From: Colwellia sp. MB02u-6
Lineage (GTDB): Bacteria; Pseudomonadota; Gammaproteobacteria; Enterobacterales; Alteromonadaceae
DNA length: 64,000 nucleotides
Direction of reading: 5' to 3'
NCBI RefSeq assembly: GCF_014077095.1
Contig: NZ_JACGVG010000028.1
Coordinates: forward strand, 62,001 to 126,000
Shown here: positions 1-64,000 of the stretch, one piece after another
Layout: each line of letters begins with the position of its first letter
Numbering within the stretch: position 1 is the stretch's first letter
Translations under genes and position numbers: made by a program
The notes under the pieces: model-generated
Seen by the model: the letters and a program-made list of their open reading frames with translations, nothing else
Told to the model about the DNA's origin: nothing
Database searches by the model: none

Positions 1-24
1 ATCTTGTGATTAGTTTCGTAAAAA

Positions 25-40
25 CCCCAAGATATAGTGC
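25..40. promoter_or_regulatory. candidate NrdR box upstream of nrdA
   Basis: A 16-base AT-centred site whose right half, ATATAGTG, fits the NrdR box consensus; the left half is a poorer match. NrdR represses nrd operons from paired boxes, and the partner box would lie beyond the left edge of the window, so the pair cannot be checked here. The site lies about 125 bases before the chosen nrdA start. Confidence 0.35.
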
Positions 41-165
41 ATTTTTCATTCAAAGACATTTTGAATGAAATACAATTTACCTTGTGTAATATCATCTTGA
101 GGCAATTAACATTATATCCATCTATTTTGGATGTTTATAACAACAAACAGATTTACAGGTACTGC

Positions 166-2436
166 ATGACTAACAAACTTTTTGTCACAAAACGCAATGG
201 TTCAAAAGAACTCATCGATTTAGAAAAAATCCATAAAGTAATTGCTTGGGCTGCTGAAGACCTAGACAATGTCTCGGTCTCTCAAGTAGAACTGAAGTCT
301 CATATTCAGTTCTATGATGGTATTAAAACGTCTGACATTCATGAAACTATTATTAAAGCAGCGGCTGATTTGATATCAGAAGAAACACCTGATTATCAAT
401 ATTTATCAGCGCGCTTAGCTATATTCCATTTGCGCAAAAAAGCCTACGGCCAGTTTGAGCCACCTGAGCTTTACCCACATGTCGTAAGATTGGTAGAGGC
501 AGGTAAATACGATCAGCATTTATTAATTGATTACACTGCTGACGAATTTGAACAGTTAGAAAGCTTTATGGACCACGGCCGTGATTTAAATTTTAGTTAC
601 GCAGCAGTAAAACAGTTAGAAGGTAAATACCTAGTACAAAACCGTGTCACCGGTGAAATTTATGAAAGTGCACAATTTCTTTATATTTTAGTCGCGGCTT
701 GTTTATTCGCTAAATATCCAAAAGAAACACGCTTAGATTATGTTAAAGGTTTTTATGATGCTATCTCTACCTTTAAGATTTCGTTGCCAACACCTATTAT
801 GGCTGGTGTACGTACACCCACTCGTCAATTCTCATCCTGTGTATTGATTGAGTGTGGCGATAGTCTAGATTCAATCAATGCAACCTCAAGTTCCATTGTT
901 AAGTATGTTTCTCAACGTGCTGGTATTGGTATCAATGCCGGTCGTATTCGTGCATTAGGTAGTACTATTCGTAATGGCGAGGCATTTCATACCGGTTGTA
1001 TCCCATTTTATAAGCACTTTCAAACCGCAGTGAAAAGCTGTTCACAAGGTGGTGTTCGTGGTGGTGCAGCGACCCTGTTCTATCCACTTTGGCATTTAGA
1101 AGTTGAAAGCTTACTCGTACTTAAAAATAACCGTGGTGTTGAAGAAAACCGAGTGCGTCATCTAGATTATGGCGTACAATTTAATAAATTGATGTACCAA
1201 CGTTTGATCAAAGGCCAATCTATTACTTTATTTAGCCCAAGTGATGTGCCTGGTTTATACGATGCATTCTTTGAAGATCAAGAAAAATTTGAAGCGCTTT
1301 ATGTTCAATACGAAGCTGATGATTCAATTCGTAAAAAATGTATTAAAGCGATAGAACTATTCACTTTATTTGCTCAAGAACGCGCTAGTACAGGTCGTAT
1401 TTATTTACAAAACGTTGATCACTGTAATACGCATTCTCCATTTGACCCCACTGTGGCACCGATTCGTCAAAGTAATTTATGCCTAGAAATTGCCTTGCCA
1501 ACTAAGCCAATGGAAGATGTTAATGATCCCAATGGTGAAATTGCCCTATGTACATTATCAGCTTTTAATTTAGGTGCTATTAAAAGCCTTGACGAATTTG
1601 ATGGTCTAGCTGACTTAGCGGTACGTGCTTTAGATAGCTTATTAGATTATCAAGATTACCCTGTGCCGGCAGCACATACCGCCACGATGGGGCGTCGTAC
1701 ATTAGGTATAGGTGTTATTAACTACGCTTATTACTTAGCAAAAAATGGGGTTTACTACTCAAACGGTAGTGCCAATAACTTAACTCACCGTACTTTTGAA
1801 GCCATTCAATACTACTTGCTAAAAGCGTCAAATCAGCTAGCTATTGAACAAGGTGCTTGTCCTAAGTTTAATGAAACGCGTTTATCTCAAGGTATATTGC
1901 CTATCGATACTTACAAAAAAGAAATCGATAATGTTACCGCTGAACCCTTACATTTAGACTGGGAGTCGTTGCGCGCTAGTATTAAAGAACATGGCGTTAG
2001 AAACTCAACCGTATCAGCGTTAATGCCGTCAGAAACCTCATCACAAATATCTAATGCAACTAATGGTATTGAACCACCTCGTGGTTTAATCAGTATTAAA
2101 GCAAGTAAAGATGGTGTTTTAAAGCAAGTTGTACCTGAATATGAAAAATTAAAAGATAATTATGAACTTCTTTGGAACATTCCAAGTAATGAAGGTTATC
2201 TACAACTAGTTGGCATTATGCAAAAGTTTATCGATCAAACTATTTCAGCAAATACCAACTACGACCCTTCTCGTTTTGAAGGTGGCAAAGTGCCAATTAA
2301 ACAAGTATTAAAAGATATTTTAACCGCCTATAAGCTTGGTGTTAAGACTATGTATTATCACAACACACGTGATGGTGCTGACGACAACCTTATAGAAGCT
2401 GAAGACGATTGTGCCGGCGGCGCATGTAAGATATAA
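166..2436 (+). CDS. nrdA: class Ia ribonucleoside-diphosphate reductase, alpha (R1) subunit
   Basis: Large subunit of aerobic ribonucleotide reductase, reducing NDPs to dNDPs in the cytosol with NrdB. I start it at the ATG at 166 because the protein then begins MTNKLFVTKRNG, aligning with the start of E. coli NrdA; the open frame extends 43 codons further upstream but that part looks non-coding. It gives 756 residues against 761 in E. coli. Visible features: N-terminal ATP cone, active-site region FSSCVLIECGDSLDS carrying the first redox cysteine, NLCLE with the radical cysteine and glutamate, and the C-terminal shuttle pair in DDCAGGACKI. It is first in an nrdA-nrdB-ferredoxin operon. No inactivating lesion is seen. 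Function is very likely. Confidence 0.97.
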   Translation: MTNKLFVTKRNGSKELIDLEKIHKVIAWAAEDLDNVSVSQVELKSHIQFYDGIKTSDIHETIIKAAADLISEETPDYQYLSARLAIFHLRKKAYGQFEPPELYPHVVRLVEAGKYDQHLLIDYTADEFEQLESFMDHGRDLNFSYAAVKQLEGKYLVQNRVTGEIYESAQFLYILVAACLFAKYPKETRLDYVKGFYDAISTFKISLPTPIMAGVRTPTRQFSSCVLIECGDSLDSINATSSSIVKYVSQRAGIGINAGRIRALGSTIRNGEAFHTGCIPFYKHFQTAVKSCSQGGVRGGAATLFYPLWHLEVESLLVLKNNRGVEENRVRHLDYGVQFNKLMYQRLIKGQSITLFSPSDVPGLYDAFFEDQEKFEALYVQYEADDSIRKKCIKAIELFTLFAQERASTGRIYLQNVDHCNTHSPFDPTVAPIRQSNLCLEIALPTKPMEDVNDPNGEIALCTLSAFNLGAIKSLDEFDGLADLAVRALDSLLDYQDYPVPAAHTATMGRRTLGIGVINYAYYLAKNGVYYSNGSANNLTHRTFEAIQYYLLKASNQLAIEQGACPKFNETRLSQGILPIDTYKKEIDNVTAEPLHLDWESLRASIKEHGVRNSTVSALMPSETSSQISNATNGIEPPRGLISIKASKDGVLKQVVPEYEKLKDNYELLWNIPSNEGYLQLVGIMQKFIDQTISANTNYDPSRFEGGKVPIKQVLKDILTAYKLGVKTMYYHNTRDGADDNLIEAEDDCAGGACKI

Positions 2437-2445
2437 AGCACCACC

Positions 2446-2476
2446 AGAGGAGAACACCTGGTTTTCCTCTTTTTTT
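2446..2476 (+). terminator. stem-loop with U-run between nrdA and nrdB
   Basis: Ten-base-pair stem (2446-2455 with 2461-2470, one G-U pair), five-base loop ACCTG, then an unbroken run of T to 2476. This is the shape of a Rho-independent terminator, yet it lies inside the nrd operon 10 bases after the nrdA stop. It may act as a partial terminator or RNA-processing site adjusting the R1:R2 ratio, or nrdB may also have its own promoter in the remaining 100 bases. A second small hairpin (GCGCC/GGCGC, 2545-2560) sits just before the nrdB ribosome site. Confidence 0.7.
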
Positions 2477-2579
2477 GCCAATTTATATATCTGGCATAAA
2501 AACTAATAAAAATTAGCTTAATTACTATTAAAAGATGAAATATCGCGCCTCAAACGGCGCTATTTCTAGGAGATTATAA

Positions 2580-3710
2580 ATGTCGTACACTACGTTTAAC
2601 CAAACAGCTAACAATGCTTTGTTAGAGCCAATGTTTTTGGGAAACAGTGTTAATATTGCACGATACGATCAACAACGTTTTATGGCGTTTGAAAAACTGA
2701 TCGAAAAACAATTATCCTTTTTTTGGCGTCCAGAAGAAATTGACGTATCAAAAGACCGGGCCGATTGGCAGAGTCTAACGGACTCTGAAAAACATATTTT
2801 TATATCTAATTTAAAATATCAAACGCTACTCGATTCAATAACGGCACGTTCAGTTAACACGATATTATTGCCACTAGTTTCATTGCCTGAAGTCGAAACA
2901 TGGATTGAGACATGGGCTTTTAGTGAAACTATTCATTCTCGCTCATACACTCACATTTTACGTAATTTATTTACTGACCCTAGTGAAGTGTTTGACGACA
3001 TCATGGTGAATCCGTCAATTTTAAAGCGTGCTACCAGCATCGCAAAGTATTTTGACTCCGTTATTATCACCACACAATTATTACAGTCGCAAGGACCAGG
3101 TAATTATCAGGTCGAGGGTAAAACCCTCGAGGTTAGTGAACGTAAATTGAAAGAGCGACTATTTCTAGCTATTTGTTCAGTAAATGCCTTAGAAGCTATT
3201 CGTTTTTATATTAGTTTTGCTTGTTCTTTCGCCTTTGCAGAACGTGAGTTACTTGAAGGTAATGCAAAAATCATTAAACTTATTGCCCGCGACGAAGCAC
3301 TGCATTTAACGGGTACACAACATATTCTTAATAACTGGATGTCAGGTAGAGACGACCCTGAAATGCAAGAAATATCTAAAACCTTGCGTGAAGAAGGTAA
3401 AGAGATTTTCATGGATGTGGTCGAACAAGAAAAAGAATGGGCTGATTATCTATTTAAAGATGGCTCAATGATTGGTCTTAACGCTGCTATCTTAAAGCAA
3501 TACATTGAATATATTAGTAATCAACGTTTAAGTGCCATTGGCTTTGATGCACCATTTGATATAAAAAGTAACCCATTACCTTGGATGAATTCCTATTTAG
3601 TGAGTGACAATGTACAAGTAGCGCCACAAGAAACTGAAATTTCTAGCTACTTAGTTGGACAAGTTGACTCATCAGTATCAAGTGATGATTTTGACGACTT
3701 CGATTTATAG
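2580..3710 (+). CDS. nrdB: class Ia ribonucleoside-diphosphate reductase, beta (R2) subunit
   Basis: Small subunit that holds the diiron centre and tyrosyl radical used by NrdA. 376 residues, the same size as E. coli NrdB. The iron-ligand and radical region is plain: [20 protein letters not shown] contains the Glu and His ligands and the radical Tyr, and [13 protein letters not shown] carries the later Glu/His ligands. The C-terminal acidic tail ending DDFDDFDL matches the R1-docking tail type. The start is supported by AGGAG eight bases upstream (2568-2572). It is followed after five bases by a ferredoxin gene, the usual partner for cofactor maintenance. Confidence 0.97.
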
Positions 3711-3715
3711 TATTG

Positions 3716-3973
3716 ATGGCTTTTAATATTACCGTCGAGGGACGTAAGATAATGTTCCTCGATGAAGACAAAAATATTCTCAATGCTTTAGAAAGAAAAA
3801 ATATTGATTCACAATTTCATTGCCGAGATGGCTTTTGTGGCACTTGTCGTTGTTTGTTAAAAAAAGGCACGGTTGAGTACGCTCAATTCCCCTTGGCTTT
3901 TATCGGTGACAATGAAATTCTCACCTGTTGTTCAACGCCTACCAGCGATATAGAGCTAGATATACACGGTTAA
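3716..3973 (+). CDS. yfaE: 2Fe-2S ferredoxin, YfaE type (NrdB cofactor maintenance)
   Basis: Small plant-type [2Fe-2S] ferredoxin of 85 residues, the length of E. coli YfaE, which supplies electrons to regenerate the NrdB diiron-tyrosyl cofactor. The cluster motif is visible: CRDGFCGTCRC gives three cysteines and LTCCS the fourth. The start is the ATG at 3716; a TTG three bases earlier is also open but less likely. It lies five bases after the nrdB stop, so it is translated from the same transcript, and a strong terminator follows. Confidence 0.92.
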   Translation: MAFNITVEGRKIMFLDEDKNILNALERKNIDSQFHCRDGFCGTCRCLLKKGTVEYAQFPLAFIGDNEILTCCSTPTSDIELDIHG

Positions 3974-4007
3974 GTTTCGCCGTTGCGAGCTTAAAGTTTT
4001 ATGATAG

Positions 4008-4049
4008 TCAAACTTGGCGTTATGGTATAACAACGCCAAGTTTGATTTT
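4008..4049 (+). terminator. Rho-independent terminator of the nrd operon
   Basis: Perfect 14-bp inverted repeat (4008-4021 with 4032-4045), ten-base loop, followed by TTTT. It lies 35 bases after the yfaE stop; the next gene is convergent, so the stem may also limit read-through from the other strand. Confidence 0.85.
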
Positions 4050-4318
4050 GAACGTTATAGTTAACCTTTTGAGTACAATATTTTTCATCGTCCTCTTGAG
4101 TAGAAATTCGCTATGATTGGTGAATATCCTCAACATATTATTGAACATCAAATTGATTAAATCATAAGCTAAATAAAGGTTTAGCTCTTTTCGTTAAACA
4201 GAGCCTTGTCTAAGCCAAGTATTGAAAAGTCTAATATACCTAGCTACCAAGCCATTTTCTATCAAACCAACGCCCTCATCTAAATCGGTAGTAATACCCC
4301 CACTCCGTTGGGTTATAT

Positions 4319-4684
4319 TTACTTAACAACAATAGTGCCGTTATACATTTTCATCTGACAATGAAAGGCATATTCACCTTTTTTCATCGCGGGTAATTGT
4401 ACTGCAAATGCTTTATTTAACGGTAAATCTGCACTAACTTCTAAATCAGGAAATAGCACAGTTGCCGCACAAGGACTCGCATCTTTGCGAATAAATGTAA
4501 TGACCAGTGGTTTGTCTTCAAGCAATGAAATATGTGCTGGTTGATAAATTCCGTCTTCAATCACTACCCTTATTTCACTTTTATATTGTTCATCACTCAC
4601 TTGAGTTGATGGTGCTTTGTATAACCAAAACCACCAAATAATTAACACAATTAACCCTAAGCCCACTAAATTGATTATTAACAT
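4319..4684 (-). CDS. membrane-anchored cupredoxin-domain protein
   Basis: A 121-residue protein with one N-terminal membrane segment (about residues 3-23) and a plastocyanin-like fold facing the periplasm. The C-terminal stretch YAFHCQMKMYNGTIVVK has the Cys and Met spacing of a cupredoxin copper site, but the His-loop is not classical and SPCAA supplies another Cys, so the exact site is uncertain. Such proteins often accompany CopA or Cus systems and pass copper in the periplasm. It lies 15 bases downstream of copA on the same strand and is probably cotranscribed. Its start has AGGAG nearby (4688-4692 region). Confidence 0.75.
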   Translation of the reverse strand: MLIINLVGLGLIVLIIWWFWLYKAPSTQVSDEQYKSEIRVVIEDGIYQPAHISLLEDKPLVITFIRKDASPCAATVLFPDLEVSADLPLNKAFAVQLPAMKKGEYAFHCQMKMYNGTIVVK

Positions 4685-4699
4685 ATTGCTCTCCTTAAC

Positions 4700-6964
4700 T
4701 TAATGATCTTGTGGTTTAAAAAAGCGTAAACGGTTAGCATTGCTGACCACAGTTAATGATGAAAATGCCATGGCAGCGCCAGCAATAACTGGACTCAGTA
4801 ACAAGCCAAAAAATGGGTATAAAATGCCCGCGGCAAAAGGTATACCCGCCGCATTGTAGATAAAGGCACCTAAAAGGTTTTGTTTGATATTACGCAGTGT
4901 CGCTTTACTCACGGCTATCGCATCCGCAAGGCCATGTAATGAACCTCTCATCAAGGTGATGTCTGCGCTTTCTATCGCCACATCGGTTCCGGTACCGATA
5001 GCAAATCCAACATTGGCCAATGCCAATGCGGGGGCGTCATTAATACCGTCTCCTGTCATGCCAACAATTTCACCTTGAGCTTGAAGCTCTGCAACTTTGT
5101 TTGATTTTTCTTCTGGTAATACTTCAGCGAATACTTCGGTAATACCCACTTCTTTCGCCACTGCATTAGCTGTCACTTTGTTGTCACCCGTGAGCATAAC
5201 GACACGGATACCATTAGCCTGAAGCCTATTTATCGCTTCAACAGAGTCTTGCTTAATGGGATCAGATACCGCGATAATGGCGGCGAGTTTGTTATCAATC
5301 GCTAAATACATAGGTGTTTTAGCTTCATCGGCAAGCTTTTGTGCTTTAGCAACCACCTCATTTAACACGACATTGTTTTTCAACATCAACGTCTGATTGC
5401 CAAAGAGTAATCGCTGACCGTGGTATGTTGCTGTTACGCCATGACCTGCAATGGCTTGAAAATCAGCAGTACTTTCAAGTTCAATATTTTGCTCAATGGC
5501 CGAGTCAACAATGGCTTGTGCCAGTGGATGTTCAGAGCCACGCTCTATACCCGCGGCTACAGTTAAAATATATTGTTCTGTGTAACTTTCATCAACAACA
5601 ATAATATCCGTGACTTTTGGCGCACCCTCGGTGATTGTGCCGGTCTTATCCAAAATCATAGTGGTAATTTTTGAAGCGGCTTGCAAGGCTTCACCATTAC
5701 GTATCAAAACCCCGGCTTCAGCGGCTTTACCTACGCCAACCATTACCGACATCGGTGTGGCTAAGCCAAGAGCACAAGGGCAAGCAATGATCAAAACCGT
5801 TGTTGCTGAAACTACGGCAAAGGCTAATGTCGGCTCAGGACCAAAGTTAAGCCAGACTAGCGCGCTGACGATGGCAATAATCATCACTACCGGCACAAAG
5901 TAAGCCGAAATAACGTCAGCTAAACGGCCAATGGGCGGTTTAGAGTTTTGTGCCCTTTTAACCATCTTAATAATTTGTGCTAATGCCGTGTCTTTACCCA
6001 CTCGCGTTGCTTTAAATAAAATTGAACCAGTTTTATTCAAAGTACCAGCAACGATGGTATCGCCTGTAGCTTTTTCAACCGGCATCGGCTCACCTGTTAA
6101 CATCGACTCATCAATTGAGCTGTGTCCTTGCGTTACAATGCCATCGACTGGAATTTTCTCTCCTGGTCTTACTCGTACAATGTCATTGAGCAAAACTAGC
6201 TCGATAGCGATATCTATTTCTTTCTCGTCACGCACAACACGCGCGGTTTTAGCTTGTAAACCAATTAAGCGTTTTATCGCTTCACTCGTTCTGCCTCTTG
6301 CTTTGACTTCAAGCGCTAAGCCTAGGTTAATTAAGCCAATAATCATGGCTGTCGCTTCAAAATAAACATGCCTTGCCATTTCTGGTAATGCCATAGGAAA
6401 GAAAACAACGACCATGGAATAGATCCAGGCGGTGCCTGTTCCTAGCGCAATTAAGGTATCCATATTAGCGCTGTGATTTACCAATGATTTCCACGCACCT
6501 ATATAAAAATGTTTACCTGCAAAGTACATAATGCCAGCGCATAAAACACCAATAAATAACCAAACACCGCGCTCTAGCGATGTTTCAACGGTCATAGGAC
6601 CACCAAAAATACTGTAAATCATCAGGGGTACACCTAGGCCAAGAGCAATCCAAACCTGCCTTATTAAGCGGGTATAGTATTTTCGATCGGCAAGCTCTTT
6701 TTCATCTAATAAGTCATTATCACTACGATCACTGGCACTTTTCGCGTTATAACCTATGGTTTCAATCGCTTTTATCAGCACGTTGGGGCCAACGTTTCCA
6801 ACGATAGAGACTGTGCGCAAAGCAAAGTTCATTTCTGCACTGTCTACACCATTAATATTTTTTAACGCGGTTTCAATTTTACTAACGCAGCTTGCACAGC
6901 CTGCGCCTTCAATAATCAGCTCTTGGGTATTTTGATTGCCCGTACTGCCGGTTAATTTATTCAT
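4700..6964 (-). CDS. copA: copper-translocating P1B-type ATPase
   Basis: Exports Cu(I) from cytosol to periplasm using ATP. The chosen ATG at 6964 follows GGAGGT; an upstream ATG ten codons earlier lacks such support. It has 754 residues. Order: one heavy-metal domain with GAGCASC (Cys23/Cys26), two extra N-terminal helices, actuator domain with TGEPMPVEK, the membrane metal site CPC in [13 protein letters not shown] (near residue 392), phosphorylation motif DKTGT (near 438), then [11 protein letters not shown]. coli CopA has two metal domains; this has one, common in marine relatives. It is the first gene of a copA-cupredoxin pair at the downstream end of a copper island. The expected CueR-type activator next door appears only as a relic. 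Confidence 0.95.
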
Positions 6965-7000
6965 TATGACCTCCTTGGTGCGTGTTATCTGCACTTTTAA

Positions 7001-7190
7001 TCAGGTGACAGACATATCGCCAGTGGGTGTTTTATCTGCTTTGTCTTGCCAATCGTTAATGGCCTTGCTTAATTTTTCACATAACATCATCTTACTAATA
7101 GACAGGCCTATGTCCCTTATCAGCTGCAATTAACATACTGTTGATCTCGGCCACTGAAAAATTTAATTGCTTAACACTTAACACTTAACA
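7001..7190 (-). pseudogene. relic of a CueR/MerR-like regulator
   Basis: No intact frame, but one minus-strand reading at 7001-7129 gives IRDIGLSIS and then NDWQDKADKTPTGDM, resembling the CueR stretch RDLGFSxEE...LWQDKxRxSADV. A stop codon (TAA, 7130-7132) cuts this frame upstream; another frame (7095-7190) gives a short piece with the shape of an N-terminal helix-turn-helix (NFSVAEIN). I infer a decayed copper regulator that once sat beside copA. The similarity is short and was judged by eye, so alternative explanations, including chance, remain. Confidence 0.35.
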
Positions 7191-7197
7191 CTTAACA
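7170..7197. repeat. four tandem copies of CTTAACA
   Basis: CTTAACA is repeated four times without interruption at the upstream end of the regulator relic. It is a simple slippage-prone 7-base repeat; seven is not a multiple of three, so copy-number change would shift any frame crossing it. Confidence 0.9.
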
Positions 7198-7618
7198 TAA
7201 GTTTAAGTCTATTGTAGGCACTTTTACCATACATTTTGTAGCCCTTATTAGGATTTTTCGGACAGTAATAAACGTCATTTTGGTGTAATGACGCGCCGTA
7301 TCGGGTGTTGTGTTAATCGCATTAGCTAATTCAATTACTGTCATGACATGACATGACTACTCTTTTAAATAAGGCAAAAAATATGTTTTTAATCACATTA
7401 ACTCACTTTACACCTATGTCTAAGACACAGGTCAAATAAAATATATCTTTATCCGTTAGATAACCACAATAGCGCTTAATTAAGCGCTACTTTTAATGCA
7501 AGCTAGTGGTTTGATTACTCTCGACCTTATCACCTTGGTCAGTTGATAAAAAAACAATTATTCGTACTAACAGCGCCAATAATCTATATATTTTCTTGCT
7601 TATTTTTAATTAGATCAG
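7198..7618. other. intergenic stretch with a perfect 20-base palindrome
   Basis: No gene is supported. It contains CATGA three times in tandem (7342-7356) and a perfect palindrome, TAGCGCTTAATTAAGCGCTA, at 7470-7489 followed by CTTTT. The palindrome could form a loopless cruciform, act as a weak terminator for the minus-strand NTF2-like gene (stop at 7619), or be an operator. Confidence 0.6.
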
Positions 7619-8104
7619 TTAGTGCGACCAATGGATATGAACAATTTTCCATTTTCCAGCTGCTTTTAAAAGCACCATGGTTTCCATACCTTCGCTATTA
7701 ATATCTTTCCCTTGAAACTGACCAGTTGATTTGCTTCTCGACATAGAATAAGCAATATTACCGATAACTTTGATTTGATGATCTATGACTTCGGTATTAA
7801 TTTCTGCCAAGTATTTCATATCCGCAAGCATATGATGTTCCGCATATTCATCTGCGGATTTTTCTACACCGCCACCTTCAAAAATCGTCACCTTATTCGC
7901 CAATAAGGCTCTGGCTGTTACTCTGTCGCCTGATTTCAGTGCTTGATGAAATTGTGTAACAGTTTTTCCCGCTTCAGTGGCGACTATTGAATTTTTGGCG
8001 ACAATTTTAGCTGTATTTTTGTCATTACTATGTGCAAGTAAGTTAAAACTCACTGTTGCTAACAAAAGTAAAGTGACCATTAATATACTGTGAATTACTT
8101 TCAT
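7619..8104 (-). CDS. secreted NTF2-like / SnoaL-like protein (DUF4440 type)
   Basis: A 161-residue protein with an N-terminal signal peptide (hydrophobic residues 5-24, cleavage likely after LLAHS) and one NTF2-like domain. The domain is recognised from TVTQFHQALKSGDRVTARALLANKVTIFEGGG and the closing GKWKIVHIHWSH, both typical of this cone-shaped fold. The final His-rich strand could touch metal. Members near copper genes are usually uncharacterised periplasmic proteins. It lies 32 bases after the cytochrome c gene on the same strand, likely the same transcript. No enzymatic role can be assigned. Confidence 0.75.
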   Translation of the reverse strand: MKVIHSILMVTLLLLATVSFNLLAHSNDKNTAKIVAKNSIVATEAGKTVTQFHQALKSGDRVTARALLANKVTIFEGGGVEKSADEYAEHHMLADMKYLAEINTEVIDHQIKVIGNIAYSMSRSKSTGQFQGKDINSEGMETMVLLKAAGKWKIVHIHWSH

Positions 8105-8136
8105 ATTTTTCTCTTTATAATTATTAGGGTTATCTT

Positions 8137-8670
8137 TTATTCTATAGCTGTAAGTATTTGATATTGTTCAGGTGTTAAGCTTGGCAGGCGTTTTATAAAA
8201 GCCACCATTGCCCAGATACGCTGATCGTCATGAGTTTTACCCCAAGCCGGCATTCCTGAGGCTTTAATGCCGTGCTTAATAACCCAGAAATTATTACGAT
8301 CAGCTTGCGTGTCATCACCATATTTATCACTATCATCGTTATAATCAGAAACCGCTAAATTAGGGGGTGCGGGATATAAGCCTAAGCTCATATCACTTTC
8401 ACTTTGTCCGGGCTTTAAATGACAACTAGCGCACATAAACCCATAGTCAACGCCACCAGATAACAATAGTCCAGGGTCGGTTAAATCTGGCACTTTAATA
8501 TTTTCAGTCGCTTTTGATATAGCGTTTTCTCTCGTTGTTTCCAAAAGCCAGTAGACTAAATCACTGTGAGGTTCATCGGCAGCTACATCGACATTACCTG
8601 AATAAATAATTGTCGCCGTCGTTCCAAGGCCTAACGCCATAAGAATCAAGAGCCATTTAAGCATTTTCAT
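8137..8670 (-). CDS. membrane-anchored monohaem cytochrome c
   Basis: A 177-residue protein with an N-terminal hydrophobic segment (residues 4-24) that is either an anchor or an uncleaved signal, and one cytochrome c domain. The haem attachment motif is CASCH (near residue 80) and the likely axial Met lies in SGMPAWGKTHDDQRIWAMVAFIKRLP. This is the class I, CccA-type fold, placed in the periplasm. In copper islands such cytochromes are often paired with Met-rich proteins; its redox partner is unknown. Two start codons lie six bases apart (8670 and 8664); the second has AGAGG at better spacing. Confidence 0.85.
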   Translation of the reverse strand: MKMLKWLLILMALGLGTTATIIYSGNVDVAADEPHSDLVYWLLETTRENAISKATENIKVPDLTDPGLLLSGGVDYGFMCASCHLKPGQSESDMSLGLYPAPPNLAVSDYNDDSDKYGDDTQADRNNFWVIKHGIKASGMPAWGKTHDDQRIWAMVAFIKRLPSLTPEQYQILTAIE

Positions 8671-8690
8671 CCTCTTTCCTTCGTCAATAA

Positions 8691-8728
8691 AAAATCACTT
8701 AGCCAATACCTTTGTGCTAAGTGATTTT
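8691..8728 (-). terminator. Rho-independent terminator after the Met/His-rich gene
   Basis: Perfect 13-bp inverted repeat (8691-8703 with 8716-8728) and a 12-base loop, with a T-rich tail on the minus strand. It lies 10 bases beyond the stop of the minus-strand gene at 8739-9059, separating the cus block from the cytochrome c gene, which then needs read-through or its own promoter. Confidence 0.85.
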
Positions 8729-8738
8729 GTAAATTTAA

Positions 8739-9059
8739 TTAGTGATTATTGTCGTCAGCTTTTTTCTGCTTTTTTTCATCCATCGTTTTCATTTTGCTGT
8801 GGTCCATTTTCATATCCATTTTACTATGGTCCATATTGTCATTTGATTTTTCAGCTTGTTTCATGCACTTGTTCATCATGGCGATAGCGACCGGATCCTT
8901 CATATCCATCTTGCTATGATCCATTTTGCTACAATCAGCTTTTTTAGCCTTTTTTGCATGCAAACTGGGATCATGTGCTGTAGCTGTCATTGATAAAGAA
9001 ATGCTAGGTATTAATACCAAAGCGATTTTACTGATTGTTTTAATTAAGCTTTTTTTCAT
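8739..9059 (-). CDS. periplasmic Met/His-rich copper-binding protein
   Basis: A 106-residue protein with a signal peptide (cleavage likely after ATA in SMTATAHD) and a low-complexity, charged mature part. It contains repeated DHSKMD/DHSKMK units, each with His and Met at copper-binding spacing, plus two Cys (CSKMDHSK and MNKCMKQ). Proteins of this composition are found with CusCBA and CopA and probably buffer Cu(I) in the periplasm; that role is inferred. Start is supported by AGGAG seven bases upstream. A strong terminator follows. No known fold is predicted. Confidence 0.8.
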   Translation of the reverse strand: MKKSLIKTISKIALVLIPSISLSMTATAHDPSLHAKKAKKADCSKMDHSKMDMKDPVAIAMMNKCMKQAEKSNDNMDHSKMDMKMDHSKMKTMDEKKQKKADDNNH

Positions 9060-9165
9060 TTTTTACTCCTGGGTTAGTGATTAAATATTTAACGTTTTCT
9101 AAATAAATTCATTCAGTGCCGTATGATTGCCATTAAGGTTCTGCGTTATTTATCAACTTATATCT

Positions 9166-12100
9166 CTAGGCTTTTGACTCGGTAAGCTTTATTGATGATG
9201 AACGCCATAAATAAAACAATGCTGGCAATACTAGCAAAGTTAATAACACGGCACTCATCATGCCGCCAACCATTGGTGCTGCGATGCGGCTCATCACTTC
9301 AGACCCGGTACCTGTGCCATATAAAATCGGTAATAAGCCAACAATAATCGCTGCTGCCGTCATCATCACCGGACGAACACGCATACCGGCACCGTGCAGC
9401 ACGGCTTGTAATACATCTTCTTTTGTCGTCACCATATCTTTTGAGTGGTGCTCATCAAGCATGGTTTGATACGCCTGATTTAAATACACCAGCATAATAA
9501 CGCCAATTTCTACCGCTACCCCTGCCAGCGCAATAAAACCAACACCAACCGCCACTGAGAAGTTAAAGCCTTCTAAATATATCAACCATATGCTGCCCAC
9601 CATGGCTAATGGTAAAGTGCCCATGATCATCGCCACCTCAATCACGTTACGAAAGTTAAGATAAAGTAAAATAACAATAATAAATAAGGTTAATGGCACC
9701 ACATAAGCCAACTTCGCCTTGGCTCGCTGCATATATTCATATTGCCCTGCCCAGGTCACTGAGTAGCCAGCAGGCAGTACTAATTTATCTGTGACGACTT
9801 TCTTGGCCACTTCAACATAAGTGCCGACATCAACACCATCAATATCAACAAAAGCCCAACCGTTTAAGCGAGCATTTTCAGACTTAATACCCGGAGGGCC
9901 ATCTTCGATATAAATATTGGCCACATCACCTAATGCTATATGTTGACCCTTTGGCGTAACAATAGGTAGCAATGATAGCTGTTCAGGGGAGTCACGATAG
10001 TCTTGTGGGTAACGCACATTGACCGGATAACGCTCTAAACGCTCAACGGTGTGAGTAACATTCATGCCACCAACAGCGGTGGCTACTACTTGTTGAATTT
10101 CAGCGATATTCAAACCATATTGTGCGGCTTTGGCGCGCTGAATATCAACTTTTATATATCGACCACCCGCAACACGTTCTGAATAAACCGATGTGGTACC
10201 AGGTACGTCTTTTAATATCAGCTCTAATTGTTTGCCAATATCCTGAATCGTCAGTAAATCAGGTCCCGCTATTTTTATCCCAACCGGGGTTTTAATACCT
10301 GTTGCTAGCATATCAATGCGGGTTTTAATCGGCATAACCCAAGCATTAGTTACCCCAGGTAGTTGAATTAGCGCATCAAGTTCTTTTTTCAAACTTTCAG
10401 TTGTTACCCCTTCACGCCATTGATCATCCGGCTTAAACTGAATAAAGCTCTCTATCATGGTTAATGGCGCGGGATCGGTTGCGGTTTCAGCACGACCTAC
10501 TTTACCGAATACGGTTTTTACTTCGGGTACCGTTTTAATCAGCTTGTCGGTCTGTTGCAGAAGTTGTCGAGCCTGACCTATCGAAATACCTGGATAAGTG
10601 GTGGGCATGTACATCAAATCACCTTCATCAAGCGGTGGTATAAACTCACTACCGATTTTATCCAGTGGATAGATACCAACCGCAAGCACAGCTAATGCAG
10701 CCACTAGTGTCATTTTTGGAAAACGTAAAACAGTTTTCAAGGCCGGCATATAGATAAAGGTCAGAAATTTATTCACTGGATTTTTATGCTCAGGTAGTAC
10801 TTTACCTCGAATAAAATAGCCCATTAATACTGGTACTAATGTAATAGCCAAGGCCGCAGATGCCGCCATAGCATAAGTTTTGGTAAATGCTAGCGGGGCA
10901 AACATACGCCCTTCTTGTGCTTCTAGGGTAAACACTGGCACAAAACTCACGGTAATAATTAATAAACTAAAGAATAATGCTGGCCCTACTTCACTGGCTG
11001 ATTCAGTCACTATTTGCCAGCGGTTTTCTTTCGTTAGTGGGGTTTTTTCCATGTGCTTATGCATGTTTTCAATCATGACGATAGCGCCATCAATCATGGC
11101 GCCAATGGCAATAGCAATACCACCTAATGACATAATATTTGCGTTAAGTCCTTGCAAGTGCATGATGATAAAGGCGGTTAAAATACCCACAGGTAAACTA
11201 ATAATCGCCACTAAAGAAGAGCGCACATGGAATAAGAAAATAACGCAAACTAAAGCAACTATGCCAAACTCTTCCAATAACTTAGAGGCCAAATTATCGA
11301 CTGCTCGTTCTATCAATGCAGACCGGTCATATACCGGTACTATTTCTACGCCATCAGGTAAGCCTTTTTTAAGCTGTTCAAGCTTGGCTTTTACGCGGTT
11401 AATCACTTGCTGAGCATTTTCACCAAAGCGCATCACAACAATACCGCCAACCACTTCACCTTCACCATTAAGTTCAGCAACACTTCGGCGCATTTGTGGG
11501 CCAGTACCAATATCTGCAACATCTTTTAACAGTAACGGCGTACCATTTTGGTTAACCCCTAGCGGGATATTTTCAAGATCTTCAACACTTTTTATATAGC
11601 CTGTGGTTCTGACCATATACTCGGCTTCAGCCATTTCTACCACTGAAGCCCCTATCTCCTGATTACCTTGTTTAATGGCGGTTTGAATAAGTGACAGCGG
11701 TATACCAAAGGCGCGTAATTTATCAGGACTCACCTGGACTTGATATTGCTTAACCATACCGCCAAGCGCCGAAACTTCTGATACCCCAGGCACGGTTTGT
11801 AATTCAAACTTTAAAAACCAATCTTGTATACTGCGTAATTGACTTAAATCATGTTGGCCTGTTTTATCAGTAAGTGCATACAAGTATACCCAGCCAACGC
11901 CTGTTGCATCCGGACCCAATTGAGGCCGTGCATCAGCAGGTAGATCGGGAGCAACTTGACTTAAATACTCAAGTACCCTGGATCTTGCCCAATAAAGGTC
12001 GGTATCTTCATCGAAAATAACGTAAACATATGAATCACCAAAAAATGAGTAACCTCGCACGGTAACCGCACCCGGCACTGATAACATGGCGGTGGTCATG

Positions 12101-12303
12101 GGGTAGGTGACCTGATCTTCAACCACTTGTGGTGCTTGGCCAGGGTAGCTTGTTTTTATTATAACTTGCACATCAGATAGATCAGGTAGTGCATCAATCG
12201 GGGTTTTACTGACAGAATACAATCCAACTGCCACCAGTAATAATGTTGCTAGCAGGACAAAAAATCGATTACCAATAGACCAGCGAATAATAGCAGTGAT
12301 CAT
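9166..12303 (-). CDS. cusA: heavy-metal efflux RND pump, CusA/CzcA family
   Basis: Inner-membrane proton-driven pump that, with CusB and CusC, expels Cu(I)/Ag(I) from the periplasm or inner leaflet. 1045 residues, normal for the HME-RND family. Visible: TM1 then DALPDLSDVQVIIKTSYPGQAPQ, the porter domain, GGIAIAIGAMIDGAIVMIENMHKH in the central helices carrying the proton-relay Asp/Glu residues, and a second half ending in VLLTLLVLPALFYLWR. The segment RIDMLATGIKTPVGIK matches the CusA stretch that contributes a metal-binding Met, which favours monovalent copper/silver over zinc or cobalt. The start lies two bases after the cusB stop, so the genes are translationally coupled. Confidence 0.94.
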   Translation of the reverse strand: MITAIIRWSIGNRFFVLLATLLLVAVGLYSVSKTPIDALPDLSDVQVIIKTSYPGQAPQVVEDQVTYPMTTAMLSVPGAVTVRGYSFFGDSYVYVIFDEDTDLYWARSRVLEYLSQVAPDLPADARPQLGPDATGVGWVYLYALTDKTGQHDLSQLRSIQDWFLKFELQTVPGVSEVSALGGMVKQYQVQVSPDKLRAFGIPLSLIQTAIKQGNQEIGASVVEMAEAEYMVRTTGYIKSVEDLENIPLGVNQNGTPLLLKDVADIGTGPQMRRSVAELNGEGEVVGGIVVMRFGENAQQVINRVKAKLEQLKKGLPDGVEIVPVYDRSALIERAVDNLASKLLEEFGIVALVCVIFLFHVRSSLVAIISLPVGILTAFIIMHLQGLNANIMSLGGIAIAIGAMIDGAIVMIENMHKHMEKTPLTKENRWQIVTESASEVGPALFFSLLIITVSFVPVFTLEAQEGRMFAPLAFTKTYAMAASAALAITLVPVLMGYFIRGKVLPEHKNPVNKFLTFIYMPALKTVLRFPKMTLVAALAVLAVGIYPLDKIGSEFIPPLDEGDLMYMPTTYPGISIGQARQLLQQTDKLIKTVPEVKTVFGKVGRAETATDPAPLTMIESFIQFKPDDQWREGVTTESLKKELDALIQLPGVTNAWVMPIKTRIDMLATGIKTPVGIKIAGPDLLTIQDIGKQLELILKDVPGTTSVYSERVAGGRYIKVDIQRAKAAQYGLNIAEIQQVVATAVGGMNVTHTVERLERYPVNVRYPQDYRDSPEQLSLLPIVTPKGQHIALGDVANIYIEDGPPGIKSENARLNGWAFVDIDGVDVGTYVEVAKKVVTDKLVLPAGYSVTWAGQYEYMQRAKAKLAYVVPLTLFIIVILLYLNFRNVIEVAMIMGTLPLAMVGSIWLIYLEGFNFSVAVGVGFIALAGVAVEIGVIMLVYLNQAYQTMLDEHHSKDMVTTKEDVLQAVLHGAGMRVRPVMMTAAAIIVGLLPILYGTGTGSEVMSRIAAPMVGGMMSAVLLTLLVLPALFYLWRSSSIKLTESKA

Positions 12304-12305
12304 GA

Positions 12306-13910
12306 TTATGCTCCTTTGTCGTTAGCAGCATTTTTCATTACAGCATCAGGTTTAGGCATTGTCATCGCACTGACAATAATAAAATTACCCTCGCGTATTT
12401 CAAAGGTGAACATGACATAGGCATTATTTGAAAATAAGGCTATATCCACATTATCATCCACAATAAAATCAACTCTGTCTGCTGCACGGCCCCATTTCAC
12501 AATAGCTTCACGGTCAATAGTGACCATCCGGTGATCAACCATTAGGTTAACCACTGTACCGTTAACCATTGCTGAAGAAACTGTGTCAGCGGCAACGCTG
12601 CCATTGTTATGACTCATATCCATTTCGCTTGGTTTGTCTTGGACAGAATCTTCTTGGTCAGAGCCTGCTTGGTCAGATTCATGATGCATGCGTTTAAAAT
12701 CAGATGATTTGCTTGATTCTGAATCTAATAAAAATTGCGCTGAGCTAACCACTTTTTCACCAGCATCCAGTCCGCTAAGTATTTCAACATTGTTGCGGTC
12801 ATATCGACCTACAGTGACGGCAATCGATTTAAAGCTACCTTCACCCAAAGCTAGCACTACTCTATCTTGCATACCCGTTCTAATCAGAGCTTCTTGCGGA
12901 ATTAACAACGCTTGTTCATCACTGGTAGAATGAATAACAACCTGTGCAAACATATTTGGCTTAAACTCAGCTTCTTCATTACTAAAACTTGAGCGTATTT
13001 TCACTGTGCGTGTTTTCGCATCGAGCGTTGGATAGATATAATCTACTTGCCCTTGCCATGTTCTACCCGGTAAATAATCTAATGTCATCGTGACCCGTGC
13101 ACCGACTTTAACTTGGTTGGCTTGTCGTTCAAAAACTTCTGCTTCAAGCCACACTTGTGACAAATCAGCAATTGACAATAAAGTAGTCCCTGGCTTAACA
13201 AAGAAACCTTCACGTATATTTAGTGTTTTAACCACCCCATCTTGTGGCGCATAAAAAGTTATTTTTTGCTGAACTTGCTTGGTTTTTTTCAGTTTTATAA
13301 TCGCCGACTGAGGTAACTGCAATGCCATTAATCTATTTTCAGCTGCGGTGATTAAGCGACTATTTTTCCGCTCTAATGCCAGTAACAACTCCTCTTGAGC
13401 ATTGACTAACTCAGGAGAGTAAATATCGTAAAGGGCTTGATGCTGCTTAACAGGATCACCTACCGCCTTAACATAGAGTTTTTCTATCCAGCCTTGAACA
13501 CGCGGATGAATATGAACGATTTTGCTTTCATCAAAAGTAATATACCCCATGGTATTTATTTCGCTGTGCAATGAACTAAAGTTTGCAATAGCAGTTCTTA
13601 CACCTAAGTTATTCACCACATCAGAAGAAATACGAATGGTGCCAGCACCAGCATCAGGCCCTTTACCATCATCGTCATAAACTGGCACTAAATCCATGCC
13701 CATAGGTGATTTACCTGGCTTATCTTTCATATAATTTGCATCCATCGGAGCCACCCAATAAAGCGGTTTTTTCTCAGCTGTTTTAGCGCTAGTAGCTTGC
13801 TCATTTTTCGCAGGAGTTATAAAACTATAAACAGCAAAAGTGAGAATTGAACCGATAACCATGCCAATAATGATGGTTTTACTATTATTGTTGACGATAT
13901 TTTTGCTCAT
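12306..13910 (-). CDS. cusB: CusB-type periplasmic adaptor with N-terminal metal domain and degenerate CusF-like C-terminus
   Basis: Membrane fusion protein linking CusA to CusC. 534 residues, longer than E. coli CusB. Order: membrane segment (11-31), heavy-metal-binding domain with YWVAPMDANYMKDKPGKSPMGMDLVPVY (50-78), adaptor core with hairpin and beta-barrel, then a His/Met-rich linker, and a CusF-like domain (about 449-517). In CusF the copper ligands are a His and a WPxMTM motif; here Trp473 remains but the two Met and the His are replaced (KWGRAADRVDF, VTIDREAI), so this domain probably does not bind copper as CusF does. It overlaps cusC by three bases as TAATG. The role as adaptor is secure; the fused domain's role is unclear. 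Confidence 0.93.
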   Translation of the reverse strand: MSKNIVNNNSKTIIIGMVIGSILTFAVYSFITPAKNEQATSAKTAEKKPLYWVAPMDANYMKDKPGKSPMGMDLVPVYDDDGKGPDAGAGTIRISSDVVNNLGVRTAIANFSSLHSEINTMGYITFDESKIVHIHPRVQGWIEKLYVKAVGDPVKQHQALYDIYSPELVNAQEELLLALERKNSRLITAAENRLMALQLPQSAIIKLKKTKQVQQKITFYAPQDGVVKTLNIREGFFVKPGTTLLSIADLSQVWLEAEVFERQANQVKVGARVTMTLDYLPGRTWQGQVDYIYPTLDAKTRTVKIRSSFSNEEAEFKPNMFAQVVIHSTSDEQALLIPQEALIRTGMQDRVVLALGEGSFKSIAVTVGRYDRNNVEILSGLDAGEKVVSSAQFLLDSESSKSSDFKRMHHESDQAGSDQEDSVQDKPSEMDMSHNNGSVAADTVSSAMVNGTVVNLMVDHRMVTIDREAIVKWGRAADRVDFIVDDNVDIALFSNNAYVMFTFEIREGNFIIVSAMTMPKPDAVMKNAANDKGA

Positions 13911-15367
13911 TATTTTTGTCCCGAATTAACAACAATTTGCTTGTTATTGGTTAAATTGCTTTTGTTATGGTTGTTTGCTGTCTTGAGACTGCCGATAAAA
14001 AGGTAATTAAGCTCTAAGCCTATTTTCTGTTCTTCTACGTTCAGTGTTAGCAGGTCTATTTCAGTATTTAGCACGGCAATGCGTGAGCGAACAACTTCAG
14101 AAAAGTCACCATCGTCGTTGGTATAAGCAGATAAAGAGGCTGCTGCTTGATCATGTATTTGAGGGAGTAACTTAAATTGATAAAGCATTTGTCGCTCTTT
14201 TAAACGTAATAACCTGCCCTTGGCACTTGAGTAAGCGCCCAATAATTGTCTGAATAATAAAATTTTGTCCGTCTTCACCGCTTCTGTTGCAGAGACCGCT
14301 GATTGCAATGCTTTATCTTGTCGATTATGAGTAAAAATTGGCAGATCAAACGTTACACCAACAGAGAATAAATCAGCTCGGCTGCTGCCCATAGCATCGT
14401 CTGTGCGATATCCATAGCTTGCGTTTACGCCCCATTCAGGTTGGTATTTTTGCTGCGCTAACTTAATACCTGTTTTAGTCGCCTGAATGTTTTTTTCTAA
14501 CGCCATAACCGCAGGATGATTTGAAAAATATCGGATTAACGCGCTTGGTTCAAGCCAGGTTTCTTTAACGACTAACGCACGGTTAATTAACTCTATTTCA
14601 GGCAGTTCTTGACTCAGCACTAACTGATGTAAAGCAAAGTCAGAGGCTAATAATACCGCTTCACCGGCACTATTTTCGTTAGAAAACTGACTCAACCATT
14701 GAGTTAGCATACCGACAAAACCATTTTTCTGTTGTGTCAATTGCGCTAACCTATCTTCTAAACGTGTTAGCTCTAATTGTGCTCGCACAATATCTTGTTG
14801 ACGAGTTTTACCTAACGCCGACGAATAGCTTGCTGTTGCTACATCCGCTAACTGTTCGAACAACGACCTATTCTTTTCTATTAACGCTATGGTTTGTTGC
14901 ACTCGATAGGCGTCTAACCATAAACTTCCTACCGTAACCGCTACTTTTGATGCTCGGTCTTTTCTTTGATAGGGAAACGCTTCACTTTGTGTTTTTAGTT
15001 GTTGGCTTTTAATCGCTAACGTATCGCCACGAGGAAACATTTGAACAATACCCACTTTGGCCTGTGTCATGCCTTCTTGAGCAAAATCAAAACCGTTAGT
15101 CGGCAAGTTTGCCAAACCGATCGACACCTTGGGGTCGGGTAATGTATTTGCCGCCGTACTCATTAATTCAATGGCCTGTTGTTTATGCTTATTGCCGGTT
15201 AACCAAGGGTCACTTTTTTGAGCTATTTCAATAGCTTTTTTAAAGGACAAAGCCTTACTATCAGCCAGCACGGGTAACTGGGCAGCACTAACAATAACAA
15301 CAGAAAAAGCTAAAATCCCTGCGCTAAACTTGAGACCAAACTTACTGCGCTGGTTGATTTTATTCAT
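13910..15367 (-). CDS. cusC: outer-membrane efflux channel, TolC/CusC family
   Basis: Outer-membrane tunnel of the copper RND system. 485 residues, with a signal peptide (hydrophobic 17-31, likely cut after VLA) and two OEP repeats typical of TolC proteins: LSFKKAIEIAQKSDPWL at the start of repeat one and FSNHPAVMALEKNIQATKTGIKLAQQKYQPEWGVNASYGYR at the start of repeat two. Long helices follow each. Unlike E. coli CusC there is no lipobox cysteine, so it is probably not lipidated. The start overlaps the stop of the DUF411 gene and its own stop overlaps the cusB start, giving a tightly coupled DUF411-cusC-cusB-cusA operon. Confidence 0.9.
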   Translation of the reverse strand: MNKINQRSKFGLKFSAGILAFSVVIVSAAQLPVLADSKALSFKKAIEIAQKSDPWLTGNKHKQQAIELMSTAANTLPDPKVSIGLANLPTNGFDFAQEGMTQAKVGIVQMFPRGDTLAIKSQQLKTQSEAFPYQRKDRASKVAVTVGSLWLDAYRVQQTIALIEKNRSLFEQLADVATASYSSALGKTRQQDIVRAQLELTRLEDRLAQLTQQKNGFVGMLTQWLSQFSNENSAGEAVLLASDFALHQLVLSQELPEIELINRALVVKETWLEPSALIRYFSNHPAVMALEKNIQATKTGIKLAQQKYQPEWGVNASYGYRTDDAMGSSRADLFSVGVTFDLPIFTHNRQDKALQSAVSATEAVKTDKILLFRQLLGAYSSAKGRLLRLKERQMLYQFKLLPQIHDQAAASLSAYTNDDGDFSEVVRSRIAVLNTEIDLLTLNVEEQKIGLELNYLFIGSLKTANNHNKSNLTNNKQIVVNSGQK

Positions 15368-15909
15368 TAGAATTGTTCCTTATACGATTGAACATGAGCA
15401 TAAACTTCACTCGTACCATCTGACTTCAAAAGCAAAATTTGATACGGCTGAAACTTGTCATCAACTTCCATACCTGGCGAACCTACAGGCATAGCAGGTA
15501 CCGACAAGCCGATAACATCAACGGCCTGTGTCGCTTGCATAAATTGTTGGATGAATTTTGCTGGCACATGCCCTTCAAAGACATAACCATTGGTTGAAAT
15601 TGCGGTATGACAAGAGCGATATCTGGGCGCTATGCCTTTTTCATTTTTAATGACTGAAAAATCATCATTACTGTAAACTTTTGATTCAAAGCCATTATCA
15701 TTGATGTGACTAAGCCATTTTTTACAACAACCACAGTTTGGACTTTTATAAACATCTAAGGCAATAGATTGCGCCTTGAGCTTTTCAGTTTTAGCCGCAA
15801 CACTTGTATCTGTTGTAGTAGCAAGAGCAGTTTTATCTGAACAGCTCGCCAGCGTACAGACTAGAACCAAGGTAGTGATAAGGTTTAACGTAAATTTATT
15901 TGCAAACAT
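15367..15909 (-). CDS. DUF411 metal-binding lipoprotein
   Basis: A 180-residue exported protein with a lipobox at LASC (Cys23), so probably a lipoprotein. The DUF411 domain is recognised from VYKSPNCGCCKKWLSHINDNGFE (cysteines near 59, 61, 62), SCHTAISTNGYVFEGHVPA and GLSVPAMPVGSPGME. Members are linked to copper tolerance and probably bind copper through the NCGCC motif; no enzymatic activity is established to my knowledge. It is the first gene of the cus operon, overlapping cusC. The preceding 150 bases, AT-rich, should hold the operon promoter. Confidence 0.88.
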   Translation of the reverse strand: MFANKFTLNLITTLVLVCTLASCSDKTALATTTDTSVAAKTEKLKAQSIALDVYKSPNCGCCKKWLSHINDNGFESKVYSNDDFSVIKNEKGIAPRYRSCHTAISTNGYVFEGHVPAKFIQQFMQATQAVDVIGLSVPAMPVGSPGMEVDDKFQPYQILLLKSDGTSEVYAHVQSYKEQF

Positions 15910-16058
15910 AACCGCCCCAATAGGGATATTAATGAATATTTTTAATTAATTAGGTTATTTTTGATGAGGTTAGAAATACTTATACCAACACGAAATCAAA
16001 AAGCCTAATACAGACATCGTTATAAATGCACCAAATTTTAGGCACATTTATGCTGTAT

Positions 16059-16433
16059 TTAGCTTAATATTGGCGGACGGTATAATGATCTAGCTGGTTG
16101 GCTTAACGCCAAAGTAGAATAGGAAAGTATTTTAGCTGGTAAATCAACGATCGGCGCATTACCCGATAGGCCCTTCATGAAAGCGGCAACACTTGAGCAG
16201 CCCCCCATAAAGCATTTGCATACTTGAGTACAACAATCTTCGGTTGATTCTGTTGCATTATCACCAGCCTCACCGGACATATTATGGTTGCTGTGCGCTG
16301 TCATCGGCATAGCTTGTGACTGTGCTGCTACTTTTACTTGCCCACTCATGCCTGCCATAGCCATCATTTGATAAGGCATAATAGTAGACGCCATTGCCTG
16401 ACCCACAAAGGTCAAACATACCAGCAATACCAT
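16059..16433 (-). CDS. small exported Met/Cys/His-rich protein, CopL/DUF2946-like
   Basis: I place the start at the ATG at 16433, giving 124 residues with a clean signal peptide (VLLVCLTFVGQAMAS). An upstream GTG at 16538 is open but has no ribosome site and adds 35 unlikely residues. The mature part has Met clusters (MPYQMMAMAGMSG), a HSNHNMSG segment, a CCTQVCKCFMGGC cysteine cluster, and ends LYRPPILS, an ending typical of copper-associated DUF2946/CopL-like proteins. It probably binds copper in the periplasm or regulates copper genes; the assignment is by composition and context, upstream of the cus operon on the same strand. Confidence 0.65.
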   Translation of the reverse strand: MVLLVCLTFVGQAMASTIMPYQMMAMAGMSGQVKVAAQSQAMPMTAHSNHNMSGEAGDNATESTEDCCTQVCKCFMGGCSSVAAFMKGLSGNAPIVDLPAKILSYSTLALSQPARSLYRPPILS

Positions 16434-16768
16434 TAATGTTTTAGAGCAGTGTAAAGTCACAAGTAACCAGCCGAAGATTATACTGAAATAATGTTCGCAT
16501 AACTTCTGTTTATATTCAATGCAATAAATAGTTTTCACCTAGATTAAAATCGAATATTTTCCTTATGCCCGCTATCCTTTCATCATATTTTCTATCAACA
16601 AGTTCCAGCTATCAAGTGGCCATTATTAAAGATTTATAGTAAACACGATAATAATTTAATTGAAAATCAGCCAATCTTAAGTTTTGTCTGGTATCTTTTA
16701 CTGAATAATATTTCTGTATTGCGGCTTACCCTTGAAAGTTTTAATTATAGAGGATTCAACATTTCTAA

Positions 16769-17116
16769 GAAGAAATTTATAGCAATGAGTTCACTTTAAC
16801 GACTATTATGGCCAGCCTTATTAACAATGCCTTGTATTATAGCCACGCCTCAAAATCAGTAACTGTCAGTGTTGAAACTCATTCACACAATAATAAGCTC
16901 ATAATAAAAGTGTCTAATCTCAGTAAACATGATTACTCTGAAAAAGACTTAGCGTTGTTTTTTGAACCTTTATAGCAGAAGAATAACTTACCTTTACTAT
17001 TATATTACCAACAACAGCCGTGGTTTAATTATTGTTTTATCCACTTTATTATAATATTTGGTGCACAAAGCACAGACATTGTAATAGGTCACACCCTTGA
17101 TAATAACAAGCAGTAA
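16769..17116 (+). pseudogene. decayed C-terminal part of a sensor histidine kinase (PmrB/QseC-like)
   Basis: The plus-strand frame from 16769 reads EFTLTTIMASLINNALYYSHASKSVTV and LIIKVSNLSKHDYSEKDLALFFEPL, a clear HATPase_c N-box with the following strand, then hits TAG at 16972-16974. Past it, other frames carry fragments such as RGLIIVLSTLL and FGAQSTDIVIG that resemble the G-box end. The first half of the kinase, including the phosphorylated His, is missing. Its position just before eptA suggests the former PmrB-type partner of the eptA regulator. Multiple lesions make function impossible. Confidence 0.75.
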
Positions 17117-17183
17117 CCTTGCATAATTTACACTTAACTTTTTATACCATATTAAGTTTAATCCAAGCTAATGTTCAGATTAG

Positions 17184-17216
17184 CTTAAGGTTATCTTAAG
17201 TTTACTGCTCTAATAT
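17184..17216 (+). promoter_or_regulatory. PmrA box and promoter of eptA
   Basis: CTTAAG-GTTAT-CTTAAG at 17184-17200 is an exact PmrA-box direct repeat (YTTAAK, five-base spacer, YTTAAK). It is followed after ten bases by TAATAT (17211-17216), a good -10 element, and no strong -35, as expected where the regulator replaces it. The start codon of eptA lies 28 bases past the -10. PmrA-type response regulators bind this sequence in lipid A modification promoters; the regulator is not encoded in this window. Confidence 0.8.
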
Positions 17217-17243
17217 TGCGACACTTGTTAATAGGTGTCTCAC

Positions 17244-18932
17244 ATGAATAAAATTATCGCGTACTTTAAAAACTTAACACTAACAACCAACCAGTTGCTA
17301 TTCTTCACTTGCTGTTATATTGCACTGATATTGAACTTACCTTTTTTAGTAAAAACAGCGGGCGTAATTACCGCGTTAGGCAAATATAATCTGCTGTTTT
17401 TAATGTCACTACCCATATTTTTACTCTCTTTAAGTATTATAATTCAAGGGCTTCTTTCATTTCGATGGCTAACCAAACCGGTACTTATTACGACAGTGAT
17501 GATTTCATCCTTAATATTTTATGGCACCATTAGTTACGGTATCGTCTTTGATTACGGTATGGTGCAAAATACTGTTGAAACCGATTCAGCCGAAGCCTCA
17601 TCTTACGTTAACCTTTACGCCATCTTATTTTTCTTGATTTTTGGTGTTATCCCCTCACTGATCATCTATACGATTAAATTAACTTATCAGCCTTGCTTTA
17701 CAGAATTGTTAAGCCGAGTAAAAATGATCACGCTGAGCTTTGGTACAGCATTTTTAATTGCCAGTGTATTTTATTCAAATTATGCTTCGGTTGGCCGAAA
17801 CAATAAAGAACTACTGGGTTATGTTACACCCTATAAACTGCTAGATGCGTCATATAAATTTGTTATAAATCAGTACTTTTATCCTCCTTTGCAATTTAAG
17901 GTCTTAGACACAGCGCCTGCAATCGTTCGCGATAATACTCGCCGGCATGTCACGGTAATGGTGTTAGGAGAAACAGCGCGTGCGCAAAGTTTTTCATTAA
18001 ATGGTTATGTAAAACCTACCAATCAATATACAGAAAAACAAGGGGTTATATCTTTTTCACAAATGAGCTCATGTGGAACAGCTACCGCAGTTTCGGTTCC
18101 CTGTATGTTCTCAAGATTGAACAAAAATAATTATGATAAGCGTATCGCAACCGCTCAACAAAATGCCATAGACCTGATACATTTAGCCGGTGCTGACGTT
18201 TTATGGATCAGTAATAATAATGGTAGTTGTAAAGGTGTTTGTTCCCGAGTAAAAACTGAACAAATTGAAACTGATAAATCTAACCGCTTCTGTGATGGTG
18301 AGTATTGTTATGATGAGGCGCTATTAGCCCCATTAAAAAATAAACTAAAGACATTAAGCCACGACAATACCCTCATTGTACTACATATGATCGGCTCTCA
18401 TGGGCCAACCTATTTCAAAAGGTATCCAAAAGAAAAAAGTGTCTTCACACCCGACTGTCAACGCAGTGACATTCAAAACTGTAGCCATGAGCAACTGATT
18501 AATACTTATGACAATACTATTGCTTATACTGATCTAATACTCTCAAAAATCATCAATGAATTAAGTGGCTTAGGTAAAAAAAATGTCATTGAAACATCTT
18601 TACTTTATATTTCAGATCATGGTGAATCACTGGGCGAAAATGGGGTGTATTTACATGGTTTACCTTATGCGTTTGCACCTGAAGAACAAACTCACGTACC
18701 CATGATCTACTGGACGAATAAAATACAAACTGACTTTAATAGCCAATGTTTAAATGCTTTGGCAAAATCGCCGATAAGTCATGATAATGTTTTCGATACC
18801 TTATTGAGTATCATGTCGGTTAAAACTTCAGCCTATCGCATTGAAAGTGATCCCTTCATTGATTGTAAATCGAAACATGCGATAGCCCGTACCACAGTAT
18901 CAACCTCATTAGAAATGGAGCTAGCAGACTAG
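17244..18932 (+). CDS. eptA: phosphoethanolamine--lipid A transferase, EptA family
   Basis: Inner-membrane enzyme adding phosphoethanolamine to lipid A phosphates in the periplasm, which lowers binding of cationic peptides. Start at the ATG 17244, seven bases after AGGTG; a GTG three codons earlier is part of that ribosome site. 562 residues: five N-terminal membrane helices, then an alkaline-phosphatase-fold domain. Visible catalytic parts are VMVLGETARAQSF (zinc Glu), SCGTATAVSVPCMFS with the acceptor Thr near residue 279, and ISDHGESLGENGVYLHG (zinc Asp/His). Multiple Cys in the soluble domain form the usual disulfides. It overlaps dgkA, which recycles the diacylglycerol released by this reaction. 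A PmrA box lies directly upstream. The chromosomal context is ordinary and gives no sign of plasmid origin. Confidence 0.94.
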   Translation: MNKIIAYFKNLTLTTNQLLFFTCCYIALILNLPFLVKTAGVITALGKYNLLFLMSLPIFLLSLSIIIQGLLSFRWLTKPVLITTVMISSLIFYGTISYGIVFDYGMVQNTVETDSAEASSYVNLYAILFFLIFGVIPSLIIYTIKLTYQPCFTELLSRVKMITLSFGTAFLIASVFYSNYASVGRNNKELLGYVTPYKLLDASYKFVINQYFYPPLQFKVLDTAPAIVRDNTRRHVTVMVLGETARAQSFSLNGYVKPTNQYTEKQGVISFSQMSSCGTATAVSVPCMFSRLNKNNYDKRIATAQQNAIDLIHLAGADVLWISNNNGSCKGVCSRVKTEQIETDKSNRFCDGEYCYDEALLAPLKNKLKTLSHDNTLIVLHMIGSHGPTYFKRYPKEKSVFTPDCQRSDIQNCSHEQLINTYDNTIAYTDLILSKIINELSGLGKKNVIETSLLYISDHGESLGENGVYLHGLPYAFAPEEQTHVPMIYWTNKIQTDFNSQCLNALAKSPISHDNVFDTLLSIMSVKTSAYRIESDPFIDCKSKHAIARTTVSTSLEMELAD

Positions 18933-19297
18933 TGTTTGACAATAAAAATAAGCCTAAGGGCATTCAAAGAATAGTATTAGCCTCATTGAACTCATTTAGA
19001 GCGTTCAAATGGTTATATCAAAATGAATCAGCATTTAGGCAAGAACTGTTACTGCTATTTATTGCTATACCGGTATCTTTTATATTTGATATAAGCGCCA
19101 AAGAGCAAGTTAGCTTAATACTCGCGGTACTCTTCATACTATTTACCGAGATCATCAATACCGCCATTGAAGCGGTAGTAGACCGTGTGGGCTTAGAGAT
19201 TCATCCCTTATCGGGCCTTGCAAAAGATCTAGGCTCAGCGGCGGTATTTATTAGTCTTATTGTCGCCAGCAGTATTTGGCTAGTAGTATTGCTTTAA
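18932..19297 (+). CDS. dgkA: diacylglycerol kinase
   Basis: Small trimeric inner-membrane kinase that phosphorylates diacylglycerol to phosphatidic acid. 121 residues (E. coli 122) with three membrane helices. The family signature is plain: TEIINTAIEAVVDRVGLEIHPLSGLAKDLGSAAV, with the catalytic Glu and Asp/Lys residues. It starts with GTG at 18932, overlapping the TAG stop of eptA by one base, so translation is coupled. The pairing is logical: EptA releases diacylglycerol when it takes the phosphoethanolamine from phosphatidylethanolamine. Confidence 0.95.
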   Translation: MFDNKNKPKGIQRIVLASLNSFRAFKWLYQNESAFRQELLLLFIAIPVSFIFDISAKEQVSLILAVLFILFTEIINTAIEAVVDRVGLEIHPLSGLAKDLGSAAVFISLIVASSIWLVVLL

Positions 19298-19356
19298 AAG
19301 CTGAAACTTTAATACTAGGGTTCCAGTAGCAGCCTATCATTTAAATTTAATAGCAC

Positions 19357-20119
19357 TTTAATGATATTAAAAACCCTGATTTTATTGGCTTGTGGGGAGC
19401 CAGTGATGAAGATTTATTCAATCAAGCCCATATTGAATTGACCAGGTTAAATAAGAGCGACAAGCCCTTTTTTAGTTTATTTTTTCGTCTAGTAATCATG
19501 ACCCCTTTGAAATACCACCAGGTGTTATAACCCCTATTGAGTATACAGCAGAGCAACTAAGCCAATATGGTGAGAAAGAGTTATTACGGCACAAAGCTAT
19601 CCAATATGCAGACTATGCCTTAGGTAAATTTGTCACTAAAGCAAAGCAACAGTCTTATTGGCAAGATACTATATTTTTAGTGGTTGCCGATCATGATGCA
19701 AGAGCATTTGGCAGTGATCTTATGCCTATCAAAAACTTCCATATCCCAGGTGTTATTCTCAATTCATCAAAGCAGCAGTTTTCTGACGAAAGAGTTGTCA
19801 GTCAAATTGATTTAGCGCCAACACTTTTGTCGTTAATGGGCGTGAAAAATCATTCACCTATGCTGGGGCACGATTTAACCAAACCACAAATTTCAGGACG
19901 GGCTATGATGCAATATGCTGAAAATTTTGCTTATATGGAAGATGATGAAGTGACGATACTGCAACCACAAAAAGATCCGATGAATTTCAGTTATGATTTT
20001 GATGAAAAAAACTAACGCCAAAAAATCTTAATCAACCATTGTCTGAAGTCGCTTTAGCACATGCTTTATGGGGTAGTTTAGCGTATAAAAAATCATGGTA
20101 TGCGAGTGAGTATGATTAA
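19357..20119 (+). pseudogene. truncated, frameshifted LTA-synthase-family sulfatase gene
   Basis: Three frames join into the C-terminal half of an LTA synthase/sulfatase-family protein: FNDIKNPDFIGLWGASDEDLF (from 19357), then after a frame change near 19490 SSNHDPFEIPPGV and VVADHDARAFGSDLMPIKNFHIPGV, then after a second frame change in a run of seven A (20005 region) LNQPLSEVALAHALWGSLAY to a TAA at 20119. HIPGV and VSQIDLAPTLLSLMG are typical of the alkaline-phosphatase superfamily. The N-terminal membrane part and the nucleophile Thr are absent. It follows eptA-dgkA and may once have been part of an envelope modification set. The longest intact piece (19680-20015) is not expected to be functional. 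Confidence 0.8.
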
Positions 20120-20263
20120 TAGCTTATCATATATACGGTCAGTAAAAATCAAGCCACTACTGCTTATAGAAATGGAACAGTTGAATAAAATGATAAAGCA
20201 TATGTAAAAACTGTGTTCTTTTTGATTTCAGCCTGAAGAACATATAAAGGCTGCATGCGATCG

Positions 20264-20992
20264 TTATATGCCATAAGTGATATGCGCCCATATGTAGCCG
20301 CTTGAAAGCCACTCCTCCACATTCAATACTTTTGCTTCGCTACCTGGTTTTAATGCTCCAATGATGGATTTAAAACTGCCAGTAAACGTGGGCATACCTT
20401 CACGCACATTAAGGGCACCAGTTTCTTCTCGAACTTTAAGTACTGTACCCTCTAGAATTTCTGGTGCCACATCCAATGCAATATCAAAGTATCTGGTTTT
20501 CCATTGAGAGTTAACAAAATGGCCAACATAAGCCCAACCTTCTTTTTCTGTATTAACAACTGATGTTACTGCTTTTGGAATTTGCTGCTGCTCCAATGCA
20601 ACCGCTGTGCGCATTATAGTGTCGGCTGCTGCTTCACTCCCTGGCGAGGGAGAAAGTTGCGAAAACTTTGTCGCAAATTCAGAGCTTCCCAAAGTAGTGA
20701 GTGCCAAAAGGGCAATTTCCTTCGTTTTTTCATCACCAGTTAAATGTGGAATAAACCTTTCAACAGTTTGCATTTCTAAAATTTTTGTTTGATGTATTTG
20801 GTTCTGATGCTCTTGTGTTCCTTGTTGCTTATTGTACGAATAAGTGAAATATGAGCCCAGACCAGCAATAACCACAGTTGATAAAAAGACAGAGATGGTA
20901 GAAAACCTATCCCAAAAATCTTTCTTTTGGCCTCGCTGAGATTGCAATTCTTGCAAAATTTCTACGAGAACCTTTTGATCTTTTCCGTCCAT
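20264..20992 (-). CDS. membrane-anchored protein of unknown function with C-terminal SH3-like region
   Basis: I do not recognise a named family. Start at the ATG 20992, preceded by GGAGGA at good spacing; the frame is open 12 codons further but without such a site. 242 residues: a short cytosolic N-terminus (MDGKDQKVLVEILQELQSQ, possibly helical), one membrane helix (about 35-52), a helical linker with Gln-rich coiled-coil character, and a beta-rich C-terminal third (GTVLKVREETGALNVREGMP...IIGALKPGSEAKVLNVEEW) that looks like an SH3-type fold, perhaps binding peptidoglycan or protein. It lies 46 bases after a small membrane protein gene in the same direction and probably shares its transcript. 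Confidence 0.7.
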   Translation of the reverse strand: MDGKDQKVLVEILQELQSQRGQKKDFWDRFSTISVFLSTVVIAGLGSYFTYSYNKQQGTQEHQNQIHQTKILEMQTVERFIPHLTGDEKTKEIALLALTTLGSSEFATKFSQLSPSPGSEAAADTIMRTAVALEQQQIPKAVTSVVNTEKEGWAYVGHFVNSQWKTRYFDIALDVAPEILEGTVLKVREETGALNVREGMPTFTGSFKSIIGALKPGSEAKVLNVEEWLSSGYIWAHITYGI

Positions 20993-21038
20993 TTCAATTC
21001 CTCCAATATTGAAAAATGCTAGATTCACATAACGCCAA

Positions 21039-21290
21039 TTATTTTAAAAAGCGACCAAAAAACCAAGTAATAATTGTTAATAAAATGACTGGCAAAATAA
21101 GCCATAAGATAATTGGGATTATGATAACTAAAACTAAAGCTAAAATACTAGAGATGACAACTCCTACTAAAGGGAGCAGTACAAACAAAACAATCGAAAT
21201 ACCAATAGCTACAGCAGATAATGCAAACAAAAACATAGCAACTATAGCTATTGGGTTTTCTATCCTTCGTTGATTTATTATCAGATACAT
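21039..21290 (-). CDS. small integral membrane protein, unknown function
   Basis: An 83-residue, strongly hydrophobic protein with at least two and possibly three membrane helices (about 13-35, 38-60, 62-78), and basic ends (NQRR at the start, FFGRFLK at the end). A ribosome site AAGGAAG lies six bases before the ATG, supporting real translation. No motif is recognisable. It precedes the 242-residue membrane protein and is likely its partner in a two-gene operon. A plus-strand open frame on the opposite strand here is a shadow. Confidence 0.65.
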   Translation of the reverse strand: MYLIINQRRIENPIAIVAMFLFALSAVAIGISIVLFVLLPLVGVVISSILALVLVIIIPIILWLILPVILLTIITWFFGRFLK

Positions 21291-21618
21291 AGATACTTCC
21301 TTTTCTTATAATGCCCAGTTAACAAGTGAATAAGCTTGTAAGCAAACTTTATAAATCTTTGTTGAACAGTTTATAGTTCGATCGATCAATCCATTTATCA
21401 ATCTATTAATTTACTATATTTATTAAGTGGAACATGTCTCTGTTGGCTACAAATAATGAATAGTAAACATCCAATATTTCTAACAAAGCGTTCGAACCAA
21501 CAGAGCAACTCGTTTCAAAACGCATAGTCAATATTCACCTACCACAACATCTCCAAGACCTGAGATAAACGAGATTTAAGCACATTTCATCAATAACTTT
21601 AGTCGCCGGAGCTTAAAA

Positions 21619-22505
21619 ATGAAAGCATATAACGTGGATGATTTTGCCGCCCTTATAGGTATCGATTAGGCGGATAAAAAACATGATATTTGTGCACACT
21701 CAATAAACACTAAACAATATCACTACACTATTATAAAGCATAAATCTGAAGCCTTTCATAATGAAGAGCAGCAAGCAATCCTTTGTTTACATCGCATTCG
21801 CCAAGGCGCTATCAAAGATAGAACCGCACGTATCAATCGATTATGAGGCTGACTTGCTGAGTTCGGCATCATCATGCCTAAAGGCTGTTACCCAGCACAG
21901 AAAACTATTGGTGGGATAGTGGAAGATGTAGACAATAGTTTACCTTACAAGAGAACTGCTTAATTATTTATATATAATTATCAATATCTTAAACAATTAA
22001 ACACTCAGATATGATAGAAAACCATACACAATAATTAATCAAATAAAAGACGCTAAACGTTTAATAAGTATTCCAAGTATTAGTGAAATCACAGTAACTG
22101 CTGTCGTTACTAGGGTTAATGATGCTAAGGATTTTGACACCAGTAGATCATTTTCTGTATGGATTGGTTTAGTACCAAGACAATACAATTTATTATGTTT
22201 GCCTCTCTGTTGTTAGAAAGTATTAGCCCTATTATTCGTACTATGCATTACAGCATTCAAACTGTAAAAGCCTATTTGCATTGGCTAAAAATTTCGTTTT
22301 TTTTAATGACAAACGCCATGCTAAAAATATTGGGGAAAAAGATTTAAGGCCGCAACGAGAGTCACAATGGTATGCTCTAATGATGAGGCAATGGCAATTA
22401 TTTATGAATAACAATAGAACAAATATTCAAGACAGTTTTTGGTTAAAGCGTCTAACTCATGATACTAACATAATGAATGTATTAATAAAAAACCATAATA
22501 CATAG
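21619..22505 (+). mobile_element. decayed IS110-family transposase gene
   Basis: The frame from the ATG at 21619 gives YNVDDFAALIGID-stop-ADKKHDICAHS, the DEDD RuvC-like start of IS110 transposases, and GLLAEFGIIMPKG. After further stops it continues with RLISIPSISEITVTAVVTRVNDAKDF and FSVWIGLVPRQYN, the conserved C-terminal transposase_20 part (normally WLGLVPRQ). Many stop codons and frame changes are present. A second short fragment (22505-22547, reading PSIKDITVIV) repeats part of this C-terminal segment. No terminal repeats or target duplication are visible; IS110 elements usually lack them. The element is dead. Confidence 0.8.
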
Positions 22506-22575
22506 CCCAAGTATTAAGGATATTACCGTCATAGTTAACCACGTTAGAGCATAATTCGCGCTTGATTGGATAAAT

Positions 22576-22992
22576 CTAAAAAGGCTGTTTATCGAATGTT
22601 TTAGCTCCTCTGGGGATCTGGCACCAACTGAGCTTTTCACTTACCCAAACATGAGCCGATGGTTTAAATATAGTGGCGTCTGCTAAACTGACTGGTTTTA
22701 ATTTTAATTTGATAGTGCTTAAGTCATCTGGGTTGTAATGATAAACTCGATTGCCGCAAGTTGAGCAGAACTTTGCGTTATTTCTGTTACCACTATCTGC
22801 AATTCTACTCCATTCATTTAAATCACCTTCGAACTCAATAGCATTTGACGCAATAATGGCAGTGACACTAAATGGGCCAGTGGAGAGCTTTTGGCATTCT
22901 GTGCAATAACAAGCCCAAACCCTACTGGGTTTTTCATACAGTTTGTATGTTACCTGCCCACATTGGCAGGAGCCTTTAATAGGATATTCCAT
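22576..22992 (-). CDS. GFA-family (CENP-V/GFA domain) zinc protein
   Basis: A 138-residue single-domain protein with the zinc-binding pattern of the glutathione-dependent formaldehyde-activating enzyme family: GSCQCGQVTY, WACYCTECQKLST and FCSTCGNRVYHY. The family name derives from Gfa of Paracoccus, but most members have unproven substrates, so a role in thiol or aldehyde chemistry is only a guess. Genes for formaldehyde oxidation (fghA, adhC) lie about 7 kb away but are not in the same operon. The gene stands alone next to the IS110 relic. Confidence 0.88.
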   Translation of the reverse strand: MEYPIKGSCQCGQVTYKLYEKPSRVWACYCTECQKLSTGPFSVTAIIASNAIEFEGDLNEWSRIADSGNRNNAKFCSTCGNRVYHYNPDDLSTIKLKLKPVSLADATIFKPSAHVWVSEKLSWCQIPRGAKTFDKQPF

Positions 22993-23230
22993 ACGCTAAT
23001 TATTCCTCATTCATAGCAATGCCGCGAAAGGTTTTATGCTTGTTCGACACATTTTTCGACACTTTCTCAACAGTAAGTGCACTCATAATAATACTGACCT
23101 GCATTCGTAGGCATAAATCTTTGTATTAAAAGCGCATGGGGGATAAGTAATAACTGCTCTAGCATTCTATTACTCATTAAACGCTCAAGCTTATGGCGTT
23201 ACCTTCTACATATCATAGTGGTACTGCATG

Positions 23231-23989
23231 CTAATCTAGGTATAGCACTGCAGCGCACGCCAATAAAGTCATTATTAATATAAATATTTTCAATAACTTA
23301 GGTTCTATGTTTATTGATATCTTAACCGCTATCCAAGCGCCAATGATATTACCCAAGGCCAATGCTAGGCCCGGTAACCAAAGAATTAAGTCTTGATAAA
23401 TAAAAATGCCTAAAGCGCTTAAGGTAAATGCTAGCGTACACACTAATTTTAAAGCATTGGCTCGCACTAAATCATAATGAAGAGAGCCCGCAAGCGCAAA
23501 CAGCAAGATAAAACCAACACCTGCTTGTATTAATCCGCCATAAAAGCCCGAAATAAACAGTATTAACCATGAACTGGGTGTTGAACGAACAAGTTTAGGT
23601 GCTGTTGCAACATTGGGTAATATTAAACTAGGAATCAAAATCATGACTAATGACATAGCTATCATTGAGCCAAGTAGCACATATTTAAGGGTTTGCGCTG
23701 ACATCACCAATGCAGCCAACGCACCGACTATACCACCCAGTATTGTTAAACTTAAAATGGCAGGTAAATCGTGGCTTGCTAACTTGTTATATTTCTTAAA
23801 ACCAGCAATCCCTGACACTGATTGTAACAGCACACCCACTCGGTTAGTCGCGTTAGCTATGTCAGCAGGCATCCCCATTATCATTAATGCAGGGAGAGTT
23901 AAGTTAGAGCCTCCCCCTGCTAATGTGTTGATAATTCCCGCAATAAATCCTGTTATTGTCAGTAATAAATAAAACCAATAGTCACTCAC
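23231..23989 (-). CDS. TauE/SafE-family membrane exporter
   Basis: A 252-residue integral membrane protein with about eight helices and the internal duplication of the TauE/SafE (formerly DUF81) family. The typical start is GFIAGIINTLAGGGSNLTLPALMIMGMPADIANATNRVGVL, and the second half has GFYGGLIQAGVGFILLFAL. Family members export sulfite, sulfoacetate or other organic anions across the inner membrane. It lies 42 bases after dctM on the same strand and could be part of the TRAP operon; this would fit a sulfonate or other organic acid whose breakdown releases an anion, but the substrate is unknown. Confidence 0.85.
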   Translation of the reverse strand: MSDYWFYLLLTITGFIAGIINTLAGGGSNLTLPALMIMGMPADIANATNRVGVLLQSVSGIAGFKKYNKLASHDLPAILSLTILGGIVGALAALVMSAQTLKYVLLGSMIAMSLVMILIPSLILPNVATAPKLVRSTPSSWLILFISGFYGGLIQAGVGFILLFALAGSLHYDLVRANALKLVCTLAFTLSALGIFIYQDLILWLPGLALALGNIIGAWIAVKISINIEPKLLKIFILIMTLLACAAVLYLD

Positions 23990-24031
23990 TCAGATAAGTC
24001 CTTTAGTTCTCTATAGTGAACTCACTAACTG

Positions 24032-25312
24032 TTATGTAATGATCAGGTATCCAGGTAACAATAAAACTAGCGATAAAATAACTAATTGCATTAAGATAAA
24101 TGGAATCACACCTTTGTATATGGTTAGCGTTTTTATTGATTTAGGAGCTACCCCCTTTAAGTAAAACAGACTAAAGCCAAACGGGGGGGTTAAAAATGAT
24201 GTTTGCAAGTTCATCGTAATAAGAATAGCAAACCAAATTAAGTCAATATCTAATGCCATGGCAATAGGTGTTAAAATTGGCACAACTAAAAAAGCAATTT
24301 CAATAAAATCAATGAAAAAACCCAGTATTAATATCGCTACCATTGCAGATAATATAAATGTCCATTGACCACCAGGAAGATCCATAAAAAAGTCTTCAAC
24401 AATAAAGTCACTGCCTGAATAGGTAAAAACCATTGAAAAAGCCGTAGCGCCAAGCAGTACAGCAAAGATCATCGAACTCACTTTTACCGACTCTTTTGAA
24501 ACGTCATTGATCATTTTAAAGGAAAACTTACCATAGCATGTTGCCAATATAACCGCGCCAACAGCTCCTATCGCCGATGACTCTGTTGGCGTAGCAATAC
24601 CGCCAAATATTGACCCTAACACAGTGATGATTAATAGCATTGGCGGCACAATATCTTTCAGGGCTTGAATTAATAATTCACGCTTACTTTCTGTCACTAT
24701 CATGGGTGGACAGAATTCTGGTTTTATTTTTCCTAGCACAAGAATATAAAGCGTATACATCAAAATCAACAAAAAGCCTGGCAATATCGCCGCTTTAAAC
24801 AAATCGCCCACCGGCACACCCATCACATCGCCCAATATAATCAAAATGATTGAGGGGGGTATAATTTGTCCTAAGGTACCTGAGGCGCAAATAACACCAG
24901 TAGCCGTTGGTTGATGATAATTATTTTTTAACATTACCGGTAAAGAGATCACTCCCATGGCAACAACGCTTGCACCTACAACACCTGTTGATGCCGCTAG
25001 TAGTGCTCCAACGATAATGGTTGAAATAGCCAAACCACCTGCTACCTGACCAAATAATTTTGCCGAAGACTCTAATAATTTTTCAGCAAGGCCTGTTTTT
25101 TGTAAAACTATACCCATGAAAATAAACATAGGAATCGCCATTAGCGTGGTATTTTCCATAATGCTCATGATGCGGTATGGCATAAAGGCGAAAAGATCTG
25201 TCCCTAGGCTGATAACGCCAACAATAAGGGATATACCCGCAAACGTAAAAGCAACTGAATAGCCAAAAAACAGGAACATTAGTGCTACGGCAAATAAAAC
25301 TAATCCAGTCAT
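24032..25312 (-). CDS. dctM: TRAP transporter large permease, DctM family
   Basis: Large membrane subunit of a tripartite ATP-independent periplasmic transporter, driving Na+-coupled uptake of an organic acid. 426 residues, about 12 helices, the normal size. Signature stretches: PMFIFMGIVLQKTGLAEKLLESSAKLFGQVAGGLAIST, IPPSIILIILGDVMGVPVGDLFKAAILPGFLL and TPTESSAIGAVGAVI. It overlaps dctQ by four bases (ATGA), the common coupling in this family. The substrate is set by the DctP partner, not by this protein. Confidence 0.93.
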   Translation of the reverse strand: MTGLVLFAVALMFLFFGYSVAFTFAGISLIVGVISLGTDLFAFMPYRIMSIMENTTLMAIPMFIFMGIVLQKTGLAEKLLESSAKLFGQVAGGLAISTIIVGALLAASTGVVGASVVAMGVISLPVMLKNNYHQPTATGVICASGTLGQIIPPSIILIILGDVMGVPVGDLFKAAILPGFLLILMYTLYILVLGKIKPEFCPPMIVTESKRELLIQALKDIVPPMLLIITVLGSIFGGIATPTESSAIGAVGAVILATCYGKFSFKMINDVSKESVKVSSMIFAVLLGATAFSMVFTYSGSDFIVEDFFMDLPGGQWTFILSAMVAILILGFFIDFIEIAFLVVPILTPIAMALDIDLIWFAILITMNLQTSFLTPPFGFSLFYLKGVAPKSIKTLTIYKGVIPFILMQLVILSLVLLLPGYLIIT

Positions 25313-25830
25313 TTTTGCTCCTCTTTAAAATTGGGTTTAACCATTAATGCTCTCATTTGAGTTAACACGACATAAGTAATGCAAAGCACTAAAAATATTG
25401 AAGAAAGGGGAATAACGCTGCGTATTATCCAACGATGTGGCAGACCTCCAGGATCACCACTACCTTCACCAATAGCATAAGCTTCATAGCTATAATGCCA
25501 ACCAAAATAGATTAATACACAAGCAAATGGCAGTGCCAATAGTAGGGATCCAACAAGATTAATGATGGCTTTTTTCTTGCTAGATAATTGATCATAGATT
25601 ACGTCTACCCTTACATGTGCATCTTCTTTAAGGGTGTATCCGATACCAAACATAAACATTGCAGCAAAAAAGTGCCATTCAAGTTCTTGCATACCAATAC
25701 TGACATCATTGAAAAAGTATCGTAATACTACGTCATAGAAAACATTTAAAATCATCAATATCATCAGCAGGCTACATAGGTTTCCTACCGTATCAATGAC
25801 TTTTCTTAATAGATTAATTAAAGTATTCAT
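25309..25830 (-). CDS. dctQ: TRAP transporter small permease, DctQ family
   Basis: Small membrane subunit of the TRAP transporter, 173 residues with four helices. Start at the ATG 25830 because GGAGAC lies just upstream; the frame is open eight codons further, but that extension runs into the stem-loop between dctP and dctQ. The conserved core NVFYDVVLRYFFNDVSIGMQELEWHFFAAMFMFGIGYTLKEDAHVRVDV is typical of DctQ. It sits between dctP and dctM, with a four-base overlap with dctM. Confidence 0.92.
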   Translation of the reverse strand: MNTLINLLRKVIDTVGNLCSLLMILMILNVFYDVVLRYFFNDVSIGMQELEWHFFAAMFMFGIGYTLKEDAHVRVDVIYDQLSSKKKAIINLVGSLLLALPFACVLIYFGWHYSYEAYAIGEGSGDPGGLPHRWIIRSVIPLSSIFLVLCITYVVLTQMRALMVKPNFKEEQK

Positions 25831-25839
25831 TTTGTCTCC

Positions 25840-25872
25840 ACACATACCTAGCAATGGCGGCTAGGTATGTGT
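25840..25872 (-). other. intercistronic stem-loop between dctP and dctQ
   Basis: A perfect 13-bp inverted repeat (25840-25852 with 25860-25872) with a seven-base loop and no T-run, 18 bases after the dctP stop and ending directly beside the dctQ ribosome site (GGAGAC). Such stems in transport operons usually protect the upstream messenger from 3' decay, giving more binding protein than permease; it could also mask the dctQ ribosome site. Confidence 0.8.
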
Positions 25873-25890
25873 GTGATGGTTAAAGGTTAA

Positions 25891-26970
25891 TTATTTCGAA
25901 TCAAAGTTATCGAGGTAAGCGCGGTCTGAAAAGTTAGTCCAGGCACGTACTTGTTTCTGATAAGTGGAAATTGAATCTAAAATCTCTTTTGTTTTAGGAT
26001 CTTTCTCTGCTGCTTCTAGCAAAAGTTCATCATTTGCGAGCTTGATTGCTGTCATAACAGGTTTTGGAAACGATCTAATTTTTACATGAGGGTAATCTTC
26101 TTGAATAGTAGCCAAATTTTTACCACTTTCATGCATCGACTGAATGTACATATCATAAGCGGCCAGTTTCATTGCTGCTGTTAGAATTTTTTGCAAGTCT
26201 TCAGGTAATGAATTATAAGCTTCTGGATTAACCATAAACTGCAGTTCTGTCGCAGGTTCATGCCAACCAGTATAATAATACGGCGCTATTTTATGAAAAC
26301 CCATTCTAAGATCAAGCGATGGGCCAACCCATTCTAATGCGTCAATAGTATTTCTTTCTAGCGCCGTATAGAGTTCGGCAGAAGGAATATTGGTCGGTTT
26401 AGCCCCTAGCTTAGCAAGTACTTCACCAGCAAATCCAGGAATGCGCATTTTTAAGCCCTTAAGATCTTCAACAGTATTGATTTCTTTACGGAACCAACCC
26501 CCCATTTGATTACCGGTATTACCGCCCGGAAATGACATGATGCCGTGTTTGTCATATACCGACTTCATTAATTCCATGCCGCCACCATGGTAAAACCAAG
26601 CATATTGCTCAGGTGCCGTCATACCAAAAGGAAGTGTAGTGAAAAACATCGTATTAAAATCTTTCCCTTTCCAGTAATAAGAAGCCGAATGTCCCATTTG
26701 ATATTGACCATTTTTAACAAAATCGAAAATACCAAAGGCTGACTTGTGTCTGTTTGAAGAATCAATACGAATGGTTAATCGCCCATTTGACATTTCGTCA
26801 ACTAAACGAGCCATATTTTTTGAGGCGTCACCAAATATAGGAAAATTAGGCCCCCAAGTTTCCGCTAATTTCCATCGGTATTTTTTGTTATCGTCAGCAT
26901 CAGCATTTGCAAATCCAGAGAATGCAACTGATGCAATCAATATTGCTTTTAGTATTGAGGTTTTTAACAT
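25891..26970 (-). CDS. dctP: TRAP transporter substrate-binding protein, DctP family (TakP-like 2-oxoacid type)
   Basis: Periplasmic binding protein for the TRAP system. About 359 residues from the ATG at 26970; a GTG two codons earlier is equally open. A signal peptide is visible (LKAILIASVAFSGFANA). The mature part has TAPEQYAWFYHGGGMELMKSVYDKHGI, PGGNTGNQMGGWFRKEI, LKGLKMRIPGFAGEVLAKLGA and ALERNTIDALEWVGP, which resemble the TakP subgroup that binds 2-oxo or other monocarboxylic acids; MRIPG includes the conserved substrate Arg. It is first in the dctPQM operon. The two-component pair transcribed away from it probably controls it. Confidence 0.9.
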   Translation of the reverse strand: MLKTSILKAILIASVAFSGFANADADDNKKYRWKLAETWGPNFPIFGDASKNMARLVDEMSNGRLTIRIDSSNRHKSAFGIFDFVKNGQYQMGHSASYYWKGKDFNTMFFTTLPFGMTAPEQYAWFYHGGGMELMKSVYDKHGIMSFPGGNTGNQMGGWFRKEINTVEDLKGLKMRIPGFAGEVLAKLGAKPTNIPSAELYTALERNTIDALEWVGPSLDLRMGFHKIAPYYYTGWHEPATELQFMVNPEAYNSLPEDLQKILTAAMKLAAYDMYIQSMHESGKNLATIQEDYPHVKIRSFPKPVMTAIKLANDELLLEAAEKDPKTKEILDSISTYQKQVRAWTNFSDRAYLDNFDSK

Positions 26971-27070
26971 GTTCACCTTTCCACCTATTAGTTTATTTTA
27001 AACAACCCATTGTTGCGTAAGTAATCAATTTTCACATAATACCCCGTAAGTAAGTATTAGACTTCTTTAC

Positions 27071-27086
27071 TAGGTATTAGTACCTA
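27071..27086. promoter_or_regulatory. inverted repeat in the dctP / sensor-kinase divergent promoter region
   Basis: TAGGTA-TTAG-TACCTA is a six-base perfect dyad about midway between the divergent dctP and histidine kinase starts. The half site TACCTA resembles heptamers used by NarL-type regulators, and the kinase's partner is a NarL-type regulator, so this is a candidate operator. No experimental or comparative support is available here. Confidence 0.4.
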
Positions 27087-27167
27087 AATATTTATCTATG
27101 ATAGAAAGTTAGTGCTAATTTTGCGATGATTAAATTTTTTATATTGATATTAAGAAAGGCTGTTGAC

Positions 27168-28574
27168 ATGAGAATTCCATTACGGATGTTTTATCTTGCC
27201 ATAATTCAGGTTATTTTAACCTCTTTTATTATCTATTATTTCGTTTCTAGTCAATATCGTGAATTGTCCGATCTTAATGTTAAAACGCTGGAAACTTTCC
27301 TTATTACCCAAAAAGAACAAGAATTAAAAAACTATATTGCCATTGCACTTTCATCGGTCGATCATATGGCTGAGTTATCAGAAGATAAAAAAGACATGGC
27401 TAAAGTTGCGGTAGCCAACATCTTTAAAAATATGCTGTACAACGGAGATGATGGCTATTTTTTTATTTATGATGATAAAGCCATCGCTATTGTTCATCCT
27501 AAACAGCCAGATAGAGTTGGGGAAAGTTGGTGGGATTTAGAAGGTGAAAATGGCGATAAAATCATTCAAGTTTTATTGGCGAATGCTCATGCTGGTGGAG
27601 GATTTTATCGCTATAACTGGCTTAAACCGTCAGGAAAAGTGAAAGCGCCCAAATTGGGCTATTCTATTTACATTGATAAATGGCAATGGATGTTAGGCAC
27701 TGGAGTCTATTTAGATGATGTCTACTCACAACTCAACAACTTACATAAAGAGATTGATTTACATATTAATTATACCAAAAAAATTATTTTGATTGTGGCG
27801 CTTTCGTCCATATTTTTTATATTTTTATTTGGCCTTGCTGTTAATCTAAGTCATAAAAAAAGAGCTGAAGCAAAAATTAGTGAATTAGGTCAACGGATCA
27901 TTGATGTGCAAGAAGAAGAAAACCGGTATATTTCAAGAGAGTTACATGATGGTATTATTCAAACCTTAATTTCAATTAAATATTCGCTCGAAGCCACTAC
28001 TTTTTTTCTTCGAAAAAACAAACAAGAAAAGCCGGTATCACTTAAACAGGCGGAAGATAACCTAGGCTTTGCTATTCACGAAGTGCGAAGAATATCTCAT
28101 CATATGCATCCCCAAATATTAGACGAACTAGGTTTGTCAGCCGCCATTGAAAACCTCAGTCGTGATTTCGCTAAACAAACAAACATTGAGATAAAAGTCA
28201 GCAAACCATTATTAAAAAAACTGCTACCTGATTTTATTAATACAACGCTTTATCGCGTGGTGCAAGAGTCACTCACCAATATTAAAAAACATGCTGGCGC
28301 TAACTGCATATTAATTGACATTTCAATACAACAAACTTGGCTAACCTTGAGTATAAAAGATGATGGTGTAGGCTTTGACGTAAACGCGATAACGAAACAA
28401 AAGCACTCAGGTATTGGCTTAAGAAACTTGGCTGAACGTGTTGAATATCAGCTGGGTACATTTCATATAAGCTCATCCCAAACCGGCACTGAAATAACAG
28501 TTAAAATCCCAACTAAAAGTTTTGCAAATTATTTTAATCACTTAAATCGAGCAGTAAAAAAAAATGATACATGA
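27168..28574 (+). CDS. membrane sensor histidine kinase with Cache domain (NarL-type pair)
   Basis: Senses a small periplasmic ligand and phosphorylates the regulator encoded next. I prefer the ATG at 27168 (AAAGG at good spacing, then MRIPLRMFYLAIIQ leading into helix one); an ATG at 27126 would add 14 residues. 468 residues: helix one, a periplasmic single Cache domain (NMLYNGDDGYFFIYDDKAIAIVHPKQPDRVGESWWDLEG), helix two, HisKA_3 box SRELHDGIIQTLISIKYSLE with His260, and HATPase_c with DDGVGF and GIGLRNLAERVE. Cache kinases next to TRAP genes commonly recognise the transported carboxylate. It overlaps the regulator gene by 11 bases. Confidence 0.9.
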   Translation: MRIPLRMFYLAIIQVILTSFIIYYFVSSQYRELSDLNVKTLETFLITQKEQELKNYIAIALSSVDHMAELSEDKKDMAKVAVANIFKNMLYNGDDGYFFIYDDKAIAIVHPKQPDRVGESWWDLEGENGDKIIQVLLANAHAGGGFYRYNWLKPSGKVKAPKLGYSIYIDKWQWMLGTGVYLDDVYSQLNNLHKEIDLHINYTKKIILIVALSSIFFIFLFGLAVNLSHKKRAEAKISELGQRIIDVQEEENRYISRELHDGIIQTLISIKYSLEATTFFLRKNKQEKPVSLKQAEDNLGFAIHEVRRISHHMHPQILDELGLSAAIENLSRDFAKQTNIEIKVSKPLLKKLLPDFINTTLYRVVQESLTNIKKHAGANCILIDISIQQTWLTLSIKDDGVGFDVNAITKQKHSGIGLRNLAERVEYQLGTFHISSSQTGTEITVKIPTKSFANYFNHLNRAVKKNDT

Positions 28575-29223
28575 TAATAAACAACAAGAAAAAATATCAG
28601 TTTTATTAGTCGATGATCACCCTATGGTTCAAGGGGGATTGTCTGCTTGTCTGGCTTATTACGATGATATCGAAGTAATAGGCGTAGCTCATGATGGTAA
28701 AGATGCACTGAATAAAGCTAACGAGCTCAAACCCAATGTTATCTTGATGGATGTCAGTATGCCAATAATGAATGGTATTGATGCAACAGAGATTATTACC
28801 GAGCAACTGCCCGATACTAAAGTGTTAATTTTTACTATGCATAATAGTTCTGAGTTTGTTCACAGCGCGATTCAAGCCGGCGCTGCAGGTTACATATTAA
28901 AAGACACTTCATCAGAGGAAGTTTATTTTGCAATAAAGGCGGTCACCAAAGGTAATAGCCACTTTAGTCGTTCGATTGCAAAAATGTTACAAGAAAGTCC
29001 ATTGAAAATAGAAAACGATAAATTAACCACACGTGAGCAAGTTATTCTCTCATTTGTTGCACAAGGCTTTTCCAGTAAAGATATCGCTAAAAAGCTCGAC
29101 ATAAGCTTTCGTACTGTTGAAGCTCATCGTCGCAATATAAAGGCTAAACTCAATATAGAATCACTAGCTGACCTTGTTCGCTTTGCTATTAACCATGGCT
29201 TAATTAATAAAGAAGGAGAATGA
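28564..29223 (+). CDS. response regulator, NarL/FixJ family
   Basis: DNA-binding partner of the preceding Cache histidine kinase. 219 residues: receiver domain with acidic pocket VDDH, phospho-acceptor Asp63 in ILMDVSMP and the Lys in YILKDT, then a LuxR-type helix-turn-helix (LTTREQVILSFVAQGFSSKDIAKKLDISFRTVEAHRRNIKAKL). It likely controls the divergent dctPQM operon. The start at 28564 overlaps the kinase by 11 bases. After the stop at 29223 about 280 bases carry no gene. Confidence 0.93.
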   Translation: MIHDNKQQEKISVLLVDDHPMVQGGLSACLAYYDDIEVIGVAHDGKDALNKANELKPNVILMDVSMPIMNGIDATEIITEQLPDTKVLIFTMHNSSEFVHSAIQAGAAGYILKDTSSEEVYFAIKAVTKGNSHFSRSIAKMLQESPLKIENDKLTTREQVILSFVAQGFSSKDIAKKLDISFRTVEAHRRNIKAKLNIESLADLVRFAINHGLINKEGE

Positions 29224-29463
29224 GAAGAGTATTCAGAAGATAGCGCATAATAGGTTGTAAAAGAGAAAATATAAGCTAAAAAACACTGTATTGTTAATTG
29301 TCATCTGTAGAATTAATGCTGATGTTCATTAGCTTGCCCCCTAAGATACCAGGCTATAATTACCTGTCACAAAAAAGTTAATACTTTACGGTAGTAACCC
29401 TATCGATATAAAAGTTAGCTTTTTAAGCTCTAAATAAAGCAGAAAAATCCATGTTAATGCCGT

Positions 29464-29494
29464 AAAAACGGCCGTCAAATCGCGCAACGGCCGT
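29464..29494 (-). terminator. Rho-independent terminator of the adhC-fghA operon
   Basis: The self-complementary octamer ACGGCCGT occurs twice (29468-29475 and 29487-29494), giving an 8-bp GC-rich stem with an 11-base loop; on the minus strand it is followed by a T-run (29468-29464). It starts seven bases after the fghA stop. Confidence 0.85.
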
Positions 29495-29501
29495 GATGCT
29501 G

Positions 29502-30353
29502 TTATTGGGTAAAGTGCTGAGCATGAAAACGTAAGTGCTCTTCAATAAATGATGAGATAAAGTAATAACTGTGATCATAACCTTCATGGATAGTTAACGC
29601 TAATGGATAACCATTAACTTTAGCTGCCGCTACTAATGTTTCAGGCTTTAACTGCTCAACCAGAAAGTTATCCGCACCGCCTTGAGTCACTTTAGCTGGA
29701 ATAAACGCTGTGGCTTTGCGCATTAATTCACTGGCATCATGATTGCGCCAATCAGCTTTGTCTTTACCTAGATAAGTGGTAAAAGCTTTTTTGCCCCAAG
29801 GCGCTTGCACTGGATTACAAATGGGGCTAAATGCCGACATTGAGCTGTAGCGCTCAGGATTTAACATCGCAATAGTTAATGCACCGTGTCCGCCCATCGA
29901 ATGACCACTAATAGCGCGTTGATCTGACACTTCAAATGTAGCTTCAATTATCGCTGGCAACTCATTAACCACATAATCGTACATCTGATAATGACGATTC
30001 CAAGGTGCTTGAGTGGCATTGACATAAAAGCCTGCGCCTTGACCCAAATCATAACCTTCATCATCGGCAACATCATCGCCGCGTGGACTAGTATCTGGAG
30101 CAACAATAGCTATACCTAATTCAGCAGCTATACGCTGTGCACCGGCTTTTTGCATAAAGTTTTCATCAGTGCATGTTAAGCCTGAAAGCCAATACAATAC
30201 GGGTACTTTTTCGCCGTTTGATACTTGCGGCGGCAGGTAAATAGCAAAGCGCATAGTACAATTCAATATTTTGGATTGATGGCTATATTGTTTCTGCCAG
30301 CCACCAAAATTTTTGTTTACACTTACGTTTTCTATTAAATGCTCAATTGTCAT
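29502..30353 (-). CDS. fghA: S-formylglutathione hydrolase
   Basis: Cytosolic serine hydrolase that splits S-formylglutathione into formate and glutathione, the last step of glutathione-dependent formaldehyde detoxification. Start at ATG 30353 (GAGGTG upstream), 283 residues, as for FrmB/FghA. Esterase-D signatures: [41 protein letters not shown] with the nucleophile Ser, and late Asp (QGGADNFL) and His (GYDHSYYFI). It follows adhC, which makes its substrate, in the same direction. Confidence 0.95.
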
Positions 30354-30372
30354 GGTACACCTCACCATATTA

Positions 30373-30412
30373 CCCCCTTTTGTGCTTACAGCTTATGCTG
30401 TAAAAAAGGGGG
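30373..30412 (-). other. intercistronic stem-loop between adhC and fghA
   Basis: Outer arms CCCCCTTTT / AAAAGGGGG (30373-30381 with 30104+300, i.e. 30404-30412) and inner arms TTACAGC / GCTGTAA (30386-30392 with 30397-30403), separated by a four-base bulge on one side. In the minus-strand transcript there is no U-run after it, so it is more likely an RNA-stabilising or processing hairpin than a terminator. It ends 20 bases before the fghA start. Confidence 0.75.
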
Positions 30413-30477
30413 AAAAAATTATATTAAGTTAGCTTGCAATTTATTTTTAAGATAAGTCACAGCGATTAAAATCAAGC

Positions 30478-31662
<1,185 letters not shown>

Positions 31663-31711
31663 TTAATACATTCTTTTAGGCATGATAATACCACTAGATT
31701 ACAATTCACTT

Positions 31712-31725
31712 TTACCAAGTGGTAA
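31712..31725. promoter_or_regulatory. dyad in the adhC / LysR divergent promoter region
   Basis: TTACCA-AG-TGGTAA is a perfect six-base dyad, and further ACCA/TGGT half sites occur on both sides between 31690 and 31755. LysR regulators bind dyads in the space between their gene and a divergent target, so this is a candidate operator for control of adhC-fghA. Confidence 0.45.
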
Positions 31726-31829
31726 CAATAACCACAGTAATCTGGTATTACTAAAGGCTATTATAATTATTTCCTAAAAAATGATAATATAATAATTTAT
31801 AAAAGTATTTGTACATATAGGTAACAATT

Positions 31830-32696
31830 ATGCAGTGGGAAGGGATTAGCGAATTTGTATATGTCGCCGAAAATGAGAGCTTCACACTGGCCTCAAAAAA
31901 AATGGCCATATCAACAGCGCAAGTAAGCCGTCAAATAAGTGCGTTAGAAAAGCGCCTAAATATAAAGTTATTTTACCGCACTACCCGCAAAGTCTCTTTA
32001 ACAGAAGAAGGACGGGTTTTTTATCAGCACTGTCGTAGCGTACTTGATGGCTTAGACGCGGCAGAGCGTGCAATCACCAATCTGCAATCAAAACCTCAAG
32101 GTAAAATTAAACTCACCGCGCCAGTTACCTATGGTGAAAAACAAATATTGCCACTAGTGAATAATTTTGTAAGGCGCTATAGCGATGTTGAAGTATCAGC
32201 TTACTTAAGTAACCGACAAATTGACTTAGCCGAAGATGGTTATGATTTAGCCATTCGTCTTGGCAAATTAAGTGATTCATCGATGATGGCAAAAAAATTA
32301 GGTAAACGAACCAACTATGTTTGTGCCTCGCCACGTTATCTCGACAGTCATGGCATACCCCACTCTATATCAGAGCTAAGTAAACACAACTGTTTATTGG
32401 GCACAGCAGATTATTGGCACTTTAGAGAATTAAATAAAGAAAAAAGTGTCCGCGTCAAAGGTCGATTACGCTATAACAGTGGTCATAGCTTAACCGATGC
32501 CGCACTCAAAGGTTTAGGCATAGTGCAATTACCCGATTATTATGTGCAACAACATCTACAAAGTGGTGAACTGATCTCTTTATTAGATAATTATCGTGCT
32601 CTTGATGAGGGCATATGGGCAGTCTACCCACAAAATCGACATTTATCTCCCAGAATAAGGCTACTGGTGGACTACTTGGCTGAGCAGTTAGTGTAA
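31830..32696 (+). CDS. LysR-family regulator, divergent from adhC
   Basis: 288 residues with an N-terminal winged helix-turn-helix (FVYVAENESFTLASKKMAISTAQVSRQISALEKRLNIKLFYRTTRKVSLTEEG) and a substrate-binding effector domain of the CrgA/DsdC-like subgroup (KLTAPVTYGEKQILPLVNNFVRRYSDVEV, YDLAIRLGKL). The N-terminal MQWEGISEFVYVAENESFTLAS is characteristic of regulators found beside adhC-fghA in marine gammaproteobacteria, and the divergent layout supports control of formaldehyde detoxification. The inducer is unknown. A weak AGG lies before the ATG. Confidence 0.9.
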   Translation: MQWEGISEFVYVAENESFTLASKKMAISTAQVSRQISALEKRLNIKLFYRTTRKVSLTEEGRVFYQHCRSVLDGLDAAERAITNLQSKPQGKIKLTAPVTYGEKQILPLVNNFVRRYSDVEVSAYLSNRQIDLAEDGYDLAIRLGKLSDSSMMAKKLGKRTNYVCASPRYLDSHGIPHSISELSKHNCLLGTADYWHFRELNKEKSVRVKGRLRYNSGHSLTDAALKGLGIVQLPDYYVQQHLQSGELISLLDNYRALDEGIWAVYPQNRHLSPRIRLLVDYLAEQLV

Positions 32697-33301
32697 TCAG
32701 TTGAGTTTTAACCGCTGGTTAATGATATCCCTTCGCTATAAATAGCCAAACATAAGTCCTAGCGATTAAATAGCGCTGTCATTACAAAAAGCAACCGATG
32801 TAATAACGGCTGACTAAGTTCGCTGATATTTATTTGGTGACTTTGTTAGATTACTTTCTTAAATGACTGCAATTTTTCATTGCTCTTAGAAAACCTGTGG
32901 GCAAGCATTCTTTGCAATAAAGCAGCACATATTGATACTTACTGGGATGGATGGCTTGGCTTAATAATGACGGCCTCACAGTCACCTTACAGATTAGGCT
33001 GGATTACGTCGGCACTTTTTAAGTTCAGTACTTATAGCTACTTTTTTATATGTTGTGCAGTTGTATTTTATTCACAACACTAACATTTCATATTCCTACT
33101 GCAGTACTAGAGTATAAAGTGCAACAGGTATTTATCATATATGCCTTTGCCCGTATATTTAAGAAATAAAATATACACTCTGTCATAGGTGTATTTTACT
33201 TAAATCTATGTTTTTAGTATTTGAAGTCTCATTTTACACTCAGTGAATACAGTTTGCACACATGCAAGATTAAGTGCGACATAAATATTTTAAATTAAAG
33301 T
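32697..33301. other. 605-base intergenic region without a supported gene
   Basis: I read both strands and found no convincing gene, RNA or mobile-element remnant. A 67-codon open frame (32880-33083) has no ribosome site and no recognisable domain. The part next to 33301 is very AT-rich; no clear terminator for the giant minus-strand gene is visible. Confidence 0.6.
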
Positions 33302-33916
33302 TTAAAATTTATATGTCAATCCTAAATAGAAAATATTAACATCATTAACATCAAGCGCATAACGCTTAATGCCAGCATTAACTCCCCACACCTCATCTAT
33401 TTTATAAGTGCCTTCAATGCCATAATACATATCAATACCGTCGTTATGATGATCAATGTGTTGATTTTCATAGACACTAACAACATCGCTATCCCAAATT
33501 AACACCCCAAATAGAACAGAGACATTATATTGCTCACTTTGTAAAAAATGATAGTGACCATTAAGTCCGATTCCTTTAACTAAAACAGGCACAATTTTAG
33601 CAACACTTTGGTGATACTCACTCACGATAAGTGTATCGCCCATTATTGCTAAAGACCCTTTACCCATATCAACATAGCTCAGTGTTACACTCCAATCCGT
33701 GGTGATATTAGTCCCTATACCTATAGACCAGCTTGTTGCTTTGTTATCAATTTGAGTAATAACCCCAACAGGAACGTGCTTAAAAACCCCTGAATCTTTT
33801 GCTTTCGCTTGACCAAGTTCAGCTTTAATGAAAGTGTCAAGCTTTGGTGCTTGAGCAGCATAGCTACTCAAACTTATACTCAAGCTAAGCAGCACCCATA
33901 AATTTAAGCATTGCAT
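33302..33916 (-). other. possible separately translated outer-membrane barrel protein inside the giant frame
   Basis: An internal ATG at 33916 begins MQCLNLWVLLSLSISLSSYAAQ, a textbook signal peptide with a cleavage site near SYA, followed by about 180 residues of alternating beta strands (SVTLSYVDMGKGSLAIMG, YGIEGTYKIDEVWGVNAGIKRYALDV) ending in the aromatic YKF expected of outer-membrane barrels. AGGT lies nine to ten bases upstream of this ATG. The module may therefore be made as an independent 204-residue protein, either instead of or in addition to the fusion. Confidence 0.5.
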
Positions 33917-36900
33917 TAATATTTTACCTATTAATGCTTTAGACGTCACTAAAGTGCTTTTTCGTCGAATAAATAGCACGACACTTCCTAGCAGTAAACT
34001 GATTTGCCCAAAACTACCGCCACTCGATTTATTGGTAATAATAATGGTTTCATAAGCATTAACTGTGACCGCAACTTGCCCTTGACTTTCACCGCCATTA
34101 TTATCACTAATGTGATAGGTAACGGTATCAACACCGTCAAAACCAGCACGTGGTGTATAAGCCAGCATGTTATTGCTTATAATTATACTACCCTGCTCTG
34201 CACTAACACTTATTAAAGTTAATTCATCGTTATCAACATCAGTGTCGTTCGCTAGTACATCAATAGTTATGGCTGTTCTATCATCCGTAGTGGCACTATC
34301 ATCTACAGTAACAGGCGCTGTATTTTCAATAACGTTGACAGCTACATCACCAAAGCCTACACCATTGTTACTGTCACTCACACCATAAACAATGGTCGCT
34401 AAACCAAAGAAATTAGCGCCTGGTTGATAGTATAATTTTTGGTCTACAATCGTCACATTACCAAAATCAACATTTGCACTGGTAATACTCAAGCTGTCTC
34501 CATCGCTATCTATATCATTAGCAAGCACATCAATTGTCACTGATTTATTTTCTGTTGTCACAACCTGCTCTGATATAATTTCTGGTAAGGTATTATTGTT
34601 GTTAAAAACAGCAACACCACTAGGGTCAACGATGCGATTATTGGCAACACCATCGTCATCATTTAAGCCACCATCTTCTAGTGTTAACTGTACACACCAA
34701 TGGCCAGCGGTCAACCCAAGGGTCCAGCTATCATCATTTGGCGCAGGACAGTATCCAATTTCTCCAGCGGCTGATGAATAGTAATTATTAGTATCTACAG
34801 CAAACTCAACCCAAACCTTATCTGACGTTAATTTACGATAAATGGCATTTTCAGGAATAGGTAAGCGTTGCGGTAATACCAGGCTAATACTTTGCCCTGC
34901 AACAGGTAACCCACTTAAGATAAAGTCAAAAATACCACCAACATTTGTCGCTTCATTATCATTGATAACTTCATCTACACTCAGTAGTAATGCACCAGAC
35001 TGATTACTCGCCGTATTAATGCCTCGACGTAAACAAGTACTTGGCTCAGTCTCAATAAGGTATAACTCATGCTGACTTATTTCTGAAGTTTGTATATTAC
35101 AACGACTATTATTGTTATCTAAGTAATCAGCAATACCGTCATCATCTGCATCACCATAGCCTTCAGCATTATCAGGAATTAAGTCACCATCGCTATCAAT
35201 ATCAGTCAATGTCGGTAATGCCTCAACAATATCAAGGTAGACAAATACTGTAGTGCTTAATGGCAACTCATTATTATCGGTGACGTTAAGTGACAATTTT
35301 TGCTGTCCTATTGCTACATTTTTGGGGTCAAAGGTAAAGCTTGTATCCTCTGTATCACTGTCAACTAATACACCACTAACACTCATCCAAGCGTAACTAT
35401 GGTTATCATCATTATTAGCATCGAATATTTCACTGCTAATAACCACTTCCCCTAAAGTTTTATCAATTAGTGTCCGTTGTTCATTATCTTGAGAAACCGT
35501 AATACTTGCTTGTGGCGTAAGATTACCTTCAGTAATAGTTAAGGTGAATACTGACTTCGCACCTAAATTAACGTTATCATCAAGAGTAATAACAACGGCT
35601 TCATCAGCTTCAATTACCCCATCACTAAAGGTATCAAATTCGATGTAGCCCAATAAACCAGCATCAATGATAAGCTCACCTAATACTAAGTCATGGTCAT
35701 TGCTATCCGCATCACCACTTACAGAGTAAGGAATGATGACAGGATAAGTCGGTGACTCACCATTTAAGTGAACAGCTACTTTATAATGAGAACCCTCAGT
35801 ACCTTTGCTGTCTAAAGCAATATTAACTAATGGCTGAACAGTAACACGCTGCGTAACAAGTCGCTTAAAGCCATCACTGTCTTGCGCTTGCCAATAGACC
35901 AAATTATTACCCGGGACAAAGCGTGTAATGCCATCAACAAGAAAAACAGGTACTGAACCACCTTCGCTGTTAATGGCCGTAGCAACACCTAAGTCAACCT
36001 TAGTAAATAAAGCCGTCGCATTAATATCAATGTCCTGAGGTAGGGTAATAACAGGCAGTAAGACATCAATATGGTTATCAAAAATAAGTGTTATGTTAGC
36101 TTTACTCTTATCGATATCCTTTGCGGCATTACCATCACTAATAGCATACTGTAATTTAATCTCACCTTCGAAAACACCTTGTATCTGAAAAATTAACTCT
36201 CCTACTTCGATGCTCGCATTACCAATAGCGCTACTAGCATCAATGATGCTCAAAAAATCGCCATCAACATCGCTGTCATTATTTAACACATCAAGTATAT
36301 AACGTCCGCTTTCACTATAGGTAAGAACAATGGTGTCATCTTTAGCGACAGGTGCATCATTAACAGGGTTAATAGTTAACTCAACAGTTACTGGCGCAGA
36401 ATCAGTTTCTGCATCCATTGCTTTATAAGTGAAGTTATCAGTGCCATTGAAGTTTGTATTAGCTATATAAATCCATATACTATCAGTCGATTGAACTAAA
36501 GATCCGTGCACTGGATCGGTCAAAATAACGTAGGTTAATTCATCTTCATCAAAGTCCTCGGCAGATAATATGATGGTTAAATCGCTATCTTCTTCAAGTG
36601 ATAGGGTCTGTGCATCTGCGACTGGAGCTTCATTGGTATTAGTCACCGTAATAGTAAAGGCAAGCAAACTTCCTACGGCATTGGCACTATCAGTCACACT
36701 AATCACAATATCTGCATAATCTGCAGCATCTGTTCTCGAAGGAGTACCCGTTAATGCACCTGTCGAGGTACTAAACCTTGCCCAGCTAGGTTTATTACTA
36801 ATGCTAAAGCTTTGAGTATCACCTGCATCAACATCACTCACTGTTGGAATAAAGCTATAAGCAGCATCTTCCGCTACGGTGGTGGCTGGCGTACCAGAAA

Positions 36901-39900
36901 TTATCGGTGCATCATTAGTATTTGACACTGTGATAGTAAATGCCGCTAAGCTTACCGTTGCATTCGCAGCATCGGTCACACTAATGACAATACCTGAGGT
37001 TATACCTATATCGGCTTGAACCGGTGTCCCAGTTAAGGCGCCGGTGGTCGTACTAAACGCTGTCCAGCTAGGTTTATTGGTAATGCTAAAGGTTTGAGTG
37101 TCACCGGTATCAACATCAGAAACCGTTGGAATAAAGCTATAAGTCGCATTTTCAGCTACGGTTGTGGCTGGCGTACCAGATATTATAGGGGTATCGTTAG
37201 TATTTGCTACCGTGATAGTAAATGCGCTTAAACTAACCCTTGCATTCGCAGCATCAGTCACACTGATGACAATACCACTAGTTATACCCACATCGGTATT
37301 CCTTGGTGTACCCGTTAAGCCACCTGTTGAAGTACTAAATATTGCCCAGCTAGGTTTATTGGTAATGCTAAAGCTTTGGGTATCACCGGTATCAACATCA
37401 GAAACTGTTGGGGTAAAGCTATAAGTGGCATCTTCAGCTACCGTTGTGGCTGGCGTACCAGAAATTATCGGGGCGTCATTAGTGTTTGTTACCGTCAAAC
37501 TAAAGGCCGCTAAGCTTACCGTTACATTCGCAGCATCTTTGACACTGATAATAATACCTGAGGTGGTACCTATATGGGCTTGAACCGGTGTCCCAGTTAA
37601 GGCGCCGGTGGTCGTATTAAACACTGACCATGTGGGTTGATTGGTAATGCTAAAGGTCTGGGTATCACCGCTATCAACATCAGAAACTGTTGGGGTAAAG
37701 CTATAAGTGGCATCTTCAGCTACCGTTGTGGCTGGCGTACCTGTTATTACCGGTGCATCGTTGGTGTTTGATACCGTCAGACTAAAGGCTGCTAGGCTGT
37801 CTGATGCATTAGCAGCATCGGTAACACTAATGACAATACCAGCAGTTGTACCCACATCCGCATTAGTGGGTGTACCCGTTAAGCTACCTGTTGAAGTACT
37901 AAAGGTTGCCCAGCTAGGTTTGATATTAATACTAAAGGTTTGTACATCACTGCTATTTGTATCTGTTACCGTTGGCGTAAAAGTATACACTAAATCCTCT
38001 ATTGCAGTATTGCTCGGCGAACCACTGATGACTGGTGCAAAATTTGTTATCTCTGTGATCGTCGGTATATCGATAATTTCTATCAACTGTGTTGTTTGAT
38101 TATAGAGGCCCACTAAAAAGTCATTCGTATTACCGAGCGTAACTGGGGCAGCTAATGCCCAACTGCCTTCATTAACAGATACAGACGCCAACGCCGTATT
38201 ATTATCAGCAACACCATCGTTGTTATTATCGGTGTAAAGGTAGATTACCATGCCGTTGGTGGGACTAGTGCCAGAGATATTGAAACTGCTGCCTTGCACT
38301 TGTGTATTAGCTGCTGGAACTAACACAGATATAGAGGGATTGTTGTTATACTCAAGCGTTAGCTGGTTAGACGAAGGGTTTTTAACGCTATTTTCTACCA
38401 GATCATCAACGCTATTAGCGGGTAAATCTACCGTCACGTTGCCGTTACTTGAGGGAATAAGATCCACCTGATAGCTTTTACCTGAACCACTAAAGTTAAC
38501 TAAGGTGGCATTATTAACAACTAAGTCATCTACTGTAAAGTTGATGACCTCGCGGCTAAAATTAATATTAACAAGTATAGGGTTACTGGCTGTTGGATTG
38601 CCAGCGGTGCTTGTAAGCAATGCCGTTAACGATTGAACTTCCAATGTAGCCGTTGCAGCAACACTGGTTGTAATAATACTATTAACAGAGGCACTAACAT
38701 CGCTAGTGACACTATTGTATACTCCATCTACCGCACCAGCTGGTACTTGAAGATCAACAGTAAAGGTACAGGATGCTCCAGAGTCTAAATTTCCTCCTGC
38801 AAAATTTAAAAATGTTGTACCTGTGATACTTGACCCGACGCCACAAGGGTCTGTAAGCGGATTGTTCGCCTGCAATGAGTTAATCACTGAAGTCATTGAA
38901 TCAGTAAATCCAATAGATGTAGCATCAGCAGAGGTGTTAGTAAGCGTATAAGTCAGCGAAACGTTACTACCAGCTAACACAACATCAGGACTAAAAGACT
39001 TAGTTAAATGCAAGGCACTGATTACAAGGGTATCGGAGGCTGCAGCGCTGTTAACTGCTTGCCCAGCGGTACTTCCTGCTACTACTGAGCTGTTTAGCGT
39101 AATAATATCAGGAGCTGCATTATTGGGTACTAACAATGTAACAGAAAAAGTACATTGGTTAGCACTTGATAAAGAGCCGTTAGAAAATGTGAGTATTGAA
39201 CTGCCACTAATAGTCGAGCCAACACCACAGACGTCACCAGAAGGTATTGATACTGCAGTCAATCCACTCAAACCAGCATCCAAATCAACAGTAAAAGCAA
39301 GGTTGGAAACATCTGCGGAAGCACTTTCACTGTAATCAAGCGTAAACTCTAAGGTCACTTGCCCCCCTGGCGCTATTTGTTCTTCAACAATTGCCAACGA
39401 CAATTTAGCGGCACTAATAACCGATAAAGTGTCCTGAGCTTGATTACCATAAACAGTTTCACCATTAACAATGCCAGCAATAGTTGAAGTAGTGATAGAA
39501 TGTATACCAAAAGAAATGTCTGCAGGTAAGCTAAGCACAAGATCAAAGGTACAGCTGCCCCCAGCACTTATTACACCACCAGAAAAGCTGAATAGATACG
39601 GCTCAGAACTAGTTTGGGGTGCTGAGAAGGTGCTGCCATTGCCACAGGTATCTGCATTAGGTAATGTATCAGGCACCATACCAGCCACTATAGAACCTAT
39701 AAGCATAGTAAAGTTTAAATCAGAAGCGCTGTTCGTGGTATCGGTGTTTGTAACAACATAACGCAAGGTCACGTTTTCACCACTTTTAACAGGGGTGCTG
39801 AGAAAAGACATACTAACTTGTGGTGCCTTTTTAATTGCCAGTATATTAGCCACGGCGGCTTTAGTAGTGGCCGAACCTAAAACTAAACTAATGACACTTG

Positions 39901-41104
39901 TGGTGTTAGTGTAATTCCCGGCAGCGGCACTTGCAGGTATTAATACGCTGATCTTAAATGTACACGAAGCTTCTGCCGACAAATTAGCACCCGTAACGGT
40001 AATCGGGCTTGGACCTGAGCTGCGGCCGTTGCTGCCTAAAATTGGGCTTGGTATTGTTAGGCTAGAACCAGCACCACAAAAACCGTCAGCCGGCAGTGCT
40101 GTAGCTGTTAGTCCACTTAATGTCGCATCAAGATCATTGGTAAAACTGATGTTTTCAGCGGCATTAACCCTATCAAAATTATTAATAGTATAGATAAGGT
40201 CAACCGTTGCACCGGGGACACTAGTATTTGGAAAGGTCATAAACATAAATGAACTAGCCACTGTTAGTTCAGCGCTAGCCTGACCACTGGGATTACTACC
40301 AAACCGTGATAAATCATTACTTTTAGTCTGATAAACGCCAGCAGAAGGCGCTGTTACATCTACTGAAACAGTACAGGTTGCACCGGCACTAACAGCTGCA
40401 CGTTCGCTGGCTAATGTGGAAGAGCTAGGCTCTACAACCACCGTTGCTGAGCAGCTATCAGTAATATTAGGCTGCTGAGAAAAAATTAGTCCAGTTGGCA
40501 AGCTATGGCTAAACGCTAAAAAACTAATATCCGAGCCATTAGCACTATTATCTATGGTATAAGTTAAAGTACTAATCGCGCCTGGAGCAATTGTAGCCGG
40601 TGAAAAATCCATACTAAGACCGGGACGATTATTATCGACTGTTAATATCGCTGAGCTCGTACCCGCACTGCCAGCGCTAGTGCTTAGTGCGCCAGTGATG
40701 TTATTATGATCACCTCCAGAGCTACTAGTAACATCAACTTGAAAACTACAGCTTGCACCCGCGTTTAAACGGTAATCACTAAAGGAGATCGCACTACTCC
40801 CTGGTGTGGAAGAGTAGCTACCGTTAAGACAAGTATTGAGTGCAAAAGCCGGTGAGGCGATGGTCATACCGGCAGGGAGTGTATCGGAAAAGTTAAGTTC
40901 ACTAACACCGGTTGCCTGCGCCGAGTTGTCAATGGTATAGGTCATAGTTGAGACACTACCAGGACCTATCGCTGTCGGGGAAAAGCTCACACTAAATATT
41001 GGCGTGCTCAAGGGCACGGCATGGCTTAAAAAGTTCCACATTAGGCAACCCGCAAGTGCCAAAGCTTGGAAGAGGCTGGGTATAAAAGACATTTTTTTAT
41101 TCAT
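33302..41104 (-). CDS. giant 2600-residue surface repeat protein with GlyGly-CTERM-like tail fused to an outer-membrane barrel domain
   Basis: A secreted multidomain protein. Order: signal peptide ([19 protein letters not shown]); about six DUF7933/DUF11-like repeats ([21 protein letters not shown] type) to roughly residue 830; Ig-like segments; five near-identical 94-residue putative-Ig (He_PIG) repeats (about 1021-1490); cadherin-like/VCBS-type domains; a Calx-beta-like domain; a thrombospondin-3-like Asp-rich stretch ([29 protein letters not shown]); a choice-of-anchor U-like domain ([22 protein letters not shown]); two more VCBS repeats; then SSGGSFG + hydrophobic + RRK at 2360-2382, the layout of a GlyGly-CTERM sorting tail. 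Unusually the frame goes on: a second signal-peptide-like segment (2397-2418) and a beta-rich outer-membrane barrel domain ending in YKF. Likely an adhesin or matrix protein with calcium-dependent domains; function inferred. Last gene of a three-gene set. Confidence 0.85.
   Translation of the reverse strand: [2600 protein letters not shown]
36635..38044 (-). repeat. five tandem 282-bp repeats inside the giant gene
   Basis: Each unit encodes a 94-residue Ig-like domain ([20 protein letters not shown] ... SVTDAANA). Recurring landmarks, such as the bases for GTPA at about 36889, 37171, 37453 and 37735, are spaced exactly 282 apart. Units two to five are highly similar at DNA level, indicating recent duplication or gene conversion, so copy number may vary between strains. 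The first unit ([12 protein letters not shown]) is the most diverged. Confidence 0.9.
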
Positions 41105-41255
41105 TTAATGATACTCTTTTTGTTATTTTTAAGCGAAGCACAACAAAACAAGCCCTGCGTTTGACTTTTACTTAGCGCCTGCAAACACACAGCAACATAA
41201 TACAAAGAGAATTAAACATTTTTTAACAAAAGATAAAGTGCAAGCAACTGTTATC

Positions 41256-42647
41256 TTATTTTTTACTTTGCTCTAATTGCTCGACACGGTGCTGCAAATT
41301 TTCTATTGCTTTTTGTTGTTCTTGCACCAGTTTGGTGAGTACCGCAACAAAATCCATTGCCGCTAGACTTTGCCGGCCATTAGTGGCAACTATTTTAGGT
41401 ACATCTTCGGCAATAAAACCCGCATAACTTTCCGTTGGCTCAATTTTGTAGGTAAAAGTAACAGGCTTAAGCGCTTTAATCGTATTAAGTGCAACCTCGG
41501 CACTAATATCAGTGATATTATTTTTTAATTTACGGCTTGATGCATTGGTCCATACCCCGCCTGTTGTCAAGCGTGCACTGTTGGCAAACTCAAGTACATT
41601 TACTGAGGGGTCAACACTTGAAACACCAACACCGATTGTGCCGTTAGTGTTGACCGTAAATAGAGATGAACCGGCAGTTGTTTGAATATCAAATAAGCCA
41701 TTAAGCACTTGTCCATCGTCAATATTAATACCGACAGCGCCTAAAGGGCTGACTAAAAATGCATGGTTATTGGCATTGCTGGGGTGTGCAATATCTAACA
41801 GACCATCTGGTGTGCTTGTTTGAACACCGATGTTACCGTTAGTGTTGACCGTAAACTGAGATAAACCACCAGTTGTTTGAATGTCAAATAAGCCATTAGG
41901 CGCAAACCCATTGTCAATATTAACACCCACATCACCTAAAGGGCTGACTAAAAATGCATGGTTATTGGCATTGCTAGGGTGTGCAATATCTAACAGACCA
42001 TCTGGTGTGCTGGTTTGAAAACCGATGTCACCATCAGCTGCAATATAAAGACTGTTAGAAGGTGCATTCGGTAAGATTCTAAAGGGTAAAGTCGAGCCAT
42101 TAGTAAAGTCACGAATGAAAAAGCCTGCTTCATTGCCGCCAAGATCCCAAGATTGTGCCGCCCAACCACCACTAGTATCCTGATCTAAGCGAATAGTTGG
42201 CGTGTTATTACCAAGCACATGCAGATTAACTAGTGGCGCTGCTGTGCCTAATCCAAAATTACCACTGCTAGCGACATATATGCTGTTTGCTGGTGCACCA
42301 GCTAAAATAGTAAATGGTATTAAGCCGCTATCAATATCGTCAATACTGAATTTATTGAGGCCACCGTTGGCGGAGTCGTTAACAGTGATTTGCCAATCAT
42401 TAGTCGGAAATGAACTCGAAGAACTGGTATCTAAAAACTTTATCCGGAGATTATTTTCTTTGAGCCTTAGGGTGTCAAAACCAAAACTTTCGTTATTGAC
42501 GCAATCAAATCCAGTACAAATACTACCAGTAACAACTAAATCGTCCAGTATTTGTTGATCAGCTAGTACTGAAAAACTACTCAATCCGGCAATACTGATG
42601 AGTGCGATAACGGGCGCTTTCACTAATCTAATTTTTATATTTTTCAT
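41256..42647 (-). CDS. secreted protein with C-terminal peptidase S74 intramolecular chaperone domain
   Basis: 463 residues. A signal peptide (VIALISIAGLSSFSVLA) is followed by a beta-rich shaft of short repeats (GNFGLGTAAPLVNLHVLGNNTPTIRLDQD type) resembling trimeric tail-fibre and lipoprotein-like shafts, with two near-identical 65-residue units. The C-terminal ~100 residues are a peptidase S74 domain: NASSRKLKNNITDIS with the self-cleavage Ser region, LKPVTFTYK, YAGFIAEDVPKIVA, and a terminal coiled coil (LVQEQQKAIENLQHRVEQLEQ). In phage fibres this domain guides trimer folding and then cuts itself off. Here no phage genes are nearby. It lies between a small secreted protein and the giant surface protein in one transcription direction, so a surface fibre is likely. 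Confidence 0.88.
   Translation of the reverse strand: MKNIKIRLVKAPVIALISIAGLSSFSVLADQQILDDLVVTGSICTGFDCVNNESFGFDTLRLKENNLRIKFLDTSSSSSFPTNDWQITVNDSANGGLNKFSIDDIDSGLIPFTILAGAPANSIYVASSGNFGLGTAAPLVNLHVLGNNTPTIRLDQDTSGGWAAQSWDLGGNEAGFFIRDFTNGSTLPFRILPNAPSNSLYIAADGDIGFQTSTPDGLLDIAHPSNANNHAFLVSPLGDVGVNIDNGFAPNGLFDIQTTGGLSQFTVNTNGNIGVQTSTPDGLLDIAHPSNANNHAFLVSPLGAVGINIDDGQVLNGLFDIQTTAGSSLFTVNTNGTIGVGVSSVDPSVNVLEFANSARLTTGGVWTNASSRKLKNNITDISAEVALNTIKALKPVTFTYKIEPTESYAGFIAEDVPKIVATNGRQSLAAMDFVAVLTKLVQEQQKAIENLQHRVEQLEQSKK
41631..42020 (-). repeat. two tandem 195-bp repeats in the S74 gene
   Basis: Two adjacent units (41826-42020 and 41631-41825) encode QTSTPDGLLDIAHPSNANNH and following residues, nearly identical at DNA level. 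They lengthen the fibre shaft by one 65-residue block each and could recombine. Confidence 0.9.
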
Positions 42648-42673
42648 ATTATACCTCTTGATTAGTAAATTTA

Positions 42674-43144
42674 TTATTCAACTGAATGGGTCTGAGTAGC
42701 AAAGTTTTTAATTTCACCTGATTCAATATAAAAATGGCCACTTTGTTTAATCGCTTTATGTAACTGCTTACGTTCATTCTCACCTCGGCCATTATTCAAA
42801 GGTTGATGAGTTGCCATAACCAACTGCTCGGAAAGTGCAGCTGTTAACTGATAGGTATACAAACCATCTGTTAATGCACCAAAAGCGGATAATTCAATGC
42901 TGGGAAGCTCAATATCACCCGATTCACTGAAAGAAAAACCATTAGGGCCTACTATGGTTAACGTAGAGGCAAAGACGTTTTTGGGGTTAGTAAAACTGAT
43001 ATAAGTACCACTAAAGTTTTCATTAGCAATTCGATTAGTTGCATTCTCTGTGTTTGTATTTTCAACCTGATTAGTTGCCATCACTAAAGGTGAATTAAGC
43101 AGTAAACTTATAACTGACAATAGAAAAATGTGTTTGCTATTCAT
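42674..43144 (-). CDS. small secreted protein of unknown function
   Basis: 156 residues; not a family I recognise. A signal peptide (FLLSVISLLLNSPLVMA) leads to an Asn/Thr/Glu-rich linker and a beta-rich region (GTYISFTNPKNVFASTLTIVGPNGFSFSESGDIELPSI), then a basic, polar segment with no cysteines. It is first of three minus-strand genes and lies 26 bases before the S74 protein gene, which suggests it is made with that protein, perhaps as an accessory of the surface fibre. AAGG lies upstream of its ATG. Confidence 0.75.
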   Translation of the reverse strand: MNSKHIFLLSVISLLLNSPLVMATNQVENTNTENATNRIANENFSGTYISFTNPKNVFASTLTIVGPNGFSFSESGDIELPSIELSAFGALTDGLYTYQLTAALSEQLVMATHQPLNNGRGENERKQLHKAIKQSGHFYIESGEIKNFATQTHSVE

Positions 43145-43393
43145 ATTGGTGACCTTTCAGGTTATTTTATTATTTATACACAAACGTTCTCATTGCATGA
43201 AAACACTACTTCTGTAAATTGCATATATTGAATTAATAATATAAGATTATATAAATCAGAAAAAGCAGAAACTACAGTATTCTGATAATAGACATTTTTT
43301 TTATTTTTTCAACTATAAGTTTTATTTTTAACCACATATTAATTTTTGCAACTAATAATTAACTAAATTAACTATTTAATAACAAGGTTTCTT

Positions 43394-43675
43394 ATGTTTT
43401 ATAAATGTATGCTTTATTGCTCAATGTTATTTATGCTTATTTCTTGTGGGAATGACGAAAAAGCGTTGTCCTTACCCCCTGCTGTCGATTTAAATACTGA
43501 AACTATTGCTAATAACCTAGCTGATTCTGATCTTGGTGGAACTAACAATGATACTAATGAAAACGATGGATTAACTGACAATGATCTAGATGATTCTGAC
43601 ATCGGCAGAACCAATACCAATGAAGATGCTGAATTACCTGACAATGATATAGATGACTCTGATCCAGTTGGTTAA
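43394..43675 (+). CDS. small Asp/Asn-rich lipoprotein
   Basis: A 93-residue protein with a lipoprotein signal (MLFMLISCGND, lipidated Cys about residue 18). The mature part is strongly acidic with three loosely repeated units built on DSDLGGTNNDTNEND / LTDNDLDDSDIG / LPDNDIDDSDPVG. Dense Asp/Asn suggests calcium binding, but no EF-hand or thrombospondin-3 loop is exact. It is transcribed away from the surface-protein operon, with a 249-base shared promoter region. AAGG precedes the ATG. Function unknown. Confidence 0.7.
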   Translation: MFYKCMLYCSMLFMLISCGNDEKALSLPPAVDLNTETIANNLADSDLGGTNNDTNENDGLTDNDLDDSDIGRTNTNEDAELPDNDIDDSDPVG

Positions 43676-43941
43676 TTTCGTGTGATGTTCTAGGCAAGGC
43701 ACTTAGTTAGGCTAAGCGCTATGTGCAGAGGTGGTAATTCATAATGTTGACTAATGACCTATTCAACTATTTAAGGCAACACATAAGACAGTCAAACTCA
43801 ATTAATCCATTCGTCTTGGGTATTAATTTTATCGAGTGCAATATCAGACTTGCTCTTAAAAATTACTTTTATTTGAGAACAAATAATTTTTTGACTAAAG
43901 ATAAATAGTTTTGCCACTCAATCTGCGCGATTATCATCGAT

Positions 43942-44133
43942 ATGAAACTTGTTATCTTAGGTATAATGTTTGGGTTTATACTATTAATTTTTGCAGTATT
44001 GAATAGCTTTTCATCAGGCGCTTTTGAAGGTATGTAGATTTTATTAAGTGATGCCTCACTAGGTTTAGTGGATTATTTAACCATCATTTCAAGGCACTTG
44101 GGCCTTAAAGTAGACTCTATTTTATCCGAGTAA
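43942..44133 (+). CDS. possible small membrane peptide with in-frame amber codon
   Basis: The frame MKLVILGIMFGFILLIFAVLNSFSSG encodes a single hydrophobic helix, then meets TAG at 44035-44037, and continues in the same frame with ILLSDASLGLVDYLTII and following residues to a TAA at 44133. Both halves look protein-like, so this may be a small gene interrupted by a nonsense change, or simply a 31-residue membrane peptide. No ribosome site is visible. The rest of 43676-44258 holds no supported gene. Confidence 0.25.
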
Positions 44134-44258
44134 AACACTTTTAGCCTGTCTATTTTCCTATTAAAAAAACAAACCTATTACCCGTTAAGAGTTAAAATTG
44201 TATTGGTTTTTCAACCATGAGCGACAAGCCAACAATCTATTTTATAAAATTAATTGTG

Positions 44259-45104
44259 CTAAAAATGTATGTTGGGAAATAAACCTATCACTTGCTTAAT
44301 AACTTCAGTTTTTTGACTTTTCGCTAGGTACACGGCAAATATTTCACGATGATAAACCGGCGCACTTTCAATAACAAACAACTTATTTGCTTCAAGATGT
44401 TCAAACGTCATTTGCCGAGGTAAGTGTGCACCTCCCCCCGCTTGTAAAATATAATTTAAGGCGATGCGAGGCTGACTCATAAAATGTTTTGCGGGAGGAG
44501 CATGCTGAAATTCACGCATATGCTGGGTATTTACCGACTCACCATAATCCACCATAATATAATTATCGACATGCATGCCTTCAATGTGATCGGGATCTGT
44601 GGTTACTAGGTGCAGTGGCACTGTGGCTACTTTCTCAGTGACTAAATCTTCGATAAATGGTGGTTCAAATAAAAACGCCAGATCTACCACTCGGCCAATA
44701 ACATTTTTTCTTAACTCCATTGGCGAATAGGTACTAGTAAATAAACTAACACTGTCTAAATTACGATGAATTTTTTGCAACCAAACTTGTAAAACAATAT
44801 CCCAGATAGAATTTAACGAACCGATGGCAAGTTGCTGCGCATCATGCACGGCTACACCGACATCGTGCTTGGTTTTTTGCCACATAAAAAGAATTTCATT
44901 GGCATGTTTTATGAGTCGAAGACCTTCAGTCGTTAACTTTAAATGTTTATGGCTACGATCAAAAAGCAAAACACCCAGATCATCTTCTAATAACTTTATA
45001 CGCGCACTGACCGCAGACTGAGTAATAAAAAGATTTTCCGAGGCTATTCTAAAATGTAATGTTCGGCTTACTTCCAAAAATGTGGTTAATAATTCAAATT
45101 TCAT
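44259..45104 (-). CDS. LysR-family regulator, HdfR-like
   Basis: 281 residues from the ATG at 45104, which follows GAGG; the frame is open six codons further. The N-terminal [48 protein letters not shown] is strongly HdfR-like (E. coli HdfR: [37 protein letters not shown]). HdfR represses flagellar master genes in E. coli, but this gene is divergent from rimK and may control that operon. The C-terminal effector domain has [12 protein letters not shown], as in many LysR proteins. A clear palindrome lies in the shared promoter region. Confidence 0.85.
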   Translation of the reverse strand: [281 protein letters not shown]

Positions 45105-45115
45105 AAAACCCTCTT

Positions 45116-45134
45116 TAATCAAATATTTTGATTA
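45116..45134. promoter_or_regulatory. palindrome in the LysR / rimK divergent promoter region
   Basis: TAATCAAA-TAT-TTTGATTA, a perfect eight-base dyad with a three-base centre, just upstream of the LysR gene and about 107 bases before rimK. Position and AT-rich dyad fit an autoregulatory LysR operator. A related half site (TCAAAATATT) follows at 45141-45150. Confidence 0.5.
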
Positions 45135-45240
45135 AACTGGTCAAAATATTGCGTTTTATTATTTTAGGAGCTGACTATACACTCTAGTTCAATATTTACA
45201 TCACTTTAAATAATAAAAGTGAAATGAACCGGTAGCCCTT

Positions 45241-46146
45241 ATGAAAGTAGCAATATTATCAAGGAATAAAAATCTTTATTCTACCAGACGTTTAAAAGAA
45301 GCAGGCGAAGCAATGGGACATGAGGTGGATATTATTGATACTTTGCATTGCTATATGGATATAACCAGTAGCCATTCAGCTGTACGTTATCATGGTAAAG
45401 AATTACCTAAGTATGATGCTATTATACCTCGTATCGGTGCTTCTATTACCTTTTACGGCACTGCGGTTGCGCGACAATTTGAGATGATGGGCACTTTTAA
45501 TATCAATGAATCTGTGGCTATTAGTCGTTCTCGCGATAAATTGCGTTCATTACAGCTATTATCACGTAAAGGCATTGGCTTACCGCGTACCGGCTTTGCC
45601 AGTAAACCTGATAATGCCAAAGATTTAATTAAAAATGTTGGTGGCGCACCTGTTGTTATCAAATTATTAGAAGGCACGCAAGGTATCGGGGTTGTTTTAG
45701 CTGATACTGCAAAAGCTGCTGAGTCAATTATTGAAGCCTTTATGGGTTTAAAAGCTAACATCTTAGTACAAGAATTTGTCAAAGAAGCCGGTGGTGCTGA
45801 CATTCGTTGTTTAGTTATCGGTGGCAAAGTGGTTGCCGCCATGAAACGTCAAGGTGCAGAAGGTGAATTTCGTTCTAACTTACATCGCGGTGGTAGTGCT
45901 GAAGTGGTGAAGTTATCAAAAGAAGAACGAGAAACAGCAATTAAAGCGGCAAAAGCCATGGGTTTAAATATGTGTGGAGTAGATTTACTGCGCTCCAAAA
46001 ATGGCCCTATGGTGATGGAAGTAAACTCATCTCCAGGCTTAGAAGGCATAGAAACCGCAACAGGTAAAAACATTGCCGGTATGATTTTTGAATTTTTAGA
46101 AAAAAATGCCAAACCAAACAGCAATAAAACTCGTGGTAAAGGATAA
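45241..46146 (+). CDS. rimK: RimK, ribosomal protein S6--L-glutamate ligase
   Basis: ATP-grasp ligase that adds glutamate residues to the C-terminus of ribosomal protein S6 (RpsF). 301 residues, as in E. coli (300). Features: [22 protein letters not shown] start, [27 protein letters not shown]-binding [16 protein letters not shown] and [29 protein letters not shown], and metal-binding [14 protein letters not shown]. It heads a four-gene operon with an aspartoacylase-family gene six bases downstream. In Pseudomonas RimK tunes ribosome composition with a protease partner (RimB); a RimB-like gene is present here. Confidence 0.95.
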
Positions 46147-46151
46147 CGGTA

Positions 46152-47174
46152 ATGATGGATCCATTAAAAATAGGTGAATTTGTGATATTACCTGGCGAAC
46201 AACGCAAGATAGACTTGCCTGTAGCCAAGTTATATACAGATGCGGACGTTTCTTTACCTGTACATATTATTCGTTCAAAAAAGCCTGGGCCTACTATTTT
46301 TGTTAGTGCTGCGGTGCATGGTGATGAGTTAAATGGCATTGAAATTATTCGGCGATTAATCAGCGAAAATAAATTTAAAATTACCAAAGGAACAGTGATA
46401 GCAGTTCCTATGGTGAACGTTTATGGCGTAGTGAACCAAAGTCGCTACATGCCTGACCGAAGAGATCTTAATCGCTGCTTTCCTGGCTCAGCGAAAGGTT
46501 CGCTGGCTGGGCGCGTAGCCTATATTTTTCTTAATGAAATTGTTAAACATTGTGATTACGGCATTGATCTTCACACAGGGGCAATTCACCGTTCAAATTT
46601 ACCACAAATTAGAGCAGATCTATCTTGTGCGGAAACCAAAGAACTTGCGCAGGTATTTGGCGTTCCTGTGGTATTAAATTCAAATATTATTGATGGTTCA
46701 TTAAGAGACGCGGCGGTAAAGCATAAAACTAAAGTATTGCTTTATGAAGCAGGAGAAGCGCTACGTTTTGATGAGTTTTCAATTCGCGCCGGCATGAGAG
46801 GCATTACTAACGTATTAAAACATTTAGGCATGCGTAAAGCTTCACCAAGCCGCAAAAAAATCATCGCACCCTTTGTGGCTAATAGCAGTCAATGGTTACG
46901 GGCTAACGCCAGTGGCATAGTTAATCATCGCGTACGTTTAGGTGAACAAATAAAGAAAGGTGATGTATTGGCAGAAATTGGCAGCCCGTATGGCGAAATT
47001 ATTGATGTGGTTAAAGCGAGTAGATCTGGCATATTAATTGGTCAGCAAAATATTCCTTTAGTACAAGAAGGTGAAGCTATGTTTCATATTGCCTACTTTG
47101 AAGAAGATGACAAACATATATTTGAGCAAATAGAGAGTGCTCAAGACAACCTATTACCAGAGAACAGCGTTTAA
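46152..47174 (+). CDS. succinylglutamate desuccinylase / aspartoacylase family zinc hydrolase
   Basis: 340 residues. Zinc carboxypeptidase-like fold: SAAVHGDELNGIEIIRRL provides the His-xx-Glu zinc ligands, DLHTG the third His, and LYEAGEAL the catalytic Glu. An N-terminal extension (about 45 residues) and a C-terminal lipoyl-like strand region (VRLGEQIKKGDVLAEIGSPYGEI) are seen in family members near rimK. True AstE acts in arginine catabolism; the neighbours here (rimK, RimB-like protease) suggest another acyl- or glutamyl-hydrolysing role, possibly trimming amide-linked groups. It lies five bases after rimK and must be cotranscribed. Confidence 0.9.
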   Translation: MMDPLKIGEFVILPGEQRKIDLPVAKLYTDADVSLPVHIIRSKKPGPTIFVSAAVHGDELNGIEIIRRLISENKFKITKGTVIAVPMVNVYGVVNQSRYMPDRRDLNRCFPGSAKGSLAGRVAYIFLNEIVKHCDYGIDLHTGAIHRSNLPQIRADLSCAETKELAQVFGVPVVLNSNIIDGSLRDAAVKHKTKVLLYEAGEALRFDEFSIRAGMRGITNVLKHLGMRKASPSRKKIIAPFVANSSQWLRANASGIVNHRVRLGEQIKKGDVLAEIGSPYGEIIDVVKASRSGILIGQQNIPLVQEGEAMFHIAYFEEDDKHIFEQIESAQDNLLPENSV

Positions 47175-47190
47175 AATAGGGTAACCTGAT

Positions 47191-47622
47191 ATGACCACAA
47201 AACAAAAAATAATTATCGGTAGTTTGGAAACGATTACGCTCCCTGACTTAGCGATAACAGATATACAAGTACGCGTTGATACAGGCGCTAAAACCTCTTC
47301 TCTACATGTTGATAACATTAAAAAATTTAAAAAAAATGGTAAGGTGATGGTGCGCTTTGACCTGCACCCTGATGTCTATAATCTTGAGAATATGGTTTCT
47401 TGTGAAGCCCCTATTCATGACATTAGAAGAGTTAAATCTTCAAATGGTACCGCAGAGCAACGCTATGTTATATCAACACTGGTAAAATTAGGTAGTGAAC
47501 TTTGGCCGATTGAAATAACCTTAACTGACCGCTCAGATATGAGTTACTTAATGTTATTTGGTCGCGAGGCAATTGGTGAAAGGTTTCTTATAGACCCATC
47601 AAAAGCCTTTGTAAATTCATAA
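47191..47622 (+). CDS. RimB-like retropepsin-family protease (Zn_protease family)
   Basis: 143 residues. The motif IQVRVDTGAKTSSLHVDNI places it in the ATP-dependent zinc protease / retropepsin-like family (PF05618), where the Asp of DTGA is catalytic; GREAIGERFLIDPSKAFV is the typical ending. Members linked to rimK in Pseudomonas are called RimB and act on the RimK/RpsF modification system. The older zinc name is not supported by a zinc motif here. It lies 16 bases after the aspartoacylase-family gene, with AGGGT before the ATG. Role in S6 tail processing is inferred. Confidence 0.88.
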   Translation: MTTKQKIIIGSLETITLPDLAITDIQVRVDTGAKTSSLHVDNIKKFKKNGKVMVRFDLHPDVYNLENMVSCEAPIHDIRRVKSSNGTAEQRYVISTLVKLGSELWPIEITLTDRSDMSYLMLFGREAIGERFLIDPSKAFVNS

Positions 47623-47646
47623 TATACAATTTATTAAGGTTTTAGG

Positions 47647-48519
47647 ATGACTATTGAACAGACTATAGAACAAGCGAAAGTGATACTTTCTCATATTGTT
47701 ATCACGATATCAGAGCAACCTATCACGATAGGCGATATTCTTTTTATACCCATCATAATTTTTATGGGTATATTGTTAACCAAATGGCTAATTAAGTTAA
47801 TCAGTAGTCGTTTAACAACAAAAAAAACTGACCCTAATATAATTCACTTAGTGGAACGAATTTTATATGTCATTGCGATAACCATTATTATGATCAGCAT
47901 ATTAGACTTTATGAATGTGCCGATTGCTGCTTTTGCTTTTTTGTCTGGCGCCATTGCTATCGGCTTTGGTTTTGGCGCACAAAATATTATTAATAATTTT
48001 ATTAGTGGCTGGATCTTAATGTGGGAGCGCCCTATTCGTATTGGCGATTTTTTAGAAATTGAAGACTCCAAAGGCCTAGTGGAAGAAATTAACACCCGGT
48101 CAACCCGTATAAAGCGAGTAGACGGTGTACACTTATTAATACCTAACAGCAAGTTACTTGAAAACACTGTCGTTAACTGGACCTTAGTAGACCAGTTTGT
48201 CAGATGTTCGGTTAAAGTTGGTGTCGCCTATGGTTCGCCAGCCAAAAAAGTTGCGGGCTTGATTATGCAAGCAACCACAGAACAGGCTGAGGCGCTAGCA
48301 GAGCCTAAACCCTTAGTCACCTTTGACGACTTTGGTGATAATGCCTTAATGTTTGAAGTCACTTTTTGGGTCAACTCAAGAGTGGAAAGTGGTTTAAGAA
48401 TTGCAAAAAGCAACGTAAGGTTTCGATTGGAAGAATTATTTGAACAAGAAAATATTGTGGTGGCATATCCACAACGAGACATACACCTTGATGGCTCATT
48501 AAAGATAATTAACAGCTAA
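47647..48519 (+). CDS. MscS-family mechanosensitive channel
   Basis: 290 residues. Three or more N-terminal helices, then the conserved pore helix and beta domain: LSGAIAIGFGFGAQNIINNFISGWILMWERPIRIGDFLEIEDSKGLVEEINTRSTRIKRVDGVHLLIPNSKLLENTVVNWT. This is the hallmark of small-conductance mechanosensitive channels that release solutes at hypo-osmotic shock. It is last in the rimK operon, 24 bases after the RimB-like gene; the linkage of an MscS channel to rimK recurs in marine gammaproteobacteria, but its meaning is unknown. A second MscS gene lies at 58557-59414. Confidence 0.92.
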   Translation: MTIEQTIEQAKVILSHIVITISEQPITIGDILFIPIIIFMGILLTKWLIKLISSRLTTKKTDPNIIHLVERILYVIAITIIMISILDFMNVPIAAFAFLSGAIAIGFGFGAQNIINNFISGWILMWERPIRIGDFLEIEDSKGLVEEINTRSTRIKRVDGVHLLIPNSKLLENTVVNWTLVDQFVRCSVKVGVAYGSPAKKVAGLIMQATTEQAEALAEPKPLVTFDDFGDNALMFEVTFWVNSRVESGLRIAKSNVRFRLEELFEQENIVVAYPQRDIHLDGSLKIINS

Positions 48520-48623
48520 CACAACAATACTACTTTGATGAATATTGTCGCTCAACAACCGACTATTGTAATTAATAATACGGTTACCTTAGTGTATTTA
48601 ACGAGCAAAAGTGGACAATAACT

Positions 48624-48660
48624 TAATGAAATTCAGGGCTTAATTAAATTAATTTCATTA
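48624..48660. terminator. weak bidirectional terminator-like inverted repeat
   Basis: TAATGAAATT (48624-48633) pairs with AATTTCATTA (48651-48660) between the convergent mscS and mlaC-like genes. The stem is AT-rich and has a long loop and no clear T-run, so termination efficiency is doubtful. Confidence 0.35.
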
Positions 48661-48701
48661 GTGTTTAATAGCTAATTATCGTTGTTAACTTTTAGCGTTA
48701 A

Positions 48702-49337
48702 TTAACCCTCAACGACCTTATGATTAATTTTCTGTAATTGTAGCAAAGTACCTTCTATGCCCAATTTATTAAAACTGGTATTTATTTCTGCTTGTTTTGT
48801 TTGCAATAAACTTATTCCTTCAACTTCAATATCAAAGAAAAGCCAGCCCTGTGTCGTTGACTGTAATAATTTAACCACGGCTTTATTGGTTTTAGTCCTG
48901 CCAACAATGGTGATATCAACCATCGCCATTTTACCACTTTTAGAGATTGTACTTTCGCCGATATTAATCACTTCATTATCATATTTATTTAATAAATTAC
49001 TATAAGTGTTGATGAGCTGTAACGATAACTCAACTATAAATGGCTCTATGAGTTCTTCAGGGACCTTAATCAAATTTTTATTCAATATTTTATAAGTAAA
49101 GTATCGGGTATCGACTTCGGGCAATAAATACTGGTTTAACACCTCTCTAATATTAGCCTTGGTTAAGGTCTCAGTTTGCTTTAATTTAATTAGCGATCCT
49201 TCAACCTGACTAAATATCTGCCTGACCTTAGCTTTAGCATCGTCAGGGGAGGCAAAAACAGTCGCTGTTATTAAAAGTGCTATGGTGAAAATAACAATAC
49301 TGATTAAATTAATGTTGTTAGTACATTTACTTGTCAT
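48702..49337 (-). CDS. MlaC/Ttg2D-family periplasmic lipid-binding protein, orphan
   Basis: 211 residues with an N-terminal signal (LISIVIFTIALLITATVFA) and an MlaC domain: AKVRQIFSQVEGSLIKLKQ, REVLNQYLLPEVDTRYFTYKIL, FIVELSLQLINTYSNLLNKYDNEVINIGES and QGWLFFDIEVEGISLLQTKQAEI. MlaC shuttles phospholipid between the outer-membrane MlaA and the inner-membrane MlaFEDB complex. No other mla gene is nearby, so this may be a second, specialised copy. The start at 49337 has only weak ribosome-site support. Confidence 0.85.
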   Translation of the reverse strand: MTSKCTNNINLISIVIFTIALLITATVFASPDDAKAKVRQIFSQVEGSLIKLKQTETLTKANIREVLNQYLLPEVDTRYFTYKILNKNLIKVPEELIEPFIVELSLQLINTYSNLLNKYDNEVINIGESTISKSGKMAMVDITIVGRTKTNKAVVKLLQSTTQGWLFFDIEVEGISLLQTKQAEINTSFNKLGIEGTLLQLQKINHKVVEG

Positions 49338-49947
49338 TTCATTTCATTACTCAATAAATAGTATATAACTACGATTATAGCCATTCATATCAAGCTAGCA
49401 AGCGCATTAATTTATGCAAACTAATCAAATAAATTAATTAAACTCTTCGCGGTAACAAAAATATTAACCACTCTTTCTTTTGAAGGTTAAGGTTAAGGTT
49501 AACAATTAAAAAAAACATAAAACTAGCTTTTACTTTCTATAATGCATTAATAATTATTCATTTAAATCTACTATTGATGAACTTTAAATTTACTTTACCC
49601 GTATTTATATTTTCATAATATTTACCTGACTCAATAGTTGTTTAAAAAAAACACAGTTTAGGTTGTTAATAACTTTAACGTCTTAGGTTATAGTGGCAAT
49701 GTTCTGGTAATCCAATTATTTATATATTATCTTAATGCACAGTTAGCCTTGTTATTGTTCTCGTCACCCTGAAATTTTTCAGTGTTATGCTTTAACGTTA
49801 ACTAATCTCGCTTAAGTGATCATTTTTAGCAAATATTTAAATTAACATCAATAAAGATTGTTGAGCTATATGTATTAATTTTTAGCACCAAGGATAGGTC
49901 GTTATATTTATCTTAGGTATTTAAAACAACACATCGAGATACAATTA
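49338..49947. other. 610-base AT-rich intergenic region
   Basis: No gene is supported on either strand. It contains three tandem AAGGTT hexamers (49483-49500) and should hold divergent promoters for the MlaC-like gene and the CHASE histidine kinase gene, but no consensus pair stands out by eye. Confidence 0.6.
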
Positions 49948-51720
49948 ATGAAAAATAGCGCGATAGAAGTGACGCATGCTGATATAAAAAGACAAAAATT
50001 AATTGCTGCAAGTCGATTTCACGGTATACATTGGTTAATATTAATACTTTCAACCATATTAACTATTGGGGCATGGTACATTGCTTCAGTGCAGGTTAAT
50101 AAAAAAGTAGCTGAACGTTTTGAGCGTGAGTCTTTGCACGTTATAGAACTTGTTAAAGAAAGAATGCAACTATATGAGCACGCCCTATGGGGCGCTGTCG
50201 CTCATGTTGATGCTAGCGAAGGTAATATTACTGACCAGCAATGGGAAAACTACAGTAATAGCCTGCGAATAGACCAAGCCTACCCTGGCATCAATGGCAT
50301 AGGCTTAATTTATAATGTTAAGTTTGACCAACGTAATAACTTTGTTCTACAGCAGCAAAAAAGCCGACCAAATTTTAGCATTCACCCCTTATATGCCGAT
50401 CAAGAACTTTGGCCAATTACCTTTATTGAGCCGCACTTAACAAATAAACAGGCTTTGGGCTTAAATATAGCTTTTGAAAAAAATAGATACATGGGTGTCA
50501 AAAAAGCCAGAGATACAGGTTTAGCACAATTAACCGGACCAATTACCCTAGTACAAGACGCAAAACAAACGCCTGGGTTTCTTTTTTATGCCCCTTTCTA
50601 TAAAAAAGGTCTACCACACAATTCAGTAAGTACTCGCCAAGCGTCGATAAAAGGCGTGGCCTATGCACCTTTTATTATGTCTAAACTTATTTCTGGCACT
50701 TTAGCTGTTGAACAACGCCATGTTTCATTGGATATTAGCGACGATGGTAAGTCATTGTATAATGATATAAATAATACCGACAGTATTGAAATAGACGCTA
50801 ATCCACTCTTTATTAAGCATATCGATGTTAATTTCTATGGCCGAGAATGGAAGTTTATTGTTAGTTCAAATTTATTCTTTCGTGAGGCTTCAGGTTCGAA
50901 TCAACCCTATTTCATATTAGCGGGCGGTATTGTCATTGATCTTTTGATACTTGCCTTGTTTATTGTACTTTCAAGAGCAAACAAGCAAGCATTAACCTAT
51001 GCTGATGATATTACTCGAGAACTAAAAATTGGTACTCAACGTCTGATTCGTTCAAACCAAGATCTTGAACAATTTGCTTATGTAGCTTCCCACGATTTGA
51101 AATCACCTTTAAATGCCATAAAAAAATTAGCCAGCTGGATCACTGAGGATTGTGAAAGCCTATTACCTGAGGGCTCCAAAAAACATTTAAAATTGCTTAA
51201 TAGCCGCAGTGACAGAATGAATAGGTTACTAGACGATTTACTCGACTACTCGCGTATTGGCCGACATGAATATAGACCTCAAGAACTTGATTTAGCAATT
51301 ATAGCTAACGAGATTTTTAGTCTATTAGATCACCCAACAAGCTTTAATTTGTCCGTAGAAAAGCAGACCTTACTTTTACCTAGAACACCACTAGAAATTA
51401 TACTACGAAATCTCCTTTCAAATGCCGTAAAACACCACGATAAACCCACGGGTCAAATTAACGTATTATATAAAAAAATCAACAATATGCACCATATTAT
51501 TGTACAAGATGACGGCCCGGGTATTCCACGCGAATTATTTGAAAAGGCGTTAGAGATGTTTCAAACTTTACGACCCAGAGATAAAGTTGAAGGCAGTGGT
51601 ATGGGCTTGTCATTATCAAAGAAAACAATCGAATATTACGGTGGCAGTTTAACGATTGACTCCGATGGTATTAGAGGCACCGCCATAGTGATTTTATGGC
51701 CCATTACAACAAAAATATAA
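49948..51720 (+). CDS. membrane histidine kinase with CHASE sensor domain
   Basis: 590 residues. A membrane helix (about 28-48), a periplasmic CHASE domain (YPGINGIGLIYNVKFDQRNNF, YMGVKKARDTGLAQLTGPITL, GFLFYAPFYKKG), a second helix (about 322-346), then a short coiled coil, HisKA with His382 (QFAYVASHDLKSPLNAIKKLASW) and HATPase_c with DDGPGIPRE and GSGMGLSLSKKTIEYYGG. The kinase domain is of the phytochrome-like type that often pairs with CheY-like receivers such as Rcp1. Downstream lie a dead receiver gene and then an REC-GGDEF-EAL protein, the likely current output. CHASE ligands are varied and unknown here. Confidence 0.92.
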   Translation: MKNSAIEVTHADIKRQKLIAASRFHGIHWLILILSTILTIGAWYIASVQVNKKVAERFERESLHVIELVKERMQLYEHALWGAVAHVDASEGNITDQQWENYSNSLRIDQAYPGINGIGLIYNVKFDQRNNFVLQQQKSRPNFSIHPLYADQELWPITFIEPHLTNKQALGLNIAFEKNRYMGVKKARDTGLAQLTGPITLVQDAKQTPGFLFYAPFYKKGLPHNSVSTRQASIKGVAYAPFIMSKLISGTLAVEQRHVSLDISDDGKSLYNDINNTDSIEIDANPLFIKHIDVNFYGREWKFIVSSNLFFREASGSNQPYFILAGGIVIDLLILALFIVLSRANKQALTYADDITRELKIGTQRLIRSNQDLEQFAYVASHDLKSPLNAIKKLASWITEDCESLLPEGSKKHLKLLNSRSDRMNRLLDDLLDYSRIGRHEYRPQELDLAIIANEIFSLLDHPTSFNLSVEKQTLLLPRTPLEIILRNLLSNAVKHHDKPTGQINVLYKKINNMHHIIVQDDGPGIPRELFEKALEMFQTLRPRDKVEGSGMGLSLSKKTIEYYGGSLTIDSDGIRGTAIVILWPITTKI

Positions 51721-51766
51721 CAACGCAATACTGGCATTAAACCAGATAAACGGATAACGGATAAAA

Positions 51767-52157
51767 TGACTGAACAACAAAAAGAAGTAAGGCTGTTATT
51801 AAGTGAAGATCATGATGTTGATGCTATATCTATAACGCGTGCCTTTAACGAATTGTGCTTAGGTAACACCATTTTAGAGCAACTTGGCCTACACAACTTA
51901 GCGTTACTGCGCAGCGGCGCTGTACCCTCTCCTTATATTATATAGCTTGATTTACAAATGCCGCGTTTAAATGGCTCAGAGTTTTAGAAAAAATTTGTCA
52001 AGACCCACAATGAGACGATAGTATTATTTTTTTCACCACAGCTAAATCAGATAAAGATATTTCCGCCAGCTACCAAAAAAATATTGTGGGCTACTTTATC
52101 AAAGATCAAGTGATAGACGGTTTTTTATAAATCGTAAAGGTCAAAGGCTATGGGTAA
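51767..52157 (+). pseudogene. decayed CheY-like response regulator (Rcp1 type)
   Basis: Starting at ATG 51767 the frame reads LLLSEDHDVDAISITRAF (acidic pocket), and then LDLQMPRLNGSEF, the phospho-acceptor segment, interrupted by TAG (51942-51944) and by a second TAG. After a one-base shift it continues with EKICQDPQ, then a TGA, DSIIFFTTAKSDKDISASYQKNIVGYFIKDQ, and a further TAA before the end. At least three nonsense codons and one frameshift are present. Its position directly after the CHASE kinase marks it as the kinase's former receiver. Confidence 0.85.
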
Positions 52158-52228
52158 ATAGTTTTTTTCCCAGGAAGTTAAACAAATCAGCAGTACTTTT
52201 ACCGTGATGATCACGAGAAGGATAAAAT

Positions 52229-53917
52229 TTGAATATTTTGATTGTTGACGACGACGTTGTTGATCGCGAACACCTTATAAGAACATTAAATAAAGCTAAT
52301 AGCGACTGTCATATTGTTGAAACTGAGTCAGTAGATGAAGGCTTAGCAGCCTTTAAAGCTGAAAAATTTGATGTGGTTTTATTAGATTACCGCATGCCTA
52401 AACGTGACGGCATTGAATTATTACTAGAGTTACGTGGCGCTTTAGTAGATCACTCTGTTGCCATTATTATGCTGAGTAATTCTGAAGAGTCAGATTTAGC
52501 GCTAGAATGCATAAAAAATGGTGCTCAAGATTTTTTACTTAAATCAGAGGTAACTTCATCAAGGTTACGACGTGCAATACTACAATCTCAAGCACGTTTT
52601 GAATTAGAGAGAAAACTTTATAAAAGTTACCAAGAAGCGAGAGAGCTAGCAGAACATGACTCATTAACTGGCTTAACTAATCGTTACTCATTTGAAGAGG
52701 CATTACGTTTAAACATTACACAACAACCTCGTGATGACGCTAAATTAGCTTTAATATTATTCGACCTTGATAATTTCAAATTCATTAACGATAGCCATGG
52801 TCATGATATTGGCGATCTATTGTTAAAACAAGTATCCAATAGAATTTACAAGTGCACGCGTGAAAATGAATTATTTTCACGCGTAGGTGGTGACGAATTT
52901 TCTATAATATTAAACCACTTAAAATCTATAGACAATGTAACTAGGGTAAGCCAACGGATATTGAATTGTTTTGATGAGCCATTTAATATTTCAGGTATAG
53001 AAATAAAAATGGCCGCAAGTATTGGTATTGCCATATTCCCTGACAATAGCGTCAGCGCCAATGAATTACTTAAATATGCCGATATTGCCATGTATCGCGC
53101 GAAAAAATTAGGTCGAAATCAAATATGCTATTTTGAAACAGAAATGCAAAATCAGTTTTTAGAACAATACAAAATTGAAGCTAATTTAGTAGGTGCTTTA
53201 GACCGCGATGAATTTATATTACATTACCAACCTATAGTTGACACAGCAACATCAAAAATCACCGGCTTTGAAGCATTAATACGCTGGAACTTTCAAAACA
53301 CCTTACACTTTCCAGATAGTTTTATACCTATCGCTGAGTCTTCTCGTGCCATTATTAATATTGGTCGCTGGGTGATAGCTAAAGCCATATATCAAATATC
53401 AATATGGAATTTACGCAACAACAAAGCATTATCCATCGCCATTAATTTATCAAGCGTACAATTGGCTGATAAAACACTGATCAATTTCATCAAAAGTATA
53501 ATAGAAAAATATCAGGTACCACCAGCACTGATAGAATTTGAACTAACTGAAACTGCTTTACTTGAAACCAGTAGTCAAGCGATTGCGGTTATCGAGTCAA
53601 TTAGCCAGTTAGGTTGCCATATTGCATTAGATGATTTTGGCACTGGGTTTTCGTCAGTATCACATTTACAAAATTTTCCCATTAATACCGTTAAAATTGA
53701 TAAATCGTTAATGCTTGCCTCCAATGAGCCAAAAACAAGGGCCTTAATAGATGGCCTTACCGCTATGCTGCATTCTTTAGGGTTAAATATTGTCGCAGAG
53801 GGTATTGAAAATGAAGATAATTTACGGTTATGCCAACAACTTAATATTCAGCGCACACAAGGCTACTTTTTTTCTAAACCGCTAAGTACTCGATGTATTG
53901 AGAAAAAATATCTCTAA
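52229..53917 (+). CDS. response regulator with GGDEF and EAL domains
   Basis: 562 residues. Starts at TTG 52229, with AGAAGG at good spacing. A receiver domain (VDDD pocket, Asp53 in VVLLDYRMP, FLLKSE) is followed by a GGDEF domain with intact RVGGDEFSII near 220 and an EAL domain with intact EALIRW near 346 and LDDFGTGFSS. It can in principle both make and break cyclic di-GMP, with phosphorylation from the upstream CHASE kinase deciding the balance. The only receiver intact in this cluster, it is probably the kinase's output now that the CheY-like gene is dead. No membrane segment. Confidence 0.93.
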   Translation: MNILIVDDDVVDREHLIRTLNKANSDCHIVETESVDEGLAAFKAEKFDVVLLDYRMPKRDGIELLLELRGALVDHSVAIIMLSNSEESDLALECIKNGAQDFLLKSEVTSSRLRRAILQSQARFELERKLYKSYQEARELAEHDSLTGLTNRYSFEEALRLNITQQPRDDAKLALILFDLDNFKFINDSHGHDIGDLLLKQVSNRIYKCTRENELFSRVGGDEFSIILNHLKSIDNVTRVSQRILNCFDEPFNISGIEIKMAASIGIAIFPDNSVSANELLKYADIAMYRAKKLGRNQICYFETEMQNQFLEQYKIEANLVGALDRDEFILHYQPIVDTATSKITGFEALIRWNFQNTLHFPDSFIPIAESSRAIINIGRWVIAKAIYQISIWNLRNNKALSIAINLSSVQLADKTLINFIKSIIEKYQVPPALIEFELTETALLETSSQAIAVIESISQLGCHIALDDFGTGFSSVSHLQNFPINTVKIDKSLMLASNEPKTRALIDGLTAMLHSLGLNIVAEGIENEDNLRLCQQLNIQRTQGYFFSKPLSTRCIEKKYL

Positions 53918-54113
53918 TGCCATTGACTGCCCTACTCACGGTTACCTTTTATTTAAGCGCTTTGAGTCCAAGATTTAGTTTGCAATTACGTGCCCAAAAA
54001 CTTAATCTGATTCCAAGCTGTAGGTAGGTTAAGTTACTGATTTTATTTTGCGATAAGTCTGCTCAATCAGCGTTCTTATTACTCCTTTACCTAAATAATT
54101 TTAAAAGGAAATT

Positions 54114-54773
54114 ATGATAAATCATCTTTTAAATACCTCAGGCATTGTTATTACGCTTTTAGTACTTTGTATACAAGCAAGGGCCGAGTCTTTTCTAGTG
54201 CAAGATCAACAAGGATTGCCACTTAAAAATGCAGTATTGGAGTTCTCTGTAACCAACGCTGCTTCTGCACCCGTGTTACCACCAAATACTTTGGTTATGG
54301 ATCAGGTTGATAAACTCTTTAAACCCGAGGTGTTAGTTATCCATCAAGGTGACTATGTTAATTTTCCCAACAGTGACAACATCAGGCATCATGTTTACTC
54401 GTTTTCATCGGTAAAACCTTTTGAATTAAAACTTTACTCAGGCAAACCTAAAGCACCATTACAGTTTGATGTTGCCGGTGTAGCTGTATTAGGCTGCAAC
54501 ATACACGACTCTATGATTGGTTATATTTATATTGCTAGCTCAACACAGGTATTAATGACTAACGAGCAAGGCATAGCAACATTAGCAGATATGGTTGAAT
54601 ACGATAGCGTTAATGTGTGGCATGCCAGTTCGGTGACTCGCTTAACAAATATGAGTTATGATGATTTGTCTAAAAGCAAAAATAATAATGGCGTATTGGT
54701 GATTAATTTAATTGTTGATGCGCCTGAACCACGAAATACCTTTCAAAGTATATTCAAAAAAAATGGCCAGTAA
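54114..54773 (+). CDS. periplasmic cupredoxin-like protein (methylamine-utilisation type)
   Basis: 219 residues with a signal peptide (VITLLVLCIQARAES). The cupredoxin fold is seen from HQGDYVNFPNSDNIRHHVYSFSSVKPFELKLY, with a His ligand in RHHVYSF, and GCNIHDSMIGYIYI with the Cys, His and Met ligands, so a type 1 copper site is likely. This family is annotated methylamine-utilisation protein but lies next to GGDEF/EAL genes in many marine bacteria. It is first of four overlapping genes and overlaps the next by 11 bases. A role as periplasmic electron carrier or copper/redox sensor is inferred. AAAGGA precedes the ATG. Confidence 0.88.
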   Translation: MINHLLNTSGIVITLLVLCIQARAESFLVQDQQGLPLKNAVLEFSVTNAASAPVLPPNTLVMDQVDKLFKPEVLVIHQGDYVNFPNSDNIRHHVYSFSSVKPFELKLYSGKPKAPLQFDVAGVAVLGCNIHDSMIGYIYIASSTQVLMTNEQGIATLADMVEYDSVNVWHASSVTRLTNMSYDDLSKSKNNNGVLVINLIVDAPEPRNTFQSIFKKNGQ

Positions 54774-57075
54774 ACTTACTCTACGTCAACAAATCACTTT
54801 TCTAGGTGTGTCACTGGTTGTTTTAACGGTGGCCAGTTTATTAGCTGTGTCTATGTGGAAAACCATATCGTCACATAACCTACAAATAAATCAACGTATT
54901 AAAAGTGCTGAAAACGTATTAATAGAATATTTAAAAGCCAAAGAAGAATTGCTGCTTACGGCGTCAAAAGTACTGACGGCAGACTTCGGTTTTAAGCAAG
55001 CGGTTGCCTCACGTGATCAGGCCACTATTGCTAGCGTGTTACAAAACCATGGTTCTCGAATTAATGCGAGTTTAATGGTGTTAAGTGATTTAAATGGTGA
55101 AATTATTTCTTCAAGTAATAACCAACTTACCTTTGACTCGACCTTAAGCCAAAGCTTAATGGCCATAAAACAAAACTTAAATAAAACTCAGTTAATGCTG
55201 CTTGGTGATAGTTTATACCAACTCATTATATTGCCGGTTGAAGCCCCCAGAACCATTGCCTACTCTGTCATAGGTTTTCAAATAGATCAGGCATTCGTTG
55301 ATGAGTTAAAAAGACTAATGACCGTTGAAGTTAGCTTTATTTATAACGATGCACTGATTATATCGACTTTGCAAAATATCGATGCTAGCCATAAAGAACA
55401 TTTTAAAAAAACTGATAACTCTTGGTTACTCTTTGAAAGAAAGCTTTATGAGAACAAGCTAATAACATTTACTGATTCGCAATACGATAAATACGTTGCA
55501 CAATTGTCTGTAAATTTATCTCCAAGCTATATAGAGCTTGATAAATTAGTCGCTATTACACTGTTAATTTCGTTTTTTATCATTGGTATTACTGCCATTG
55601 TTTGTAGTTTTATTGCCAGAAGTCTCACTAAACCTCTGCACCAACTCACGCAATTAAGCCATGACTTTGCTCGTGGTAAATATAAGCATAACACTGTGAT
55701 TTCAGACGGTGGTGTAGAAGTGCTCCGTGTTTACAACAGCTTTATTCAAATGGGTAAAAAAATTGAACAACGTGAAATTAAAATTAATTATCAGGCAAAG
55801 CATGACGCGTTAACCGATGTTTATAATCGCGCAACTTTTCTTGAACTGCTGGCAGAAAAAATCACCTTGCATGATCATAACACTGACGGTTCATTATTGC
55901 TGATGGCAATAAACGTACGCAACTTTAAACGCATAAACGATAGTTTAGGCACTGGTGACATTACCCTTAGGTCCATTGTCCAAAGGATTAAAGCCATTTA
56001 TCCAGAACAAACATTAATGGTAGGACGATTTTCAGGCACTGAATTTGGGGTGCTTATTAACCTAAAAAATAACGAAAGTTATGAGGATATTATTGAACAT
56101 TTTTTACCGCCTTTAAGAGCACCGTTAAAAGTTAATAAACTTTGGTTGAATTTAAATTATTGTGTTGGCACTTGCCTTTTCCCAGAGCAAAGTAGCAATG
56201 CAAAAGCATTAGTGCGAAGAACGACTATTGCTTTGGAAGCTGCAAAAACAGAAAATTCAACGCTAAGAGCTTACCAAAGTGGTGAAGATGAGGCTTATTT
56301 AGAAAGGTTAAGTTTACTTGAAGAACTCAGAGAAACATTAGCACGTGATGATGGCGGGTTGTTCATGGTTTATCAACCCAAGCTCAATTTAGAAAACGGA
56401 AAAATAGAAAAAGTAGAGTCATTAATTCGTTGGATAAAACCGAATAAACAATTTGTCTCTCCTGAGTTATTTATTGATTTAGCTGAGCAATCAGGGCTTA
56501 TTATTAAATTAACCCACTGGGTCATTGATACGGTATTTAGGCAGCAACAAGAGTGGCGAGCTAAAAACCTTAAGCTTAAGGTTGCCATTAATATATCAGC
56601 GCAGGACATTATCAACACTGATTTCATTGACTTTATTTTTGAAAAAATTTCACAATACCATGTCGATCCTAAACTTGTTACCTTAGAAATAACTGAACGA
56701 GATATTATGACTAATGAAGATTTAGTGATTAATCGTCTCACACAGTTAAAGCAGACCGGTATACAAATTTCTGTTGATGACTATGGTATTGGGCAATCAT
56801 CTTTAGGTAAATTGAAGCAATTACCTATTGATGAGCTAAAAATAGATAAAGCCTTTATCCTTGAATTAGACACCTCAGAAAAAGACCAATACATTGTTCA
56901 ATCTACCATAGAGTTGAGCCACCAATTAGGTTTTAGTGTGGTTGCTGAAGGTGTAGAAAATAAAGCGTCTCTAGATATGCTCAAAGCGATGAAATGTAAC
57001 CATGCACAAGGTTACTTTATTTCACGTCCAATTAAATCAGCTGAATTACTAATATGGTTAAATGCCTATGAATAA
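54763..57075 (+). CDS. membrane GGDEF-EAL protein with degenerate GGDEF
   Basis: 770 residues from ATG 54763, overlapping the cupredoxin gene. Two membrane helices (about 14-35 and 262-284) enclose a periplasmic sensor region, followed by HAMP (RSLTKPLHQLTQLSHDFARGKYKH), a GGDEF domain and an EAL domain. In the GGDEF site the motif is SGTEF (near 424), so cyclase activity is doubtful. The EAL motif is ESL (Glu552) while LEITERD, VDDYGIGQSS and the late VVAEGVEN glutamate are kept, so phosphodiesterase activity is possible. It probably reads a signal from the neighbouring periplasmic cupredoxin, DUF3034 or globin proteins. It overlaps the DUF3034 gene by 14 bases. Confidence 0.9.
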   Translation: MASKLTLRQQITFLGVSLVVLTVASLLAVSMWKTISSHNLQINQRIKSAENVLIEYLKAKEELLLTASKVLTADFGFKQAVASRDQATIASVLQNHGSRINASLMVLSDLNGEIISSSNNQLTFDSTLSQSLMAIKQNLNKTQLMLLGDSLYQLIILPVEAPRTIAYSVIGFQIDQAFVDELKRLMTVEVSFIYNDALIISTLQNIDASHKEHFKKTDNSWLLFERKLYENKLITFTDSQYDKYVAQLSVNLSPSYIELDKLVAITLLISFFIIGITAIVCSFIARSLTKPLHQLTQLSHDFARGKYKHNTVISDGGVEVLRVYNSFIQMGKKIEQREIKINYQAKHDALTDVYNRATFLELLAEKITLHDHNTDGSLLLMAINVRNFKRINDSLGTGDITLRSIVQRIKAIYPEQTLMVGRFSGTEFGVLINLKNNESYEDIIEHFLPPLRAPLKVNKLWLNLNYCVGTCLFPEQSSNAKALVRRTTIALEAAKTENSTLRAYQSGEDEAYLERLSLLEELRETLARDDGGLFMVYQPKLNLENGKIEKVESLIRWIKPNKQFVSPELFIDLAEQSGLIIKLTHWVIDTVFRQQQEWRAKNLKLKVAINISAQDIINTDFIDFIFEKISQYHVDPKLVTLEITERDIMTNEDLVINRLTQLKQTGIQISVDDYGIGQSSLGKLKQLPIDELKIDKAFILELDTSEKDQYIVQSTIELSHQLGFSVVAEGVENKASLDMLKAMKCNHAQGYFISRPIKSAELLIWLNAYE

Positions 57076-57901
57076 AATACCCCCCTTACTTTATGGCTGT
57101 TTTCTTGCTCTTTACTCTGCCAACTGCTCAGCAGAAGGTAAAATATTAGCCACGCCAGGGGTGTCCCAAATTGAAGGTTCTGGCGGCGGTGGCATTGTTC
57201 CTTGGGCGCAGTTAGCCGGCTATGCGACCGAAGAAAGTATCTCGGTCAGTGCGGCATGTAGTCGAGTTACTGTTAAAGACTTTTCTTTAGATAGTTGTGC
57301 TGTGCAGGCAAATTTATATGACAAAATAGAATTGTCGTATGCTAAACAAAGCTTTGAAGTAACCCCGCTTAAACTGAACTTAAAGCAAAACATTATTGGA
57401 GCAAAAATTAATTTATTTGGCGATTTAGTCTATTCCACTATGCCGCAAGTGAGTTTAGGTATTCAATCAAAAAGATTAAAAACGAGTGATGTTGCATTTT
57501 CATTAGGTGCAAAAAAAGATACTGGTACTGATGTTTACATCGCCGCAAGTAAACTGCACCTAGGCTTTATTAACGGTTACAACTGGTTATGGAACGTTAC
57601 CGCCAGACATACTAAAAGCAATCAACTAGGCTTGCTAGGTTTTGGTGGTGCTCATGAAAAGAAAAAAATTCAATTAGAAGTTTCAAGCGCTATTTTACTT
57701 AACCGACACTTAGCCCTTGGCGTCGAATTTAGGCAAAAATCTGATAACTTAAATTTGGGTGAAGACCACTGGAAAGATATTTTCATTGCCTGGTTTCCCA
57801 ATAAACATCTTAGCGTGACATTGGCCTATGTTGACTTAGGTAGTATTGCCGCCATTGACAAACAAACCGGTTGGTATTTATCAACTATGTGGTATTTATA
57901 A
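57062..57901 (+). CDS. DUF3034 family envelope protein
   Basis: 279 residues with a signal peptide (LLYGCFLALYSANCSA). The mature part starts EGKILATPGVSQIEGSGGGGIVPWAQLAGYAT, the typical DUF3034 start, and continues as alternating beta strands ending YLSTMWYL, consistent with an outer-membrane beta barrel. DUF3034 has no assigned function but is recurrently found with truncated haemoglobin, cupredoxin and GGDEF/EAL genes. It overlaps the upstream gene by 14 bases and the globin gene by one (TAATG), so all are made together. Confidence 0.85.
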   Translation: MPMNKIPPLLYGCFLALYSANCSAEGKILATPGVSQIEGSGGGGIVPWAQLAGYATEESISVSAACSRVTVKDFSLDSCAVQANLYDKIELSYAKQSFEVTPLKLNLKQNIIGAKINLFGDLVYSTMPQVSLGIQSKRLKTSDVAFSLGAKKDTGTDVYIAASKLHLGFINGYNWLWNVTARHTKSNQLGLLGFGGAHEKKKIQLEVSSAILLNRHLALGVEFRQKSDNLNLGEDHWKDIFIAWFPNKHLSVTLAYVDLGSIAAIDKQTGWYLSTMWYL

Positions 57902-58395
57902 TGAAAACTGGAATAACGAGTATGAAAAAATCAATAATATTACTGCTACTAATGAGTTGCTTCGCTTGCTCTTCGCCTAGCGGTAATATTGAGAGCCATG
58001 TTGAGAGCCACATTGATAGTAATAGCCAAGCACAGACCGAACCTACCCTTTATCAAAAAATGGGTGAGAAACCAGCACTTGATAACATCATTGATCATTT
58101 AATTAATATTATTGGTCAAGATGATGTGGTGTTTGCTCATTTTGCTCAAAGTAATGTCACCCGTTTTCAAGACCAACTCACCGTGTTTTTATGCCATTTA
58201 GCTGACGGTCCTTGTCAATACAAAGGTGATAGTATGGAAGATATTCATCAAGGCATGTATATCAATAAAAACGAATTTAATCATTTTGTTGAGCTTTTTA
58301 TTGAGGCTATGGATGCTGCAGATATTAGCTACCCAATCCAAAACCTATTATTAGCGCAACTTGCGCCACTAAGAAAAACCATCATTAACATGTAA
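57901..58395 (+). CDS. lipoprotein group 1 truncated haemoglobin
   Basis: I start at ATG 57901, overlapping the DUF3034 stop as TAATG; 164 residues. A second ATG at 57922 gives MKKSIILLLLMSCFAC, a lipoprotein-type signal, so the globin is probably exported and lipid-anchored, unlike most bacterial globins. The globin domain begins TLYQKMGEKPALDNIIDHLINII, with QDQLTVFLCHLADGPCQYKGDSMEDIHQGMYI carrying the proximal His in the group 1 pattern. It may bind oxygen or nitric oxide in the periplasm. It is the last gene of the cupredoxin / GGDEF-EAL / DUF3034 operon. Confidence 0.85.
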   Translation: MKTGITSMKKSIILLLLMSCFACSSPSGNIESHVESHIDSNSQAQTEPTLYQKMGEKPALDNIIDHLINIIGQDDVVFAHFAQSNVTRFQDQLTVFLCHLADGPCQYKGDSMEDIHQGMYINKNEFNHFVELFIEAMDAADISYPIQNLLLAQLAPLRKTIINM

Positions 58396-58556
58396 CAATT
58401 TGCTATCAGTGCACTGTCAGTAAACTTGGGACTCAGGATGGTAGCAGACAAGCTAATTAAAAAAATAGTGTTGGTAAATGCTCCTGTACACCGGTTTAAA
58501 CCAGTAACTTGAGTGTTTGTGATGACTTTATATGCTCAGTTAACCCAGTGGCTAAA

Positions 58557-59414
58557 TTACTTATCGCTTTTGTCACTGTTATTGCTCGTGGATGAAAGTG
58601 GAAAAGGGCTTGTTGCCGTGCCAGCATATAAACTTATGTGTGGAAAAGGTATTTCAATTCCTTGCTGATCAAAGGTGTTTTTAATCTCTATATACATGCT
58701 ATTTCTCAAGGTTAGAAAATTCTCTCGTATCGTCCACACTGAAAACTGAATATCAATAGAAGAGCTACCAAAACCAGTGATGATAAAAACGGGCGCTGGT
58801 TCTTCTAAACAAATTAAATTTTTCGCCGCAATATCCATCAATATATTGCGTACTTTTTCAATGTCTTCTTTATACGCAATACCAATGTTTAAATCAGCGC
58901 GCCTAATCGGGTATTTGGTCAGTGTGGTGACCGCACTTTTTATCATACTTTCATTGGGAATACGGACAAACAAGTTATCAAATGTACGTAGTTTAACTGA
59001 GAGTAAATCAATCGATATAACTTCGCCGGTAATGTCATTGACACGGATAACATCCGTAATAGAAAAGGGCCGTTCAATCATCAAAAATAAGCCGCTAATT
59101 AAGTTTGATGCTGATGTTTGAGAAGCAAACCCTAAGGCAACAGTAAAAATACCCGCAGCGCCAAGTAAAATACTAAGATCAATACCGACATTATCTAAGG
59201 CTGAAATGGTCACTAAAATTAAAATACCGTAAAAAATAGTTCTTTTAAGGAATAACTGTCCATGAGCTGTCATTTTATGCTGACATACTTTAACAATAGC
59301 ACTGCTGATTAAGCGCGCGATGATAAAACCAATAATAAACAATAAAGTAGCCTGAATAAAAGCAAATAAATGTGAGGCTTTGAGTAGGTCGATAAACGCT
59401 ATGATGTCTTTCAC
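58557..59414 (-). CDS. MscS-family mechanosensitive channel, DUF432-associated
   Basis: 285 residues, starting at GTG 59414. Three helices at the N-terminus, then the MscS pore and beta domain: LLGAAGIFTVALGFASQTSASNLISGLFLMIERPFSITDVIRVNDITGEVISIDLLSVKLRTFDNLFVRIPNESMIKSAV. It lies 14 bases after a DUF432 gene on the same strand; this MscS plus DUF432 pairing is common in gammaproteobacteria. It is convergent with the globin operon. A C-terminal Ser/Asn-rich tail (STSSNNSDKSDK) follows the beta domain. Confidence 0.92.
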   Translation of the reverse strand: MKDIIAFIDLLKASHLFAFIQATLLFIIGFIIARLISSAIVKVCQHKMTAHGQLFLKRTIFYGILILVTISALDNVGIDLSILLGAAGIFTVALGFASQTSASNLISGLFLMIERPFSITDVIRVNDITGEVISIDLLSVKLRTFDNLFVRIPNESMIKSAVTTLTKYPIRRADLNIGIAYKEDIEKVRNILMDIAAKNLICLEEPAPVFIITGFGSSSIDIQFSVWTIRENFLTLRNSMYIEIKNTFDQQGIEIPFPHISLYAGTATSPFPLSSTSNNSDKSDK

Positions 59415-59428
59415 AAAATCTCTCTTTT

Positions 59429-60217
59429 TTAAGCAAACAAACTACTAATACTTCGTATGAGTATACTTTGTTCGATTGCGATTCTTGGGCCACTAATTAA
59501 CATCGGCGATAAAGCTTCAACTGGCGCCTGCTTATCAAGATGCAGTTCAACATTATCACTATCACCATCTCGATGCACCGAAATGCCTGTGGTCCAAAGT
59601 TGATGTTCTTCATCGGCATATAAATGCAATAAGGTCACTGGCACATTAATTCGCTCTATGGTTAACGCCTTGTTATGGTTATTAATCACAGTAATTGGAG
59701 TTATTGCGCGATGTGGCCGTTTGTCTATATTATTAAGCTGAATACGCGCCTCAGTATATTTTGCATAACATATCTGCCCTTCTCTTGTCGATGGACCAAA
59801 CCAAGAGTCAGACGGTCGCCAAAAGGGTAAATCAAGTAAACATTCACCTTTAGGTAATAATTGAGCCAAGAACCAAATAGGCGTGCTAACGTATAACCGT
59901 GATTTTTCACCCGCAAGTAAAGTTAAGGGTGTATCTGGGCGCGCCACTACCGCTCGGTCTGCCAGTAAAGGTAATACCCGTATGTTTTGAGAGGTACTTT
60001 GTTGTAAATACCGGCCGAATTTTGCTTCACCAATAGCGTAATTTTCATCACCATTGCCAACAACCATTAGCTCGTTATTATCAGTATCTGTTTCTAGATT
60101 CCAACTGTTCCATTCATTGTCTAAGCGTTTAAGAATGATGGCTCTCTCACCCAGTCGCCAGCAGCGTTGTTGTTGAAGGTCAAAAGTAAACTCGCCCCAC
60201 CATGCATTATTCAGCAT
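59429..60217 (-). CDS. DUF432 domain protein
   Basis: 262 residues, cytosolic by sequence. The DUF432 pattern is seen in WWGEFTFDLQQQRCWRLGERAIILKRLDNEWNSWN, VVARPDTPLTLLAGEKSRLYVSTPIWF and LPFWRPSDSWFGPSTREGQICYAKYTEARI. No biochemical function is established; genes of this type are almost always next to MscS channels, as here (14-base gap), so it may modulate the channel. The ribosome site before the ATG is weak. Confidence 0.85.
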   Translation of the reverse strand: MLNNAWWGEFTFDLQQQRCWRLGERAIILKRLDNEWNSWNLETDTDNNELMVVGNGDENYAIGEAKFGRYLQQSTSQNIRVLPLLADRAVVARPDTPLTLLAGEKSRLYVSTPIWFLAQLLPKGECLLDLPFWRPSDSWFGPSTREGQICYAKYTEARIQLNNIDKRPHRAITPITVINNHNKALTIERINVPVTLLHLYADEEHQLWTTGISVHRDGDSDNVELHLDKQAPVEALSPMLISGPRIAIEQSILIRSISSLFA

Positions 60218-60391
60218 TTTTATTTTCTCTGTTTTATTTGACTGTTAGCTAATATCAACGTACCTAATAGCTTGTGCAACTGTATAAATTTAGCTTACTT
60301 TTCAATTAAAAATATTTTTCTATATTGATAGATTATGCTATCTTAATTCACTTGTGTATAGAAAAACCCCGCATATAGACTGGCGTTTACT

Positions 60392-60410
60392 GTGGTTAAT
60401 CATTAACCAC
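60392..60410. promoter_or_regulatory. perfect 9-1-9 palindrome before the universal-stress-like gene
   Basis: GTGGTTAAT-C-ATTAACCAC lies four bases before the ribosome site AAGGAAGG of the gene starting at 60426. It could be a repressor operator in the leader or, as RNA, a hairpin that controls access to the ribosome site. Confidence 0.5.
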
Positions 60411-60425
60411 CTCAAGGAAGGTATA

Positions 60426-61265
60426 ATGACAACACTACACATTGTTTTATCTGATTTGGAAGTCACTCATGCCATTTTCTCTAAGATAACCCTACTGCAA
60501 AATAAATTTTCAGCGAATGTAGTTTGGTATTTACACCATCATCAGCGTTTTTTTGATCGCCGTTATTTTTCAAATGAACTCGCCGCTATGTCAGGTAACT
60601 TACAAGCAAATCATCAAAAAAAAGTTGACCAAATTGAATTAAAAATTAAGCAGCACTTCCCAAAGAGCAAGGTGCATATCTGTAAAGAAAAATACTGGTC
60701 AAAGCAAGTAGATAACGAGGCTAACACACTAGACCCTATCGTTATTATTCGCTCAAAATCTGGCTTTACCTCGGCTGACAATCAATATGTTAGTAACAAT
60801 CAGCATACGGTATTTATATTAAACCAAGAAAAATGGCTATCTGATGGTAAAGCCATCGGGGCAATTGACCCATTTCATGAAGATGACAGTGATAACAAAT
60901 CTGATCGTAACGTTTATCACTTTATGCGCCAGTGGTGTACACCCGCAGAGCAAACAGAGCCCTTTTTATTACACGTTATTCACATTCCACCTTTGGCGAT
61001 TGAATACGAAAAAAAAATTGAGGCATTGCACAAAGAACAAATATATTATTTCGCTAAACAAGTAAAATGCGCAAAAAAATTGTTAACCTTTGTTCGTGGT
61101 ACACCTGAGCATGCGTTGCTCACTTACGTTGACGATAATAAAATAGACTTAATCGTACTCGGCTGTAGAAAGCACAGCTTATTTGACAAGTGGCTCAATG
61201 GCTCAACAATTTCAGCACTTATTAGCCATCAAAATAGTGATATGGTTTTAATCAATACTCCTTAG
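60426..61265 (+). CDS. universal stress protein-like, tandem domain
   Basis: 279 residues from ATG 60426, which follows AAGGAAGG; an upstream ATG (60354) lies inside the leader palindrome and is unlikely. The C-terminal half resembles a UspA domain: FLLHVIHIPP, VRGTPEHALLTYVDDNKIDLIVLGCRKHSLFDKWLNGSTISALISHQNSDMVLINTP, including the G-x2-G-like ATP loop in altered form (GCRKHS...NGSTISA). The N-terminal half looks like a diverged second Usp domain, as in UspE. Ligand and role are unknown. It is monocistronic. Confidence 0.75.
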   Translation: MTTLHIVLSDLEVTHAIFSKITLLQNKFSANVVWYLHHHQRFFDRRYFSNELAAMSGNLQANHQKKVDQIELKIKQHFPKSKVHICKEKYWSKQVDNEANTLDPIVIIRSKSGFTSADNQYVSNNQHTVFILNQEKWLSDGKAIGAIDPFHEDDSDNKSDRNVYHFMRQWCTPAEQTEPFLLHVIHIPPLAIEYEKKIEALHKEQIYYFAKQVKCAKKLLTFVRGTPEHALLTYVDDNKIDLIVLGCRKHSLFDKWLNGSTISALISHQNSDMVLINTP

Positions 61266-61323
61266 CTAGTTTTGACTGATGAATAAACATTATCGTTATT
61301 TATCAGTCAAATGTTGTTATATC

Positions 61324-61809
61324 TTAACTAAGCAATATAAAAAATAAATCCCCAAATCCCCACAATAATGTTCCCGTAATGAGTAATGAAACCTCAAGAA
61401 TACCCAGTTGTAATCTAACAGCTTGTAATATTTTTTCGGTTTTTTCTTTAAAGTCATCCTCAATGCTTTGAATTTCGCTGGCTATATTTTCGCTTGATAC
61501 TTTTAATTTATATAATTTTCTTTTAGCGCGAACCATTACTATGCGATGATGAAAATTAAGTCGGCTAAGTAATAATCGTTCTTGTATGATGCCTCCCAAC
61601 CCAGACCAAATACCCAGTACAACAATTAAACAACCACTGCGAGAAAGCCATTCTAAACCCGCAAATTGTATTATCGATAAATACACTCCCAGCATGGCTG
61701 TTAATATCGCTAATAACCAACTGATGAATGGATGACGTTTAGAAATGCTGACAGGTGTTATTAATCCTGTTGATGTTAGCCGGGTGGATACTGTTGAATC
61801 TGTTGACAT
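61324..61809 (-). CDS. small membrane protein with coiled coil, unknown function
   Basis: 161 residues from ATG 61809, supported by AGAAGG; a GTG two codons earlier is less likely. Two membrane helices (about 30-47 and 55-73) are followed by a basic, helical cytosolic segment with heptad character (LYKLKVSSENIASEIQSIEDDFKEKTEKILQAVRLQL) and a final helix (LLITGTLLWGFGDLFFILL). No family is recognised. It lies 31 bases after the TamB-like gene on the same strand and is probably cotranscribed with it. Confidence 0.65.
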   Translation of the reverse strand: MSTDSTVSTRLTSTGLITPVSISKRHPFISWLLAILTAMLGVYLSIIQFAGLEWLSRSGCLIVVLGIWSGLGGIIQERLLLSRLNFHHRIVMVRAKRKLYKLKVSSENIASEIQSIEDDFKEKTEKILQAVRLQLGILEVSLLITGTLLWGFGDLFFILLS

Positions 61810-61840
61810 AAACACCTTCTTTTTAATTTAATTGCCGGTA

Positions 61841-64000
61841 CTAATTTTTGTCTTTGTCTTTGTCTTTGTCTTTGTCTTTAGTGAATGAAAACTGCTTTTT
61901 ATAGTTGATGTTAGCACTTATTTCATCGCCACTAATCGCTTCAAACGATATATTTGGCGATAGCTTGTATTCAATATTCCACCCCGCCTGAACGCTACTG
62001 TCAGAGTCAATACTGGTGCCGTACCCTACATTTAAACGCTCATTAATTTTCGCGGCAATATCAACACGGGTGCTATTACCGTTATTACCACTTTTACTGG
62101 TAAAAGCCACACCTTTGAGGCCCAGTTGCTCACCAATTTTTTGCACTAATTTGTTGGCACTCTCTACCCCTAAACTGATGGCGGCACTGGTCAGTGCATT
62201 GCCCTCTTGTTGTGATAAGGAATCTAATTTTCGGCCAGTGATCAGTAATGACAAGACATTTTCATCTGTCATTGTTGGCTCTGAGAATAACGTTAAACGA
62301 GGGTTATGTATTGTGCCATCGGCAATAATTCCCACCTTGATATCATCAACTATACGAACCGCTCGAAACTGAATACTTGGATTTTCTGCCGTACCCAGAA
62401 ACAATAATTGCCCCTGTTCAATGGTTAATGTTTGCTTATAGGCTGCAAATTTACCCTCTTTTAAATCTAAGCGACCATTAAGAGTTAAAGGTTGGCCGGT
62501 AATAAGTGATGAAGATAAATTACCCTGTATTTCGCTTGATAAACCAAAACCACTGATTTTAACATTATCTCCTGCTGACAGCGTTAGCGATATATTATAG
62601 TCAAATGCTGAGTCTTTTACGGCTAGGATTTTTTCGTCAACAATAACTTGGTCTTCTGAAACACTAATAGCAGGTTTTGGCAAAGATGCTATTTTGATAT
62701 CCGCTTGGTCAACAATTAAGTTACCGTCGACAGTTAAGTGCTTCTCTTGATAATTTGCCTTTAACATGGGTGAAACAATTAATTTATTATCATTATTATT
62801 GACCAAGGTAACTTGTTGTCCTTCAATCGTTAAATTTGCTTTTATCGGCATTGATAGTTTTGCTTGCCCTGCTATTGTTAATGCTCCCTGCGGGTTTTGT
62901 AATTCACCTAATAATGTAATACGGTCTTGTTGACTACTTAATTTTACTTTGCTGTTACGAATATCTAAGCCATATTCATCAATAACTAAATGTTCAATGC
63001 CAAGCGAACCCTCGCCGGTAAATAGTGGCTCACGCCAAGTACCTGCTAAAGTAAAGTTTTGCACTAGACTACCTTCGATTTTATCAATACGTTTTTGCCA
63101 CTGCTTAAGCCATTCGAATTGCTGTAAATTAACTGATAAGTCACCAGAAAGGCGAGCTGAATCAACCAGCGGCCAGTCACTGTTAAACAGGGCCGTTATT
63201 TCATCTTCGCCAGATAACTGTATGTTCAAACCAGTAGATATTTTATCTTTTTGCCATTTACCCTGCAGCTTTACAAGCGCTACCGTTAATAAATGCTTTG
63301 ATAACTGTGTTTCAGCTGGGCTGCTTTCATCTGGAGTGCGCAAGGTAATATCAGTTTGTGCTAAGTCAAAATCGACGGTAAGGTCAGGCTTAATTAACAA
63401 CAAAATCTGACCTGTAGGTATCGAAATTTCAGCTGGCCACTCGGATAATTGTAATTGAGTGTTTATTGCCTGCCATTGCGTGGTGATTGCGATAGCATTT
63501 TGCTGCTGCTGGCTAAGTATCGTCAGTGCTTGTCCCTGTATTTGAACGTCAGATGACTGCCAGTTAAAGCTTGGTATCATTAAATTGGCCGAAACGCCTA
63601 CCAATTGCTGACCTTTACCTGATAACGCTAACTGACCTGTCACCCTACCTTGAACTTCCTGCGGATATTTTGATGACTGAGCGAGTAGCCTGGACTGCCA
63701 ATGTTTAACCTGTTGGAAAATCGGTGACATTGACCACTGTTCGAAAATTAAATTAGCTGACCACTGCTCTGCTTGCTTATCCGCATTGATACACAGTGTG
63801 CCGCTACCGCTAAGACATAGATTTTTTATTCGTTGATTTTCGGCACTTAATTGTAATTGCTCTGTGGTTAAAACCAGTGTTTGTTGTTGGTTTTCGGCCT
63901 TAAAATCAAGGTTACTGACTTGCCATATAGCCTTTGATAAATCACTATTGATGCTGAACGGTTTTGCCTGTTGTTGCAGTAATTGACCCTCAAAGCTTAA
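61841..64000 (-). CDS. tamB: TamB-like translocation and assembly module protein (C-terminal part)
   Basis: Partial: the frame stays open to the right edge of the window, so only the last 719 residues are seen. Long beta-rich repeats with hydrophobic/hydrophilic alternation (LSMPIKANLTIEGQQVTL type) and the DUF490 C-terminus are present: RLTLFSEPTMTDENVLSLLITGRKLDS, LGLKGVAFTSKSGNNGN, LNVGYGTSIDSDSSVQAGWNIEYKLSPNISFEAISGDEISANINYKKQFSF. TamB bridges the inner and outer membranes with TamA and moves lipid or aids barrel assembly. After the usual terminal Phe this protein has an extra tail TKDKDKDKDKDKN from a hexanucleotide repeat. The apparent Met at 63730 is internal, not a start. Confidence 0.9.
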   Translation of the reverse strand, partial: LSFEGQLLQQQAKPFSINSDLSKAIWQVSNLDFKAENQQQTLVLTTEQLQLSAENQRIKNLCLSGSGTLCINADKQAEQWSANLIFEQWSMSPIFQQVKHWQSRLLAQSSKYPQEVQGRVTGQLALSGKGQQLVGVSANLMIPSFNWQSSDVQIQGQALTILSQQQQNAIAITTQWQAINTQLQLSEWPAEISIPTGQILLLIKPDLTVDFDLAQTDITLRTPDESSPAETQLSKHLLTVALVKLQGKWQKDKISTGLNIQLSGEDEITALFNSDWPLVDSARLSGDLSVNLQQFEWLKQWQKRIDKIEGSLVQNFTLAGTWREPLFTGEGSLGIEHLVIDEYGLDIRNSKVKLSSQQDRITLLGELQNPQGALTIAGQAKLSMPIKANLTIEGQQVTLVNNNDNKLIVSPMLKANYQEKHLTVDGNLIVDQADIKIASLPKPAISVSEDQVIVDEKILAVKDSAFDYNISLTLSAGDNVKISGFGLSSEIQGNLSSSLITGQPLTLNGRLDLKEGKFAAYKQTLTIEQGQLLFLGTAENPSIQFRAVRIVDDIKVGIIADGTIHNPRLTLFSEPTMTDENVLSLLITGRKLDSLSQQEGNALTSAAISLGVESANKLVQKIGEQLGLKGVAFTSKSGNNGNSTRVDIAAKINERLNVGYGTSIDSDSSVQAGWNIEYKLSPNISFEAISGDEISANINYKKQFSFTKDKDKDKDKDKN
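61850..61879. repeat. five tandem GTCTTT hexamers at the end of tamB
   Basis: A perfect hexanucleotide microsatellite that encodes alternating Lys-Asp at the C-terminus of the TamB-like protein. Six bases preserve the frame, so slippage would lengthen or shorten the tail without a frameshift. Confidence 0.9.

Follow-up and report, generated by a model that had tools for sequence, protein, structure and literature searches.

Background

The GlyGly-CTERM sorting tail is described as lying at the extreme C-terminus of a protein (PMC3237569). In Vibrio cholerae, rhombosortase cuts VesB so that its second glycine is exposed, and the glycine is joined to a glycerophosphoethanolamine-containing moiety ahead of type II secretion; GlpG can also cut VesB, inefficiently (PMC6219818). 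A group of +197 Da has been reported on VesB. The gene considered here shares with this system a tripartite tail (Gly/Ser motif, helix and basic residues), a gene for the protease and a gene for type II secretion (PMC3237569, PMC6219818, PMC13393428). It differs in that the tail is internal: after its basic residues (RRK) the frame continues for about 220 residues, which include another signal peptide and then an outer-membrane barrel.

Three other described arrangements come close. Bradyrhizobium FbcH (cytochrome b/c1) is reportedly a bacterial polyprotein that is divided once, at an internal signal peptide, into an inner-membrane protein and a c-type cytochrome. Like FbcH, the present gene has a single open reading frame (ORF) for two envelope proteins with an internal signal peptide as the divider; unlike FbcH, a cleavable sorting tail abuts the signal, two proteases are expected, and the fused or split state has changed many times. 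The barrel also departs from the usual OmpA-like eight-stranded barrels (PF13505, PF01389), since it accompanies a passenger with a GlyGly-type tail, either as its pair or fused behind it. Finally, type V autotransporters and inverse autotransporters likewise place a passenger and a barrel in one chain, but here there are an intervening hairpin, an eight-strand OmpA-type barrel and natural split counterparts.

In the titles and opening parts of abstracts of open-licence PMC articles, neither an internal GlyGly-CTERM nor such a passenger-barrel pair was found described. We take the parts to be known and the arrangement, in which a sorting tail is used internally, to be new. It breaks the rule that a GlyGly-CTERM ends a protein, and annotation consequently reads such chains as one protein; for example, a Pseudoalteromonas relative is annotated as a single "Ig-like domain-containing protein" of 2867 residues.

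Layout of the fused gene

The window is a stretch of 64,000 nucleotides from Colwellia sp. MB02u-6. The original prediction, that a GlyGly-CTERM-like tail is followed in frame by a second signal peptide and an outer-membrane barrel, is confirmed within one ORF, which is divided as follows.

33302..41104, minus strand: whole fused ORF (passenger, GlyGly-CTERM-like tail, second signal peptide and barrel), 2600 aa
41018..41104, minus strand: first (N-terminal) signal peptide, residues 1 to about 29 (ending ...FLSHA, before V), cleavage site predicted by the small-residue rule
34016..41017, minus strand: passenger, with DUF7933 repeats, He_PIG/cadherin/Big_9 (tandem-95) repeats and choice-of-anchor U, ending in the GlyGly motif
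34016..34033, minus strand: NKSSGG motif; the predicted rhombosortase cut would expose the second glycine, a position taken by analogy with VesB (PMC6219818)
33968..34015, minus strand: first hydrophobic helix, SFGQISLLLGSVVLFI
33917..33967, minus strand: RRK and a 14-residue linker, a predicted cytoplasmic hairpin loop (topology by the positive-inside rule)
33857..33916, minus strand: second, internal signal peptide, MQCLNLWVLLSLSISLSSYA, whose first codon is ATG (33916)
33305..33856, minus strand: mature eight-stranded OmpA-fold outer-membrane barrel, last residues YKF

The tail contains the Gly/Ser motif, the hydrophobic helix and the basic residues of the GlyGly-CTERM pattern, and scores 13.5 bits against TIGR03501, below the cut-off of 15.5. 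The putative internal signal peptide has an n-region, a hydrophobic core and a small-x-small site just before the barrel. The barrel itself scores 35.1 bits against the OMP_b-brl profile (cut-off 28.7), which places it among the OmpA-like barrels; its structural model has eight strands in an OmpA fold, and its top-ranked matches are OmpA, NspA and OmpW.

A repeat-rich passenger and a barrel in one frame, together with the annotation of the Pseudoalteromonas relative as one protein, could also be read as a single uncleaved chain, displayed in the manner of an autotransporter or inverse autotransporter. We consider this very unlikely. The structural model has eight strands and not the twelve-strand translocator with a through-pore linker helix of the autotransporters (type Va), and the best matches are likewise to OmpA, NspA and OmpW rather than to twelve-stranded translocators. 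Moreover, the conserved hairpin, which is of an inner-membrane type, would be expected to retain such a chain in the inner membrane, and an uncut chain could hardly seat an OmpA-type barrel in the outer membrane with its hairpin in the inner one. Both parts are also separate proteins in relatives (see below). Of the earlier suggestion of a deliberate passenger-plus-barrel fusion, the fusion stands, in that it is maintained, and the single chain is disfavored, since the conserved hairpin and the signal-peptidase site point to two products.

Among four passengers examined, the heads differ (DUF7933; DUF4347 with fn3; FG-GAP; a ubiquitin domain), and the Big_9/cadherin-like repeats, the tail and the barrel are nevertheless kept together. 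This combination of variable heads with constant repeats, tail and barrel suggests that the barrel may serve the passenger at its tail end, perhaps as its anchor or receptor.

Fused relatives and the hairpin signature

A search for the barrel in 295 genomes of the family returned matches in 79, many of them within open frames 1110 to 7208 residues long. A single frame spans the GlyGly tail, basic turn, second hydrophobic stretch and barrel in 27 of the first 30 loci returned; the other three are separate barrels. Within the family 47 fused junctions were collected, from all places found in the barrel search except one (G150:C82), which has stops. A scripted signature, consisting of a Gly/Ser motif, a helix, at least two basic residues, a second helix and a signal-peptidase cleavage site, is passed by 43 of these 47 junctions. 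Among the controls, it is passed by one of the 529 windows of equal size taken from within these passengers, and by 104 of the 4700 junction sequences obtained by shuffling. Two junctions (L031 and L072) miss the thresholds of the script, with a hairpin visible by eye, and another (L084) fails with the hairpin present and GG absent. In L075 (G284:C1:1128000-1147200) the hairpin lies about 200 residues further upstream and is followed by a second signal of the lipoprotein type (ITLTAC), about 200 linker residues and then the barrel; this locus appears to be a variant with a lipoprotein-type signal for the second part.

The GG pair is not universal among fused forms. In genus code g18 the glycines are displaced (SSGTMGG, SSGSLGG and similar, in L071-L074) or the pair is absent (SSGSLGS, in L078 and L079); among named forms, the g18 kind is represented by a Pseudoalteromonas record (L170). 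In Rheinheimera forms the sorting tail and the signal peptide share a single RRR, which supplies the basic residues that close the former and open the latter. When TIGR03501 is compared with the aligned junction sequences, 19 of 27 match at E values up to 10, a limit at which matches may lie below the cut-off of the family. NCBIfam TIGR04219 (short name OMP_w_GlyGly) matches 5 of 27 junction-barrel sequences weakly, and is absent among the matches listed at E 0.01 for ten separate barrels (for two of the ten, among the best 25 families).

Other searches also gave fused forms. A scan of named genomes, which used NKSSGG as its search pattern, found 36 loci, 31 of them fused (several truncated where a contig or the locus ends); the fused form occurs in records of Rheinheimera, Alishewanella, Arsukibacterium and Colwellia and in metagenome-assembled genomes. 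Among 30 loci listed from an order-wide profile search, 26 are fused by eye, in eight families and including single-contig genomes; the profile contains the junction and so favors fused forms, and 26/30 is not a rate of fused over split loci. A plasmid search returned three Pseudoalteromonas records, two without annotation at the locus; the third is the one annotated with a single protein of 2867 residues.

Split relatives

Five of the 36 named loci are split: Colwellia ponticola, Bowmanella denitrificans, two Catenovulum agarivorans and an uncultured Alteromonadaceae. In each, a stop codon follows shortly after the same tail, and the barrel is an ORF of its own with its own signal peptide. 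The stop codon that the original prediction proposed to look for between tail and barrel is found in split relatives and is absent from fused ones. The same note had named, as evidence against its reading, relatives that are always fused and lack a recognizable tail; what the relatives present is a recognizable tail and both the fused and the split state.

In the unnamed set, an ORF with a GlyGly-type tail near its C-terminus lies directly upstream of 30 of 36 separate barrels (28 by script; L100 and L121 by eye); in a few of the split loci (among them L104 and L106) the tail is Gly/Ser-rich with no GG. No such tail-bearing ORF was found directly upstream of the other six (L124, L126, L127, L129, L130 and L132). 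In 28 of the 30 pairs an ATG that fits the barrel lies between -11 and +31 nt, measured from where the upstream stop ends; this is a liberal count, as the ATG nearest to the stop was chosen where several fitted. In 16 pairs the ATG overlaps the stop, as in the ATGA of L090/L091 and the TAATG of L063.

Repeated change between the fused and split states

A maximum-likelihood tree was built from 83 barrels, of which 47 are fused (L075 included), 30 are split and six are unassigned. Rows removed beforehand were duplicates (L006, L007, L032, L114), short pieces (L117, L134, L109), a weak match (L108), a second match of 216 aa on L130, and the named loci L034-L069, which overlap with the unnamed set. 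Changes of state were counted, without regard to direction (fusion or fission), over the 77 labelled rows, leaving uncounted the six barrels listed above (label U). The tree requires nine changes (bootstrap range 8-9), of which six are forced by well-supported (starred) branches; the count drops to five when 11 long-branch rows, whose placement is unsure, are left unlabelled. Thus, the fused and split states have interchanged repeatedly. The fused state is shared by the gene in the window (L004) and L005, whereas the starred clade sister to them, L090 with L091, is split. To judge from these split relatives, the ATG at 33916 that begins the internal signal is perhaps a relic of a formerly separate gene.

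How easily the state can change is seen in two loci that share a genus code, L033 (fused) and L093 (split): in the alignment of their junctions a 2-nt indel lies directly after the RRL codons, and in L093 an 11-nt gap separates the stop from the ATG. Such an indel makes fusion mutationally easy, and thereby lends something to the idea of a recent stop-codon loss, or an error of sequencing or assembly, in this genome alone. That idea is nonetheless extremely improbable, given that fusion is seen in 47 of the 83 family barrels of the tree, that fused forms occur by eye in seven further families of the order, single-contig genomes included, and that the junction is under purifying selection (see below). 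The stop-codon loss first proposed for this locus therefore survives as a plausible origin of the fusions, in view of the split pairs and the L033/L093 indel, and fails as a one-off accident, since the fused state is widespread and selected.

The presence of the same two proteins in fused or split form within one family, and even one genus code, provides a natural experiment on what sorting signals can replace.

Selection and internal start codons

Across 32 pairs of fused genes, dN/dS reaches 0.28 in the first helix, 0.14 in the barrel, and 0.12 both in RRR plus the signal and in the last Ig repeat, with 0.00 in NKSSGG or its counterpart; these values are averages and not independent tests, since the pairs overlap and come mostly from two genus codes. 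The pairs were chosen by barrel homology alone; L030/L031 and L077/L081 gave no row, as pairs of unequal length were skipped. Thus, the junction is under purifying selection. A dN/dS calculation on the named loci was discarded: these loci had been fetched by the NKSSGG pattern, and the motif is conserved there through the choice of data.

The barrel could also be made separately, by internal or coupled translation that restarts at ATG 33916, with the read-through chain as a by-product. The window's ATG is preceded by AGGT, a weak signal; the stop/start overlaps of the split relatives are typical of translational coupling; and among 46 fused genes an ATG is present in 34, within a range from 16 residues before the second hydrophobic stretch to 2 residues into it. 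However, in the same range nine genes have only GTG or TTG and three (L014, L016 and L073) have no ATG, GTG or TTG, and many of the 34 ATGs sit inside the first helix. In addition, RRR often abuts the second hydrophobic stretch, so that a barrel started separately would in many cases lack the charged n-region. An internal start is not conserved across the fused genes, and we regard this explanation as improbable, though internal initiation keeps some probability for the gene in the window, with its ATG and AGGT. Of the earlier proposal of two products through the start at 33916, two products remain probable, and the internal start is the less likely part.

Rhombosortase and type II secretion genes

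The search for rhombosortase that had been recommended for this genome finds it (162.7 bits, cut-off 84), together with GspD of the type II secretion system (540.7 bits, cut-off 351). Across the order, at E 1e-20, rhombosortase is present in 37 of 40 genomes that match the junction-barrel profile and in 172 of 305 others (Fisher p 3e-6, uncorrected for kinship). Another Fisher test, run on counts of fused forms alone as scored by eye, was set aside. Within the family, rhombosortase is near-universal (289 of 295 genomes) and does not discriminate, and its presence was dropped as a within-family test. One genome without it (G390) has a separate barrel only. Two others, G392 (99% complete) and G449 (80% complete), have fused forms and no rhomboid above the rhombosortase cut-off; their sub-cut-off rhomboid matches are open frames of 297 and 288 residues, lengths to be expected of GlpG-type rhomboids.

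A probable two-part precursor

The reading that we prefer, with a probability of roughly 0.78, is that the gene encodes a two-part precursor (polyprotein), which would be cut by rhombosortase (or GlpG) and by signal peptidase into passenger and barrel. Basic residues between hydrophobic stretches place a loop in the cytoplasm (the positive-inside rule). The basic residues of the present loop would thus make it cytoplasmic, with the passenger outside, the hairpin in the inner membrane and the barrel outside. The fused frame, the conserved hairpin with its two signals, the purifying selection on it, the split counterparts, the repeated change of state and the genes for rhombosortase and GspD are observations; the topology, both cuts, the secretion route and the barrel as a working partner of the passenger are the inferred parts of the following scheme.

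The N-terminal signal peptide would start Sec export of the large passenger. The GlyGly-CTERM-like helix would then halt transfer, so that RRK stays in the cytoplasm, and the internal signal peptide would turn the chain back, leading to export of the barrel. Rhombosortase, with GlpG as a poorer stand-in, would cut at GlyGly to free the passenger, which would probably be conjugated to lipid and reach the surface through type II secretion, like VesB of V. cholerae. A cut by signal peptidase after the internal signal would free the barrel, which could then insert in the outer membrane. The end products would match the two proteins of those relatives in which each has its own gene, the two genes being closely linked and in many cases overlapping.

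More broadly, we lean toward the view that these sorting signals, in which a rhombosortase tail directly adjoins a signal peptide, stand in for stop and start codons, so that fusion and fission would be nearly neutral and have been repeated. The barrel would then be a dedicated outer-membrane partner or anchor, made one-to-one with a giant surface protein from either one chain or overlapping genes. Such a link between rhombosortase substrates and a specific outer-membrane barrel may offer a lead on surface retention.

Other observations

Several features of these loci lie apart from the junction. An OmpA-like peptidoglycan-binding domain follows the barrel in two split loci (L101 and L133) and, by eye, apparently also in three fused ones (L086, L088 and L089). 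Two short barrel pieces, L109 and G150:C82:398778-399104, the latter with in-frame stops, may be decaying copies; L117 and L134 are barrel pieces ended by a contig boundary. Elsewhere in the window (29502-31626, minus strand), an esterase-like ORF stands beside a zinc-alcohol-dehydrogenase-like ORF, as read from the ORFs; this pair resembles what we take to be an ordinary glutathione-dependent formaldehyde detoxification pair. Lastly, the split passenger of Colwellia ponticola (L063:4651-9144) has a ubiquitin domain (PF00240, 8.2e-21) directly after its signal peptide, and is a candidate for a secreted ubiquitin-like protein in a bacterium.
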